From the NCBI GenBank assembly GCA_003696675.1, contig RFGH01000057.1, forward strand, positions 49,243 to 113,242: DNA of 64,000 nucleotides, in the 5' to 3' direction. Every line of letters begins with the position of its first letter. The stretch's first letter is position 1. Position numbers and translations under genes: made by a program. Shown here piece by piece: positions 1 to 64,000 of this stretch. Under the pieces are notes generated by a model that worked only from the letters and a program-made list of their open reading frames with translations, made no database searches and had not been told where the DNA came from. This DNA is from Planctomycetota bacterium. GTDB lineage: Bacteria > Planctomycetota > Phycisphaerae > Phycisphaerales > UBA1924.

Positions 1-3636
<3,636 letters not shown>

Positions 3637-3664
<28 letters not shown>

Positions 3665-4602
3665 ACCCGCTTCCCAGGCAGAACGACCGGCGCCGTCGTG
3701 GCGAGGGCGGCGTCGACGGCCGGGCTCTGCGGGCGTCCGGCGGTCATGCGTGCCCGGACGTCATCGATCAATGCCGCGACCTCCGCGCGAGTGAGCTTGG
3801 CACCCGGCCCACGCTCGCCCACCAAAGAGAGCGTGTCGACGGCGAGCCGCAGGTTGATCGCATTGAACGCGATGACACCCGGGGCAGCCCCAGCGGACTC
3901 GAGCACGCGGACATAGTCCGCGGCCGATGCGAGATCGGCCCATGCCATCCTTTCGATCTCTCCGCGAGATACATCGCAGGGCAGGTACTTTCGATTGGCC
4001 ATGGCATCTTCGTGCTCGTCCCGGAGGATGTTGACGAGCTGGAGACCCTCGCCAAATGCGGGGGCGAGCCGGAGCAGCTCGCTCCTTGCCGAGGACAGCC
4101 GGCCCGCTACGGCTACGAAGAGCTCTGTCAGGAGTTCGCCGACGATCCCCGCGACCGCGTAGCAGTACGAACGAAGGGCCGAAACCCCCGACGGCGCCTC
4201 GGCCGACTCCAGATGGTCACGCATACCGCCGCAGGTACGTGCCAGGTGGGACGCGATCGTTTCCCGCGACTCGCTGTCGAGCGATTCAAAGGACGAGAGC
4301 ACAAGCGGAGCATGCTCTAGCAGCCGGGCGTACCCGGGCACTTTCACGGCACCATCAAGTACTTTGGTGGCGTCGTCCAGCAGCGTTCGCAACGCCGCGC
4401 CGTCGCTTGCTTTCTCCGAGAATTGAGAGAGCAGTGCCGCACGGCTCGCGGCATCCACGCCGGTCTCATCCTCGATCGTGTCCGCGATCCGGAACAGCAG
4501 GTAGGCCACACCGACCCGCTCCCGCAGCGGCGACTCGAGGAACGGGATCGACAGCGCGAAGGTCCGGCTTGTTTCCTGCAGCAGCGAATCGATCGTGATC
4601 AT
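3637..4602 (-). CDS. Squalene/phytoene synthase family protein (CrtB/CrtM-like)
   Basis: SRTFALSIPFLESPLRERVGVAYLLFRIADTIEDE (DxxxD-type motif) and LVNILRDEHEDA second Asp-rich motif. Confidence 0.85.
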
Positions 4603-6212
4603 CGCAGTCCCCCAACCGCCGCGCTCTCCGGGGGGTTGACCGTCGGGCGGAACCGGGTGGGATCGCCGCGGGACAGGTCAGGGGGTGAAACGCCGAGTTG
4701 CTCGCAAAGCATGGATGCGGTGATCTGTGCCGAAAGGAAGATCACCGGCAGCCCGGACCCCGGGTGCGTCCCGCCCCCCACCAGCCAGGCCCCTTCGCAG
4801 TACGGCAGGCGGTGCTGCGGACGCTTGTGAAGCATCTGGTCCAGCGAATGGGCTAGGTTGAACGTCGCCCCGTGATTGATGTTCATGCCCCGCCAATCGT
4901 CCGGGCTCAGACGGAGCTCGGCGCGGATCCTGTCCCGGAGATCGACTCCCAGAACCGATCGCATCCGGTCGAGAAGGAGCTCTCTGACCCGCGGCATCTC
5001 GGCGGACCAGTCGATCTTCGCTTTGCCGTTGGGCGTGGGCAGAAGGACATACAGGGCACTGTCACCGGACGGTGCGAGCGTCGAGTCGGTGCGGCTCGGG
5101 TTGCACACATAGAAGCTCGGATCATCGGTCAGCGTTCCGGCGGCCCCGTTTTTTCTCGAGATGTCCTCTAGATTCTGCTCGTACGCGGGCGCGGTCCGGA
5201 TGGTGTGATGGGGCAGATCCACAGGCCCATCGACACCGAGGTACAGCATCGCCGTTGAGCACGAGTACTTCTTCCGATCGAACGCCTCATCGCTGTCGCG
5301 GCCCCTCCACGCTTGGGGGATGAACCGCTTGATCGCCCAGGACGCGTCGGCGTTGATCACCGCGTGATCGCAGGCAACGACCTCACCGTCGCGCCGGCCG
5401 CCCAGCCGGAGCCCACGCACCCGCTTGCCGTTGTACTCGATGCCCTCGACCGGCACGCCGGTCTCGATCCGTCCGCCGGCATCGATGAAGGCCGCCGCAA
5501 GGGCGTGCATCAGCGCATTGCATCCGCCGATCGGATGCCAGACGCCATACTCGTATTCGATGTACGGGAGAATGGTGAAGAGGCTGGGGCACTCCATGGG
5601 GCTCATCCCGAGGTATTTGCTCTGGAATCCCACCGCCAATCGCACCGCCGGATGCTCGAAGTACCGGCTGTTCATGTCATGGACAGTAAGGTGTGGATTG
5701 ATGTAGGGCAGCGCCTTCATGGCGTCCGCCCTGAGAAGATCCAGAGGACCCCGGATCGCGCGGCGCAGGATCGGCTCCGCGGCGTCGAGCTTCTTCTGAT
5801 TGTGCCTGTAAAATGACCGGAACGCACGCCCGTCTGGAGCATGGATCGCGCCAATCCGCTCCGCCATGCGGTCGATGTCTTGCGTGGTATCGATCACCAC
5901 ATCAGCCGCATCCGGGCGTCCGATGACGAGGCGGTACATGGGGTCCAGCCGCCGAAGATCCACCTCGTCGGTCAGGGTTCGCCCGACCGATCCGAAGATC
6001 TCGTCGAGCACGTGCGGCATGAGAAAGAACGTAGGGCCGCGATCGAAGTGGTACTGACCGAGCGAGATGCGGGCGGTCCTTCCACCGATCGTCGGCTGCG
6101 CCTCGTAGACCGTGACATCCAGCCCCCGTGATGCCAGGAGCACGGCGGCGGCGAGCCCTCCCGGTCCGGCCCCCACCACCGCGATCTTCGCGTTCGTGCC
6201 GTCCTGTACCAA
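4599..6212 (-). CDS. Phytoene desaturase family FAD-dependent oxidoreductase (CrtI/CrtN/CrtP-like)
   Basis: KIAVVGAGPGGLAAAVLLASRGLDVTVYEAQPTIGGRTARI dinucleotide-binding N-terminus; C-terminal LVGGGTHPGSGLPVIFLSAQITASML typical of carotenoid desaturases. Start uncertain (TTG at 6212 with GGGAG upstream, or ATG at 6275). Confidence 0.88.
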   Translation of the reverse strand: MVQDGTNAKIAVVGAGPGGLAAAVLLASRGLDVTVYEAQPTIGGRTARISLGQYHFDRGPTFFLMPHVLDEIFGSVGRTLTDEVDLRRLDPMYRLVIGRPDAADVVIDTTQDIDRMAERIGAIHAPDGRAFRSFYRHNQKKLDAAEPILRRAIRGPLDLLRADAMKALPYINPHLTVHDMNSRYFEHPAVRLAVGFQSKYLGMSPMECPSLFTILPYIEYEYGVWHPIGGCNALMHALAAAFIDAGGRIETGVPVEGIEYNGKRVRGLRLGGRRDGEVVACDHAVINADASWAIKRFIPQAWRGRDSDEAFDRKKYSCSTAMLYLGVDGPVDLPHHTIRTAPAYEQNLEDISRKNGAAGTLTDDPSFYVCNPSRTDSTLAPSGDSALYVLLPTPNGKAKIDWSAEMPRVRELLLDRMRSVLGVDLRDRIRAELRLSPDDWRGMNINHGATFNLAHSLDQMLHKRPQHRLPYCEGAWLVGGGTHPGSGLPVIFLSAQITASMLCEQLGVSPPDLSRGDPTRFRPTVNPPESAAVGGLR

Positions 6213-6327
6213 AGCGAATCTCCCAACCCTCGGCCGACGCTGGTAGCGTATCGGGTGTCGGGCTGGGTTCGGCATGTGTCCGCACCCGGATTCGCCCCAT
6301 CCGGGGTCGCCCCGAGGAGGCTCACGC

Positions 6328-7638
6328 GTGTTGGTGCCCCATCCCGAAGATCTCGCCTGGGTACGCAAGTTCAGGAAACGCCTTGCGAGCGAGATCCCTA
6401 CCGTGTGCCGCTTTGTTCAAGAGGAGCTGGGGCGGGGATCATTCGAGACCTTGACAGCCGATATCGTGCCGCTGCTATCGGCCTGCGTTTGGACCGAGCG
6501 GCATGCCCGCCGGCTCCTTCGTGCCCGCTCGGTGCCGGGAAAATCAATCTGGCAACTGGGTCAGCGCCATCGCGTCATCCGGGTACCTCTGGGACATGTC
6601 GGCATCATCGCGACATGGAACTATCCAGTCCAACTCCTTGGTATCCAGCTGATGCACGCGATCGCCGCGGGCAACCGCGTCACTGTCAAGCCGAGTGAGC
6701 GAACCCCCCGGACCCAGGGGTTTCTACTTCAGGTGGCGCGGGATGCGGGTCTCCCAGAATCGAGACTGAACTGGACCCGGTCAGATAGAGATGCAGGCGA
6801 AGCAATGCTCCGTGACTTGCGGTTCGACCATGTTGTCTTCACGGGTTCGACCAAGACAGGCCGACAAATCGCGGAATGTCTCGCCAAGTCCTTGACACCA
6901 AGTACATTAGAACTATCGGGGTGCGACAGCGCCATCGTCATGGACGAGGCTGATCTCCGCTTGGCGGCCCGTTCGATCGGCTTCGCTGTAATGCTGAACG
7001 CTGGCCAGACATGCATGGCCCCGCGCCGGGTGCTTCTCCCTGCACACCGTGCTGAACCTTTCGTAGCCGAGCTTTGCAAGTTCTTGTCAAATAGCCGCTT
7101 GAGCACATCGATCGACACCCCCGCTGCGACCGCTGCGGCACGAGCAGTTCTTGCGGCCGAGAAAGAAGGTGCGACGCGGCGGTTCGGGGATGCAGGTGCA
7201 GGCCAGTGGCCTGTGGTCGTTTCTGACTGCACGCCAACATGCGATTTGGTCCGACAGGAGCACTTTGCTCCTGTTCTGGCTATTGTGCCCACGGACTCGG
7301 ATGAAGAGTCCTTCCAGATCCACGCGCAGATTTCGCAGCGGTTGGCGACAAGTGTGTTCGTCGGAACTCGGGGGGATGAGTCAGCGATCGCGGCACGGCT
7401 GGGTTCGACGGTCGTCACATTCAATGATTGTGTGATCCCGACAGGACACCCCGGTGTCTCCATCGGGGGCATCGGGGCCAGCGGTTGGGGCTTGTCGCGG
7501 GGCGCAGTCGGCCTGTTGAGCATGACCCGCCCGGTGTTTGTTGCTCGCACATCCGCACGGATACGCACACCACTTGATCCACCGACGAAAAAGGTGGCGG
7601 CCAAAGCGGAGTCTTTTGTCCGCTGGTGGTATAGTTGA
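6328..7638 (+). CDS. Aldehyde dehydrogenase family protein (carotenoid aldehyde dehydrogenase-like)
   Basis: GTG start preceded by GAGGAGG; ATWNYPVQL, FTGSTKTGRQIA, LELSG, and catalytic-Cys region NAGQTCMAPRRVL. Confidence 0.85.
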   Translation: MLVPHPEDLAWVRKFRKRLASEIPTVCRFVQEELGRGSFETLTADIVPLLSACVWTERHARRLLRARSVPGKSIWQLGQRHRVIRVPLGHVGIIATWNYPVQLLGIQLMHAIAAGNRVTVKPSERTPRTQGFLLQVARDAGLPESRLNWTRSDRDAGEAMLRDLRFDHVVFTGSTKTGRQIAECLAKSLTPSTLELSGCDSAIVMDEADLRLAARSIGFAVMLNAGQTCMAPRRVLLPAHRAEPFVAELCKFLSNSRLSTSIDTPAATAAARAVLAAEKEGATRRFGDAGAGQWPVVVSDCTPTCDLVRQEHFAPVLAIVPTDSDEESFQIHAQISQRLATSVFVGTRGDESAIAARLGSTVVTFNDCVIPTGHPGVSIGGIGASGWGLSRGAVGLLSMTRPVFVARTSARIRTPLDPPTKKVAAKAESFVRWWYS

Positions 7639-7747
7639 ACGTACGCCGGACTGCGAAGTCGATTGCGAATTTCTGAGCTTTCGGCGAGTCTATCAGAACC
7701 CGGACCGCGAAGTCCGTGTTGCTCTTTAGTGATCGGGTAGGTGAAAC

Positions 7748-9343
7748 ATGCATGTAGTCGTAATCGGCGGTGGTTTGGCGGGACTGGCTTCGGCGGTCGA
7801 ACTGCGAAACCGTGGCGCCGATGTCACGCTGATCGAAGCGAACACGCACCTTGGCGGCAAGATGAATGTGCTGTCGGAAGCCGGGTTTACTTTCGACATG
7901 GGGCCGACCATTCTGACGCTACCGGAAGTGCTGTGCGGGATCATCCGTCGCTCGGGGCGGCGCGTGGAAGACCTGATCGATCTGGTCCGTCTTGATCCTC
8001 AATGGAGGTGCCACTATGAGGATGGGACAGTCTTGGATCTCAAGGACGGCGTCGACGAGATGGCCACCTACCTTGACGAGGTGTTCCAGGGATCGGGCGC
8101 GGGCGCCGAGTTTCGTTCGTTTCTGGCCTACGCCAGACGGATGAACCGTCTCAGCCGTTCTGTATTCTTCTACCGCGATCTTGGCAATGTCATGGATGTG
8201 ATCCGCGCCTCGCCAAAGAGCGACCCCGCAGTGATGTGGGACGCCATGGCGATGCGGCTCCACTCCACAGTTGCCGCTACGGTCGCCAAGCACATCCACG
8301 ATCCCCGTGTTCGCCAGCTCGTCGAGCACTTCCTTCAGTATGTCGGTTCCAGCCCGTTCCTTGCCCCTGCAATCCTGACCATGATCGCCAGTGTTCAGCT
8401 CGATCAGGGCTGCTGGTACGCCATGGGGGGGACCCGCATGGTGGCTCGAGCCCTCGAACGACTCGCGAGAGAATCGGGTGTCGACTGCAGAACCGGTGTG
8501 CGTGTGAGCTCCATCCTGCACACAAATGGGCGAGCGACCGGCGTACGGCTTGAAAGCGGCGAGGAGATCTGCGCTGACGCCGTAGTGTCGAACTGTGATG
8601 TGCAACGGACCCTTACCAATCTGATCGATACCCCCGCAGCACACCACGAGCGTCGTTCAATCGCGAGAAAGTACACACCCGCTTGTTCCGGAGTGGTCCT
8701 GTATCTGGGACTGAATCGTCAATACGATCACCTCGCCCATCACAACTTCATCTTCAGTCAGGATTCTCACGAGGAGTTCGACGATATTTACAAAAGGGGG
8801 ATCCCCGCACGCGATCCTACGCTGTACATTGCCGCTCCGAGCCGCACCGACCCGGATCAGGCCCCTTCCGGGTGCGAAGCCCTTTACATCTTGGTGCACA
8901 CACCCTACATCCGGGAGGGATCGATCCAGTCGCGACAAGACGAGTTCATTCGGGCCTACCGCCCGGTCATCATGGAAAAGTTGTCTCGGTTCGGGATGGC
9001 GGATATTCAAGACCACATTGTGGTCGAAAGGTCCCTCCTGCCACGCGGGATCGAAAGGATGTACAACGCAGAAGGCGGCGCGATCTATGGGCTCACCAGC
9101 CACGGCAGGCTGCACGGCGGATTCAAGCCAAGAAACACTTCGCAGGCTCTTGAACGCCTGTATTTGGCCGGCGGCAGTGTGAATCCGGGACCCGGCGTAC
9201 CGATGGTGCTCATGAGCGGTGTCACTGCCGCGGATGCAGTGGCCCGTGATCTGGGGTTAGAGCGGCCGAATCTCCAAGCTACAAGTGCCCCGCCCGGCAC
9301 TGGTGAGTTCCGGTTCGTCGAAGAAACCGCTGCCGTCGGATGA
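7748..9343 (+). CDS. Phytoene desaturase family FAD-dependent oxidoreductase (CrtI/CrtN-like)
   Basis: MHVVVIGGGLAGLASAVELRNRGADVTLIEANTHLGGKMN; C-terminal LYLAGGSVNPGPGVPMVLMSGVTAAD. Confidence 0.9.
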   Translation: MHVVVIGGGLAGLASAVELRNRGADVTLIEANTHLGGKMNVLSEAGFTFDMGPTILTLPEVLCGIIRRSGRRVEDLIDLVRLDPQWRCHYEDGTVLDLKDGVDEMATYLDEVFQGSGAGAEFRSFLAYARRMNRLSRSVFFYRDLGNVMDVIRASPKSDPAVMWDAMAMRLHSTVAATVAKHIHDPRVRQLVEHFLQYVGSSPFLAPAILTMIASVQLDQGCWYAMGGTRMVARALERLARESGVDCRTGVRVSSILHTNGRATGVRLESGEEICADAVVSNCDVQRTLTNLIDTPAAHHERRSIARKYTPACSGVVLYLGLNRQYDHLAHHNFIFSQDSHEEFDDIYKRGIPARDPTLYIAAPSRTDPDQAPSGCEALYILVHTPYIREGSIQSRQDEFIRAYRPVIMEKLSRFGMADIQDHIVVERSLLPRGIERMYNAEGGAIYGLTSHGRLHGGFKPRNTSQALERLYLAGGSVNPGPGVPMVLMSGVTAADAVARDLGLERPNLQATSAPPGTGEFRFVEETAAVG

Positions 9344-10125
9344 GTGGATGTCTCGCGCCAGCCCGGCCTTCGACGCGTTTCCGCCAAATGTTTGGCTGGT
9401 ACACCACGCGACTCATCAAAAAACGCTTCAACGCGCTTCGAGTAGAGCGCAAGTCCATCGAGATCCTCAACAGCCTCAGAGATGACAAGGGCCCGATCCT
9501 CCTCGCGATGAACCACGCGTCCTGGTGGGATCCACTCATCGGGCTCGTGCTCTGCGAGCGATTTCTTCCATATCACACTGGGTCTGCTCCGATGGACATG
9601 GAGCAGTGGAAGACATTTCGCTTCATGCGCAGGCTGGGCCTGTTTGGACTCGATCCGGGCCACCCTGATGCACTCCGTGAGATGGTCGATCATGTGAGTG
9701 GCCTCGTCGAGGCTAGGCCTCGCACGGTCTTTGTCATCACTCCGCAAGGGGCATTTACGGATGTCCGAACCCCGATCCGAGTACGCCCTGGCCTTGCAAC
9801 ACTGGCAACCCGTTTGCCGCACGCGAAGTTATACTCCGTCGCCTGCGAGTACGCATTCTGGACGGATCAGCGGCCCGAGGTGTTTCTGCGTGTAACACAG
9901 GTACAGCGTCCGGTGGTATCGACCATCCCAGGCTGGCAAAGGGCGATCAAAAGAGGCATGCAGCAAAACCAAGATGAGCTTGGGGGACTGGTCGTGAAGA
10001 GAGATCCAGATGCGTTTGACCTTCTCGTCGCCTGCAGTGGATCCAGAGTCAATCCAGCGTACGACCTAATGGCCAAGATCAGAGGTCGATCAACCGTAGT
10101 CCGATCAAGGGAACATACCGCTTGA
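9340..10125 (+). CDS. Lysophospholipid acyltransferase (PlsC) family protein
   Basis: NHASWWDP (HxxxxD motif); 4-nt overlap with the upstream desaturase and the downstream glycosyltransferase. Confidence 0.78.
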   Translation: MSGCLAPARPSTRFRQMFGWYTTRLIKKRFNALRVERKSIEILNSLRDDKGPILLAMNHASWWDPLIGLVLCERFLPYHTGSAPMDMEQWKTFRFMRRLGLFGLDPGHPDALREMVDHVSGLVEARPRTVFVITPQGAFTDVRTPIRVRPGLATLATRLPHAKLYSVACEYAFWTDQRPEVFLRVTQVQRPVVSTIPGWQRAIKRGMQQNQDELGGLVVKRDPDAFDLLVACSGSRVNPAYDLMAKIRGRSTVVRSREHTA

Positions 10126-11798
10126 CTCCTCTTGCCCTGTTGATGGTGTTCGCACTTTTGATCGCCTGCGGTGCGCTTGCGATGACGGCCTGGAATCTTC
10201 GGGTCTACAGAGCACCCCGGTCTGATGGTGCGGTCGACGGTGAACTGGTTTCCGTCTGCATCCCAGCGAGGAACGAAGAGCACAACATCGAGGCATGCCT
10301 CCGCTCCGTGCTGCGATCGGTGCATCCCATCGAAGTGCTTGTTTACGACGACGAAAGCACGGACGCAACCCCGGTCATCTTGGCGCGGCTCATACAGGAA
10401 GATACGCGGATCCGACAAGTTCCCACAGTTCCCTTGCCGGAGGGGTGGTCCGGCAAGCAGCACGCGTGCGATCGAATGGGCCGCGCGGCCGCCGGGAAGT
10501 GGGTGCTTTTCATCGATGCCGATGTCCGGTTCGAGCCAGATGCAGTGGCCTGCGCTGTGGACTTCGCCCGCGTGAGCGGTTGTTCATTGGTGTCTACCTT
10601 TCCGAGGCAGATATGCGGCACCTTCGGTGAGCTGCTCCAGGTTCCGATGATATTCTTCATCCTCTTTAGCTATCTGCCCTTCGGGCGGATGCGCAGAACT
10701 ACGCAGCCATCTGCGAGCGCGGCATGCGGGCAGTTCATCCTCGCCGATCGAGAGGCCTATCTGAATATCGGTGGCCACGCGGCATTCAAGGACTCCATGC
10801 ACGATGGTGTTCGCATGCCACGAGCTTTCCGCAAGAAGGGGTACCGCACCGATCTCTTCGATGGCACCCGCCTTGTTTCTGTCAGGATGTACCAAGGCTT
10901 CGCCCAGTCCTGGAGAGGATTCGCGAAGAACGCGTACGAGGGGCTCGGATCGGTTTCTCTCTTAGTGTTCCTGACAGTCATGCATGCCGTTGGCCATGCG
11001 AGCGCGTGGGTCGTTATGCCGATCGCCTTCGCCGCCGGTGACCCACTCGCAGGAACGCTTGGGCTCGTGTCAATGGGCGCCAATGTCACGCAACGAGCAG
11101 CACTATGCAAACGGTTTGAACACCCGCTCTGGCTGGCGTTACTCCATCCGGTCTCCGTGCTGCTCATGACGGCGGTCCAGTGGGACAGCCTCCGAATCCA
11201 TCTCCGCCGGGGCCGCACATGGAGGGGACGATCGCTCGGGCAGAGCGGTTCGGAGCGTGTTGTGCTAGTCGATGAGCTGGATCGCGAACTTGGCACAGCT
11301 GAGAAGATTCAAGCACATCGGAACGGGGGCTGCCTCCACCGCGCATTCAGCGTTTTCCTCTTCGACGGACAGGGCCGACTGCTGCTGCAGCGTCGAGCAG
11401 CCGGGAAATATCACTTCGGCGGGCTGTGGACAAATACCTGCTGCAGCCATCCCCGTCCCGGTGAGTTGCCAATGAATGCGGCTCGACGCCGACTCGGAGA
11501 AGAGATGGGCATCGATGTGGAGCTCCACCCCGCGGGCACCTTCGTGTATGAAGCCCACGACCCTAGCTCGGGATTGACAGAGCGAGAGCTCGACCATGTT
11601 CTTGTCGGTCGCTTCGACGGCTCCCCAAGCCCAAACCCCGACGAGGTTTGTGACTGGCGTTGGATCTCGTTTGATGATCTGGACGCCGAACTCCGGGCGG
11701 TGCCCGATGAGTTCACTCCCTGGTTTCGACCCGCATGGGAGAAGGCCCGCCCGATGCTCGATGCAGCGGGACTGTTCAGCCCAGTGCCCGCCCGATGA
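10122..11798 (+). CDS. Fusion: family 2 glycosyltransferase (CrtQ-like, N-terminal) + type 1 isopentenyl-diphosphate delta-isomerase (C-terminal)
   Basis: N-terminal VSVCIPARNEEHNIEACLRSVL, FIDADVRFEP, TM segments; C-terminal Nudix IDI domain: YHFGGLWTNTCCSHPRPGE, AARRRLGEEMGI, ERELDHVLVGRFDG. Single uninterrupted frame; domain boundary about residue 375. Confidence 0.88.
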   Translation: MTPLALLMVFALLIACGALAMTAWNLRVYRAPRSDGAVDGELVSVCIPARNEEHNIEACLRSVLRSVHPIEVLVYDDESTDATPVILARLIQEDTRIRQVPTVPLPEGWSGKQHACDRMGRAAAGKWVLFIDADVRFEPDAVACAVDFARVSGCSLVSTFPRQICGTFGELLQVPMIFFILFSYLPFGRMRRTTQPSASAACGQFILADREAYLNIGGHAAFKDSMHDGVRMPRAFRKKGYRTDLFDGTRLVSVRMYQGFAQSWRGFAKNAYEGLGSVSLLVFLTVMHAVGHASAWVVMPIAFAAGDPLAGTLGLVSMGANVTQRAALCKRFEHPLWLALLHPVSVLLMTAVQWDSLRIHLRRGRTWRGRSLGQSGSERVVLVDELDRELGTAEKIQAHRNGGCLHRAFSVFLFDGQGRLLLQRRAAGKYHFGGLWTNTCCSHPRPGELPMNAARRRLGEEMGIDVELHPAGTFVYEAHDPSSGLTERELDHVLVGRFDGSPSPNPDEVCDWRWISFDDLDAELRAVPDEFTPWFRPAWEKARPMLDAAGLFSPVPAR

Positions 11799-12219
11799 GC
11801 CCGGCGTGCTTGCCAACCGACAGATCACCCACGACCCGATCCCTGACGGTCCCGTCCGTATCGATCAGGAAAGTGGCTCGCCGTGTAAAGAGACCGAAAG
11901 GTCCGGAGACGCCATAGGCTCTGATCACCGATTTGTCGGTATCCGCCAATAACGCGAAAGGCAGATTGTGCTTGTCCGCAAACCTGGAGTGTGATGCGAC
12001 GGATTGGGGGCTGATCGCGACGACCCTATAGCCGGAGGCCCTGAGCCGGTCATGCTGATCGCGGACCATGCAGGCCTGGGCGGTGCAGAGCGGTGTGAAA
12101 TCCGCGGGGTAGAAATAGACCACCACCGGACCTTCCGCGAGCAATTCGGACAGCCGGACAGTCCGGCCATCATGCGATGGGAGTGTGAAATCGGGCGCTT
12201 GGTCTCCCACACCAATCAT
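11776..12219 (-). CDS. Peroxiredoxin (Bcp/AhpC-TSA family)
   Basis: GDQAPDFTLPSHDGRTVRLSEL...VVVYFYPADFTPLCTAQAC (peroxidatic Cys motif). Confidence 0.88.
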   Translation of the reverse strand: MIGVGDQAPDFTLPSHDGRTVRLSELLAEGPVVVYFYPADFTPLCTAQACMVRDQHDRLRASGYRVVAISPQSVASHSRFADKHNLPFALLADTDKSVIRAYGVSGPFGLFTRRATFLIDTDGTVRDRVVGDLSVGKHAGLIGRALG

Positions 12220-12956
12220 GGCCGAACCTCCGAGAGGACACTGACGAGGTCTTTGCGCCGGATCGGAATGCCGAAGACGGCAACTCGATCACGGGCGGTC
12301 TCGGCGACCAAGCCCTCGTCGCGGTCGACCCAGGCCGTCTGCCTGAGGCTGATCGTGGCCGCACCCACTTTCAGCTGCATCTCCCATCGGAACACAAAGG
12401 CATCGTAGAGGCCTGATGGTGTGGCGATCCTTTGGGATCCGAGCCCTTCGATCCGCACCGTGCCGGTGCCCGATTCCCCACGGATCCCACGCCCATCGCT
12501 GCGAACGAGAAAACTTTCTTCGATTCGCTCCCCGGCGTTGAGCTGCGCGGGCAGGTAGATGGCCCCGGGCGTGAACTCGTTCGTGATGCCACCGGACTCG
12601 ACCCTCGTTGTGCGGAGCTGGCCGCCCTCCTCGTCCAGCAGAACGATCCGGATCGGCTCATCCGAGCCTTCCGCACGTGTGACTATCTCCACACCAGAAC
12701 CGACACGCTCCGCCGTCCGCACGACCCTGGTCCGGCCGCCTGCGTCGGTCTGCTCGAAGATCCGATCTCTTTGATCTTCGGCACGCAGCCAGTCAGAACG
12801 GATCGATCCCCGCGGCTCCAGCGGGCCGACCCGGAGGCCGTTCTCGTCGGCCGTCAGGCCCTCGGGGGTGGCGTAGCTCGTGACAACCGATGCCCGGCAG
12901 CCGCCGATGACGAACGGGAGCAGGAACCAGGTTCCAATGAGTCTGGCGAGTCGCAT
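12216..12956 (-). CDS. Putative lipoprotein, unknown function
   Basis: MRLARLIGTWFLLPFVIGGC lipobox; 4-nt overlap with the downstream peroxiredoxin. Confidence 0.6.
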   Translation of the reverse strand: MRLARLIGTWFLLPFVIGGCRASVVTSYATPEGLTADENGLRVGPLEPRGSIRSDWLRAEDQRDRIFEQTDAGGRTRVVRTAERVGSGVEIVTRAEGSDEPIRIVLLDEEGGQLRTTRVESGGITNEFTPGAIYLPAQLNAGERIEESFLVRSDGRGIRGESGTGTVRIEGLGSQRIATPSGLYDAFVFRWEMQLKVGAATISLRQTAWVDRDEGLVAETARDRVAVFGIPIRRKDLVSVLSEVRP

Positions 12957-13011
12957 TTCCGCTGACGCTTCGCGGGCCATGCCGGCCCGGACTCACGATC
13001 CAAAAGCGAAA

Positions 13012-13035
13012 GCCGCGTCCAGGCTAGGACGCGGC
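13012..13035 (-). terminator. Hairpin downstream of tRNA-Phe
   Basis: gccgcgtcc-aggcta-ggacgcggc perfect 9-bp stem; minus-strand continuation TTTCGCTTTT. Confidence 0.65.
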
Positions 13036-13045
13036 CTCTTGAAAA

Positions 13046-13118
13046 TGGGTCGACCCGGACTTGAACCGGGGACACCGGCATTTTCAATGCCGTGCTCTAC
13101 CAACTGAGCTATCGACCC
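13046..13118 (-). tRNA. tRNA-Phe (GAA)
   Basis: 73-nt cloverleaf GGGTCGATAGCTCAGTTGGTAGAGCACGGCATTGAAAATGCCGGTGTCCCCGGTTCAAGTCCGGGTCGACCCA; anticodon loop TTGAAAA. Confidence 0.96.
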
Positions 13119-13244
13119 GTCGGCCGGGCATGCCCGGCGGGAGAGCATCTTTATCGTCACCCCGCCCCCGGTCAACCATTCATCCTCCGGTTCCGTCCGC
13201 TTTCATGACGCAACCGGGCCCGTCCATCCGGCTACCATCGGGGT

Positions 13245-14129
13245 ATGACCGACACCGCCGTGCTCGAAAAGCCCGAGAACGCCTCCCCCACGCAGACTCC
13301 CCTGCTGGTGGTCGAAGATCTGAAGACCTACTTCCCCATCCGCTCGGGGCTGCTTCAGCGGGTGACCGACCACTTCAAGGCGGTCGACGGGGTTTCCTTC
13401 AAGGTCGATCGCGGCGAAACACTCGGGCTCGTCGGGGAGTCGGGGTGCGGAAAGACCACGGTCGGCCGGACACTGCTCCGGCTCATCCCGGCCACCGGGG
13501 GGCGGGTGATCTTCAACGGGCATGATGTGTTCCGCGCGTCCGGGTCCGAACTGCAGAAGCTCCGCCGGGATATGCAGATTGTCTTCCAGGATCCGGCCGG
13601 TTCGCTGAACCCGCGGATGCGCATCGCCGCGATCGTCGGCGAACCACTGGTCATTCACGGAATGGTCAAGGACAAAGACGAGCTCCGCGAACGGGTCGAG
13701 AACCTGTTGGTTCGCTGCGGCATGCCAAAGGCCGCCGCCGACCGCTATCCGCACGAGTTTTCAGGTGGGCAGCGGCAGCGCATCGGAATTGCCCGTGCGC
13801 TCGCACTGGAACCGAAGTTTATTGTTTGCGACGAGCCCACCAGCGCGCTCGATGTGTCCATTCAGGCCCAGATCATCAACCTCCTGATGGATCTGCAGAG
13901 CGAGTTCGGACTGTCGTACCTGTTCATTTCGCACGACATGGCGGTCATCCAGCATGTCTGCAAGCGTATCGCGGTGATGTACAAGGGCAAAATCGTCGAG
14001 GAGGGTAGCCGCGAAGAGATCATTAACAATCCGCAGCACAGGTACACCCAGTCGCTTCTCAGCGCTGTTCCCGAGCCAAATCCCCGCCAGCAGAAGGCGA
14101 GGATCGTCTTCGAGGGCGGGGCGATGTGA
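13245..14129 (+). CDS. Oligopeptide/dipeptide ABC transporter ATP-binding protein (OppF/DppF-like)
   Basis: GESGCGKTT Walker A, FSGGQRQRIGIARAL signature, DEPTSALD, C-terminal HRYTQSLLSAVPEPNP typical of the Opp/Dpp ATPase. No partner permease in the window. Confidence 0.88.
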   Translation: MTDTAVLEKPENASPTQTPLLVVEDLKTYFPIRSGLLQRVTDHFKAVDGVSFKVDRGETLGLVGESGCGKTTVGRTLLRLIPATGGRVIFNGHDVFRASGSELQKLRRDMQIVFQDPAGSLNPRMRIAAIVGEPLVIHGMVKDKDELRERVENLLVRCGMPKAAADRYPHEFSGGQRQRIGIARALALEPKFIVCDEPTSALDVSIQAQIINLLMDLQSEFGLSYLFISHDMAVIQHVCKRIAVMYKGKIVEEGSREEIINNPQHRYTQSLLSAVPEPNPRQQKARIVFEGGAM

Positions 14130-14142
14130 TCGGGCGGTGCAC

Positions 14143-15597
14143 TCAGCTCCGGCGACGCTGTTCGAGCCGGACAAGGAAGTGCGCCATAATCCGCTCGTAG
14201 AGCGCATCTCCTAAAATCCGGTCTTCAACACCCGCATCGATGTTTGGATTGTCGTTGATCTCGATGACCCTCGGCTTGCCGTCGATGACCTTGATGTCCA
14301 CGCCGTAGAGTCCGTCGCCGATCTGCTTGGCCGCCCGTACGCCAACCTTCACCACCGCGGCCGGGACCTGGCTGACTGGCACGGTCTCAAAGCCGCCGCT
14401 GGAGACGCGCGATCCTTGGCGATTGACGATCTGCCAATGCTTGCGAGCCATGAAATACTTGGACGCGTACAGGGGCTGCCCCCCGAGCACGCCGATCCGC
14501 CAGTCAAACTCGGTGGGAACAAACTCTTGGGCGATCAGCAGTTCTGAGGTGTCGAGCAACTCATCGAGACGACGGTAAAACTCCTCCTCGGTATCGATTT
14601 TGATCACTCCGGCCGAAAATGAGCTGTCGGGCTGTTTGATGACCGCCGGGAACCCGATGCGCTCCGCGACAAGTCCGGCCGTGTCCTCGCCGAAGATCAC
14701 CGTCTTGGGCGTCGGAATCTTGTGCCGGATCATCATCTCGGCCTGATACACCTTGTTGGTGCACCGCACGATCGAGACGGGGTCATCGATCACGACCATG
14801 CCTTCCGCGGCCGCTCTGCGGGCCATACGGTAGGTGTAGTGATCCACGGCCGTGGTATCCCGGATGAAGAGGGCGTCGTACTCGGCGACTCGCCCGGCAT
14901 CGTCTTTGGTGATCAACTCCGCCCGGATGCCCATCGACTCGCCCGCCGCAATGAACTTCTTCAGGGCTTTCTGATCCGAGCAGGGCATCGGATCGTCCGG
15001 TTTGTGCAAGATCGCCATGTCGAATCGCGACGGCGTCTTCGGCTTGCTCGTTCGAACGCCACGGGTGATGTATCGCTCGGCCTGCTCCGCGACATAGGCC
15101 GTCTCGTTGTCCGGAACCTCGCCTGCCGGGACAATGCGAACGGAATCAATGGTCCACCCGCTCTCATTCACAAAGGTCACACGAAGCAGCGGGGCCGGAA
15201 ATACATTGAAGAGAGCACGGGCCAACTGGCGGTGCTTTTCGTAGTACGAAGAGCCGAAATAAATCCAGAGCTCGAAGTCTGCGGCCTTGACTCCTTTGAG
15301 ACTCTTGTTGATCAGACCATCGAGAGACGATTCGGCCAGCCGATGGATCGGCGCGAGTTGAAGATCACGGAGCGTGGTCACCGTCGGCAGCGGCTTGTGC
15401 CCCCGCGCCTCTGCGAGAAGTGAGACATAATAACCAGCGGTCTGATATCCGTACGATCGGCAGAGATTGCATACTTTCAGGTTCGCGGCGGCACCGAACT
15501 TTGGGTCGGCGAGGTAGTCCCGTGCGGCCACGATCTCCGCGCCGGGAATCTTCAACGGCCAGCGCTTCGGATTGCTGACGACCACGATCGTGTTCAA
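14143..15597 (-). CDS. RimK-type ATP-grasp ligase with RLAN-like N-terminal domain
   Basis: N-terminal LKVCNLCRSYGYQTAGYYVSLLAEARGHKPLPTV matches the RLAN (RimK-like ATP-grasp N-terminal) pattern as recalled; C-terminal ATP-grasp IEINDNPNIDAGVED. Confidence 0.83.
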   Translation of the reverse strand: MNTIVVVSNPKRWPLKIPGAEIVAARDYLADPKFGAAANLKVCNLCRSYGYQTAGYYVSLLAEARGHKPLPTVTTLRDLQLAPIHRLAESSLDGLINKSLKGVKAADFELWIYFGSSYYEKHRQLARALFNVFPAPLLRVTFVNESGWTIDSVRIVPAGEVPDNETAYVAEQAERYITRGVRTSKPKTPSRFDMAILHKPDDPMPCSDQKALKKFIAAGESMGIRAELITKDDAGRVAEYDALFIRDTTAVDHYTYRMARRAAAEGMVVIDDPVSIVRCTNKVYQAEMMIRHKIPTPKTVIFGEDTAGLVAERIGFPAVIKQPDSSFSAGVIKIDTEEEFYRRLDELLDTSELLIAQEFVPTEFDWRIGVLGGQPLYASKYFMARKHWQIVNRQGSRVSSGGFETVPVSQVPAAVVKVGVRAAKQIGDGLYGVDIKVIDGKPRVIEINDNPNIDAGVEDRILGDALYERIMAHFLVRLEQRRRS

Positions 15598-16445
15598 GGC
15601 ATATTCCCCGATTTCTTGCCCTTCATCCCGCTCTTTTCGAGTGAAGGCAGAGCGCCGAGTGTCTTCGGCTCGATGACCAGCAGATTCGCGTCGTAGGTGA
15701 GCACTCCCAGATAGATCGAACCCAGCAAACGCGGCATGTCTACCTCATACCGACGGGATGCGAAAGCAGGATTGTTCTCGAGCGGATCGGCGATCTGGAC
15801 CTTGCGTGTGCCCCCATCGTACCCGCACACGACCACGAAGTGCCCCCCGGGCACGCCCCGCACATCGTCCTCGTCATCCAGCGGAGGAACTTCGCGGGGG
15901 GCTCGATAGAGGTAGGTCGAACTCAGCCCGGTCAGAATCGGCAGACCCTTCCGGAGGAACGAGTGGATGAGCTGCGCCGAGACATCTTGCATGAAGATCT
16001 CGCCGCCCGCCTCGAGAAACTCCAGATACGCCTGAGTCGCCAGCTCATACTTCAGTTCCACCTTCTCCAGTGCAGCGGCCTGCTGTCGCAGTTTATTCGA
16101 GATCAACTGTGGGTCGCCCGGCTTTGATCCGTCCGCGGGGAACCAGGTCGGATCGAACATGTGCAGGTTGAAGGTGATCAGCCTCGCGCGATAGCCTCTC
16201 ATCAAAGCGTGGAGTCCGAGCCAGGGAGCCAGCGTTCCACGCCCGGCCTCGACACCCAGCATCTTCATGGTATCGATCACTGATTCGAGCGAAACGCTCT
16301 CGCCGTAGTAGCGATATACACTGTGCAGGCAGGTCGGGCCGCAGGTCTGGTCGTCGGGCTGCGCGTGAATGTGAAATGGAAGCTGTGCGGCGTCTTCGAT
16401 CAACTCTGCGGCTCCTCGGCATGCGTTCGGATCAGACGATGCCAC
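15594..16445 (-). CDS. C39/papain-like cysteine peptidase-fold protein
   Basis: DDQTCGPTCLHSVYRYYG (QxxCGxxC catalytic region), GGHFVVVCGYD (His) and IADPLENN (Asp). 4-nt overlap with the ATP-grasp gene. Confidence 0.78.
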   Translation of the reverse strand: MASSDPNACRGAAELIEDAAQLPFHIHAQPDDQTCGPTCLHSVYRYYGESVSLESVIDTMKMLGVEAGRGTLAPWLGLHALMRGYRARLITFNLHMFDPTWFPADGSKPGDPQLISNKLRQQAAALEKVELKYELATQAYLEFLEAGGEIFMQDVSAQLIHSFLRKGLPILTGLSSTYLYRAPREVPPLDDEDDVRGVPGGHFVVVCGYDGGTRKVQIADPLENNPAFASRRYEVDMPRLLGSIYLGVLTYDANLLVIEPKTLGALPSLEKSGMKGKKSGNMP

Positions 16446-16484
16446 TCCCCAACCGCTATCACTCTAGACAACGGCCTGTGAAAC

Positions 16485-18326
16485 TCAAACCGCGGCCTCA
16501 AGCCCACAATCGGCCGGATCATGCCTGGCCATGCCCCCCCACCACCGCTCACCCCACATAGCGATATTGATCATCGGCCAGGAAAGATTCCAGAGGGCCT
16601 CGGGCGCGGCGGAGACGGTCTGCACGGCTTCGGTAGTAAAAATCTCGCGGGCAAGGTGGCTCGTACGCAATACCGAACTCATCCCGCCAGCCCACTGCTG
16701 GAAAGGCAACGGGAAGCTCGCCTTGGGGCGAGCGAGGATGCCGATAGGCAGGTCGCCCGAGAATGCCCGTCGGAGGGCGATCTTTGTCTGCTCCGGCGCG
16801 TCCCCGGCATACTTCATGCACATCGGCATGCTCTCGGCCAGCCGGGCAACCGCGAAGTCGGCGAATGGCGTCCGACCCTCGACCGAGGCTAGCATCGTGG
16901 CCGAATCCAGCCGACGCAGCAGGTTGGGCAGGTTCATGCGCCGATGGAAGCGAAGATGCGGCTCCAGCCTATCCAAGCCGTCGCACGCGATCCGAAGCTC
17001 CTCGAACTCCTCCGTGTAGAAGGCACGCAAAGCCTCATCGCGGCCGCTGGAATTCCAAGCCCGATCCCTCAGCACTCTCGACTTGATACCCATGGGAACC
17101 CATGCATTCGAGTCGAGATGGAAGAGGCCGCCCGTGATGTCCTTGGCGCCTGCCAATGCGGCGACATGATCAGCGGCCTGACGCATCGCGGGGGCATACC
17201 CACCAAATAGTTCGTCAGCACCCTCTCCGGAAATGGTCACTACATGCCCGTCCGCACGCAGAGATGCCGCGACCTCATAGATCGCGACCTCGTTCGGAGT
17301 AGACAGAGGAACGCCGGAGCGATCGATCATCCAGTGCCATCGATCGAGAAACCCATCCCTTGTGACTTCAATCTCTTCATGATGGGTGCCAAGACACTCC
17401 GCCATGGCTCGTGCATGCTGGAAGTCGTCGTCCATACCGGGCACTCGCGCGCCGGCGCAATAGGTCATGAGTTTCGGGACATGACGATTGGCAACACTCG
17501 TGATGATGGCGCTATCGAGCCCGCCGGACAAGAGTGCGCAGATCGGCACATCCGTTCTCAGGTGCCGGATGATGGAGTCTTCGACGACATCACGAACTTC
17601 ACCCCCTGCATCCTCTGCAGCTGCGGACGATTCGGACCAGATGTTTCGCATATCTGGCTGCGAGTCCGATCTGGCTGAGTAAATCCGTATCTCGCCGGGA
17701 AGCAGCGTCTCGATGCCCTCGAACAGTGTCCTGTGACCAAGCGTGGGCCGCAGTGTCGTCAGGTACGCAGAAACAGTCACAAGATCCGGCGTACACCGTG
17801 CATCGGGGTGGGCAAGGACAGCCGCGAGGTCGCTCGCAAACACCAAGCACGACCCTGCTGGCCCGGCGACTCTTGCCGCATACAGCGGCTTGATGCCCAG
17901 CGGATCACGGGCGAGCAGCACGCGATGTTCATCACGATCAACGAATCCGATCGCGAACATCCCGCGGAACTTGGAGATCGCTCTCTCACCCCAAACCGCC
18001 AGAGCGAGCAGCACGGTCTCCGTGTCGCAGTCTGTACGGAACCTGATGCCCTCAGACTCCAGCTCGCCCCGAAGCTCAGCGTCGTTGTATAGCTCCCCGT
18101 TGTATGTCAGGGCGAATCGCCCATCGGGTGTTGTCATCGGCTGGTGACCCTCGGGCCCGGGCGCGATGACCGCCAATCGACGGTGTCCGAGCACCGCCCA
18201 CGGGCAACGCCAGAGTCCGGCCCCGTCGGGACCACGATGGAACATAGTGTCGCGCATCCGTGCGGCATCCAGATCGGTCAGACCGATCGGACCACCCAGC
18301 CCGATGACACCCAGAATGCCGCACAT
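16485..18326 (-). CDS. Glutamine-hydrolysing asparagine synthetase family protein (AsnB-like)
   Basis: MCGILGVIG (N-terminal nucleophile Cys2), HRGPDGAG, and ALLSGGLDSAII PP-loop. Confidence 0.92.
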   Translation of the reverse strand: MCGILGVIGLGGPIGLTDLDAARMRDTMFHRGPDGAGLWRCPWAVLGHRRLAVIAPGPEGHQPMTTPDGRFALTYNGELYNDAELRGELESEGIRFRTDCDTETVLLALAVWGERAISKFRGMFAIGFVDRDEHRVLLARDPLGIKPLYAARVAGPAGSCLVFASDLAAVLAHPDARCTPDLVTVSAYLTTLRPTLGHRTLFEGIETLLPGEIRIYSARSDSQPDMRNIWSESSAAAEDAGGEVRDVVEDSIIRHLRTDVPICALLSGGLDSAIITSVANRHVPKLMTYCAGARVPGMDDDFQHARAMAECLGTHHEEIEVTRDGFLDRWHWMIDRSGVPLSTPNEVAIYEVAASLRADGHVVTISGEGADELFGGYAPAMRQAADHVAALAGAKDITGGLFHLDSNAWVPMGIKSRVLRDRAWNSSGRDEALRAFYTEEFEELRIACDGLDRLEPHLRFHRRMNLPNLLRRLDSATMLASVEGRTPFADFAVARLAESMPMCMKYAGDAPEQTKIALRRAFSGDLPIGILARPKASFPLPFQQWAGGMSSVLRTSHLAREIFTTEAVQTVSAAPEALWNLSWPMINIAMWGERWWGGMARHDPADCGLEAAV

Positions 18327-18377
18327 GGACTGGAATATCGGCGTCGGGTCCCGGCTGCCCGCAAAATCAGGGGATTC

Positions 18378-19169
18378 TCAGTCTTCGTCGGGTCGGCAAA
18401 CGCGGCACGGCTGGTATGTCTTTTCAGCATCCACCCGCAGGATCCGGGTGCTCGTGGAGCCGGCGTGCTGGCAGCTCTCTCGGTGATACTTGCTTCCCGA
18501 CTTGGTCACCCAGACCCAGGACTCTGCGCTCTTCGGCGGGGTCTCGTGCGGCTTCATGTCCTCGGCAGGTTGCGGCTCGGGCGTTGTCGGGATCTCGGGC
18601 CCTGCAGGCTCGGCTGCGATCTCGGGCGACTCCGGTCGCCCCCAGACCCCCCGTCCGAGTTCACGCGCCCGCTGCTCATACCAGCGAAGAACCCGCTCGT
18701 ACGGCGCCGCTGCCCGGGTGGAGACCTTTCCATACCCTTGCCGGACGATCTCCAGATCCACGAACAGGCCGTCGGGCTCGCGGAAAATGTACCCTCGCCG
18801 CCGTCCAATCGCGTCCGTGGCGCCGGGAACCGGCTCGAACACGGTGACCTGTTCGCCGTAGAGCATCCGTGTCAGAAAACGCTTCGCTTCGACCGATTCC
18901 GGCGACGGAACTTCGGCCTTCTCGACCCACTCGGGCGTGTCGGCACCCAGCACCTCGAAGCGATAAATCTGCCCATCGAGGAGCAGGACAAGGCTGTCAC
19001 CGTCGATCACTTCGATAACATTGGCCCCGCCGGAACGCTCCGGGTCCGGCCGGGTAACCTCGGGCACATCACCATTTCTGGCAGGCGAAGACCGTTGCCC
19101 ACCCTCGGGATTCGGGTACATCGCCAGCGCGGCCGAGATTGCCGTCGCCAATAGGGTGGTGATTGCCAT
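18378..19169 (-). CDS. Staphylococcal nuclease-like (SNase/TNase) domain protein
   Basis: VIEVIDGDSLVLLLDGQIYRFEVLGADTPE; EAKRFLTRML; GYGKVSTRAAAPYERVLRWYEQRARELGRGVWG. Confidence 0.78.
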   Translation of the reverse strand: MAITTLLATAISAALAMYPNPEGGQRSSPARNGDVPEVTRPDPERSGGANVIEVIDGDSLVLLLDGQIYRFEVLGADTPEWVEKAEVPSPESVEAKRFLTRMLYGEQVTVFEPVPGATDAIGRRRGYIFREPDGLFVDLEIVRQGYGKVSTRAAAPYERVLRWYEQRARELGRGVWGRPESPEIAAEPAGPEIPTTPEPQPAEDMKPHETPPKSAESWVWVTKSGSKYHRESCQHAGSTSTRILRVDAEKTYQPCRVCRPDED

Positions 19170-19172
19170 GGC

Positions 19173-19625
19173 TTAAACCCACACATTCACGATCAGATTG
19201 GGTTCTTTGAGCTTGCCGCTCCAGAGCCCGACCGAGGTGGTCACCAGCTTCACTTCATACTGCGGGTGTGCGTCCAGCCACTCATTGATCTGCTGATCGA
19301 GAAACTCGAGCGAATCGCCAGTCAGCCGGCAATGGAAACTCTTCACATGGATTGCGCCAGCGCCGGTGACATTCGGTGTCCGGCTCCATTTGTCCTCGTG
19401 CCGCCCCGCCCCGAGTCGCTGCTCGAAAGTCCGAATTTTGGGAGGGGCGCCTTGGGAAGGTCCGGACGCCACCGGCATCGGAGCATCGCTCACATCGAGA
19501 GGCAGCGTGTCATCGAGTGACAGATCCTCACCGTCAGCCTTCTTTGGCATGTCGGCGTGCTTCTTCGGGTCGCTCCCCCCACCTGAATAACCCGGCGGCA
19601 GCGGATCGCGGAGTTGGTGTGACAT
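19173..19625 (-). CDS. Conserved hypothetical protein
   Basis: Co-directional with the SNase gene (3-nt gap); C-terminal IHVKSFHCRLTGDSLEFLDQQINEWLDAHPQYEVKLVTTSVG. Start assumed at MSHQLRD. Confidence 0.55.
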   Translation of the reverse strand: MSHQLRDPLPPGYSGGGSDPKKHADMPKKADGEDLSLDDTLPLDVSDAPMPVASGPSQGAPPKIRTFEQRLGAGRHEDKWSRTPNVTGAGAIHVKSFHCRLTGDSLEFLDQQINEWLDAHPQYEVKLVTTSVGLWSGKLKEPNLIVNVWV

Positions 19626-19700
19626 GTCTGACTCCCACTTGGCGGGAAACCCCACGGTCCCGTCACTGAACATATCACAAACGGCGGGCCGCGTCGAGCC

Positions 19701-20072
19701 CTAAGTCGGCACTCCGTGGAACCGCCAAAGTCCCAAGCCTCCAAATCGCCCCTCGTACCGGATGTTTGGCCCTTCGGACCACGCGACAGTTACCGAAACT
19801 TCGGTTTCGCTGGCCCGCAGCCCTTGCAGCTCGCCGCGCCGGATCCGGTGAACGACCCCGCGCCCGTCGGACACCGGTCCCTCGTGTCTCAGGTAATGAT
19901 CGCGATGATGATCAATCTGCTCCGCGTCAAAGACCGCTTCCAAATCAGGACGAACTTCCGTTCGCCATGTCCGAAGTGTGCGTCCCTCCCCAAGATTGGG
20001 GTCTTCAATCATCCAGTCGAAGTGACGGGAGCCGTCCGGCAGGATGTGCTCAAGAATGACTGTTTCCGGCAT
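19701..20072 (-). CDS. LigD phosphoesterase-like (LigD_N) small protein
   Basis: MPETVILEHILPDGSRHFDWMIEDP...LRTWRTE, resembling stand-alone LigD 3'-phosphoesterase-type domains; family call tentative. Confidence 0.5.
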   Translation of the reverse strand: MPETVILEHILPDGSRHFDWMIEDPNLGEGRTLRTWRTEVRPDLEAVFDAEQIDHHRDHYLRHEGPVSDGRGVVHRIRRGELQGLRASETEVSVTVAWSEGPNIRYEGRFGGLGLWRFHGVPT

Positions 20073-20138
20073 AGTGGAGCGTACACGCCCAGCCCCGCGC
20101 CCCCTGCTACGATCGCCTCCAAATCCAGGAGTCTCGCC

Positions 20139-20813
20139 ATGCGCACCCTGATCCTGACCGTGATCGCCGCCGCCACCCTCGCCGGGGGCTGTCAGCCAGC
20201 CAAGAAAGTGCAGCGCACCCTTGCGTTGAACGAACTGCAGAACGCGGCCGGCTATGCCGAGCAGCAGGGCGACACCGCCAAGGCAATGGAGCTCTGGACC
20301 GAGTATGTCACCCGCCGGCCTCACGAGGCCATGGCCCAGTACCGCCTCGGCATCCTCAAGCTCAGCAACGGCATGCCTCGTGAAGCCGCGGATCATCTGT
20401 GGATCGCCCATGATCTGAAGCCGGACCGCATCGATTACCTCGAAGCACTGGCCGAGGCACTCCACCAGTCCGGGGAGCGGGACGCCATGTTCCAGCTGCT
20501 CCGCGACACGATCGAGGAGGGCGGATTGGCGGAAGGGCATCTCCGGTACGCCAAGTTCGCGGGTCGGGCCGGACTGGTTGACGAGGCTGAGGAGTCGCTG
20601 CGTATCGCAGCCGCGCTGGATGGCGACCGGACCGACCGGGCGTATCGCCTACTGGCGCAACTCGCCCGCCAGACAGGAGATACCGAAGCGGAGAAGGACG
20701 CTTGGCGGCATGTACTCTGGTTCGATCGGTCGGACGAGGAAGCCAACGCCCGACTGTCGGAGCTTGGGATGATCCCCGGCCCCAGCCTCGCGCTCCCGCC
20801 CCGCACGGAGTAA
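20139..20813 (+). CDS. TPR-repeat lipoprotein
   Basis: MRTLILTVIAAATLAGGC lipobox; repeated helical TPR-like segments (EQQGDTAKAMELWTEYVTRRPHEAMAQYRLGIL). Confidence 0.7.
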   Translation: MRTLILTVIAAATLAGGCQPAKKVQRTLALNELQNAAGYAEQQGDTAKAMELWTEYVTRRPHEAMAQYRLGILKLSNGMPREAADHLWIAHDLKPDRIDYLEALAEALHQSGERDAMFQLLRDTIEEGGLAEGHLRYAKFAGRAGLVDEAEESLRIAAALDGDRTDRAYRLLAQLARQTGDTEAEKDAWRHVLWFDRSDEEANARLSELGMIPGPSLALPPRTE

Positions 20814-20859
20814 TGCCTCATCCTACCTCCCCGGTTTGACCCCCCGACGCATCTGGCTT

Positions 20860-20890
20860 ATCCTTTTATCCGAATCCGTGGATAAAGGAT
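20860..20890. promoter_or_regulatory. Inverted repeat overlapping the ArsR-methyltransferase gene start (candidate operator)
   Basis: atccttttatcc-gaatccgt-ggataaaggat, arms complementary except for one extra T; right arm overlaps the RBS (aaagga) of the gene at 20895. Confidence 0.5.
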
Positions 20891-20894
20891 CCCG

Positions 20895-21881
20895 ATGCCC
20901 GCCCAGCACGCCCCAAACCAATCCGCAGGCCCGAAGGGTGTGCTCGAACGGCTCTCCCAGCTCGGAGATCCCGTCCGCATGCGGATGCTCCGGGTATTGG
21001 ATCGAGAGGAACTAGCCGTCGGCGAACTCGCCAAGGTGCTTCAGATCCCCCAAAGCTCCGCGTCGCGTCACCTGAAGGTGTTGGCCGACGGCGGCTGGCT
21101 GATCAAACGCCCGGTCGGGCCTGCTACTTACTACCGCGTGGTGCTCGACGATTTGCCGTCCGAAGCCCGGGCGATCTGGTTAGCCGTTCGGGAGCACGCC
21201 GGGATCGACCACGATTGTGAACAAGATGACGCCCGCCTGACCGCGGTCCTTGCCGAGCGGATGGCCGACTCTCGCGGCTTCTTCGGGCGGCACGCCGGGC
21301 AGTGGGATGAACTCAGGGGCCAGCTCTTCGGCCGACGGTTCACGGACCAGGCCCTGCTCGGTCTGATCGATCCGGCTTGGACGGTGGCCGACCTGGGCTG
21401 CGGAACCGGAAATGCGGCCGAGCTGCTCGCGCCCTGGGTGAGCGAGGTCGTCGCGGTGGACGAATCCCCGGAGATGCTCGACGCCGCGCGCCGTCGCTTG
21501 GCCGACCATCAGAATGTCCGGTTTGTCGAAGGCGATCTGACCAGCCCGTGCGTCGCGCGAGCCTCGGTCGACGCAGCGGTGTGCCTTCTCGTCCTGCATC
21601 ACATTGATCGGCCCGAGAAAGTCGTCGAGCAGATGGGACGAATGCTACGGACGACGAATCACGGCGGGATCGCCTTGATCGTCGATATCACGCCGCATGA
21701 TCGCGCGACCTATCGCCATGAGATGGGGCACAAACACCAAGGGTTCGCGCCCGATCAGATCGAATCCATGTTTCAGAAGGCCGGCTTCGCCCGTGTGCGG
21801 GTCCGCGTTCTGCCCCCCGACATCGACGCGGCCGGCCCGGCGCTGTTCGTCGCGACCGCTCGAGTCACAGCCGAATCCTGA
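20895..21881 (+). CDS. ArsR-family HTH regulator fused to a class I SAM-dependent methyltransferase
   Basis: [47 protein letters not shown] wHTH followed by [19 protein letters not shown]-binding motif. Confidence 0.88.
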
Positions 21882-21919
21882 ACGGACGACGGGCCAAGGA
21901 AACGCCCGAAGGAGAAGAC

Positions 21920-23410
21920 ATGACCGTTACCGCCACCAAACCCACCCTCGAGATCGACACTCTCAACGGCATCGAGTTCAAGGTCCGCGACCTCGGCCTC
22001 GCCGAGTCCGGCCGCAAGGAGCTGCGCCTTGCGGAGAAAGAAATGCCCGGCCTGATGGCGTTGCGGGAGCGGTACGGCGCCAAAAAGCCGCTCAAGGGCG
22101 TGAAGATCGCCGGCTCGCTGCACATGACCGTACAGACCGCGGTCCTGATCGAGACCCTGACCGAGCTCGGGGCCGATGTCCGCTGGGCATCGTGCAACAT
22201 CTTCTCAACCCAGGACAACGCCGCCGCAGCGGTCGTTGTCGGGCGTGAAGGCACGGTCGATAAGCCCTCCGGCACCCCGGTCTTCGCCTGGAAGGGCGAG
22301 ACCCTCGCCGAATATTGGTGGTGCACCAAGCAGATGCTGACTTGGCCCGACGGATCCGGTCCGGACCAGATCGTCGATGACGGTGGCGATGCGACCATGC
22401 TGCTGATCAAGGGTCTTGAATACGAGAACGCTGGAGCCGTGCCCGAGTATCGCAAAGGGACCGACCCTGAGGAATGGCAGCATGTGCTCAACACCATCCG
22501 CCAGACGATCGCCGAGACCCCGGGGTGGTTCCAGAGAGTGACGCCCGCCGTCAAGGGCGTCTCCGAGGAAACAACGACCGGCGTGCACCGGCTCTACGAA
22601 ATGGAGAAGAAGGGCCAGCTCCCCTTCCCTGCGATCAATGTCAACGATTCGGTGACGAAGTCTAAGTTTGACAATGTCTACGGCTGCCGTCACTCGCTCA
22701 TCGACGGGCTGAACCGGGCTACCGATGTGATGCTCTCTGGCAAGGTCGCCGTGGTCTGTGGCTACGGCGATGTGGGCAAGGGCTGCTGCCAGGCCCTGAA
22801 GGGCCAAGGCTGCCGTGTGATCGTGACAGAGATCGATCCGATCTGTGCGCTCCAGGCTGCCATGGAGGGCTACCAGGTCCTCACGCTCGAAGATGTGCTG
22901 GAAACCGCCGATATCTTCATCACGACCACCGGCAACAAGGACATCATCACCCTCGAATCCATGCGTCGGATGAAGGACAAGGCTATCGTCGGCAACATCG
23001 GTCACTTCGACAACGAAGTGCAGATGGAGCGGCTCATCAACGACCCCCATGTCGAGCGGATCAACATCAAGCCGCAGTACGACGAGTTCGTTTTCAAAGA
23101 TCAGGGCGGCAAGTCGATCCTCATTCTTGCGGAGGGCCGACTGCTCAATCTCGGATGCGCCACCGGCCACCCGTCGTTTGTGATGTCCGCCTCATTCACC
23201 AATCAGGTCATCGCTCAGATCGAGCTGCACACGAACCTGGATGCCTACGAGAACAAGGTCTATGTGCTGCCCAAGCACCTCGACGAGGAAGTCGCCCGCC
23301 TTCACCTCGATAAGCTCGGCGTGAAGCTGACCAGGCTCACCCAGGAACAGGCCGACTACCTCGGTGTGCCTGTCGAGGGGCCCTACAAGCCCGATCACTA
23401 CCGCTATTGA
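21920..23410 (+). CDS. ahcY: Adenosylhomocysteinase
   Basis: [45 protein letters not shown]-binding region; C-terminal [10 protein letters not shown]. Confidence 0.97.
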
Positions 23411-23485
23411 CTTCTTGCTTGAACTCCGCCGTGCCGGCCCCGGCGGGCCGGCCGGCGATTTGAACCTCACCCACGCAGACGCACG

Positions 23486-24703
23486 ATGATCGGTTCGCTG
23501 CAAACCTGGCAATGGGCCGCCACAGACGATGCCGCCCCGTTGCTGGCCAGCCTGCGTCCGGGGGCATCGGTCGCGACCCTGGCAGGGTTGCGTGCCCGGT
23601 GGTCCCCGGAGCAGATCGCGGTCGCCACCGAGATTGTGCATGCCCGCTCGAAGGCCGGGATAAAGTTTGGTGCGAGGGCGGAGCGACTTATCGCCGATTC
23701 TGACGGGCTCCAGATGGCATCGTCCATCAGGTCCGCCCGCCACAAGGCCGCGAGATTTCGGGCGGCGTTGGGAGACGGTGCGACGGTACTCGATGCCTGC
23801 TGCGGCATCGGCGGCGACACAATGGCCCTGTCGGATGCCGGGCTTCATGTCACCGCGCTTGATCTGCACGAGTGTCGGGCATGGATGGCGGGGACAAACG
23901 CCCGCTGTCATTGGGTTGCGGGCGATTTCCTGAGTCACCCCATCGAGGTGCTCGGAATCCATATCGATCCAGCTCGCCGCGCCGGCGACACTCGATCGCG
24001 CGATCCAGAGGCCTTTCAGCCGCCACTGTCGGAGATTGTCCGCCGACTCGAAGGATGCCGGTTGAGCGCTGTGAAACTCAACCCGGGAGTGAAGCCAGAG
24101 ATCCTCCCCTCGGGCGAGCTCGAAATCATCTCAGAGTCCGGTTCTCTGATGCAGGCCGTCCTGTGGTCTGTCCCGGCCGGCCATGGATCTCGCCGGGCGA
24201 CCTTGCTTGCGGGTGACGGTTCGACGCACACCATCTCGGCCGACCCTGACAGGCCCGACGATTCGACACCGATCGGTGACTACATCCACACCATGGACCC
24301 GGCTCTCGAGCGTGCGGACCTGGTCGGGGCGTTGCTCAGGACGCTCGATGCCGGGATCGTGTTCCCGGGTACAGGACTGCTGACGGCGTCCCGCCCGATC
24401 CGCTCGGCCTGGCTTACGCCGTTCCGGGTCCTGGATGTGCTGCCGTGGAACCGCAGGTCGGTTCGCGCCAGGCTGCGGTGCCTTCGAGCGGGCATCGTCA
24501 CGGTCAAGACGCGTGGCGGGCTTCTCGACGCCGACCGGCTCAGCCGGGAACTCCGTGGCGACGGCCCGGCCGACCTCGTGCTCTTTGTGTTGCCGATCGA
24601 CGGACGACTCAGGGCGATCATCACCGATCGGCTGACAAATGAATCGGCCCCGCCGGAGCCGACTGAGGCTTCCGACGGAGCCGGACTAGGGGATGGGTCT
24701 TGA
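23486..24703 (+). CDS. Class I SAM-dependent methyltransferase with THUMP-like C-terminal region
   Basis: KFGARAERLIADSDGLQMASSIRSARHKAARFRAA...VLDACCGIGGDTMALS; NPGVKP; C-terminal region resembles THUMP-like proteins. Confidence 0.68.
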   Translation: MIGSLQTWQWAATDDAAPLLASLRPGASVATLAGLRARWSPEQIAVATEIVHARSKAGIKFGARAERLIADSDGLQMASSIRSARHKAARFRAALGDGATVLDACCGIGGDTMALSDAGLHVTALDLHECRAWMAGTNARCHWVAGDFLSHPIEVLGIHIDPARRAGDTRSRDPEAFQPPLSEIVRRLEGCRLSAVKLNPGVKPEILPSGELEIISESGSLMQAVLWSVPAGHGSRRATLLAGDGSTHTISADPDRPDDSTPIGDYIHTMDPALERADLVGALLRTLDAGIVFPGTGLLTASRPIRSAWLTPFRVLDVLPWNRRSVRARLRCLRAGIVTVKTRGGLLDADRLSRELRGDGPADLVLFVLPIDGRLRAIITDRLTNESAPPEPTEASDGAGLGDGS

Positions 24704-24708
24704 AGGGC

Positions 24709-25677
24709 TTACGGGCAGCCTGTGTTGTACAGATCGATGAAGGTCTGCACATCAAAGAAGTCGTACGCGCCGTCGCCGTTCGCATCGCCCGATGGCAGGC
24801 GGGCGATGTAGAGGTTCAGAAACTGGGCAATGTCAAAGAAGTTGAGATCGCCGGAAATGTCATAGTCCGCCGGGCAGGACAGCAGGCCGGTGGTCGGGGC
24901 GATGCCGGTGACGGGGAACGAGAAAGCGAAAGTCCGCAACACGGTGCCGGAGTCGGGGTCCATCTCCAGAACGGTTCCGTCGCTGCCACCGACATAGATC
25001 AGTCCGGCATGGGCGAGCACCACGCCGGCGTTGTTGGTCGTCCCGAAGGTACCCGCATAGTTCACGCCGCCGACAAACTTGTCGAACTTGTAGATCGTTC
25101 CGGACTGACCGCTGAAATGCGAGCCGGCCAGGTACATGGTGTCGGCGCTGAAAGCCATCGAGTTGATCATCGATCCACAGGCCGCAAAGAACTCGAAGTT
25201 GGTCTGCCCGAGATGGGTCCGCAGGGCCAGCGACGAGTGCCCACCGACGAACAACCCTCCCGCGTCGACGCCGATGGCGGTGACATCTGTGCCGACCTGG
25301 GGGACCGTGTCCAGCACGCTCCCATCGGTCGGATCGACATAGATCACCTCACCGCTCGCCGAGCCGACCACAAGCCGATCGCCGAGCCAGGCCATGGCGC
25401 TGTTGTCCGAGGGAATGATGAAGCTATCCACCACCTGATTCGTGACCAGGTCGAAGGTGTAGATATCACCGAAGAATCCGCCGAGGTAGAGCACCCCGTC
25501 GGCCACCGCAAGCGAGCGGACCGAGCCGGTGCACACGCCCCGATTGCCGATCTCGCCCGAGTCGAGGTCGATCGTCTGCACCAGCCCGGATTCGGTGGTA
25601 ACGATGAGTTCGTCCGCGGCCACCGTCGTGCCGAAGCACGCCAGAAGAGCGGTGATCGTGATCGCTGTGGTTCGCAT
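24709..25677 (-). CDS. Secreted beta-propeller protein with dockerin-like C-terminal repeats
   Basis: Signal peptide MRTTAITITALLACFGTTVAADE; repeated propeller strands; C-terminus CPADYDISGDLNFFDIAQFLNLYIARLPSGDANGDGAYDFFDVQTFIDLYNTGCP. Confidence 0.72.
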   Translation of the reverse strand: MRTTAITITALLACFGTTVAADELIVTTESGLVQTIDLDSGEIGNRGVCTGSVRSLAVADGVLYLGGFFGDIYTFDLVTNQVVDSFIIPSDNSAMAWLGDRLVVGSASGEVIYVDPTDGSVLDTVPQVGTDVTAIGVDAGGLFVGGHSSLALRTHLGQTNFEFFAACGSMINSMAFSADTMYLAGSHFSGQSGTIYKFDKFVGGVNYAGTFGTTNNAGVVLAHAGLIYVGGSDGTVLEMDPDSGTVLRTFAFSFPVTGIAPTTGLLSCPADYDISGDLNFFDIAQFLNLYIARLPSGDANGDGAYDFFDVQTFIDLYNTGCP

Positions 25678-25803
25678 GGTACTGCTCCTGAATCTGCGTG
25701 GATTCGTGCGACGCGGGTTTCCTCGTCCGCGTCTGGGAGCAGTTTCGCAGTGGAATCGATCAACCCACCCCCACTCTTTGGAGGGGTCGCCGGCAGACGA
25801 CGA

Positions 25804-26604
25804 TCAGTTGCCGGTGCCGAGGTCGGGCCGGGCACGCCCGATGAAGATGGCCAGCAGCTCGCCCCGGCTCGAGACGCCGAAGTGCTTGTAGACCGCCAAC
25901 ACATGCTCGTGGACGGTCGCCCGGCTCAGGTCCAACGCGAATGCGATCTGCTTTTCGGAGTCGCCAGCCAGCAGGCCCCGCAGCACATCTTTCCGCCGGT
26001 CGGTCAGCTCGCTGATCCGGGGCTCGTCCGCCCAAGCAAGAAATCCACCGAGTTCGGAACAAACCACATCATGCACAAGAGCGATTATGGCCCGCTCGCG
26101 GTCGCCGAACTCCGCGTCGCCCACCTCGCGATGCAGCCAGATCGACAAAGAACGGCCGGGCAGCGTGGTAGCCCGGACCGACATGATGTAATCGTCGATG
26201 CCGCAGGCCCGGTGGATGTCGTTGTAGGTCTTGGAGCGGTACCAGGCGTCGCGCCCCCAGATCTCGTCCCGGCTGAGGGTCAGGCGGTCGCCCGCGAAGC
26301 GGTTGATGTAGGGGTACTCGGGCGTCCGCTCGACCGGGATGCTCGATGCGTATTCGCGCCATTTGGATTCCGAACGCTCGTCGGCCCAGCCCGCCCGATG
26401 CGTCGCCAGCGACTTCATCGGCCCGCTCGCGCCCTCACCAAGGTTCACCAGTTCGGCCATGATGACCACTTGGGCCCGGACCAGCCCCCGCAGCCCGTTG
26501 ATCATCCGCTGCCGCCACGCGTCCACATCGGACCCGAGTTCGCGGCAAGTGCCCGCCAATCGGTGGCAGGCGTCCACATCACGGGCTGTCAGGTGCTCGA
26601 ACAC
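25804..26604 (-). CDS. LuxR-family transcriptional regulator
   Basis: C-terminal HTH ELTDRRKDVLRGLLAGDSEKQIAFALDLSRATVHEHVLAVYKHFGVSSRGEL. GTG start assumed. Confidence 0.85.
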   Translation of the reverse strand: MFEHLTARDVDACHRLAGTCRELGSDVDAWRQRMINGLRGLVRAQVVIMAELVNLGEGASGPMKSLATHRAGWADERSESKWREYASSIPVERTPEYPYINRFAGDRLTLSRDEIWGRDAWYRSKTYNDIHRACGIDDYIMSVRATTLPGRSLSIWLHREVGDAEFGDRERAIIALVHDVVCSELGGFLAWADEPRISELTDRRKDVLRGLLAGDSEKQIAFALDLSRATVHEHVLAVYKHFGVSSRGELLAIFIGRARPDLGTGN

Positions 26605-26642
26605 GCGATCGATCCTCCCGCCAGACAGTCTATCACGGAACC

Positions 26643-26656
26643 TGCCGGATCCGGCA
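26643..26656. promoter_or_regulatory. 14-bp perfect palindrome in the divergent luxR-type/metF intergenic region
   Basis: TGCCGGATCCGGCA. Confidence 0.4.
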
Positions 26657-26714
26657 CGCCGTTCTTCGGTCCGATACCCTCCCCGCCGCCCATCCACCGC
26701 TGGAATCGTCCCTG

Positions 26715-27647
26715 ATGCACATCCAGGACCTCTTCAAACAGTCTCCGACTCTGTTCTCGTTCGAGTTCTTCCCGCCTCGCTCCCCCGAGCAAGCCGAGAC
26801 GCTCTACGAGCACATGGTGCGGCTCGAGAAGCTCCGTCCGTCGTTCGTTTCGGTGACCTACGGCGCTGGCGGCACCACCCGCGAGCTGACCCGCGACCTG
26901 GTCCTCCGAGCCCAGAACCAAACCGGACTGACGACGGTCCCCCACATGACCTGCGTCAAGCAGAGCGAGGCCGAACTGACCGATCTGATCGGGGCGTACG
27001 CCCGGCACGGGGTCTCCAACATCCTCGCCCTCCGCGGCGACCCGCCGAACGGTCAGCCGCACGACTGGGGTGCCGAGCGGTTCCGCTACGCCAGCGAACT
27101 GGTCTCGTTCATCAAGGAGCAAGGCCCGAAACTCGGCCACCCGGACCGACGCGGATTCGGCGTGGGCGTCGCCGGTTTTCCCGAGGGCCACCCTGCCTGC
27201 CCCAACCGCATGCTCGAGATGGACTACCTCAAGGCCAAGGTCGATGCCGGGGCCGACTTCATCATCACCCAGATGTTCTTCGACAACCGCGACTTCTATG
27301 ACTTCCGCGACCGCTGCACGCTGGCGGGCATCCGCATCCCGATCATCGCGGGCATCATGCCCGTGCAGTCGGTGGCGGGCATGCGCCGCATGGCCGAGCT
27401 GGCGCTGGGCATGCGGTATCCCGCTCCGATGCTTCGGGCCCTGCGCCGAACGGATGGCAGCGACGAATCGATCCGGCGCGTGGGCATCCATTGGGCCACC
27501 GAGCAGTGCCGCGACCTGCTGGACCACGGGGTCCAGGGCATCCACTTCTACACGCTCAACAAGTCTGGAGCGACGACGGAGATCTACAAGACCCTGGGGG
27601 TGTCGCACTCGGGGCAGCTGCTTGAGGGGAATGACTTGGGGATCTGA
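26715..27647 (+). CDS. metF: Methylenetetrahydrofolate reductase
   Basis: FSFEFFPPRSPEQAETLYEHM, VSVTYGAGGTTRE, HMTCV, NILALRGDPP. Confidence 0.95.
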   Translation: MHIQDLFKQSPTLFSFEFFPPRSPEQAETLYEHMVRLEKLRPSFVSVTYGAGGTTRELTRDLVLRAQNQTGLTTVPHMTCVKQSEAELTDLIGAYARHGVSNILALRGDPPNGQPHDWGAERFRYASELVSFIKEQGPKLGHPDRRGFGVGVAGFPEGHPACPNRMLEMDYLKAKVDAGADFIITQMFFDNRDFYDFRDRCTLAGIRIPIIAGIMPVQSVAGMRRMAELALGMRYPAPMLRALRRTDGSDESIRRVGIHWATEQCRDLLDHGVQGIHFYTLNKSGATTEIYKTLGVSHSGQLLEGNDLGI

Positions 27648-27732
27648 CTTATCCTTGAGCCGCGTCGCAAGATCAGGTTCCCGTTCGAGATGATCATCGC
27701 GGTCCTGATCATCATCGCCCTCATCTGGTGGC

Positions 27733-28401
27733 TCATCGTGACGCTTTGATCAGCCGCTCAAACAGTCCCACCCCCAGCGCCCCATCCGGCGTCCGCTCCG
27801 GGTGCCACTGCACGCCTACGCAGAACGGCACCAACGGATCGTCGACCGCCTCGATCGTGCCGTCCGGGGCCGTTGCCAGCACCCGCATCGACCCCGCGTC
27901 CTCGATCGCCTGCTTGTGCCGGCTGTGCACCACGCCCGACGGCAGGATCGATTCGTTGATCGACACCACCGAGTGGTCATGGTCCCAATGCTCGGCGTGG
28001 TTGGCGTGCGTCTCGGGCATGTACTGGTTCAGCCGCCCGCCGCGGGTCAGCGCGAGCATCTGCATGCCCAGGCACACGCCGAGCACGGGGGTCTCGGGCC
28101 ATTCGTCGCGGAGGATTTCCAGCAGTCTCGTCTCGAAGGCCTGGCGACGCTCGAAGACCGGCGTGATCTTCGGGTGCGTGGGCTGGCCGAAAGGCTCGGT
28201 CCGGGGGTCGTCGCCCCCGGTGAACACGAACGCGTCGAACCGCCCGGCCAACTCCGCTGCGGATGCGACCTCCGGCACCAGCAGCACGGGCTGCCCACCC
28301 GAGCGCCACACCGCGTCGGCGTATGCGGTCGTGCAGATGGCGGTCTCACGCCCGGTGCGCTCGATCAGGTCCGTCGTGATGCCCACCAGCGGTCTCGCCA
28401 T
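27733..28401 (-). CDS. Class I glutamine amidotransferase (gamma-glutamyl-GABA hydrolase/PuuD-like)
   Basis: MARPLVGITTDLIERTGRE; FTGGDDPRTEPFGQP; VLGVCLGMQML nucleophile elbow; VQWHPERT. Confidence 0.87.
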   Translation of the reverse strand: MARPLVGITTDLIERTGRETAICTTAYADAVWRSGGQPVLLVPEVASAAELAGRFDAFVFTGGDDPRTEPFGQPTHPKITPVFERRQAFETRLLEILRDEWPETPVLGVCLGMQMLALTRGGRLNQYMPETHANHAEHWDHDHSVVSINESILPSGVVHSRHKQAIEDAGSMRVLATAPDGTIEAVDDPLVPFCVGVQWHPERTPDGALGVGLFERLIKASR

Positions 28402-28459
28402 CCCCGAATTGTCGGCCCCTCGGCCCCCGCTGGTCCACCCTCCGCGATAGAGTCCCCTG

Positions 28460-29842
28460 ATGCGTGTCCGCACCGTGCTCGCCTGGTTTGTGATCGCCGG
28501 CTTCTTGGCTGTGGCGGTTGTTCTGACCCGCCCCCCCGCTGGCTCGGGTCCGGGTTCCAATGGTCAAGCCGCCCCTACCACCTGGACCATCCCTCTCGAT
28601 CCGGCCCGGGTGACCCGCATGGTCCGGCTCGACGGCCCGGAGGAGACCGCTTCGGTCTCCCGGGCGGCCACCGGGGCCGAACGCTGGACGCTCCGCTGGG
28701 AGACCGAGCCCGGCCGGGCCCAGGCCTGGCCCGCCGACGACACCCGCGTCCGGGCGGCCCTCCGCCTGATCGCCACCACCCCGATCACCATCGCCACGGA
28801 CAACGAGCCGGTGGAGCCTATGGCCACCGTCCGGGTCACCGAGTCCGACGGGCGATCCGTGGACATCGGTTTCGCCCCCCGCGCCGCCGGCGGCCAGACG
28901 CGGGTGGTGGTCGACCTCCGCGATGCCAACGGCATCGCCGAGAAGCGGGTGGTCGGACGGATGCCCTCCAGCCTGCCCGATGCCCTCGCCCGGACAGACT
29001 GGACGGCATGGCGGGACGATGACCTGTTCGACATCGGGCTGGCGACGGTCCGGGCCATCGAAATCGAGTCCGGTCCCCGCCGGGTCCGGCTCGAACGCGG
29101 GGCCCGCAATTGGGCGATCACCAGCCCGTTCACCCTCGAAGCCTCCACCGGAGAGATCGAGCGCGTCATCGGCGCGATCAACGCGCTGGCGGCGTCCGGC
29201 TTCGAGGACAGCCCGCCGCCGGACGCCACGACCGGGCTGGACGCCCCGTTGGCCCGCATCGCGATCGCCAGCGAGGGCATCGAGCGGGTGCTCACGGTCG
29301 GCCGCCCGGCGGACGGATCCGGCAAAACCGTGTACGCCCGCCTCGACAGCCCGAACGCGAATGCCATTGTCCGGGTGCCCGCTGAATCGTTCGCGAAGAT
29401 CACCGCGGCTCCCGAGTCTTACGCCCGGCGAACCCCGCTCGGCATCAACGCAACCGACACCGCCCGCTTCCGCTTCATCGGTCCGGACGGACGCCCACGG
29501 ATCGAGGCCAAGCGAACTGCCGACGGCTGGTCCATCGCCGGCCAGCCCGCCACGCCCGACCAGCGAGACGCCATCGACCGGGCCCTGCGGGTCATGACGG
29601 GAGAGCCAGCCGCCGGGCTGGCATATCGCGTCCCTCCCGACGACTCCAAAGGTTATCTCGGACAGATCCAGTGCCTGACCGCCGAGGGGATCCCCATCGC
29701 GGTCATGATCGTCCGCGTCGAGGACAGGCTCCGTTTGGTCCTCTCCCAGCAGGCGGGCGACCGCGAGCTGGCGTGGACCTGTGTCACAGAGAATGCTCAA
29801 GCCGTCGCCCTATGGGCGAGCGGGCTCGCGAATCGGGGATGA
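28460..29842 (+). CDS. DUF4340-like membrane-anchored protein
   Basis: N-terminal TM helix RTVLAWFVIAGFLAVAVVL and repeated beta-rich modules (RLDGPEETASVSRA...GERWTL); family call tentative. Confidence 0.5.
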   Translation: MRVRTVLAWFVIAGFLAVAVVLTRPPAGSGPGSNGQAAPTTWTIPLDPARVTRMVRLDGPEETASVSRAATGAERWTLRWETEPGRAQAWPADDTRVRAALRLIATTPITIATDNEPVEPMATVRVTESDGRSVDIGFAPRAAGGQTRVVVDLRDANGIAEKRVVGRMPSSLPDALARTDWTAWRDDDLFDIGLATVRAIEIESGPRRVRLERGARNWAITSPFTLEASTGEIERVIGAINALAASGFEDSPPPDATTGLDAPLARIAIASEGIERVLTVGRPADGSGKTVYARLDSPNANAIVRVPAESFAKITAAPESYARRTPLGINATDTARFRFIGPDGRPRIEAKRTADGWSIAGQPATPDQRDAIDRALRVMTGEPAAGLAYRVPPDDSKGYLGQIQCLTAEGIPIAVMIVRVEDRLRLVLSQQAGDRELAWTCVTENAQAVALWASGLANRG

Positions 29843-29851
29843 ACTCCGCGT

Positions 29852-31171
29852 TTAGCGGGCGGCCGCGGGTTTGGTCGAACCGATGTCACGCCGGTAGTGC
29901 ATCCCGCGGAACGAGATGCGCTCGCACGCCCGATACGCCAACTGCCTAGCCGTTGCGAAGTCCGGGCCGACCGCCGTCACGCCCAGCACTCGCCCGCCAG
30001 CGGTGACAATCTCGCCGTTTTCGATCTTGGTGCCCGCGTGGAACACACGCACACCGTCGATTTGCTCGGCCTTGTCGATGCCGGTGATCGCATCGCCGGT
30101 CTTGGGGCTCGCCGGGTAACCCTGGCTGGCCAAGACTACGCATACAGCCGTCTGCTCGCTGAATCGAACATCAACCTCGTCCAGCCGTCCCTCGGCCGTC
30201 GCCAGAAACAGTTCGACCGCGTCGGACTCCAAGCGAGCCATCAGCGGCTGGCATTCGGGGTCCCCGAAGCGGGTGTTGAACTCGAGGACTTTGGGTCCGC
30301 CCGGGGTCAGCATGATCCCCGCGTAGAGAACACCACGGAACTCAATTTCCTCGCGGCGCATGGCGTCGACCATTGGCACGAACACCTCGGTCTCGATCAC
30401 CCGCATCGTCGCGTCGTCCACCGTGTCCGCGGGGCAGAACGCGCCCATGCCCCCGGTGTTTGGGCCGGTGTCGCCTTCGCCGAGACGCTTGTGGTCCTGG
30501 CAGGGGGGCAGCACGAGAATATTCCGCCCGTCGACGAGCGCCAGCACGGAGACCTCCGTGCCCTGCAGGCGTTCCTCGACCACGATGGTCTTGCCCGCGT
30601 CGCCGAACTCGAGCTGCTTCATCATTCGCTTGATCGCGTCGAGCCCCTCCTGCATGGTCTCGGGCACGATCACGCCCTTGCCCTTGGCCAGTCCGGCCGC
30701 CTTGACGACCATCGGCTCCTCGCGGGTGCTGTAATACTCGACGGCCCGGTCGTAGTCCTTGAAGACCCGCCCGTCGCCTGTGGGCACCGACGCCGCCCGC
30801 ATCATCTGCTTGGCGAACGCTTTGTCGGCCTCCAGCATCGCGCCCCGCTTGCCGGGACCAAAGACAGGCCGCACCGTGCCGTCGGCTCGCTTGCCGAGCA
30901 CATCCGCATAGCCCTCCGCCAGCGGGGCCTCCGGGCCGATGACCACCAGTCCGATGTCCTTTCGGTCGCAGAACTGCCCGAGTCGGTACAGCTCCCTGGC
31001 CGAAACCGGCACATCCACGGGTGTGCCAAGCTTGGCCAGCCCCGGGTTCGAGGGGTGCGTGACATACAGCGTCCCGAGTCGGGGCGAGCGGGAAATCGCC
31101 TCGGCCAGAGCGTGCTCGCGTCCGCCGCCGCCAATGAGGAGTACATTGATCTTGCCAGAACCGGTGGTCAT
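29852..31171 (-). CDS. purD: Phosphoribosylamine--glycine ligase
   Basis: INVLLIGGGGREHALAEAISRSPRLGTLYVTHPSNPG; ATP-grasp GKRGAMLEADKAFAKQMM; VLEFNTRFGDPECQ. Confidence 0.96.
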   Translation of the reverse strand: MTTGSGKINVLLIGGGGREHALAEAISRSPRLGTLYVTHPSNPGLAKLGTPVDVPVSARELYRLGQFCDRKDIGLVVIGPEAPLAEGYADVLGKRADGTVRPVFGPGKRGAMLEADKAFAKQMMRAASVPTGDGRVFKDYDRAVEYYSTREEPMVVKAAGLAKGKGVIVPETMQEGLDAIKRMMKQLEFGDAGKTIVVEERLQGTEVSVLALVDGRNILVLPPCQDHKRLGEGDTGPNTGGMGAFCPADTVDDATMRVIETEVFVPMVDAMRREEIEFRGVLYAGIMLTPGGPKVLEFNTRFGDPECQPLMARLESDAVELFLATAEGRLDEVDVRFSEQTAVCVVLASQGYPASPKTGDAITGIDKAEQIDGVRVFHAGTKIENGEIVTAGGRVLGVTAVGPDFATARQLAYRACERISFRGMHYRRDIGSTKPAAAR

Positions 31172-31887
31172 AAGCGATCGTAGGCTGTTTCCGCCGCAAT
31201 CCCGTCCGAATCGCCCACGCACAACGCCCCCGCAGCCCGTGTCACCGGGACCACCGATCGCTCCCCGGCCGCGAAGACCGCGGCCCCTTCGCATGCGACC
31301 AGTTGACCGCCCGTAAACGAGCCGAAGGCGGGCAGGATGCCCGTCATCCCCCCGAACCAGAAGCACGCCGAACGCACCCGCCTCGGCCCATCGCCGACGG
31401 AGACAACCGGATGGATGTGGCCACACAGAGTCGGTTCTTGATCGATACGCGGAGGTTCATGCGTGAGAACAACGCCTCCGACGACCGCCCGATCTCCAAG
31501 CGCCCGCACGCCGAGCGGCTCGCAGGTTCTGGCCCGGCGGTCGTGATTGCCGACGACCAGATTGATCTCGATCGAGCCGAGCGAGCCACGCCACGCCCGG
31601 ACGGCGTCAAGGGTCCGTTGTTGCAGCGCAGCCGCGTCATGGATCAGGTCGCCGAGCACGATCAGGCGCTTGGCCCCGGTGATTCCAAGCAACGCCGAAA
31701 TCCGGTGAAGATCACGGCCGGTCACTGCCTCGGGCACGGGAACCCCCATCGCCCGGAACGACGCGGGCTTGCCAAGGTGCATATCCGCGACGAGCACAGA
31801 CCCGGCGTCTGGCAGCCACACGCACCGGTCCGGCAGCATCACCAGCCGCACACCGTGCCATCCGATTTCGATCGCTCCATCGATCAC
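31168..31887 (-). CDS. Ligase-associated metallophosphoesterase (PdeM-like)
   Basis: VADMHLGK, VLGDLIHDA, VVGNHDRR, CGHIHP calcineurin-like motifs; embedded in the helicase/ligase/exonuclease operon. Confidence 0.85.
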   Translation of the reverse strand: MIDGAIEIGWHGVRLVMLPDRCVWLPDAGSVLVADMHLGKPASFRAMGVPVPEAVTGRDLHRISALLGITGAKRLIVLGDLIHDAAALQQRTLDAVRAWRGSLGSIEINLVVGNHDRRARTCEPLGVRALGDRAVVGGVVLTHEPPRIDQEPTLCGHIHPVVSVGDGPRRVRSACFWFGGMTGILPAFGSFTGGQLVACEGAAVFAAGERSVVPVTRAAGALCVGDSDGIAAETAYDRL

Positions 31888-34379
31888 GCCTTCACCTTCC
31901 GCTTCCGTGCCAACCGTGCCTCGGACCGGGCTTGCATCTGCGCCGACAGCCTGCGGACCCGATCCTCCCAGCTCTCGCTGGTGACTGTGGTCGCCCGAAG
32001 GCTCTCACAATACAGCGGGAACGCCAGCGGTGATAACACCGGCGTCTCGACGACCCGAATCGCAAGGCTGGCCGCCCGCTCAAGGGTCCGGTCGAGGCGT
32101 GTCAGTTCAAGCTGTTCGTCCAGCACCTCCTTCTGGGCCTGGAACAGGAGCAGGTTATCTGGGTCGAACTCGCGGAACACATCATAAAACATGTCGCTCG
32201 ACGCTTGGAGGTGCCGAGTTCGCACCCGTTCGCCGGGATAGCCCTGCTGGGTCAACCCTGCGATCCGAGCGATGATCCGGAACTGACGGCGTGCAAACTC
32301 GGCCGCGTTGACCGACTCGATCAGATCATTGAGCAATCCCTCTCGGACCAACAGCTCCTGCCAGGTCTCGGGGTCGGTCTCGAGCGGTTCGTCGCAGCTC
32401 AGCTCGATCCCGTAATCGTTGACCACCGCCGTTACCGACCGCGGCGTGATGCGGCTCAGGCGCAGGCTCAGAACCGCCCCAAGACCCTCGTGTGCCAGCC
32501 GTCCGGCGAAGGGGAACACAAAGACATGGTGGCGTCCGCGGAGCTTGGCGTGCTCAATGAGCAGCACATCGGGCGTCGGGATCACGCTCAGCTCACGCTG
32601 CAACTCGAGCAGCGGGCGCACGCAATTCATCTCGGGCCCTTCGAACACGCCCCGCGAAGCTTCCAGCATGAGTTCCTGTACCGCCCCGGCCAGCTGGGTC
32701 GACAGCGGCATTTTCCCGCCGTTCCAACGCGGTACCGCCCCCCGAACCGACCGCGCCCGCTCCACGGTGGCGGTCATCTCCCGCAGCTTCTTTAACTCGA
32801 CGACCTTGCCCGCAAAGACGAAGCGGTCCCCGATGTTCAGTCGTGCGACGAAGGACTCTTCGACAGTGCCGAGCACCTTTCCATTCGGATAGGCGACCTT
32901 GACCGCATCGTCGGCCACGATCGTCCCGATATTCATGCGGTGACGCTGGGCGATCGTGCGGGATGCCACCTTCAACATGCCGCCGATGTCGACAAGCCGA
33001 GCGAACTCGGGGTACACCGTCAGCGCCTCGCCCCCGCTGCGGACGAACTCCATCGCCCACCGCCATTCCTGATCCGACAGATCGCGGAACGCCCAGGTGG
33101 ACCGCACCTCGCGCTTCAGCGCGTCCTCGTCGAAGCCCTCCGCCATCGCCGCCGTCACAAGGTGCTGCACCAGCACATCCAGCGGCCGATCGATCGGCTG
33201 GCGTGACTCCAGCTCCCCCCGCGCAATCGCGCGACGCACGCCCGCGAACTCGATCAGCTCGAACGCGTGCGTCGGCACTCCCACGATCCGCGATACCGCA
33301 CCCGGCTGGTGCCCCGACCGCCCCGCCCGCTGCACGATCCGCGCGACGCCCTTCGGGCTGCCCACTTGGATCACCTGGTCCACCGGGGCAAAGTCCACAC
33401 CCAGGTCGAGGCTCGAGGTGCTGACCACGCACCGCAGCCCGCCCAGCTCGCCTTTGAGCATCCGCTCGACGCGGTCGCGGAGTTCGCGATCGAGCGATCC
33501 ATGGTGCAACGCGATCCCGCCGATCAGGTCCGGGCTGCGGCGCACCAACGCCCGGAACCAGATCTCCGCCTGCGACCGTGTGTTGGTGAAAAGAAGCGTT
33601 GAAGCCGCCCGTCCGATCCGCTCGATCACCTGATCGACCAACGCCGTGCCGATGTGCCCCGCCCACGGGTACCGCTCGATCGCGGCGGGCAGCAGGCATT
33701 CGACCTCGATCGGCTTGTCCTCCGCGCCGCGGATCATCGCGGGCATGGGCCGGTCAGGCCCGACCAGCGCCCGCGCCGCGTCATCGAGATTTCCCAGCGT
33801 CGCCGAGATCCCCCACAACCGCAGCGTCGGAGCAAGCGTTCGCAGCCGTGTGAGGGCCAGTTCGGTCTGTGTGCCGCGCTTGGTCGACAGCAGCTCGTGC
33901 CATTCGTCGCACACCACCAGTCGCAGCTGGCGCAGTTGCTTGGCGGTCTCGGCGTATGTCAGAAGGATCGTCAGGCTCTCCGGCGTTGTAACCAGCGCCG
34001 TCGGCAGACGCCTGCGTTGCCGCGCCTTGATCGACGAACTCGTGTCGCCCGTTCGCGTCTCAACTGTCCAGTTCAAGCCGAGCGCATCGGCGCTCTCCTG
34101 CAGCGCCTTGGCAGTGTCGCTCGCCAGCGCCCGCAGCGGCGTGACCCACACCACCCTGACCGGGTCCGCAGCCACGCCGGATCCCTTGGGCGTGATCGCG
34201 CCCTCGTTCAGCCGCTCGATCGCCGCTCCCAGCCAAGCGGCGTATGTCTTACCAGTTCCCGTAGGCGAAAAGATCAGACCGTCCCGCCCCGCCAGATATG
34301 CCGACCACGCATCGATTTGGAACTGGAACGCTTTCCACCCGCGTGATCGGAACCAGGATGTCACCGCGTGATGCGTCAT
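31884..34379 (-). CDS. Ligase-associated DEXH-box helicase (Lhr-Core type)
   Basis: MTHHAVTSWFRSRGWKAFQFQIDAWSAYLAGRDGLIFSPTGTGKTYAAWLGA; DEWHELL; SSLDLGVDFAPVDQVIQVGSPKGVARIVQRAGRSGH. Confidence 0.92.
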   Translation of the reverse strand: MTHHAVTSWFRSRGWKAFQFQIDAWSAYLAGRDGLIFSPTGTGKTYAAWLGAAIERLNEGAITPKGSGVAADPVRVVWVTPLRALASDTAKALQESADALGLNWTVETRTGDTSSSIKARQRRRLPTALVTTPESLTILLTYAETAKQLRQLRLVVCDEWHELLSTKRGTQTELALTRLRTLAPTLRLWGISATLGNLDDAARALVGPDRPMPAMIRGAEDKPIEVECLLPAAIERYPWAGHIGTALVDQVIERIGRAASTLLFTNTRSQAEIWFRALVRRSPDLIGGIALHHGSLDRELRDRVERMLKGELGGLRCVVSTSSLDLGVDFAPVDQVIQVGSPKGVARIVQRAGRSGHQPGAVSRIVGVPTHAFELIEFAGVRRAIARGELESRQPIDRPLDVLVQHLVTAAMAEGFDEDALKREVRSTWAFRDLSDQEWRWAMEFVRSGGEALTVYPEFARLVDIGGMLKVASRTIAQRHRMNIGTIVADDAVKVAYPNGKVLGTVEESFVARLNIGDRFVFAGKVVELKKLREMTATVERARSVRGAVPRWNGGKMPLSTQLAGAVQELMLEASRGVFEGPEMNCVRPLLELQRELSVIPTPDVLLIEHAKLRGRHHVFVFPFAGRLAHEGLGAVLSLRLSRITPRSVTAVVNDYGIELSCDEPLETDPETWQELLVREGLLNDLIESVNAAEFARRQFRIIARIAGLTQQGYPGERVRTRHLQASSDMFYDVFREFDPDNLLLFQAQKEVLDEQLELTRLDRTLERAASLAIRVVETPVLSPLAFPLYCESLRATTVTSESWEDRVRRLSAQMQARSEARLARKRKVKA

Positions 34380-36004
34380 CCCGTGTGCGCCCTCAGTAAC
34401 GCATGCAGCGTCTCGATCGTGTCGGCCTCCGCCGCGGTCTTGTCGGTCCGCCACCGGAGGATCCGTGGAAAGCGGACCGCGATGCCGGATTTGTGGCGTC
34501 TCGATTCTTGCAGCCCCTCGAAGCCGAGCTCGAAAACCTGCACAGTTTCGACCTGTCGGAACGGGCCGCTCTTGCTCGTCGTGTGCTTCCGGATCCAGCG
34601 ATCGAGACGCTCGATCTCGTCCTGCTCCAGCCCGGAGTACGCCTTGGCGAAGGTCACCAGTTTGGGTTTTTCGCCCGACCGATCCCACACGCCAAAGGTG
34701 TAGTCCGTGTATAGGCTCGCCCGACGCCCCGACCCCGGCTGAGCCGCGGTCAGCACCGCATCGACCGTGTACGGGTCCACCTTCCACTTGAACCATCCCG
34801 GGGTATCGCCCGGCTTGGTCCGACCCACGCCGTACACCGACCCCCGGTGCTTGAGCATCAGCCCCTCGGCCCCGCGCTCACGGGCCGATTCCTGCAACGA
34901 GCCGAGCTCATCCCAGGTCCCCGCATCGACCAGCGGCGACAGCCGGATTGTCTCGCCATCTAGCGATCGAATGACCGCCTCCAACCGCCTGCGTCGATCC
35001 GCGAACACTCTGCCCCTCCAATCTTCGCCGTCAGACTCGAGCAGGTCGTACGCCACCAGCACCGCCCGCGTCTCGTCGAACAGGCTCATCTGATGCGTCG
35101 GCGCGACCTTGCGATTCAGACGCGACTGCAGCGCCGCGAAGGGCAGTGGGCGATCGTCCCGCCACAGCAGCACCTCGCCGTCGAGCACCGTGCCTTCGTA
35201 GAGCTGCTGCGCTGCCGCGATGATCTCCGGGAACTGGTGCGCGATCAGCTCTTCGCCTCGCGACCACAGCGTGACCTCACCACCGCGTTTGATAAGCTGC
35301 GCACGGATGCCGTCCCACTTCCACTCGGCTGCCCAGTCACTCAGGCCCCCCAACGCGGACGCCTCACCCTCCAAGGGATGCGCGAGGAAGAAGGGATAGG
35401 CCCGCGCATGTTGATCGTCGTCACCCTCGCCGTTGAGCAGCCGTTCGTAGTTCGCCGCGCTGGGCACGAAGGCCCCCACCAGCCGGTGTGCCATCACATC
35501 GTGTTCCACACCCGCGATGTTGGCAAGGGCCCGCGTCACCAGCCGCTTCTGCACGCCTAGGCGGAACCCGCCCCGGATCAGCTTGTGATAGACCAGCCGC
35601 TCATCAGCATCAAACACCGCCCACGCGTCGCGGATGATCGCCCGCTTCGTGTCCTCCTTCGCCCCCATCAGCGGCAGCACCCGCGCCTCCATCGTCCTGT
35701 GCAGCGGTTCGTCCGTCGTCCGCTCCGGCTCGGGCAGTAGCAGTGCGATCGTCTCGGACAGATCCCCCACCGCCGCGTGGCACTCGCCGATGAGCCAACC
35801 CGGCAGCGAGGTCACCTCCAACGCCAAGTCACGCAATGCATTCGTCGACGCCGCCCCTTTGGGTCGGTTGCCAGTCAGCAACGCAACCGCCCACGCCGCG
35901 TCCGCCGGATCGGCGCCGCGGAAGTATGCCTCGAGCAACGCCAGTTTGTCGCCGGTCGCCGTTGTCGCGTCCAGATCCATGAACAGGCGGGTGAACCGAC
36001 GCAT
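34376..36004 (-). CDS. ATP-dependent DNA ligase
   Basis: EWKWDGIRAQ (KxDG motif), VLDGEVLLW, GLMLKHRGSVY, WFKWKVDPYTVDAVL. Confidence 0.93.
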   Translation of the reverse strand: MRRFTRLFMDLDATTATGDKLALLEAYFRGADPADAAWAVALLTGNRPKGAASTNALRDLALEVTSLPGWLIGECHAAVGDLSETIALLLPEPERTTDEPLHRTMEARVLPLMGAKEDTKRAIIRDAWAVFDADERLVYHKLIRGGFRLGVQKRLVTRALANIAGVEHDVMAHRLVGAFVPSAANYERLLNGEGDDDQHARAYPFFLAHPLEGEASALGGLSDWAAEWKWDGIRAQLIKRGGEVTLWSRGEELIAHQFPEIIAAAQQLYEGTVLDGEVLLWRDDRPLPFAALQSRLNRKVAPTHQMSLFDETRAVLVAYDLLESDGEDWRGRVFADRRRRLEAVIRSLDGETIRLSPLVDAGTWDELGSLQESARERGAEGLMLKHRGSVYGVGRTKPGDTPGWFKWKVDPYTVDAVLTAAQPGSGRRASLYTDYTFGVWDRSGEKPKLVTFAKAYSGLEQDEIERLDRWIRKHTTSKSGPFRQVETVQVFELGFEGLQESRRHKSGIAVRFPRILRWRTDKTAAEADTIETLHALLRAHTG

Positions 36005-37044
36005 CAGTCCTCACCGCCCGTCTCTGTCTCATCCCCGCCCTCACCCGTGAACCGCGTGGGCACCACAAATGAGTCCAGCCCCATCGACTCACGCAGATAC
36101 CGCGCCAGCGTCTCGCTCGATCCGTGCGTGACTCCGACCCGCCTCGCGCCCGAGCGTCGTACGGTGTCGAGCAGTCCGTCCCAGTCCGCGTGGTCCGACA
36201 GCGTGAACCCGCGATCGACCGATTGCCACCTGCGCCGCCCGCGCACACGCATCCAGCCCGATACGAAGGCTGTGCGAATCCCCCCGGGGCCCTTGAACTT
36301 CCGCAGCCAGGCCGTACCCGACGCCGACGGCGGCGTCAAAATCAGACCGGGACCCTTCAAATCCTTCGCATGCTGCGCGTCAGCGTGCATCACCTCCGGC
36401 AGCTTGATACCCGCGTCCCGGTAGACCCCCGTCGGCCCCAGCACCGCACCGTGCACCCCGATCGGCCCGTTCGAAGCGTCCAGTCCAGCCAGCACTCGCT
36501 GCGCCTTGCCCAGCGAGTACGTCAGCAGCACCGTTGTCCGTCCCTCGGCCGCGTTCGATCGCCACCACCCGTTGATGTCTTCAAAGACTTTCGCCGGATC
36601 TTCCCACCGATAAATCGGCAGCCCGAATGTGCTCTCAGTGAGCAGCACATCGCACGGGACAACCTCGAACGCCTCGCAGCTCGGGTCCGGCTCGACCTTG
36701 TAGTCCCCCGTGATTACCCATACCGGTCCGCCATCGTCCGGCTCGATCCGCACCTGAGCCGACCCCAGCACATGCCCCGCGGGGTGCAACGACACCGTCG
36801 TACGCCCCAACCGCACACGCTCGCCGAACGCCGGGATGTCGGCCTCGATCTCTCCCGGCATCCGCGATCGCATCAGCGCGATCGTGCCCGCCGTGGCCAG
36901 ATACCGGCCGCACCCGGGTATCGCATGGTCGGCGTGCGCGTGCGTGACCACCGCCCTGGGCACCGGACGCCAGGGGTCTACATAGAACCCCCCCGCCTCG
37001 CACCACAGCCCACACTCCGTCTGCACCACGAGGTCGTTCATCAC
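36004..37044 (-). CDS. Ligase-associated exonuclease (metallo-beta-lactamase fold)
   Basis: VVTHAHADHAIPG (HxHxDH), ITGDYKVEPDPSCEAFEVVPCDVLLTESTFGLPIY, FTLSDHADWDGL. Confidence 0.9.
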   Translation of the reverse strand: MMNDLVVQTECGLWCEAGGFYVDPWRPVPRAVVTHAHADHAIPGCGRYLATAGTIALMRSRMPGEIEADIPAFGERVRLGRTTVSLHPAGHVLGSAQVRIEPDDGGPVWVITGDYKVEPDPSCEAFEVVPCDVLLTESTFGLPIYRWEDPAKVFEDINGWWRSNAAEGRTTVLLTYSLGKAQRVLAGLDASNGPIGVHGAVLGPTGVYRDAGIKLPEVMHADAQHAKDLKGPGLILTPPSASGTAWLRKFKGPGGIRTAFVSGWMRVRGRRRWQSVDRGFTLSDHADWDGLLDTVRRSGARRVGVTHGSSETLARYLRESMGLDSFVVPTRFTGEGGDETETGGED

Positions 37045-37065
37045 GCCGCATTGTTCGCATGCGGC

Positions 37066-38127
37066 TCAACGCTCGATGAGCACGCCCTCCCCGGCAAGCC
37101 CGGGCCCGAACGCCATTGCAACCACACGCCCTTGCGTCTTCTCCAGCACCCGCTCGAGCACGAAGAGCACCGTGGGGGACGACATATTCCCGAACCGCGT
37201 TAGCACCTCCAGCGAAGCCGCCACCGCCGATCCATCCAGTCCGAGCGACCACCGTACTGCTTCGACGATCCTCGGCCCCCCGGGGTGAATCGCCCATCCC
37301 GCGATGTCCGATCGGTCGAGCCCCTCCTCGGCGAGCCACTTATCGACCCACGGGCCGACGCTCCGCTCGAGCACCAGGGGGACTTTGGCCGAAAGCGACA
37401 TCTCGAATCCGTGATCGCCAATCACCCACCCCATCTCACCCAACGAATCATCGACTAGCACCGCCCCGAATGACGCCAAGCGAGGACCGGGCCCGTTTCC
37501 GCCGACCACGCACGCAGCGGCCCCGTCGCCGAACAACGCATTGGCGGTCGCGGCGCCGTTCTTGGGTTCATACTGAAAGTGCACGGAGCACACCTCCACG
37601 CAGCACAAGAGCACCACCGACCCCGGCTCGCCCGCCGCAATCGCATTGGCGACCCTCAGACCATTGATCGCCCCATGACATCCCATGAATCCGACATGCG
37701 TACGCTGCACGCTCCGCCGGAGTCCCAGTCGTCCGATCAACTCGATATCCACGCCCGGGGCCGCGAAGCCCGTGCACGACACGGTCACAAGATGCGTGAT
37801 GGCTCCAGCGTCCATCCCGCTGTTCCTGAGGGCGTCCACCGCCGCACGCTCGGCCAGACTTGGAGCGACCGAGGCGTACTTCCGCATCCGATCGCCGGTC
37901 GTCGGGCCGCCCGCGCTCTCTTCGCCGATCCCGAAGTATGTCGACCTTCCACCCTCGGCGATCGAGGTCCACCGCGTTTCGACCCCCGAATGCGCGTACA
38001 ACGATTCCACTGCACGCAGCCGCCGACCTTTAGCCCCCATCAGTTCGCCCGCCATGCGTATCGCGTCGGTCTGATGCAGCGCGGCATCCGGCACCGCCGT
38101 CCCGATGCCGAGCAGAACACCGCTCAT
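37066..38127 (-). CDS. Type III polyketide synthase (chalcone/stilbene synthase family)
   Basis: Catalytic triad visible: Cys in VGFMGCHGAINGL, His in WAIHPGGPRIV, Asn in RFGNMSSPTVLF; GFGPG-like AFGPGLAGEGVLIER. Confidence 0.93.
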   Translation of the reverse strand: MSGVLLGIGTAVPDAALHQTDAIRMAGELMGAKGRRLRAVESLYAHSGVETRWTSIAEGGRSTYFGIGEESAGGPTTGDRMRKYASVAPSLAERAAVDALRNSGMDAGAITHLVTVSCTGFAAPGVDIELIGRLGLRRSVQRTHVGFMGCHGAINGLRVANAIAAGEPGSVVLLCCVEVCSVHFQYEPKNGAATANALFGDGAAACVVGGNGPGPRLASFGAVLVDDSLGEMGWVIGDHGFEMSLSAKVPLVLERSVGPWVDKWLAEEGLDRSDIAGWAIHPGGPRIVEAVRWSLGLDGSAVAASLEVLTRFGNMSSPTVLFVLERVLEKTQGRVVAMAFGPGLAGEGVLIER

Positions 38128-39239
38128 GCTGTGCCTCCGATCAGGCGATCGATAACGCCCCACTGCCCGATACTTTGTGCCTGTAACGCTGCCATCACCA
38201 CGCCCATGGCAACTGCGGACCGCAGACCGCGGGACACCACCCGACACCGGGCCCTGCGCCAACGCATCAACCGACGGTGCGCCCGTTCCCATCCCGCGTG
38301 ATGACAGCCGCGAGCGATAGCCGCATCCACGAAAGGAACGGCCGCTTCCGCCGTGGCCAGAGCCCACGACATGCCCTCGCCCGTGATGGGCTCAATGTAA
38401 CCTGCTGCATCGCCCACGGCGTATACAGCGCCGATCCGTGCCGGACTCCGGCGAGTCAGCCCAGGAGTGCCAGTCCAGCCTTCGAGCGGAGGGCAAAGCG
38501 ACGATCCCGCCTCCTCGCAGATCGCACGCATCGCTGCGCCCGGTGAGCCGCACACGCGTACAAAGTCAGGGTCTACCGCGGCCGCCCAGTTCAAGGCCCC
38601 GTCCTCGGTGACCACCCGCCCGAGGTAGCCGCGCCGCCCAACAACCATCGCGAGACCGTCTTCTGAAACGCCGGATCTCTCGCTGGTGCAACCGAGGCCG
38701 ATCCAGGCCTTCGGATCAACACGCGTGCCAGTGGAGCGTTGCCCGCTCCGGAGTCCGCCCGCCATGACGATCGCTCGTGCGCGGACACTGTGTCGGCCAT
38801 CGGACCCTTCCAGAGTGACCCCCCCGTCCGGCGCGGCCCGGGCCAGCACTCCGAATCGCTGGCACACCCCGGCGTCCGCCGCGCCTTCCGCCAACGCAAG
38901 ATCCAGCCCCCGGCGTGACACCGCCACCATCCCGCGGAGTGGAGCCGTCGCCCGTCGCCCCCGCCACAACAGCTCCGCCGACCGCTGCGGCCGAGCCCCG
39001 ATCGACCCGAGCGTCTCACCCAGCCCGCACCGGCGAAGCGTCTCCACGCCCGATGCCCCAAGGCACGCCCCGCACACCTTCCACCGAGGAAGCCGCGCCT
39101 TGTCAACTTGCAGCACCGAACGCCCCCGCCGCGCCAGAAGCAAGGCCGCCAGCGATCCCGCCGGCCCGGCCCCGACAACCACAGCGTCCCAGGTATCCCG
39201 AAGTCCGTCCAGGCTTGGATTGCCGAAGCTCAAAGTCAT
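38124..39239 (-). CDS. FAD-dependent oxidoreductase (geranylgeranyl reductase/hydroxylase-like)
   Basis: DAVVVGAGPAGSLAALLLARRGRSVLQVDKARLPRWKVCGACL; VGDAAGYIEPITGEGMSWAL. 4-nt overlaps on both sides. Confidence 0.87.
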   Translation of the reverse strand: MTLSFGNPSLDGLRDTWDAVVVGAGPAGSLAALLLARRGRSVLQVDKARLPRWKVCGACLGASGVETLRRCGLGETLGSIGARPQRSAELLWRGRRATAPLRGMVAVSRRGLDLALAEGAADAGVCQRFGVLARAAPDGGVTLEGSDGRHSVRARAIVMAGGLRSGQRSTGTRVDPKAWIGLGCTSERSGVSEDGLAMVVGRRGYLGRVVTEDGALNWAAAVDPDFVRVCGSPGAAMRAICEEAGSSLCPPLEGWTGTPGLTRRSPARIGAVYAVGDAAGYIEPITGEGMSWALATAEAAVPFVDAAIARGCHHAGWERAHRRLMRWRRARCRVVSRGLRSAVAMGVVMAALQAQSIGQWGVIDRLIGGTA

Positions 39240-39910
39240 GCCGGGTGGCTCCAGGTGAGTTCCATGCGGGACGGGAACGCCCGACGAACGACGGCACCAA
39301 CCAAGCCAGCCGAGTCCGCCATGGAAGCCAGTTCCTCATCCGTCCAGGCAGCCTTGGCCGAGAGCAGGGCATCGGTATGCACCACGGCTGACCGTGTGAT
39401 CAGCCGCGGAACAACGCGGGCAAGGACCGTTCCAAGCCGCGACCAGCGCAAATCGTTCACAAACACACCGACGCCCGCGGCTGCCCGCATCCTTCCGAGC
39501 AAACCCGTGGCCTGATCCCAGTCCAAATGATGCAGGAAGAGCGAGCATGCAACCAGATCGCCGGGAGGCAACGCGCCTGCCAGCGCATCGCAACGGACTA
39601 CATCCAGTGCGATCCCGCGGCGTCGTGCACGATCCGATGCCACCTCAATCGCCAGTTCCGACACATCCGCCAATAGCGGCTGTACAGGGACGCCCGATGC
39701 AACAATGGCCCGCGTCAGCACATCGCCTCCGCCTCCGGCCACATCGACGAGTCGTACCGATCGTCCAAGCCTGTAGTGGACAGCCCGGAGTTCACGGGCC
39801 AAGCCCATCCATGCGAACGACAGAGCATTAATCCGGGCGAGCCCAGCCAACGCGGCACGATGCAACCCGGGATCAAGCCCGGGGTCGTCCATGATCTCCG
39901 GCTCGAGCAC
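39236..39910 (-). CDS. Class I SAM-dependent methyltransferase
   Basis: SVRLVDVAGGGGDVLTRAI SAM motif; SLFLHHLDWDQATGLLGRMR. Confidence 0.82.
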   Translation of the reverse strand: MLEPEIMDDPGLDPGLHRAALAGLARINALSFAWMGLARELRAVHYRLGRSVRLVDVAGGGGDVLTRAIVASGVPVQPLLADVSELAIEVASDRARRRGIALDVVRCDALAGALPPGDLVACSLFLHHLDWDQATGLLGRMRAAAGVGVFVNDLRWSRLGTVLARVVPRLITRSAVVHTDALLSAKAAWTDEELASMADSAGLVGAVVRRAFPSRMELTWSHPA

Positions 39911-39996
39911 GCGTTCGCGGATGGCAACGCTCCGATCCGACGCATTTGCGTCATCGGAAGTCTATTCGCTCTGACCACCCTGCCGGATGCCAGCGC

Positions 39997-42900
39997 CTAT
40001 TCCAGGCGTTTCAGCAGGTCGTCGACCGCGGCCTTGAGCTGCCGATCAAAGCCGGCGGCTTCGTCCTCCGGAGTCTGCTCGATTCGGATGTCGGGCATCG
40101 CACCGTGGTTCTCCATATCAGTGCCATCCAGCAGGAACCACCCGCGGAACGGCTGCCGAACGGTCGTCCCATCCACCAGCCGGAACGCGCCCGTGGAGAT
40201 CACGCCGCCATAGGTCTGCTCACCCACAAGGGTTCCACGCCGGAGTGTCTTGAAGGCATGCGAAATGATTTCGGCGTTCGAGAAGCTCTTCTCGTTACAC
40301 AGCATGTTCACCGGTCCGTTGTACCGCTGAATATACAAGCGATCCCGCGGATAACCCCGTCCCCTCACGGGGTCAGCCCCACGCGGAATCGTGTAGGCGT
40401 GCTCCGGATACATGAGCGAAGCCAGCACACGATCCGTTGTCCAGCCCCCACCGTTGCTCCGAACATCGATCACAAGCCCATCTTTTCCGTATGCGGCGGC
40501 ATACAGATCACGCTCGTACTCGTTTAGATCGGGGCCACCCATCGAACGGATGTGGAGGTAGCCAAGCCTCCCGTTCGACCACTCCGCGACCTTTGCGGCG
40601 TTGGTGAGTTGCCAGTCGTCGTACCGCAACCCGCGTTCTTCGCTTGACGAGATCGGCGTCATCAGCAGGTCGAGCGACACATCTTTCCCGCCGACCGACC
40701 TACGGACGGTCACGATCGTTTCTTCTCCGCTGCGGCCCGACAGAAGCGTATCGAGCGTATCCGTCGGACTGATCGGCTTGAGCTCGATCGCCGTGATGAC
40801 ATCGCCCACCTCGAGCCGCATGTCACCGGAATTGGTCGGCCCGCGCGGCAGCACATGATCGACCCGGAATCCGCCCTCGACCGGCGTCGCGTCAATCCCG
40901 AGCTTCCCAGCCGCCCTGAAGTCCGGATTGGAATAGTCAGGGCTGGGATAGACGCCCAGATGAGATGCGTTGAGTTCGCCCATCAGCCGCGAGCCAATCT
41001 CGCGGAACTCGTCACCCGTGTAGGCTCGCCTGGCGAGCTCCCGGTAATCGGCCGTCAGCCGCTCCCAGTCGAGGCCCTTCATCTCCGGGTGATAGAAAGT
41101 GCGTCCCAGTGTGCGAGCCATCTCGTCAAACTTCTGGACGCTGTGGACCTCATGATCGACCTCGGTCGAAGCGCTGATGTTGATATCCGTGCTGGACCCG
41201 CCGGTCGGAGCCACCGTGCTCACGCGCCCGGATCGGATAAGAACGACTTTGGTGCCGTCGACGCTCACCTGCTGGACCGACGAGGTCGACGCGAGACGCT
41301 TTTCTTCCGATCGATCGATCTTGATCGAATACACCCCGTCCGACCCGCCCGCGCCGCCCGACGCGGTGAACACGATCCGATCGCCGGCCGGAACGATCTC
41401 CAAGTTCCCCTCGCTGCCCGGATAGCTGGTCACGCGGCGTAGTCGCCGATATGCATCCGAGATGTCCTCTTCCGAGAACGCAGGCTCGGAATCGACCTTT
41501 TCCCGGTCCGCATCCGATTCCGCTTCCTTGCTGGTGTCTCCATCCTGCCAATCGATCGGATCGATCACGCCAGCCTTCTTGACGACCTTCGATCTCTCCT
41601 CGAAATAGTCATCCAACTCGGCCCGCGTCATGCCCTCAAGGGATCGATCGAGCATCACCACCCACGCGTCATATTCGTCGTTCTCACGCTCGGAAAGGAA
41701 CGCGAGAATCTTCCCGTCGGATGACCATCGCGGCCCGTAGTCGTTGTCCGGGTGCCGCGAAATATTCACCGGACCGTACGAGCCATCGATCGGAACGATG
41801 TAGATGTCCGAGTTGAAGTTTTCATCGTCCACGCTGTACGCGATGTGATCGCCAGTCGGCGACCAGCGGAAGTCCATGCCGAAGTCCCAAGCCTCAAGAA
41901 CGGTCCTCTGCTCGCCGCTCATCAGGTCGAGAAGCACAAGATCGCCGCGTGTCCGCTTGAACGCCAGCGTCTTGCCGTCCGGGGACGGTGTCGGACGCAG
42001 ATCGACGGTCGGTTCCACCAGAATCGGTATGATCTCGAACCGGAGCGCATCCGCCCACCGCTCGGTGACCGTGGATTTGTCGGCCTTCTTCGCATCCTCC
42101 CCGTCTTTCTCGTCCTTCACCGTGTCGTCCGAATCATCCGGATTCGGATCGTCCGCGTCTTCGTTATTGCCTGCGTCCTCGCCCGCTCCCGATTCCTTGG
42201 TTGCTTCATCCTCCGCAGCCTTCGGTTCAGCATCAGGATTGGACGCCGCTTCGAATCGCTCCTTGACTTCGCCACGGGTCAGGGAGACCGTCGCCGCATA
42301 AATCGACTCGGTCCCGCTCTCGTCGCTGACGAAATACAGACGCGACATGTCCGGCGACCACGCGATGTCCCGTTCGCGGGCCATCCCCTCGGTCACCCGC
42401 CGGGTTGGGCTGCCATCCTCAACCGCCCGCACGAAAATATCCCCGAAGGCCACGAAGGCCATCACCTTCCCGTCCGGGCTCAGCACCGCCTCGTCCACAT
42501 CGGAATCCACGCTCCGCAGCGTGCGTTTGGGGAACGCATCGTCAGGGGCTGTCACCCTGATGCGTTCGATGTCGCCCAATCGCCTTCCCTTGAACCGGGC
42601 TGTATAGAGCCCGTCCCACTTCGTGAACACGACCGCACGCCCGTCTTCGGATAGATCGAAACCGGTGATATCCCGGTCCTCGTTGTCCGTCAGCTGCACC
42701 GCGGCTGCCTCGCCGTCGCCCAGGTCCATCGTCCACAGACGGACAAAGTCCCCCGATCGGTCCGACATGTAGACGAGCGTGTCGTCATCCCTCCATCGCG
42801 GCTGCCCGTCGTTCCCCTCCCAGGCCGTCAATCGCGTAAAGGACTCGTTCTTCGAGTCGTACACAAAGATGTCCCGGTCGTCCGGACCCCGGTAGTGACG

Positions 42901-43452
42901 ACGATCCCAGCCGGATCCGCCCCGCTCGAACGCGTACCGCGTGCCGTCCGGATTCGCGTCGCTCGCCTGCCCGTATGCGCCGTGCAGCCGTGTGATCGGT
43001 CCGCCCTCGACCGGCGCCGAGTACACGCGGCGCGAGCGATACACATCACCCTCGACAGCGCCGGACACCAGCACGCGCTTCCCGTCCGCAGAGAACCCGT
43101 CCAGATACAGCGTGCCATCCTCAAAGGTCACCCGACGCACTTCGGTCCCATCGCGCCGCATGATGTGAATGTCCTGTCCGCCGCCCGACCGATTCGACTC
43201 GAAGGCAATCCACTGCCCGTCCGGGCTCCAGACGCTCCTTTTCTCGATCGCCGGATGCGCCGTCAGCCGAACGGCCTCGCCGCCTTCAACCCCGACCCGC
43301 CAGAGATCGCCCCGCCACGAGAACACGACCTCCTTCCCGTCCGGGCTGATCGACGGAAACCTCGGCAGGTCCACCTCCCCGCCGAAAGCAATCCCGCACG
43401 CCAACAGCATCCCCACGAGCGAACCAACCACCGGGCGCGAGCGACGCGTCAT
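39997..43452 (-). CDS. Tricorn protease-like S41 family peptidase (beta-propellers + PDZ + S41)
   Basis: Repeated PDGK/SPDGQWIAF propeller motifs; PDZ region VLPRGPTNSGDMRLEVGDVITAI; S41 core LVIDVRSNGGGWTTDRVL and NEKSFSNAEIISHAF nucleophile Ser. Confidence 0.9.
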   Translation of the reverse strand: MTRRSRPVVGSLVGMLLACGIAFGGEVDLPRFPSISPDGKEVVFSWRGDLWRVGVEGGEAVRLTAHPAIEKRSVWSPDGQWIAFESNRSGGGQDIHIMRRDGTEVRRVTFEDGTLYLDGFSADGKRVLVSGAVEGDVYRSRRVYSAPVEGGPITRLHGAYGQASDANPDGTRYAFERGGSGWDRRHYRGPDDRDIFVYDSKNESFTRLTAWEGNDGQPRWRDDDTLVYMSDRSGDFVRLWTMDLGDGEAAAVQLTDNEDRDITGFDLSEDGRAVVFTKWDGLYTARFKGRRLGDIERIRVTAPDDAFPKRTLRSVDSDVDEAVLSPDGKVMAFVAFGDIFVRAVEDGSPTRRVTEGMARERDIAWSPDMSRLYFVSDESGTESIYAATVSLTRGEVKERFEAASNPDAEPKAAEDEATKESGAGEDAGNNEDADDPNPDDSDDTVKDEKDGEDAKKADKSTVTERWADALRFEIIPILVEPTVDLRPTPSPDGKTLAFKRTRGDLVLLDLMSGEQRTVLEAWDFGMDFRWSPTGDHIAYSVDDENFNSDIYIVPIDGSYGPVNISRHPDNDYGPRWSSDGKILAFLSERENDEYDAWVVMLDRSLEGMTRAELDDYFEERSKVVKKAGVIDPIDWQDGDTSKEAESDADREKVDSEPAFSEEDISDAYRRLRRVTSYPGSEGNLEIVPAGDRIVFTASGGAGGSDGVYSIKIDRSEEKRLASTSSVQQVSVDGTKVVLIRSGRVSTVAPTGGSSTDINISASTEVDHEVHSVQKFDEMARTLGRTFYHPEMKGLDWERLTADYRELARRAYTGDEFREIGSRLMGELNASHLGVYPSPDYSNPDFRAAGKLGIDATPVEGGFRVDHVLPRGPTNSGDMRLEVGDVITAIELKPISPTDTLDTLLSGRSGEETIVTVRRSVGGKDVSLDLLMTPISSSEERGLRYDDWQLTNAAKVAEWSNGRLGYLHIRSMGGPDLNEYERDLYAAAYGKDGLVIDVRSNGGGWTTDRVLASLMYPEHAYTIPRGADPVRGRGYPRDRLYIQRYNGPVNMLCNEKSFSNAEIISHAFKTLRRGTLVGEQTYGGVISTGAFRLVDGTTVRQPFRGWFLLDGTDMENHGAMPDIRIEQTPEDEAAGFDRQLKAAVDDLLKRLE

Positions 43453-43562
43453 GTCGTGACCTCACCAAAACGGAGTCGAAGGGCCGGATTCCATCCGACG
43501 GCAGACCACCGCCGGGCACACACCTTACCGCCAATCGTTCAGAAGGTGTCAGGAACCGGAAA

Positions 43563-43636
43563 ACACCCCGGGTTGGATTCGAACCAACGACCTGCGGATT
43601 AGAAGTCCGCTGCTCTATCCAGCTGAGCTACCGGGG
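43563..43636 (-). tRNA. tRNA-Arg (TCT)
   Basis: 74-nt cloverleaf GCCCCGGTAGCTCAGCTGGATAGAGCAGCGGACTTCTAATCCGCAGGTCGTTGGTTCGAATCCAACCCGGGGTG; anticodon loop CTTCTAA. Confidence 0.96.
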
Positions 43637-43727
43637 CTTGTCACCGGACGCGGGCGGCCTCCGGCACCCCCACGGTGCGCATCCAGACCGCGGTTGTCAA
43701 CTTACCCGCCCAGGCTTTCAATCCGCA

Positions 43728-44879
43728 ATGCACCATCTCCCCGGAATCCTCATGGCCGTCATGCTCCTCGCCCTGCCCGGCTGCCGGAGCGCAACCCCAG
43801 TCCGGATCATGACCTTCAACGCGGAAGACATCCGTCCGGCCGATGTTTCCAGCCCCGAGCACCCCCGCTTGGAAGCGATCGCGTCGGTCATCGAATCACT
43901 GGACCCGGACATCCTCCTGCTGCAGGAGATCGCCCGCGATGCCGCAGGTGTCAACGCCCAGAGGTTCGCCGACCGATGGCTTCCTGACTCGGGCTACACC
44001 GCTTTCATGCCCGAGACCAATACAGGCATCCCGTCCGGCCACGATCTCGACCGCTCCGGGCAGGCTGTCACCGAGTACCCGCTGCCCGAGCCCTCCGGCC
44101 CCGACGGCGCCCCACCCCCGCAAACCGACGACCAACGAGCCTACGGAAACGACTGCTTCGGTTTCGGCACCTTTCCCGGTCAGTACGGCATGGCGCTTCT
44201 CGTCTCGCCCCGCTGCAAGATTCTCTACGACCAGGTCCGGACCTACCGCCTGTTCCGGTGGAGCAAACTACCCGGCGCCCGCTCGCCGGAATCCCCGGAC
44301 GGCACGCCGTGGTACCCCCCCGAAGTGTGGGAAGTCCTCCGCCTGCCTTCGAAGACGCTTGCCGACATCCCCGTGCGACTGCCCGATGGCTCGGTGATCC
44401 ACTGCGTGGTCTCCCACCCGACCCCGCCGGCCTTCGATGGGCCGGAAGGCCGCAACAAGATCCGCAATCGCGACGAGATCCGGCTGCTCCGGGCCTTCCT
44501 TGATAACGAGCCTTGGCTCGTGGACGACGCTGGCCGTCGCGGCGGGCTTCCTCCCGGTGCCCTGGCCATCGTGATGGGCGATCTCAACGCGGATCCGATC
44601 GACGGATCTTCCATAGACGACCCGATCGGCCACCTGCTCGCGTCGCCACGCTTGGCGACCGACCCCGTTCCGTCTTCACCCGTGCCGGTCGACCGGCTCG
44701 ACGCGACAGATACGGCCATGTTCCGGCTCCGGGTCGACTACATCCTCCCGACCAAAGGGGTGGAAGTGGTCGACGCTGGCATCTGGCGTCCCGAGTCGAT
44801 CGAAACGCATCCTTCCGATCATTTTCCAGTCTGGGCGGACATCGTCGTGCCCCGCACGAAACGGTCGCCAACGCCCTAG
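43728..44879 (+). CDS. Endonuclease/exonuclease/phosphatase family lipoprotein
   Basis: MHHLPGILMAVMLLALPGC lipobox; VRIMTFNAEDI, DILLLQEIA, VMGDLNADPIDGSS, HPSDHFPVWADI. Confidence 0.85.
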   Translation: MHHLPGILMAVMLLALPGCRSATPVRIMTFNAEDIRPADVSSPEHPRLEAIASVIESLDPDILLLQEIARDAAGVNAQRFADRWLPDSGYTAFMPETNTGIPSGHDLDRSGQAVTEYPLPEPSGPDGAPPPQTDDQRAYGNDCFGFGTFPGQYGMALLVSPRCKILYDQVRTYRLFRWSKLPGARSPESPDGTPWYPPEVWEVLRLPSKTLADIPVRLPDGSVIHCVVSHPTPPAFDGPEGRNKIRNRDEIRLLRAFLDNEPWLVDDAGRRGGLPPGALAIVMGDLNADPIDGSSIDDPIGHLLASPRLATDPVPSSPVPVDRLDATDTAMFRLRVDYILPTKGVEVVDAGIWRPESIETHPSDHFPVWADIVVPRTKRSPTP

Positions 44880-44888
44880 GATCATCTA

Positions 44889-45851
44889 ATGTCGCGATCC
44901 GGCCAAGTCGAGTCCGCCCTGCCCGCCGAACGACCCGAATCGGGTGTGTTCGCGGCATGCGTGGAGGCGGCCAAACCGGGCATCACCCGGCTCGTGACGA
45001 TTACCGCCCTCGTCGGACTGCTGCTCGCCGGGCTGCACCGCGGAGACCTGACCCTTGCCGACTGGTTCCGGCTCGTCGTCGGGGTGGTGATCGGCACCGC
45101 ACTCGCGGCCGGGGGCGCCAACGCGCTCAACATGTGGTATGAGTCCGATCGCGATGCCCGGATGCGTCGCACCGCCGGACGCCCCATCCCGTCTGCCCGC
45201 CTGTCGTCGGGGTTCGTGTTCTTTCTCGGTCTCGGGCTCGTCGTGTCGGGCACCGCGGTGCTTTGGGTGTTGTGCGGAGTGATTCCAGCGTTGGTTGCCC
45301 TTGCCTCGGCGGGCTCGTACATCGTGCTCTACACCCCGCTCAAGCCGTTGACGATCTGGAACACCCTCGTCGGGGCCGTTCCGGGCGCTTTGCCGACCAT
45401 GATCGGCACCAGCGCCGTCTCGACCGCTCCGGGTTTCGAGCCTCTGGCCGACCCCGTGGGGCTCGCCCTCTTCTCACTGATGATGGTCTGGCAGATCCCG
45501 CACTTTCTCGCCATCGCGTGGATGTGCCGCGCCGACTATGAACTGGGCGGCTTCCGCATGCTCCCGGCGATCGACCCCACGGGCAAGCTGACGGCGTGGA
45601 TCATCGTCGCAACCTCAGTGCTGCTGATCCCCGTCTCGGCTTCGATCGTGTTCATCATCCCCGACCTGCTGGGCTGGGCGACCATCATCGCCTGCGTCGG
45701 GCTGGGGCTGCTGCTCGTGGCGTATGGCATGCGTGTCGCCGTGCACCCCACCGAAAAAATGGCACGCAAGGCATTCATCGCCTCGATCATCCATCTCCCG
45801 GTGTTGCTGATGGTCATGGTCGGCGAAGCCCTTGTCCGCACCATCGTGTGA
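44889..45851 (+). CDS. ctaB: Protoheme IX farnesyltransferase (heme o synthase)
   Basis: NMWYESDRDARMRRTAGRPIPSARLS (NxxxDxxxD prenyltransferase motif) and YTPLKPLTIWNTLVGAVPGALPTMIG. Confidence 0.93.
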   Translation: MSRSGQVESALPAERPESGVFAACVEAAKPGITRLVTITALVGLLLAGLHRGDLTLADWFRLVVGVVIGTALAAGGANALNMWYESDRDARMRRTAGRPIPSARLSSGFVFFLGLGLVVSGTAVLWVLCGVIPALVALASAGSYIVLYTPLKPLTIWNTLVGAVPGALPTMIGTSAVSTAPGFEPLADPVGLALFSLMMVWQIPHFLAIAWMCRADYELGGFRMLPAIDPTGKLTAWIIVATSVLLIPVSASIVFIIPDLLGWATIIACVGLGLLLVAYGMRVAVHPTEKMARKAFIASIIHLPVLLMVMVGEALVRTIV

Positions 45852-45855
45852 ACCG

Positions 45856-46755
45856 ATGCCAGCCGTCGAACTCCGTGAAGTCAGCGCCACCTACCCCGGG
45901 CTCGGCCGGCCCGCCCTCGACGGCATCAGCCTGAGCGCGGACCGGGAGATGGTCGCCCTGCTCGGCCCGAACGGCTCTGGCAAGTCCACGCTTATGCGTG
46001 TGCTGGTCGGGCTCCACAGGCCGAGCGCCGGCCGGGTCGTCACGCCTACCGACCGGAAACGACTCGCCGTCGTCTTTCAGACCCCCGCCGTGGACGATCT
46101 GCTTACCGTCCGTGAGAACCTGCTCCTCGCCGGCGCCCTGCACGGCCACAGCACCCGCGCCGCCCGCGAACGCCTGGGCACGCTTGCTCCCCGTTTGAAC
46201 CTCGCCGAGATCATGGCGACCCGGTGCGGCCGGCTCTCCGGCGGGCAGAAGCGCCGCGCCGACCTCGCCCGCGCCCTCATGGCCCGCCCGTCGCTGCTCA
46301 TCCTCGACGAGCCGACTACGGGGCTCGACATCGACGCCCGTGCCCAGTTCTGGCGCACCCTCGACGCCGTCCGCGCCGAGGAACAACTCACCGTGCTTGT
46401 CGCCACGCACCTCGCCGAGGAGGCCGAACGCTGCGACCGGGCCGTGCTTCTCAAGCTGGGCCGACTCGTCGCCCAGGGCACGCCCGACGCACTGCGGGAA
46501 CCGCTGGGCCAATGCGTCGCCCGCGTGGACCTCCGTCCCGATCGTGACCCCGCCCCCGTCCGCGCCTGGCTCGACACCGCCGCGCCGAACGCCCGCTGGT
46601 GGTCCGCCGGCGCCATCGTGCCCAACGCCGACGCGTCCCTCGTCGAGTCCTGCCCGGTCGACCACGCGACCGTCCGCGTCTCCGCCCCCACGCTCGAGGA
46701 TGCTTACCTCTGGCACACCGCCGACATTCACGCTGAGGCGGAGGCTTTCGCATGA
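45856..46755 (+). CDS. ABC transporter ATP-binding protein
   Basis: LLGPNGSGKSTLMRVLVGL, RLSGGQKRRADLARALMARPSLLILDEPTTGLD. Confidence 0.93.
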   Translation: MPAVELREVSATYPGLGRPALDGISLSADREMVALLGPNGSGKSTLMRVLVGLHRPSAGRVVTPTDRKRLAVVFQTPAVDDLLTVRENLLLAGALHGHSTRAARERLGTLAPRLNLAEIMATRCGRLSGGQKRRADLARALMARPSLLILDEPTTGLDIDARAQFWRTLDAVRAEEQLTVLVATHLAEEAERCDRAVLLKLGRLVAQGTPDALREPLGQCVARVDLRPDRDPAPVRAWLDTAAPNARWWSAGAIVPNADASLVESCPVDHATVRVSAPTLEDAYLWHTADIHAEAEAFA

Positions 46756-47495
46756 ACGCCTTCGCAGCCCTCTTCAAGCGCGACCTGCTCCGCCAGATTC
46801 GCCAGCCCACGCGCATCGTCGCGGCCATCGCCACGCCCGCGATGATCTGGATCTTCTTCGCCGCGGGCTTTGCCGGCTCGGCCAACCTGGGCGTCGACGC
46901 CTCCATGCACGCCTTCCTCGTCCCCGGCATCGCGAGCATGACCGTCCTCTTTGCGTCGATCTTCGGCGCGATCTCCCTCATCCAGGACCGCCAAGACGGC
47001 TTCCTCCGCGCCGCCCTCGTCTCGCCTGCGCCAAGGTCCGCCATCGCCGCCGCCAAGATCGCCGCGGCCGGGCTGCTCGCGACCGCTCAGGGCGCCGTGG
47101 TGCTGCTCATGCTCCCGGCGGTCGGCCACCCCGTGACCCCCCTTGGCCTGCTGGCCGCCATCGGCGCACTCGCCTGCGTCAGCGCCGCCCTGATCGGGCT
47201 CGGGCTCACCCTCGCGTGGCGGGTCGATTCCACACAGGGCTACCACGGCGTAATGAACACCGTCCTCATGCCGATGTGGCTCCTCTCCGGAGCTGTGTTT
47301 CCCGTCGACACCGCCTCGGCGTGGCTCTCGTATCTCGCCCGTGCCAACCCGCTGACCTGGTGCCACGACGCCATGCGCCACGCGCTGGGCATGCATCCGC
47401 AATCGAACGCCGCCGTCGCCTGGACCGTCACGATCGCGTTTGCGCTGGCGGGCGTGATTGCCGGATCGGCGACGATCGGACGAAACAGGACATAG
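46752..47495 (+). CDS. ABC-2 type transporter permease
   Basis: Six hydrophobic segments; MLPAVGHPVTPLGLLAAI, LMPMWLLSGAVFPVDTA, ANPLTWCHDAMRHAL; 4-nt overlap with the ATPase gene. Confidence 0.87.
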   Translation: MNAFAALFKRDLLRQIRQPTRIVAAIATPAMIWIFFAAGFAGSANLGVDASMHAFLVPGIASMTVLFASIFGAISLIQDRQDGFLRAALVSPAPRSAIAAAKIAAAGLLATAQGAVVLLMLPAVGHPVTPLGLLAAIGALACVSAALIGLGLTLAWRVDSTQGYHGVMNTVLMPMWLLSGAVFPVDTASAWLSYLARANPLTWCHDAMRHALGMHPQSNAAVAWTVTIAFALAGVIAGSATIGRNRT

Positions 47496-47556
47496 CCGCC
47501 CGCTTCTCCCCGCCCCCGAGTGGCTGAGGGCCGCTCCCCGTTTCCTATCATCGGCT

Positions 47557-48219
47557 ATGCGCCCCCACATCATTCTGATCTCGCTCGTTCTCATGCTCCT
47601 GACCATCGGGCTGATCCTGTTCCTCGCGGCCACCTGGGGCCCGCCCGCCGGCACGCTGCCGGATGAGCGGACCAACGGGGCAATCACGGCGCTGCCGAAC
47701 GACGACCCGAATCCCTACGCCGACTTCTTCGTGCCCGAGTTCACGCTGACCGATCGAAACGGTGAAACGGTCACCCACGCCATCCTGGACGGCGAGCTGA
47801 CCGTGGTCGACTTCTTCTTCACCTCTTGCCCGCTCTGGTGCCCCGGGATGACCACGGCCATGGCCCGCGTCCAGAACGAGACCAAGGGCACCGGCGCGAG
47901 GCTGATGTCCATCTCGATCGACGGCGACAACGACACGCCGGCCGTGATTGATCGCTATGCGGACCAATACGGGGCCGACCCCGCCCGCTGGACATTCGCC
48001 ACCGGCGACCCCGCCTTCGTCGCGAGCATGGTCAGGGAGGGCCTGAAGTTCGAGATCGGCGAGGCCGCCCCCGACCCCAAGACCGGTGCCCGCAACATCA
48101 ACCACCCCACCCGCCTGATCCTCCTCGGCCCGGACCGGCGTGTGATCGGGCTGTACCGCTATGACGACCCGGCGGAGGTTGATGCGCTGATTGCGAAGAT
48201 CAAAGAACTGAAAGACTAA
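47557..48219 (+). CDS. SCO1/SenC family copper chaperone-like protein
   Basis: N-terminal TM; VVDFFFTSCPLWCPGMT (CxxxC copper motif); distal HPTRLILLGPDRRVIGLY. Confidence 0.88.
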   Translation: MRPHIILISLVLMLLTIGLILFLAATWGPPAGTLPDERTNGAITALPNDDPNPYADFFVPEFTLTDRNGETVTHAILDGELTVVDFFFTSCPLWCPGMTTAMARVQNETKGTGARLMSISIDGDNDTPAVIDRYADQYGADPARWTFATGDPAFVASMVREGLKFEIGEAAPDPKTGARNINHPTRLILLGPDRRVIGLYRYDDPAEVDALIAKIKELKD

Positions 48220-48222
48220 CGC

Positions 48223-49434
48223 CTACTTTGATACCCGCTCCATCTCCGCGGCCGACTTCGGGATGCCCGCCGATAGATTTCTGTTCCCTTCCTTCGTCAC
48301 CAAGATGTCATCCTCGATCCGCACGCCGATGCCCTTGTGCGGCAGGTAGACCCCCGGCTCGATCGTCACGACCATGCCGGGCTTGAGTTCTTCGTGGTAG
48401 AGCCCCGGGTCGTGCGTCTCCAGCCCCAGATGGTGCCCAATGCCGTGCGGCATGTAGTCGCCGAAGCCGGCCTTCTCCAGCACGCGCCGCGCCGCCTTGT
48501 CCGCGTCGCTCATCATCGCGCCCGGCTTGATCGCCTTGATCGCCGCCTCCTGCGCCTTGAGGACCGTGGTGAACACCTCGCGCTGGTCGTCGGTGAACTT
48601 GCCGTTAACGGGGAACGACCGCGTGACGTCGGCCGCGTAACCGTTGATCGACGCGCCGCAGTCGAGCACCATCAGGTCCCCGTCCTGCGCGATCTGGTCG
48701 TTCTGCTTGTAGTGCAGGATCACGCCGTTGGCGCCCGAGCCCACGATCGGATCGAACGCCACCCGCTTCGATCCCGCATCCTCGAACCCGCGGATCAGTT
48801 CCTGGTGCAGCGTCCGCTCGGACACGCCGGGCTTGAGACTCTTCCACAGGCGCTCGATGCCGCTCTTGGTCGCCTTGATGGCCGCCTCGATCTGCCGGAT
48901 CTCGGCCGGGCTCTTGATCTGGCGCATGCCCACGATCAGATCCGCGCGGTCCTCGATGCCGCAGCCCGGCAACCGCGCCGCGACCTTCTGGAACAGTTCG
49001 TAATCCGGCCCGATCGGCGCGTTGTAGTTGGCGATCGGGTGCAACAGGGCGAGTTTCTTCGAGCGCCGGGCTGCCTCGGTCAGCAGGCGCGGCAGCATGG
49101 TGGTGCGCATCACGGTCTTGAAGCCCGTCTTTTCCCGCAGGGCCTGCCCCAGCGGCTCGCGCAGCCCATCCCAGATATCCTGCTCGGGGTTGGTCGGACG
49201 CAGGAAGAGGATGATCCGCTTGTCGGGATCGGGAGCCGTTGGGTCGAAAAAGACCATCGCCCCGACTTCGTCGAGGATGCCCGTCAGATAGAGGAAATGG
49301 AAGTTCGGATCCCAATCTCCGCGCAGCGGAGGAGGATGGTCGCCGGCAAATACAAGTCCCACCGAGCCTTTCAGCGACTTGAGCACCGCCTCGCGCCGCT
49401 TGGCGTACTCCGATAGTTCGATCCCATCAAGCAT
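48223..49434 (-). CDS. Xaa-Pro aminopeptidase (M24B family)
   Basis: MVLDCGASINGYAADVTRSFPVNGKFT, HGIGHHLGLETHDPG, GMVVTIEPGVYLP metal-binding motifs. Confidence 0.92.
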   Translation of the reverse strand: MLDGIELSEYAKRREAVLKSLKGSVGLVFAGDHPPPLRGDWDPNFHFLYLTGILDEVGAMVFFDPTAPDPDKRIILFLRPTNPEQDIWDGLREPLGQALREKTGFKTVMRTTMLPRLLTEAARRSKKLALLHPIANYNAPIGPDYELFQKVAARLPGCGIEDRADLIVGMRQIKSPAEIRQIEAAIKATKSGIERLWKSLKPGVSERTLHQELIRGFEDAGSKRVAFDPIVGSGANGVILHYKQNDQIAQDGDLMVLDCGASINGYAADVTRSFPVNGKFTDDQREVFTTVLKAQEAAIKAIKPGAMMSDADKAARRVLEKAGFGDYMPHGIGHHLGLETHDPGLYHEELKPGMVVTIEPGVYLPHKGIGVRIEDDILVTKEGNRNLSAGIPKSAAEMERVSK

Positions 49435-49819
49435 CCGCATCGCCGCTCTCCTCAAGTCCGAGCGCCGAGCGGATCGCCCGACGCGCCTTGTCGCTCCGAA
49501 CCTCGCTCTTGCCGAAGCCGGGCGACGCGCCCGCCTGCTCCGCCTCGGTCTGCGCCTCGGGGAAGTTGCTGATCAGCATCGCAGGCACGCCCCGCTTCCG
49601 GGCCTCACGGATCAGCCGCAGACCCGAATCGTCCTCATACCAGCCGTCAAGCACACGGTTGACGAGAAGCAGGTCCGCGGGACTCTGCCACAGTTGTTTT
49701 TCGTCCGTGTTCAGGGAGACATGCGCATCCGGCACGGCCGACCGCACGGCGTGCGTCAGGATGAACGAATCCGGGCCGCAATGGCCCACGAGCACCACAT
49801 GCTTGCCGTCCACACTCAC
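49427..49819 (-). CDS. Hypothetical protein, receiver-like fold possible
   Basis: KHVVLVGHCGPDSFILTHAVRSAVPDAHV...DLLLVNRVLDGWYEDDSGLRLIREARKRGVPAMLISNF; lies between tilS and the peptidase gene with overlapping ends. Confidence 0.5.
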   Translation of the reverse strand: MSVDGKHVVLVGHCGPDSFILTHAVRSAVPDAHVSLNTDEKQLWQSPADLLLVNRVLDGWYEDDSGLRLIREARKRGVPAMLISNFPEAQTEAEQAGASPGFGKSEVRSDKARRAIRSALGLEESGDADA

Positions 49820-50937
49820 GAAACCGCCTCCGAAACCAGAACCTCATGCGCACGCACCGCGAGCACGATAGACCCCACACGGTGCGTCCGGGGTTCGGTC
49901 CGTCCGTCCCCGATCGACGACGCCGCGGGCTCCAACACCGACCATCCGGCCCGATCCAGGCCCGTGCCGCCGAAGTCTCGCAGCATCATCCGCAGCGCCT
50001 CGCACCGCACCGCCATCGGGGCCGCCGCGAGCGTTTTGCGGTCCAGCCGGAGCATGTGGGGCGAATCGTCCAGTTCCTTCGTCGCCCGATTCAGGATCAG
50101 GCGGGCCCGGCGTTCGATCGCGTCCGCGGCCAACCGGCAAACTTCGGCCGTGACCGCCGCCCGCTCTGCGGCGTCGGACCGGATGGCCTTGATCTCCGGC
50201 AGTACGCGCGCCCGTAGGGCGTTGCGGAAATAGGTCTCGTCCCGGTTCGAAGCGTCCTCGCGCCAGGTCCAGCCCAGGTCCCGGCACAGGCGCAAGCCCT
50301 GTTCCCGGTCCATCCCCAGCATCGGTCGCACGATGGTCACCGAGTCGCTGCGCCGTCCCATCAGTCGGGTGGGTGCGATCCCACCCAGCCCCCGCGGCCC
50401 GGAGCCCCGGATCAGGCGCATGAGCACCGTCTCGAGTTGATCGTCGGCGTGGTGTGCCGTCGCCACGAACCGGCAGGCGTGCTCACGGGCCATCGATTCC
50501 AACGCGGCGTACCGGGCCGACCTCGCCGCGCTCTCTAGGTTCTCGCCCCGATCACGCACTGGGGCCTCACGCTCTGCGAACGCAACGCCAAGGCGATCGG
50601 CCAAGGCCCGGGCGGCATCCCTATCGCCCAATGCTTCGGCGCGAGAACGCAGATCATGCACCACATGCCCCACCACGATCAGGGTGTTGACGCCGCCCAA
50701 GGCCAAGGCCAAGGCGCTGGAATCAACCCCCGCCGAGCACGCCACCAGCGTCGCGCGATCCGAATCGCGCAGGTCCCGTCCGCCGCACAGTTTGCGCCAT
50801 TGCGCCACAATGGCCCTGGCGACTGGGTGATGCCTCGCGCGGTTTTCTCCCGCTTGCACGCTTTCGCCGTCCGTATCGCCTGCACCGGTCACGCGGGGAT
50901 GATACTGTGTACGCGGTTCCCACCCCCGTTGAACCAA
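49816..50937 (-). CDS. tilS: tRNA(Ile)-lysidine synthase
   Basis: LVACSAGVDSSALALALGG PP-loop; HVVHDLRS; FVATAHHADDQLETVLMRLIRGSGPRGLGGI. N-terminal start uncertain. Confidence 0.9.
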   Translation of the reverse strand: MVQRGWEPRTQYHPRVTGAGDTDGESVQAGENRARHHPVARAIVAQWRKLCGGRDLRDSDRATLVACSAGVDSSALALALGGVNTLIVVGHVVHDLRSRAEALGDRDAARALADRLGVAFAEREAPVRDRGENLESAARSARYAALESMAREHACRFVATAHHADDQLETVLMRLIRGSGPRGLGGIAPTRLMGRRSDSVTIVRPMLGMDREQGLRLCRDLGWTWREDASNRDETYFRNALRARVLPEIKAIRSDAAERAAVTAEVCRLAADAIERRARLILNRATKELDDSPHMLRLDRKTLAAAPMAVRCEALRMMLRDFGGTGLDRAGWSVLEPAASSIGDGRTEPRTHRVGSIVLAVRAHEVLVSEAVS

Positions 50938-50979
50938 CCGAAATCAGTGGGAACCCGCGCCGGAGCAAGGATCGCCCCG

Positions 50980-51852
50980 ATGACCCCCACCCTCGCCGCT
51001 TTGACCGCCGCCCAATCTGGCAGCCCTCTCGGTCCCGCGATTCCCGAGCCGGAACAGCCTGCCGCCACGCCGCCCGCCGAGCCTGCCACCCAGTCCCATG
51101 CCGAGGTGCAATCGCTCACCGGACACCGGGAGGCTGCGACGGACGCCCCGCAACCCCAGGCGGAGGAAACCTCGCCACCGCCCATCCCATCCGAACTGAT
51201 CCTTGGAGGACGACCTCAGGAGTCCGCCCCGGGCGACTGGCTGGCCAACCTCCGGGCCGAATACAAAGATTCCATGATCCCCGGCATGCTGATGGCGTTC
51301 GGGGTGTTGGTGCTCATGTATCTCATGATGCGCCGGCTCATCCGGCGTCCCCGCCCCGCGGCCGCTCCGCACGAAACCCGAGTGCAGGAGATTCACGATC
51401 GGGCCGCCGCCAGCGTGACCCCCGTCGAGCGGGCCATGGCCGAAGCGGAACAGCTCGCCCGTCGGCTCGCGGCCACGCTGGATAACAAAGCGGACCGCAT
51501 GGATCTGCTCATCCAGGAAGCCGATCGGAAGCTCGAAGAACTCAACAAAGCCATCGCCGCGGTGTCGCGGAACACGCCGGTCTCCACGCACGACCGCCCG
51601 CAGCGGCCGGTTCGGACGATCGATCCGTCCCTGATGGATCGCGCACGCATCGAGCAGGACCGCGCTGAGCGGCAGCCAGAGCCGCGGCACGAGCCCCGTC
51701 TCACACGCGAAACCACGGACGAAACCAACCCCATTCACCGGCGTGTCTGGGCGCTGGCCGACGACGGCATGCCGCCCGTCGAAATCGCTCGTTCCCTCAA
51801 CCAGCCCATCGGGCAGGTTGAGCTGATCCTCAATCTGCGCAAGTCGGGCTGA
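50980..51852 (+). CDS. Hypothetical single-pass membrane protein
   Basis: Pro-rich N-terminus, TM helix MIPGMLMAFGVLVLMYLMMRRLI, coiled coil, C-terminal HTH-like VWALADDGMPPVEIARSLNQPIGQVELILNL. Confidence 0.6.
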   Translation: MTPTLAALTAAQSGSPLGPAIPEPEQPAATPPAEPATQSHAEVQSLTGHREAATDAPQPQAEETSPPPIPSELILGGRPQESAPGDWLANLRAEYKDSMIPGMLMAFGVLVLMYLMMRRLIRRPRPAAAPHETRVQEIHDRAAASVTPVERAMAEAEQLARRLAATLDNKADRMDLLIQEADRKLEELNKAIAAVSRNTPVSTHDRPQRPVRTIDPSLMDRARIEQDRAERQPEPRHEPRLTRETTDETNPIHRRVWALADDGMPPVEIARSLNQPIGQVELILNLRKSG

Positions 51853-53397
51853 TCAGCCGACCCATGACCGGTCGACGCGCATCCCTTGCGCCAGTGTCGC
51901 AGCGTCCGATCCCTCGATCATGGTCGCGACCGGATAGGCGCAGTAATCGAGGCTGAAAGCCCCCGCCGGGCGATGATTGCCCGAGAATCCCAGCCCGCCG
52001 AAGGGCAGCTTGGAACTTGCGCCGGCTGTGCCGCAGTTGATGTTCACGCAGCCTGCACGGGCTTCAGCAAGGAATCGCTCCTGCGCTCCGGGGTCGGCGG
52101 TGAAGATCGACGCCGCCAGGCCGTAGCGTGTGGCGTTGGCCTGCTCGATCGCCTCATCCAGCGACTTGACCACGCAGACGCGCAGCATCGGCCCAAAGAC
52201 CTCTTCGTCGCAGCCGCAATCATCGACGCCGATCGCGAACCGATCCACGACGATCACCGAGGGCGTGAGATACCAGCCATCGAGACCCGGTATCGGCGTC
52301 GATTCCAGGATCACGCGCCCGCCTTGACGGGCAAAACGGCGCTGAGCGTCAAACACCGCGTCGCGTGCCTGCTGAGAAATGATCGGGCCCATGAACACAG
52401 GATCGCCAGACCGCGGATCGCCGATGACCAGGCTCGACGCCGCCTTCACCACGGCCGGCAGCACCCTGTCCGCCACCGCCTCATGGACGATCAGCCTCCG
52501 GGTGCTGGTGCAGCGCTGGCCCGTTGTGTTGAAGGCGCAGCGCACCACCTCCACAACAGCCTGGTAGAGATCGGCGTCGGGCATCACCACCGCCGGGTTG
52601 TTCCCGCCCATTTCCAAGGCAACGATCCGGCCCGGGCGTTCCAGATTCGCTTCGAGAATCTTGCGACCCACGGGCCACGAACCGGTGAAGAGAATGCCGT
52701 CGACACCATCATGTGTCACGAGCCGCGATGCCACATCCGCTCGCCCGTGCACGAGGTTCACCACACCGGGCGGGATGCCCTCGCCGGACAGCGCCTCATC
52801 GAACATCTCGATCAGCATCTGGCCAACGCCCGGGGCTTTGTCCGAGGGTTTGAACACCACCGTGTTGCCCATCAGCAATGAGGGGACGATGTGTCCATTG
52901 GGCAGGTGAGCCGGGAAGTTGTACGGTCCCACCACCGCCATCACCCCGTGGGGCTTGAAATGGCACCGGGCCGTCTTCGACCCGCCCAGGTCGAACTCGA
53001 AGGTATCAACGCGATGCCGCCCGCTCCGCGGCCCCTCTTCCAGTGTGATATCCACCTTGCCGGAGATCAGGCCAGCCTCGGCCGTGGACTCCCACATCGC
53101 CTTGCCGGTTTCCTCACAGATCAGATCATCCAGCGCGTCCTTGCGGGCTTTGGCGATTTCCTGAAAACGCCGCAGCACCCCAACCCGTGTGCCGACCGGA
53201 GCACGCGACCACGCCGGAAGCGCCGCACGGGCAGCCGATACAGCGCGATCCACATCTCCTGGCACCTCGCGACCGGACCAGACCACCTTCGATGGGTGGG
53301 CCGGGTTGTGCGAAACAATATCGCTGCCCTCGATCGACTCCCAACGATCTCCAATGAGATTGGACGGGGAGTGACTCAATCCATTCACAACCGACAT
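51853..53397 (-). CDS. Aldehyde dehydrogenase, succinylglutamate-semialdehyde dehydrogenase-like (AstD)
   Basis: HGVMAVVGPYNFPAHLPNGHIVPSLLMGNTVVFKPSD, FTGSWPVGRKI, LEMGGNNPAVV, FNTTGQRCTSTRRL; adjacent to an astA homologue. Confidence 0.87.
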   Translation of the reverse strand: MSVVNGLSHSPSNLIGDRWESIEGSDIVSHNPAHPSKVVWSGREVPGDVDRAVSAARAALPAWSRAPVGTRVGVLRRFQEIAKARKDALDDLICEETGKAMWESTAEAGLISGKVDITLEEGPRSGRHRVDTFEFDLGGSKTARCHFKPHGVMAVVGPYNFPAHLPNGHIVPSLLMGNTVVFKPSDKAPGVGQMLIEMFDEALSGEGIPPGVVNLVHGRADVASRLVTHDGVDGILFTGSWPVGRKILEANLERPGRIVALEMGGNNPAVVMPDADLYQAVVEVVRCAFNTTGQRCTSTRRLIVHEAVADRVLPAVVKAASSLVIGDPRSGDPVFMGPIISQQARDAVFDAQRRFARQGGRVILESTPIPGLDGWYLTPSVIVVDRFAIGVDDCGCDEEVFGPMLRVCVVKSLDEAIEQANATRYGLAASIFTADPGAQERFLAEARAGCVNINCGTAGASSKLPFGGLGFSGNHRPAGAFSLDYCAYPVATMIEGSDAATLAQGMRVDRSWVG

Positions 53398-53398
53398 A

Positions 53399-54580
53399 TC
53401 AGACCGCCCCGCTCTTCTTCGTTGTTGTGCGTGTTGTATTCTTGGACGCGGGCTTCTTGGCGGCCCGAGTCGTTTTTACTTCGGGGGGGGCAGAGCCGTC
53501 CATGGGAGTAAACCCGGCTTCGACCTCCGCGTTCCCGCCGAGGGCATCAAACGCATCAGCAGGAACCGAGATTCGACCGCCGTCCAAGATGCGGTACGGC
53601 GTCTGCACCGCCGCAAACTCCCCGTCCTTGTGCAACACGGACACGATGCCGTGGCCCTTGACCTTCGACGGGGCCGAAGGCTCGGCGAGCACCAGCTTGC
53701 GTGTGTCACGAACGACAGAGATCTTGTCCGTATCCGCGAACAGGTACGGACCGCCGTCGAACGGATCGACGAAGTTCTCGTACTTGAAGCCGAGCTTCTC
53801 GAGCATCTTCCGCGCGGGGACCGTCTCCTGCCCCACCTGACCGATCTGGCTGCGGACTTCCGGTGGGAGCAGCGAGAGGTGGATGTCCCCCGCCGGCAGC
53901 AACGAGGTCATGAACTCACGGGAGTACTGACAGAACCGATCCGCCTCGTCGTAACTGAGCGGGATGAACCGTCGCCCGAGTGCGTCCCAGACGAGGCTCT
54001 CACCGTCGCTCGTGATTGGCGCCATCATCTCCGCGAGCACCCTGGGGCGGAAAAGGCGCCGGTGGAGCCCGACGAAGTGAAACCGAACCAACGAAATAAA
54101 CTTGCCCAGCTTCGCCGGATGCCCGCGGAATGAAGGCTGCATGATCAGCCCGCCGATCTCCGTCGGCCCGCTCTCATCGAGATACAGCCGGGCCACCGTC
54201 GTTCGGATGCCGAACTTGAGCGACTCCGAGTATTTCTCACGCTGCTCGAGCTTGAAGCACACATTGGGTGATCCCGGTCCGCCCATCTGGCTGACGATCT
54301 GGCTCGTGCCCAGGCAACCGGGCGAGGCCGTGTCCTCCAGCACGAACATGAAAAGATCCGCCGCCGCGGTTTTCTCGCTGATGCCTCCCGATCCGGAGTG
54401 TTTCCGCTCCTTGACTTCCTTGCTGCGGACACCGGCCGCCTTCTCGAAGCTGCGGCGGGAGTTGAAGATCTTCTCGCTGATGATCTCTTTGTCCGGAGGG
54501 AGGTTGATGAAATGCACCATCTTCGATAGCTTCAGCAGCGTCGAGAGATCGTCCATCCTTGCTCGGCGAATGACGAACAC
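53399..54580 (-). CDS. Arginine N-succinyltransferase (AstA-like)
   Basis: VFVIRRARMDDLSTLLKLSKMVHFINLPPDKEIISEKI; GGLIMQPSFRGHPAKLGKFISLVRFHFVGLHRRLFRPRVLAEMM; KMLEKLGFKYENFVDPFDGGPYLFAD. Confidence 0.9.
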   Translation of the reverse strand: MFVIRRARMDDLSTLLKLSKMVHFINLPPDKEIISEKIFNSRRSFEKAAGVRSKEVKERKHSGSGGISEKTAAADLFMFVLEDTASPGCLGTSQIVSQMGGPGSPNVCFKLEQREKYSESLKFGIRTTVARLYLDESGPTEIGGLIMQPSFRGHPAKLGKFISLVRFHFVGLHRRLFRPRVLAEMMAPITSDGESLVWDALGRRFIPLSYDEADRFCQYSREFMTSLLPAGDIHLSLLPPEVRSQIGQVGQETVPARKMLEKLGFKYENFVDPFDGGPYLFADTDKISVVRDTRKLVLAEPSAPSKVKGHGIVSVLHKDGEFAAVQTPYRILDGGRISVPADAFDALGGNAEVEAGFTPMDGSAPPEVKTTRAAKKPASKNTTRTTTKKSGAV

Positions 54581-54665
54581 GCGATGATCCTCCGATGAAC
54601 CGGCGCGTCGAACATCCTGTTCGGGGGGGACACGCCGACCCCTCCGGCATCGTCTACCGGGACGG

Positions 54666-56111
54666 TCAGTCCTCGCTGGCAACCTTTGCCATGGCACGCT
54701 CGAGCACCGCGAACACACGCGGCCAGTCTTCCATCTTCATCACTGGAAGCGGCGGCAGCATCCGCACATGGTAAGGCCCGTGCCCGCAGTAGAACAGAAT
54801 CACCCCTTCGTCATAGGCGACCTTGCAAAGCTTGGCGATCTTCGCCTTGTCGCCGCCGAAGGGCGTGAACCGCATCATCCCTCCGACACCGCCTACCAAC
54901 TCCTTGGTGAACAGCGCCTCTCCGAACCAGTCCGGATGCCGGTCCATCAGCCCGCGCACCTGGTCGCGGAAAGCCCGATGGTGTGCGGCAAACCTGCCGT
55001 CGGGCCCGTAATAGTCGCTTGAGGCAAGATGGTCCAGCAAGGCCGAACCGACGGCAAAGTCCACGCCCGCACCGGTGAATGTCCCGCTCAGCAGGCCTGC
55101 CTTCGGGTTGTATTCCTCGGTCCACATCGTGGCGCACGCCTGGGTCATCTTGCCGACGCAGAAGACATCCACAAACTCACCGAGGTCATACATCTCGTAG
55201 GCAAACATCCGCTCCGTCCGCCCGAAGCTCTGAATCTCGTCATCCCAGACGGCGATGTTGTTTGCCCGGCAGCACTCCATCAGCGCCCGAAAGAAATCAC
55301 GGTTGCCAAGATTGAAGCCCCCCTCGCCCTGTACAAGCTCGAAGATGAAACACGCGTGCATCTTCGGATACCGGTCGATATACTGCTGCAGACGCCAAAC
55401 GCAGTGGTCGATAAACTTGGTCGCACCGCCGACCTTCTCCACCGCGACTTCGTTCCAGAACGGCATGTAGTCCACCTGCGTCGAAAGCGGGATGCCCTCC
55501 CGTCCGGCGTGAGAATCGCCGATCTGTGCCATGGTCACCGACCGTCCCATGAAGCAGTGCTTGAACGCCAGCACGCGGCTCGCCGGGAAGTGCTTCTGGT
55601 AGCAAACCTTCAGGGCGCTCTCGTTGGCCATCGCGCCCGAGGTCGTCATGAACGCGTGCTTCAGCCGAGAGTTCCGCTGCGCAAGCCGCACGAGCTTTTC
55701 CCCGAACTCATACGCCGCGAAAGAACTCTGCAGATTGCCATGCTTTGTGGTGTCCTCGATCGCCGCGGACGCCTGGGCTCGGATCACCTCCGGGTGGGCG
55801 TGCCCCATGAAATGCACGCCGATGCCGGTGATCATGTCCCACTTGACCGAACCGTCGGCCATCTCGACCAGCGCGCCGTTGCCCGCCCCGCTCGAAAGCG
55901 TCGGGTACAGCAATCCCCGGCCTTTCACCGCGGCTGAACGCTCCAACAAATCGTCGTAAGACACCTTCAGATCCGGGTTCGCCGGGCGGATATCCGTGAT
56001 CTGCGAAGCATGGGCCCGCACCCGCTCGACGATCGTCTCGATCGCCGACGCGATCGCCGGATCGTTCCGCATCTGTTCGCCAACACTCGCTGTCGCGGTC
56101 TGGTTGCTCAT
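54666..56111 (-). CDS. Class III PLP-dependent aminotransferase
   Basis: GHAHPEVIRAQASAAIEDTTKHGNL, TTSGAMANESALK, FELVQGEGGFN, WDDEIQSFGRTERMFA. Confidence 0.87.
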   Translation of the reverse strand: MSNQTATASVGEQMRNDPAIASAIETIVERVRAHASQITDIRPANPDLKVSYDDLLERSAAVKGRGLLYPTLSSGAGNGALVEMADGSVKWDMITGIGVHFMGHAHPEVIRAQASAAIEDTTKHGNLQSSFAAYEFGEKLVRLAQRNSRLKHAFMTTSGAMANESALKVCYQKHFPASRVLAFKHCFMGRSVTMAQIGDSHAGREGIPLSTQVDYMPFWNEVAVEKVGGATKFIDHCVWRLQQYIDRYPKMHACFIFELVQGEGGFNLGNRDFFRALMECCRANNIAVWDDEIQSFGRTERMFAYEMYDLGEFVDVFCVGKMTQACATMWTEEYNPKAGLLSGTFTGAGVDFAVGSALLDHLASSDYYGPDGRFAAHHRAFRDQVRGLMDRHPDWFGEALFTKELVGGVGGMMRFTPFGGDKAKIAKLCKVAYDEGVILFYCGHGPYHVRMLPPLPVMKMEDWPRVFAVLERAMAKVASED

Positions 56112-56140
56112 CGCGTCAACTCCATCCTCGGCATGAAGCC

Positions 56141-57358
56141 TCAACTCAAGGCCGCGGAACCGCCTGCGCTCAGTCTGGCGATCAGAATCGCCAGAAGCTG
56201 GCAGCGTTCGACGAGGCTGTCCAACTCAATCCACTCATCCGGCGTGTGCAGCCCGCCGCCACGCACGCCCATCGTGTCGATCGTCGCAAGACCAGCGTCC
56301 TGCATGATGTTCCCGTCGCACACCCCGCCCGTCTTCTCGAACGGCAACGCCTGCCCGAGATCCTCCGCCACGCCACGGGCACGAAGGGCCAGCGCCTCGG
56401 TCTCGGCTGTCAGCGGCTTTGCCGGACGGTTGAAACTCCGGCGCACCACCACGCCGGGCATCGCGTCCGCCGGGGTTTGCAGGGCATCGAGCATCGCCCC
56501 CATCTCATCGGCCGCACGGGCATCCGGGAACCGCACATTCCCCCACGCGGCCGCCGAATCCGGCACCGCGTTCGTCGCCACCCCACCTCGCAAAGGCCCG
56601 ATATTGAAAGTCCGCCCCCGCTCCGGTTCCGGCATCGCCGCCACCGCCAGGATGCACTCGGCCAGCTTCGTTACCGCCGAGATCCCTTTCGTGAACTCCC
56701 GCCCGGCATGCGCCGCCCGCCCCCGGGTCTCGATCATGAACTGCCCCGAACCCACCCGCTCGATCGCCAACGCCCCACCCGGCAACGCCGGCTCGAGGGC
56801 CAGGCCGAAGTCGTGACCCTTCGCCTCAACGCGGATCGCCCGCTCCGAGTGATAGGTCCCTGTCTCCTCGTCACCGTTCAGCAGGAAGGTCCAACGCGCC
56901 GGCACCCCGCACGCCTCGAGCGCTTCGAGCGCCGCGACCGCGATCACCAGCCCACCCTTCATGTCCACGCAACCCGGCCCGACCGCCGTCTTGCCATCGG
57001 GAGCAACAGAGAGCTCCCGGAACGATCCCTTTGGATCGTGAACCGTGTCCATGTGCCCGCAGATCAGCACCCGACCGCCATCGCCCGTACCGAGGCGCGA
57101 GCAGACAGAGGTTGCCGGGGCATACGCCCCAGCCTTTGAACCGATGAGCCAGTCCGGTTTGGGATAGGCAGGCACGATCCGGTGGGTCGCCCCTAGCCCA
57201 ACCAGCCGCGTGGTGAGGAGCGCACGCGTCTCCTCGATCGCGTCCTCATTGAACCCCCCCGTCGGCAGCCCCACATGCCGCTTCAGATCCGACAGCAATG
57301 CGTCCCGCCGCTTGCCGATCTCATCCGACACCCGCTGTTCGATCGCGCTCAATGCCAC
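56141..57358 (-). CDS. M20 family metallo-hydrolase (deacylase/peptidase)
   Basis: VLICGHMDTVHDP, GPGCVDMKGGLVIAVAAL, LLNGDEETGTYHS metal-site motifs. Confidence 0.9.
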   Translation of the reverse strand: MALSAIEQRVSDEIGKRRDALLSDLKRHVGLPTGGFNEDAIEETRALLTTRLVGLGATHRIVPAYPKPDWLIGSKAGAYAPATSVCSRLGTGDGGRVLICGHMDTVHDPKGSFRELSVAPDGKTAVGPGCVDMKGGLVIAVAALEALEACGVPARWTFLLNGDEETGTYHSERAIRVEAKGHDFGLALEPALPGGALAIERVGSGQFMIETRGRAAHAGREFTKGISAVTKLAECILAVAAMPEPERGRTFNIGPLRGGVATNAVPDSAAAWGNVRFPDARAADEMGAMLDALQTPADAMPGVVVRRSFNRPAKPLTAETEALALRARGVAEDLGQALPFEKTGGVCDGNIMQDAGLATIDTMGVRGGGLHTPDEWIELDSLVERCQLLAILIARLSAGGSAALS

Positions 57359-57401
57359 GCTTCACTCTAGGTGCCGACCCGCACAAACGCCCCAAACAGG
57401 C

Positions 57402-57438
57402 AAAAAACAGACGCCCCCGGCCGAACCGGGGGGGCGCC
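57402..57438 (-). terminator. Intrinsic terminator downstream of the PEP-CTERM-like gene
   Basis: Minus strand: GGCGCCCCCCCGGTTCGGCCGGGGGCGT followed by CTGTTTTTTG. Confidence 0.75.
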
Positions 57439-57466
57439 TGCACCGTTCCGTTCCAAGTGATCCCGA

Positions 57467-58123
57467 TCAACGACGCCGGCGGACCGCGGCGAGTCCAGCC
57501 AGCACCAGCATCGCCACCCCACCCGGCGCCGGCACAGCCTGCACCAGAGCGTCACCGACATCCGCGCCGGTCAGGTCCGCGGAAGCCAACCCATTGGCCT
57601 GAAGGAAGCCCGCAAACTCCGAACTGACCAGAAGATCCGCCCCGATCGTCAGCGAGCTCGCCGTCACATCAAGCACGCTCGGAGTCCCGACATCGAACAG
57701 GATCGCCGCGATCCCTGCATTGGACGCGACGAAGAAGCCTGAGCGGTCCCCACCGACTCGGCTCGCATCGAAACCGATCGTGAAATCGCCGACCTCGACC
57801 GTGCCGTTGTTGAAGAACACCGAACCGAAGTGCTCGATCGTTCCCGAGAAGCTCCCAAGGAAGTCGTCCGAGTCATAGGAGAATGTGGTCGGAAGCGTGC
57901 CGGCGTCTCGCGGAGTGATGCCAAACGCCACCGAACCGCTACCCAGGTTGCCCGGGGCAATCACATCACCAGAGACACCTGACAGGCTCAGGCTCGCTGC
58001 CGACGCGAGCAGGTCAGTATCCAGCAGCACAGAGGTCTGCCCGCCGGTGATGTCCACAGGATTGGCCAGAGCTTGGCCGGACGCAAGCGCAACCATCGCG
58101 CACGCACTCACACGAATCATCAT
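57467..58123 (-). CDS. Secreted protein with PEP-CTERM-like C-terminal sorting signal
   Basis: Signal peptide MMIRVSACAMVALASGQALA; C-terminus VPAPGGVAMLVLAGLAAVRRRR. Confidence 0.7.
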   Translation of the reverse strand: MMIRVSACAMVALASGQALANPVDITGGQTSVLLDTDLLASAASLSLSGVSGDVIAPGNLGSGSVAFGITPRDAGTLPTTFSYDSDDFLGSFSGTIEHFGSVFFNNGTVEVGDFTIGFDASRVGGDRSGFFVASNAGIAAILFDVGTPSVLDVTASSLTIGADLLVSSEFAGFLQANGLASADLTGADVGDALVQAVPAPGGVAMLVLAGLAAVRRRR

Positions 58124-58309
58124 GTTGTCACTCCTCACGCGTACCTACCCAATGACATCGCGCCGCCACGCGGAAGACGGCACAACTCCTCTCCCCACGC
58201 TTTCCTCTCACGCACCGGGTCCATTGATTCCCGGACGCGCCGGGAAATTCGGCGCACATCCACACGGGGATTCACTCCGCCGTCGGATTTCTGGAATCTT
58301 GAGGAAGTC

Positions 58310-59851
58310 TTAAGGACTGACGATCAAACCGAGGTCGATGACCTCGCCCGCCGGCGAATAGACATCCGCGTCCAACTGCCCACTCCCTATGCTCGTGAAC
58401 ACGACACAGGTCCGCCCCGAGTTCGCCGCATACATCAGGTCGCCCGCGCTCGGCCCGGCCTGATTCGAGAGTCTTTTCTCCGATACCTGCATGTGATAGT
58501 GCGCCAGAGCACGATCGCTGAAGCGGATCATGTCTCCGCTCGCCACGAACATCTCATCGCCCAACCTGTCGCGCGCCCGCGGGCGGAAGAGAACCGGCCG
58601 AAACCCACCCTCGCCGTCCGATTCGATCACGCCGCCATACTCGGTCGTGTCGTCCGCACGGTCCAGCTCGACCTGCTCGAACAGCCGAGTCCGGAACGCC
58701 GGAGCACGCACCGCCTCGTCCACCACAAGCACTGCGATCGCATCGCCCCAGTCCATCCCGTCCGCCCACGCCTTGAGCCGCTCTGGTCGCGGCGCCTGTC
58801 CCTTCTCCGCCCGTCGCTGGTATCGCGACCGCCCGTCCAGCCGCTCCGCCAGCTCATCGAGCAGCATCTCGCGTGACGCAGCCAGCCACGCCGGACGATG
58901 CATCGAAGCCCACCGCACCGCCTCGAGATGACGCAACTCCAGACCCCGAAGCTGCGCATCGTCGAGCGAGGCCACGATTCTCGCGACCTCGCCCCACCAC
59001 GCGCGGTTCTGCCGCGCCCGTTCCGCGTCCTCGTTTTGCCACAACCGACGCAGCCACGCGAGTTCATCGCCGGTCCGCGGCAGCACGCCAAGCTCGCGAA
59101 GCGAAGCCCGAAGCATCTCAACCTCGCGCTGCGCGGCATCTTCCGCGCCCGCCGGCACCGTTTGGGAGATCAGCCGCGCACGGACCCGTCCGTCCGAGTC
59201 CAGACGCGACAGCAGCGTCCAAGCATCGTCTCGCGTCCGCTCGGCGGTCTGCAGCACGGCCCCCTCGACCTCGCCCTCCGCCTCCGAAGTCGGTGTCATG
59301 AACACGCGGAACACCAGTTCCTCAACGCTCGCCCCGCCCCCCAGGGCCTCGATCGCCGCCCGCTCGGGGCGGTCCCGATCAGGCACATTGGGACTGACCC
59401 GGGCATAACTGCGAACCAGCGCGGGGATCGTGCCTGTCCAACCACGCTCCACGGCTGCGGCTGCCAGCAGCCGCACCACCTGAGGTGACCGCTCCGTCGG
59501 CAGCATCAGCCGCGCCATCCGTTCCGAATCGGCCTCGCCCTCCGCGGTGGTGTCACTCATCAACAACCGCAACAATGTCAGCCGCACTGGCTCTTCGGTC
59601 GCCCGCGACCAGGCAAGGCTCTTGAACGCCTCCCGGGTGCGATTGCGGATCCGCACCCCGGATTCCACCTCAGCCCACGCCCGCTCCGCCGCCGCGACAC
59701 GATCCCGGTCCAGCAACTCCGGATTCCTTACATCGAGAAGCGGGTTGCCGGTTGGCTCAAACTTGCTCGATGCCGAGCAGCCCCCGAGCGCCAGCACCCC
59801 CAAGTAGAGTCCAAAGAACACGATCCGACCGAAGCGTTGGTGGTCTTCCAT
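58310..59851 (-). CDS. Putative lipoprotein, unknown function
   Basis: MEDHQRFGRIVFFGLYLGVLALGGC lipobox; long helical region. Confidence 0.6.
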   Translation of the reverse strand: MEDHQRFGRIVFFGLYLGVLALGGCSASSKFEPTGNPLLDVRNPELLDRDRVAAAERAWAEVESGVRIRNRTREAFKSLAWSRATEEPVRLTLLRLLMSDTTAEGEADSERMARLMLPTERSPQVVRLLAAAAVERGWTGTIPALVRSYARVSPNVPDRDRPERAAIEALGGGASVEELVFRVFMTPTSEAEGEVEGAVLQTAERTRDDAWTLLSRLDSDGRVRARLISQTVPAGAEDAAQREVEMLRASLRELGVLPRTGDELAWLRRLWQNEDAERARQNRAWWGEVARIVASLDDAQLRGLELRHLEAVRWASMHRPAWLAASREMLLDELAERLDGRSRYQRRAEKGQAPRPERLKAWADGMDWGDAIAVLVVDEAVRAPAFRTRLFEQVELDRADDTTEYGGVIESDGEGGFRPVLFRPRARDRLGDEMFVASGDMIRFSDRALAHYHMQVSEKRLSNQAGPSAGDLMYAANSGRTCVVFTSIGSGQLDADVYSPAGEVIDLGLIVSP

Positions 59852-59955
59852 CACGCCCGCAGTTTAGTGCCCCCCAACCAGCCTAGGCGGATCCCCAGCC
59901 GCTTGAACCATTCTAAAGAAGGGCCACAAACCCGCCGGTATGGCTATCATCATCC

Positions 59956-60213
59956 ATGGCGCCCACCTCCGATACCGCCAAGCACCCGCTCTGGGATCAG
60001 GTCGCGTTCGTGATCGAACGCATCCGACCGGCCGTACAGAACGACGGCGGGGACATCGAGCTGGTCGAAATCACCCCAGACAACACGGTTCGCATCCGAA
60101 TGCACGGTGCCTGTGTCGGGTGTCCCTCTGCCTCGATGACCCTCCGCATGGGCATCGAACGCAACCTGCAGGACCGGGTTCCCGGCATCGTGGGCGTCGA
60201 AGCCATCGACTGA
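59956..60213 (+). CDS. NifU-like C-terminal domain protein (Fe-S scaffold/carrier)
   Basis: IRPAVQNDGGDIELVEI...MHGACVGCPSASMTLRMGIE (CxxC). Confidence 0.9.
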   Translation: MAPTSDTAKHPLWDQVAFVIERIRPAVQNDGGDIELVEITPDNTVRIRMHGACVGCPSASMTLRMGIERNLQDRVPGIVGVEAID

Positions 60214-60281
60214 GCGGCCCGCGAGTAATCGGACCTTCCGCGCAATTCCTGCCCTGATGGGCACTTGCGTCAACTTGACGC

Positions 60282-60310
60282 TTGGATCGCGCTCGCCGAG
60301 CCTATATACT
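60282..60310 (+). promoter_or_regulatory. Candidate sigma70-like promoter of csrA
   Basis: TTGGAT - 17 nt - TATACT, 57 nt upstream of the csrA ATG. Confidence 0.5.
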
Positions 60311-60366
60311 GGTCAGAGCCGAGGATCGGCAACCGCACGAGCGATACCGGCGGCAGGGAGCACGCA

Positions 60367-60603
60367 ATGCTGGTCATCACCCGCAGAGAAGGCGAAGAAA
60401 TCGTAATCGGCGACCCGAGGAATCCCATCGGGATCGTTCGCATCGCCTCCGTCAAGGGAGAACGCGTCCGCGTCGCCTTTGACTTCCCGCGCGATGTCGA
60501 GATCCACCGGCGCGAGATCGCCGACCAGATCACCTCCGAGTCACCCGCCGAGGATGTCCCCCCGTCCGTCATCGGCACGATCAAGCCCGCCGCGAGTATC
60601 TGA
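60367..60603 (+). CDS. csrA: Carbon storage regulator
   Basis: MLVITRREGEEIVIGDPRNPIGIVRIASVKGERVRVAFDFPRDVEIHRREI. Confidence 0.95.
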   Translation: MLVITRREGEEIVIGDPRNPIGIVRIASVKGERVRVAFDFPRDVEIHRREIADQITSESPAEDVPPSVIGTIKPAASI

Positions 60604-60618
60604 CATCGCCATACACAA

Positions 60619-60658
60619 TAAAAAAACGCCGGCTCCAAACGGAGCCGGCGTCTTGTTT
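60619..60658. terminator. Bidirectional intrinsic terminator between csrA and ndk
   Basis: aaaaaa-acgccggctcc-aaac-ggagccggcgt-cttgttt; 11-bp perfect stem with A tract on one side and T-rich tract on the other. Confidence 0.85.
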
Positions 60659-60683
60659 CCTGTGATCAACTGCCCGGTTTGGC

Positions 60684-61154
60684 TTACTCGGGCGAGCCGC
60701 TCGCCATGTCATAGATCCAGGCGTCGCTTGCGCGGTTGTAGCTGAGCACCTCGCCGTCCTTGAAGAACAGGCCCAGCTCCCGCTCGGCCGCCTCGGGGCT
60801 GTCCGAGCCGTGGATCAGATTGAAGCTGTTCGACACGCCGAAATCACCCCGGATGGTGCCCGGCTCGGCCTTGGAGCCAAAGGTCGCGCCCATCATCTTG
60901 CGAGCCACGCCGATGGCGCCCACGCCACGCACGGCCAGCACCACCACCGGGCTCGAGGTCATGAACCCCACCAGCCCGTTGTAAAACGGCTTGCCCTGGT
61001 GAGCCTCATAGTGCTTCGCGGCCAGTTCGGGCGAGATCTGCATGAGCTTCATGCCGACAATCTGCAGTCCCTTCTCCTCGAAGCGGGTCAGGACCTTGCC
61101 CATCAGCCCACGCTGCACAGCGTCCGGCTTCAAGATGATCAGCGTCGTTTCCAT
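60684..61154 (-). CDS. ndk: Nucleoside diphosphate kinase
   Basis: METTLIILKPDAVQRGLMGKVLTRFEEKGLQIVGMKL; NLIHGSDSPEAAERELGLFF (active-site His). Confidence 0.96.
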   Translation of the reverse strand: METTLIILKPDAVQRGLMGKVLTRFEEKGLQIVGMKLMQISPELAAKHYEAHQGKPFYNGLVGFMTSSPVVVLAVRGVGAIGVARKMMGATFGSKAEPGTIRGDFGVSNSFNLIHGSDSPEAAERELGLFFKDGEVLSYNRASDAWIYDMASGSPE

Positions 61155-61593
61155 GGTCGATTTTCTCCAGATTCAGTTGGGCCACGAGGATAGGCCCCGC
61201 CCTTCCGCGATTCCCCGCCGCACCCCTCGCCAGCCCAAGGAAACCGGGCGATCCGCCGTCGTGCCGCCCAGAAAGGCTGCCCGCTCCCGATACCTCGGCC
61301 TGGCAATCTGTACACCCAGCACAACCGGGGCCAGCGTACCCGGCGCTGAAACCACCTCGGCTGAGCAAATGCCCACACCGCCGTCGCTCGCGAGCCCCCC
61401 CCATTCACGCCGATCTGGGTGCTCGGCGCCCGATGCCCGACACGCCGCGACGCTCCCGAACCGCTCCGGACGCACGGGTCGTTGGACCGCGCCGGCGGTC
61501 CACGGCGTCACGCGGGATCAACCAGCATCGCCAACCGACCCCCGCACTCGCCCCGAGCGCCATGACGATTGCACTCAATGGTTCAGAGCCCGA

Positions 61594-63060
61594 TCAGGGG
61601 CAGCCGGCGTTATAGAGATTGATGTACGCCTGCAAGTCGAAGATGTTGAACGAGCCGAACGGCGCCGCCAGATCCGCCGCCGGGTCCATCGTGTTGTACA
61701 GTCCCACATAGGCCTGGATGTCGAAGACATTCAGCAGCCCGAACGGCGCTGCCAGATCCGCCGGGCACGGCAGATCCGACGACAAAACCAGCGCCCGCAC
61801 GCTGCCCGTGAGCGGCGCATCAGGCCCCCCGTCTCCGCGTGCGCCAACAAAGCCGAACCACCCTCCGTCCCCGTCGGGACGGATCGCCACCGACGACCCG
61901 AGCAGGTCGCCGTCCCCCGGCGCGATGGTCGAGATCGTGTCGGCCAGCGACCAGACACCTGTCTGGGCATCCCGCGCATAGACGAATGCCGCTCCGCCGG
62001 GCGACCCAAGCGATGCCGGAGTGCGCATCGCACCGACGAGCAGCGTGTCGCCCGCAAGCGACACCGACGAGCCGAACTCTTGGAGGTTCACCGGATTGTC
62101 CGCCCGGAAAGTCGCCGCCTCGCTCCACACCCCGGCCCCGTCGCGCTCGAACACGAACACCGCCCCCGCGAACAATCCGTCGCGGTCTTTCTTGTTCGCC
62201 CCGACCACGACCCGGTCGCCGTCGACCGTGACCGAATACCCGAACTGGTCGTTCGCGTCGATGTCCGATCCCCGCAGCGTCGCCGCCAGCCCCCACTGGC
62301 CCGGCCCACCGAGATTACGCTCGAATACATACGCCGCCCCAGCCCCGTTGCCCTGGGCGTTCGATCCGATCGAGCCGACGACAAGCCGGTCCCCGTCGAT
62401 CGCGAGCGAGAACCCGAACTGGCCGTCTGGATTGGCGTCCGGCGCGACCAGCACACGCTCAAGAACCCATTGGCCGCTCACGCTGTCGCGCCGATAGACC
62501 GACACGGTCCCGCGGTCCAGAATACCGCCCTGATTATCAAGCGGAGCACCCACCACCAGCGTGTCCCCATCGATCGCGACCGACGAACCGAACACATCGT
62601 TCGCCGCCGGGGCCGGATTGACGATCTTGGCCCGCTGAACCCACGCATCGGCCCCGCCAAAGTCCCGCTCGAACACATACACCGAGCCGGACAGCGACCC
62701 GCCGTCGTCGTCACCCCATGCGCCCGCCACCACAGTGTCCCCGGACACCCCCACCGAATACCCAAGGAAGTCCATGCTCGCCAGATCGCTGCTCTCAAGC
62801 CGGGCCGTCTGCACCCAGACCCCGCCCTGCCGCTCAAACAGATAGACCGCCCCGCCCACATCGGCCGTCAACGAATCGTCCGACGCTCCCACCGCCAACA
62901 GGCCAGAGTCATAAGACACGCTCACCCCGAATAACCCGCCCGGCGAGACCGGAGACGCCACCAGCGTCTGGTCCGACACCACCTCCTGCCCCCACGAGAC
63001 AGAAGCCGCAAACCCGCACGCCACGCCAACAAGAAGAACCTTGCTCATCCCCTTAAACAT
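61594..63060 (-). CDS. Secreted FG-GAP/integrin-like beta-propeller protein with degenerate dockerin-like C-terminus
   Basis: Signal peptide; repeated FGxSVxxxGDTxVVGA...GSVYVFER units; C-terminal CPADLAAPFGLLNVFDIQAYVGLYNTMDPAADLAAPFGSFNIFDLQAYINLYNAGCP. Confidence 0.82.
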   Translation of the reverse strand: MFKGMSKVLLVGVACGFAASVSWGQEVVSDQTLVASPVSPGGLFGVSVSYDSGLLAVGASDDSLTADVGGAVYLFERQGGVWVQTARLESSDLASMDFLGYSVGVSGDTVVAGAWGDDDGGSLSGSVYVFERDFGGADAWVQRAKIVNPAPAANDVFGSSVAIDGDTLVVGAPLDNQGGILDRGTVSVYRRDSVSGQWVLERVLVAPDANPDGQFGFSLAIDGDRLVVGSIGSNAQGNGAGAAYVFERNLGGPGQWGLAATLRGSDIDANDQFGYSVTVDGDRVVVGANKKDRDGLFAGAVFVFERDGAGVWSEAATFRADNPVNLQEFGSSVSLAGDTLLVGAMRTPASLGSPGGAAFVYARDAQTGVWSLADTISTIAPGDGDLLGSSVAIRPDGDGGWFGFVGARGDGGPDAPLTGSVRALVLSSDLPCPADLAAPFGLLNVFDIQAYVGLYNTMDPAADLAAPFGSFNIFDLQAYINLYNAGCP

Positions 63061-63241
63061 GCCACAAGCCCTCTCTCTCGCCCTCAAATCCGTACGAACG
63101 ACTTCCCATCACGCCCTCAAATCCGGCAATCTCCTCCCGCCCTGACCGTCCCAGAATACCCCCAAATCCAGCCTCCCGCCGGGCAATCCAGCCCGCCGCC
63201 CGCTATCCTTTCGGCCCAGAACCCCATCACGGAGGCCACGG

Positions 63242-64000
63242 ATGGCCCGAAAGCCCGCCAAATCGTCATCCCGCGCCACCGCCGAGACCATGGCGGCCAA
63301 GCAACGCGAGATCTCCGTCTCCGAGTTCTTCGCCAAGAACCGCCACCTCCTCGGCTTCGACAACCCCCGCAAGGCCCTCCTGACCACCGTCAAGGAGGCC
63401 GTCGACAACTCACTCGACGCCTGCGAGGAAGCCGGCATCCTCCCCGACATTACCGTCGTCATCGAGGACCTCCAGCCCAACCGCGCCGCCTCGGTCAAGT
63501 CCTCCAAGTACCGCGTCACCATCGTCGACAACGGCCCCGGCATCGTCCGCAAGCAGATCGAGCACATCTTCGGCCGCCTCCTCTACGGCTCCAAGTTCCA
63601 CCGCCTCAAGATGTCCCGAGGCCAGCAAGGCATCGGCATCTCCGCCGCCGGCATGTACGGCCTGCTGACCACCGGCCGCCCCATGGTCATCCACACCCGC
63701 ACCTCCCCCAAGGCCAAGGCTCACCATATCGAGCTGGCCATGAACACCAAAACCAACCGCGCCGAGGTCACCCTCGACAACGAGACCGACGACTTCCCCC
63801 CCGCCGCCTTCCGAGACCTCACCCCCGGCACCCGCGAACTGACCGCCTCCGGCGAGTTTCTCCCCGCCTCCATCTACGCCACCGGAACCAGCGTCACCAT
63901 CGAACTCGAAGGCCAGTACCGCCGCGGCAAGGGCTCCGTCGACGAGTTCCTCGAACTCACCGCCATCGCCAACCCCCACGCCCGCATCGTCTTCGTCGCC
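63242..64000 (+). CDS. top6B: DNA topoisomerase VI subunit B (truncated by window end)
   Basis: EISVSEFFAKNRHLLGFDNPRKALLTTVKEAVDNSLDACEEAGILP, VDNGPGIVRKQIEHIFGRLLYGSKFHRLKMSRGQQGIGISAAGMY (GHKL N-box and lid). Confidence 0.93.
   Translation, partial: MARKPAKSSSRATAETMAAKQREISVSEFFAKNRHLLGFDNPRKALLTTVKEAVDNSLDACEEAGILPDITVVIEDLQPNRAASVKSSKYRVTIVDNGPGIVRKQIEHIFGRLLYGSKFHRLKMSRGQQGIGISAAGMYGLLTTGRPMVIHTRTSPKAKAHHIELAMNTKTNRAEVTLDNETDDFPPAAFRDLTPGTRELTASGEFLPASIYATGTSVTIELEGQYRRGKGSVDEFLELTAIANPHARIVFVA

Follow-up and report, generated by a model that had tools for sequence, protein, structure and literature searches.

The window analyzed here, a 64,000-nucleotide stretch of a 3.28 Mb, 243-contig Phycisphaerales MAG, raises the question of whether a membrane glycosyltransferase (GT) and an isopentenyl diphosphate isomerase (IDI) are made as one polypeptide, and what such a protein would do. 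The gene concerned was found to be a single uninterrupted open reading frame on the plus strand (10122–11798), running from TTG at 10122 to TGA at 11798 and encoding 558 amino acids; Pfam, NCBIfam, frame analysis, and a structure model all contributed to its annotation. Its TTG start overlaps the TGA of the upstream acyltransferase gene (TTGA), and the sequence AAGGGAA is located at 10107–10113, 8 nt before this start. The product consists of a membrane GT2 domain (residues ∼1–371), a linker of about seven residues, and a complete type 1 IDI (residues ∼379–548). At the junction, both alternative frames contain stops and the frame of the fusion is the sole open one, so no hidden frameshift is needed to account for it. 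A preliminary description had proposed that both domains lie in one continuous frame, and had named a masked stop or frameshift near the junction as the event that could undo this proposal. No such event was found: the frame is open throughout, both domains are significant, and independent genomes share the fusion, which together with the closed alternative frames rules out a hidden frameshift or stop. The fusion is thus confirmed.

The N-terminal part (residues 1–371; 10122–11234, plus strand) was assigned to GT2 from Pfam PF00535 (residues 44–213, 5e-23, 82 bits), alignment A1, the structure model, and a Foldseek search, in which it matched the mannosyltransferase PcManGT (6yv7) and, more weakly, hyaluronan and cellulose synthases. 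It contains a GT-A domain with DD and DxD motifs, and the elements conserved in its clade in alignment A1 are DD.STD (YDDESTD), DADVR, DSMHDG, and a terminal W[RK]GR. The DSMHDG element (window residues ∼225–230) is invariant in all loci of the alignment and occupies the place where many GT2 proteins have the ED catalytic-base motif. The nearest curated NCBIfam models are HpnB and CruG, and the GT part scored far below the cut-offs of both (153.7 bits vs. 379 and 130 vs. 600, respectively), so the substrate of the GT is judged from its context. The genes for CrtN, CrtP, AldH, and an acyltransferase lie alongside, which is the location of a C30 carotenoid GT in the role of CrtQ or META1p3663, and by this analogy the enzyme probably glycosylates a C30 carotenoid.

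The C-terminal part (residues ∼379–548 and a short tail; 11256–11798, plus strand) is a type 1 IDI of the Nudix family. Pfam NUDIX was detected at residues 406–535 (6e-25), and the NCBIfam model TIGR02150 (type 1 IDI) gave 141.2 bits against a cut-off of 105.8, covering model positions 1–156 of 159. The domain aligns end to end with solved Salmonella and E. coli IDI structures (including 3hyq; PDB entries 1i9a and 3hyq were used for the annotation), and every catalytic residue is kept, including the catalytic Cys, the Glu pair, the His metal ligands, and the Trp. In E. coli numbering, the aligned positions are the counterparts of His25, His32, Cys67, His69, Tyr104, Glu114, Glu116, and Trp161. 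In Foldseek, the part superposes on E. coli IDI with a target TM of 0.86. The NTCCSHP and ERELDH motifs that had been reported for this part are both present, and the domain is full, as had also been claimed, although the fold ends near residue 548 rather than at 558 and the last ∼10 residues form a low-confidence tail. Between the IDI parts of the window and of its congener L027, there are 30 synonymous and 16 replacement differences.

We also examined the IDI complement of these genomes. The fused type 1 IDI is the only type 1 IDI in the genome of the window and the sole IDI found there; no type 2 IDI scored above the cut-off among 130 genomes of the family, and the type 1 model was matched in only 17 of the 398 genomes of the class. 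The window's genome also encodes IspH of the MEP pathway and two polyprenyl synthases (prenyltransferases). Because IspH yields both IPP and DMAPP, the IDI would serve to adjust the IPP:DMAPP ratio and would not be essential. The earlier view of the IDI as the first step of isoprenoid supply therefore needs qualifying: with IspH present, it is not strictly the first step in this organism.

The AlphaFold model of the fusion, built from 33 aligned sequences, had a mean pLDDT of 92.1 and a pTM of 0.74, and both domains were confident; pLDDT fell below 50 only at residues 371–375, within the linker, and in the last three residues. Helices were modeled at residues 3–28, 278–304, 308–331, and 336–363. 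A literal reading of the three helices after the GT domain as three membrane spans would place the IDI outside. However, the hydrophobicity of helix 308–331 is low (mean 0.43), and a segment rich in Arg closes the last helix ahead of the IDI, both of which favor a position inside. Since the substrates of IDI are cytosolic, we infer that the domain lies on the cytosolic side.

The fused gene is the last gene of a translationally coupled operon, and this operon is divergent from crtN and a squalene-synthase-like gene. On the minus strand lie the squalene/dehydrosqualene-synthase-like gene (crtM or sqs; 3637–4602; PF00494), which reached 95.8 bits of the 286.75 set as the TIGR01559 cut-off, and a divergent CrtN-like desaturase gene (4599–6368; TIGR02734, 417 bits), the true start of which is probably inside the open reading frame. 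These are followed on the plus strand by an aldehyde dehydrogenase gene in the AldH position (6274–7638; PF00171, 2.5e-70), a CrtI/CrtN-family oxidoreductase gene in the CrtP position (7748–9343; TIGR02734; 58–77% identity in related clusters), an acyltransferase gene in a CrtO/META1p3664-like role (9340–10125; PF01553), which adjoins the GT gene in related loci, and the fused gene. Overlaps of 4 nt join the CrtP-like and acyltransferase genes, the acyltransferase and fused genes, and crtM and crtN. The crtM/sqs-like gene is the only SQS_PSY gene of the window's genome, and its product would make squalene or dehydrosqualene. By analogy, the locus is a predicted glyco-carotenoid cluster for a glycosylated and acylated C30 pigment of the staphyloxanthin/Methylobacterium kind. 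Profile matches and gene neighborhood thus bear out the two domain identities and the carotenoid context of the preliminary description. Elsewhere in the window, a minus-strand run at 14143–18326 was seen by eye only to contain RimK/ATP-grasp ligase-like, C39-type peptidase-like, and asparagine-synthase-like amidotransferase genes.

Taken together, we consider it likely that the protein is a bifunctional membrane enzyme, with a GT acting on a C30 acid and an IDI, through which expression of the pigment operon is tied to the IPP/DMAPP balance. The GT2 domain would glycosylate a C30 diapocarotenoic acid at its carboxyl end, and the neighboring acyltransferase would then acylate the sugar; on the cytosolic side, the IDI would interconvert IPP and DMAPP. 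The two active sites belong to opposite ends of the pathway, so direct channeling between them is unlikely. The probable benefit is instead a fixed co-production, in which the DMAPP supply would rise along with translation of the operon, near the membrane at which squalene or dehydrosqualene is made.

An alternative is that the gene yields two products, the fusion and a free soluble IDI initiated internally at the fusion point, from an ATG in some relatives and from a GTG in the window. The linker concerned (around residues 370–378; 11229–11255, plus strand) has low model confidence and coincides with the point where unfused relatives terminate. An in-frame GTG at 11262–11264 (plus strand) with GGAG at 11252–11255, 6 nt upstream, had been proposed as an internal start; both elements exist, but the site is not conserved. 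Its energy of pairing with the anti-SD is −6.6, just within the ∼5% tail (−6.5) of in-frame start codons within GT parts. In the 11 fused frames inspected, W[KR]GR[T] is closely followed by an ATG in five cases and by a TTG in one; an AGGA-like stretch lies upstream, the duplex energies range from −5.2 to −7.7, and the reduced locus of genome G452 keeps the ATG, although the N-terminal part of its GT is gone. However, unfused GTs, in which there is no IDI to be initiated, have SD-like stretches of the same strength (e.g., −8.1 in L029 and −11.5 in L038), so this strength stems from the codons of the conserved W[KR]GR element. Moreover, the ATG is missing in the window, L025, L027, L047, L096, and L097, the GTG equivalent scores well elsewhere in L026 only, and the ATG or TTG of the relatives looks like the old idi start, of which it may be a mere relic. 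A free IDI is possible in some species, and GTG 11262 may likewise be used in the window, but we regard such a dual product as rather unlikely overall.

Another alternative is that the IDI domain is a sensor or scaffold that binds IPP/DMAPP and modulates the GT, catalysis being secondary. The catalytic steps of the GT and the IDI are far apart in the pathway, and simple channeling therefore fails to explain their pairing, which would suit such a role; nevertheless, with all catalytic residues of the IDI kept and no other IDI found in the genome, this explanation appears highly improbable beside a bifunctional enzyme.

To determine the distribution of the fusion, GTDB genomes and 301 genomes of the order were scanned; most of the genomes compared were MAGs. 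The fusion was detected in 12 genomes at 53–66% identity, in nine of them as one intact frame: G000 (the window), G542, G032, G534, G550, G576, G624, G625, G452, G078, G408, and the MAG behind L047. Judged on the length and position of the open reading frames, loci L023–L028 belong to the same genomes as some of this set. Most of the fused genomes belong to a single family of Phycisphaerales; two come from another family, and one is a MAG labeled Proteobacteria, which reflects either transfer beyond Planctomycetota or mis-binning. In this MAG (L047/L190/L191) and in G542, the fusion is split by contig ends; in the former, the broken ends share a 195-bp overlap that is 98.5% identical, and in the latter, the missing IDI end lies at the end of a different contig, next to the peroxiredoxin gene that also neighbors it in the window. 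The contig downstream of the fusion in the Proteobacteria-labeled MAG carries, by eye, TPR, cupin, carboxymuconolactone-decarboxylase-like, and ECF-sigma-like genes. In G452, most of the cluster and the N-terminal part of the GT are lost; this locus (L133, L098) has a crtN remnant of ∼100 aa and lacks the aldehyde dehydrogenase, crtP, and acyltransferase genes, and the frame of the GT C-terminal part and IDI and the crtM-like gene are open. Two further long frames considered as other IDI fusions were rejected: L076 (586 aa) has no second NCBIfam domain and a CrtN-like frame lies antisense to it, and L058 (386 aa) likewise lacks a second NCBIfam domain, so that both look like mere long open frames.

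The GT occurs unfused in about 100 other genomes of the order (about 47–60% identity). These unfused GTs terminate at W[RK]GR followed by a short tail, precisely at the point at which the linker begins in the fused proteins, which indicates that the GT and the IDI were both complete when they were joined. No IDI match at E ≤ 1e-8 was found near an unfused GT in the locus DNA compared, and the relatives had either the fusion or a GT without an IDI nearby, never the adjacent separate gt and idi genes that would have spoken against the fusion. The source genome is a MAG of many contigs, but an assembly or sequencing artefact joining two genes is refuted and practically excluded, because the same junction recurs, with linkers of differing length (2 to over 30 residues), in independent assemblies that include the single-contig genome G032.

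We next compared fused and unfused clusters. A squalene-synthase-like gene was present in all 11 fused genomes tested and adjoined crtN wherever the cluster was read, and none of the 37 unfused family relatives with a clear GT orthologue had such a gene in the cluster. Instead, 36 of these 37 had two or three SQS_PSY genes; these usually form an HpnC/HpnD-like pair of adjacent genes elsewhere in the genome. The remaining relative, a fragmented MAG, had a single SQS_PSY gene of the HpnC/HpnD type. The association between the fusion and the in-cluster synthase gave a Fisher p of 4e-11, a value that overstates the independent evidence because the test takes no account of the kinship among the genomes. 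The exclusive pairing of the fusion with the one-step synthase gene, and not with HpnC/HpnD-like pairs, suggests two alternative C30 carotenoid cassettes in Phycisphaerales.

Fused and unfused forms coexist within genera: in genus g1, the window and G542 have the fusion but G345 does not, and in genus g2 it is found in G032 and G534 but not in five other genomes. In the congener G345, inspected for a clean empty insertion site, lig-cyth is present, with no prx within 8 kb. The fused clusters of G078 and G408, from the other family, show 53% (GT) and 63–68% (crtP) identity to the window, and the unfused clusters of their own family (G053, G390) are less close (40–43% and 46–50%); this similarity points to a transfer of the whole cassette between families. 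A single fused clade was rejected by neither tree (p-AU 0.338 for GT and 0.214 for IDI), which is consistent with one origin but does not demonstrate it, and the fused sequences are scattered in the best IDI tree. The fusion probably originated when a gt-idi gene pair lost its intervening stop in a cluster equipped with a one-step C30 synthase of its own; this cluster would afterwards have moved between families. A bolder and doubtful reading is a bacterial carotenoid metabolon, in which the last tailoring enzyme would hold IDI at the membrane and thereby make the supply of DMAPP there respond to assembly of the pathway; the fusion would have evolved together with a self-contained C30 cassette that moves horizontally and relies on a one-step synthase in place of HpnCDE.

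No GT–IDI fusion was found in the open-access literature searched, in agreement with the initial impression that none had been described; the fusion is conserved and apparently undescribed, a new pairing of domains from enzyme families that are both known, within a pathway of known type. In two bacterial families, it places on one polypeptide the step that balances the precursors of a pigment pathway and a final step that decorates the pigment. Compared with E. coli Idi (TIGR02150), the fused IDI shares the full domain, all catalytic residues, and the fold, but the type 1 IDIs of the solved cases are free and soluble, whereas this one is tethered to a membrane GT. The gene set and step order (CrtN, CrtP, AldH, GT, acyltransferase) are those of staphyloxanthin crtOPQMN and of Methylobacterium extorquens AM1 (META1p3663 GT, META1p3664 acyltransferase, and crtP), in which deletion and complementation proved that the GT and a lysophospholipid acyltransferase complete a C30 diacid pigment (PMC10448405); in these systems, however, the GT stands alone without an IDI. 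In the same phylum, Planctopirus limnophila makes C30 carotenoids from squalene via HpnCDE (as cited in PMC12078418 and PMC10448405); the unfused relatives have HpnC/HpnD-like pairs, and the fused clusters have a single squalene-synthase-like gene instead. The nearest known fusion is the IDI–squalene synthase of the diatom Phaeodactylum, PtIDISQS (PMC12168105), likewise a natural fusion of IDI to a later enzyme of the C30 pathway. PtIDISQS is eukaryotic and its partner is squalene synthase, whereas here the partner is a GT and the squalene-synthase-like gene is separate in the cluster; as a parallel to it, the GT–IDI fusion would represent a natural case of supply–demand coupling in isoprenoid metabolism.
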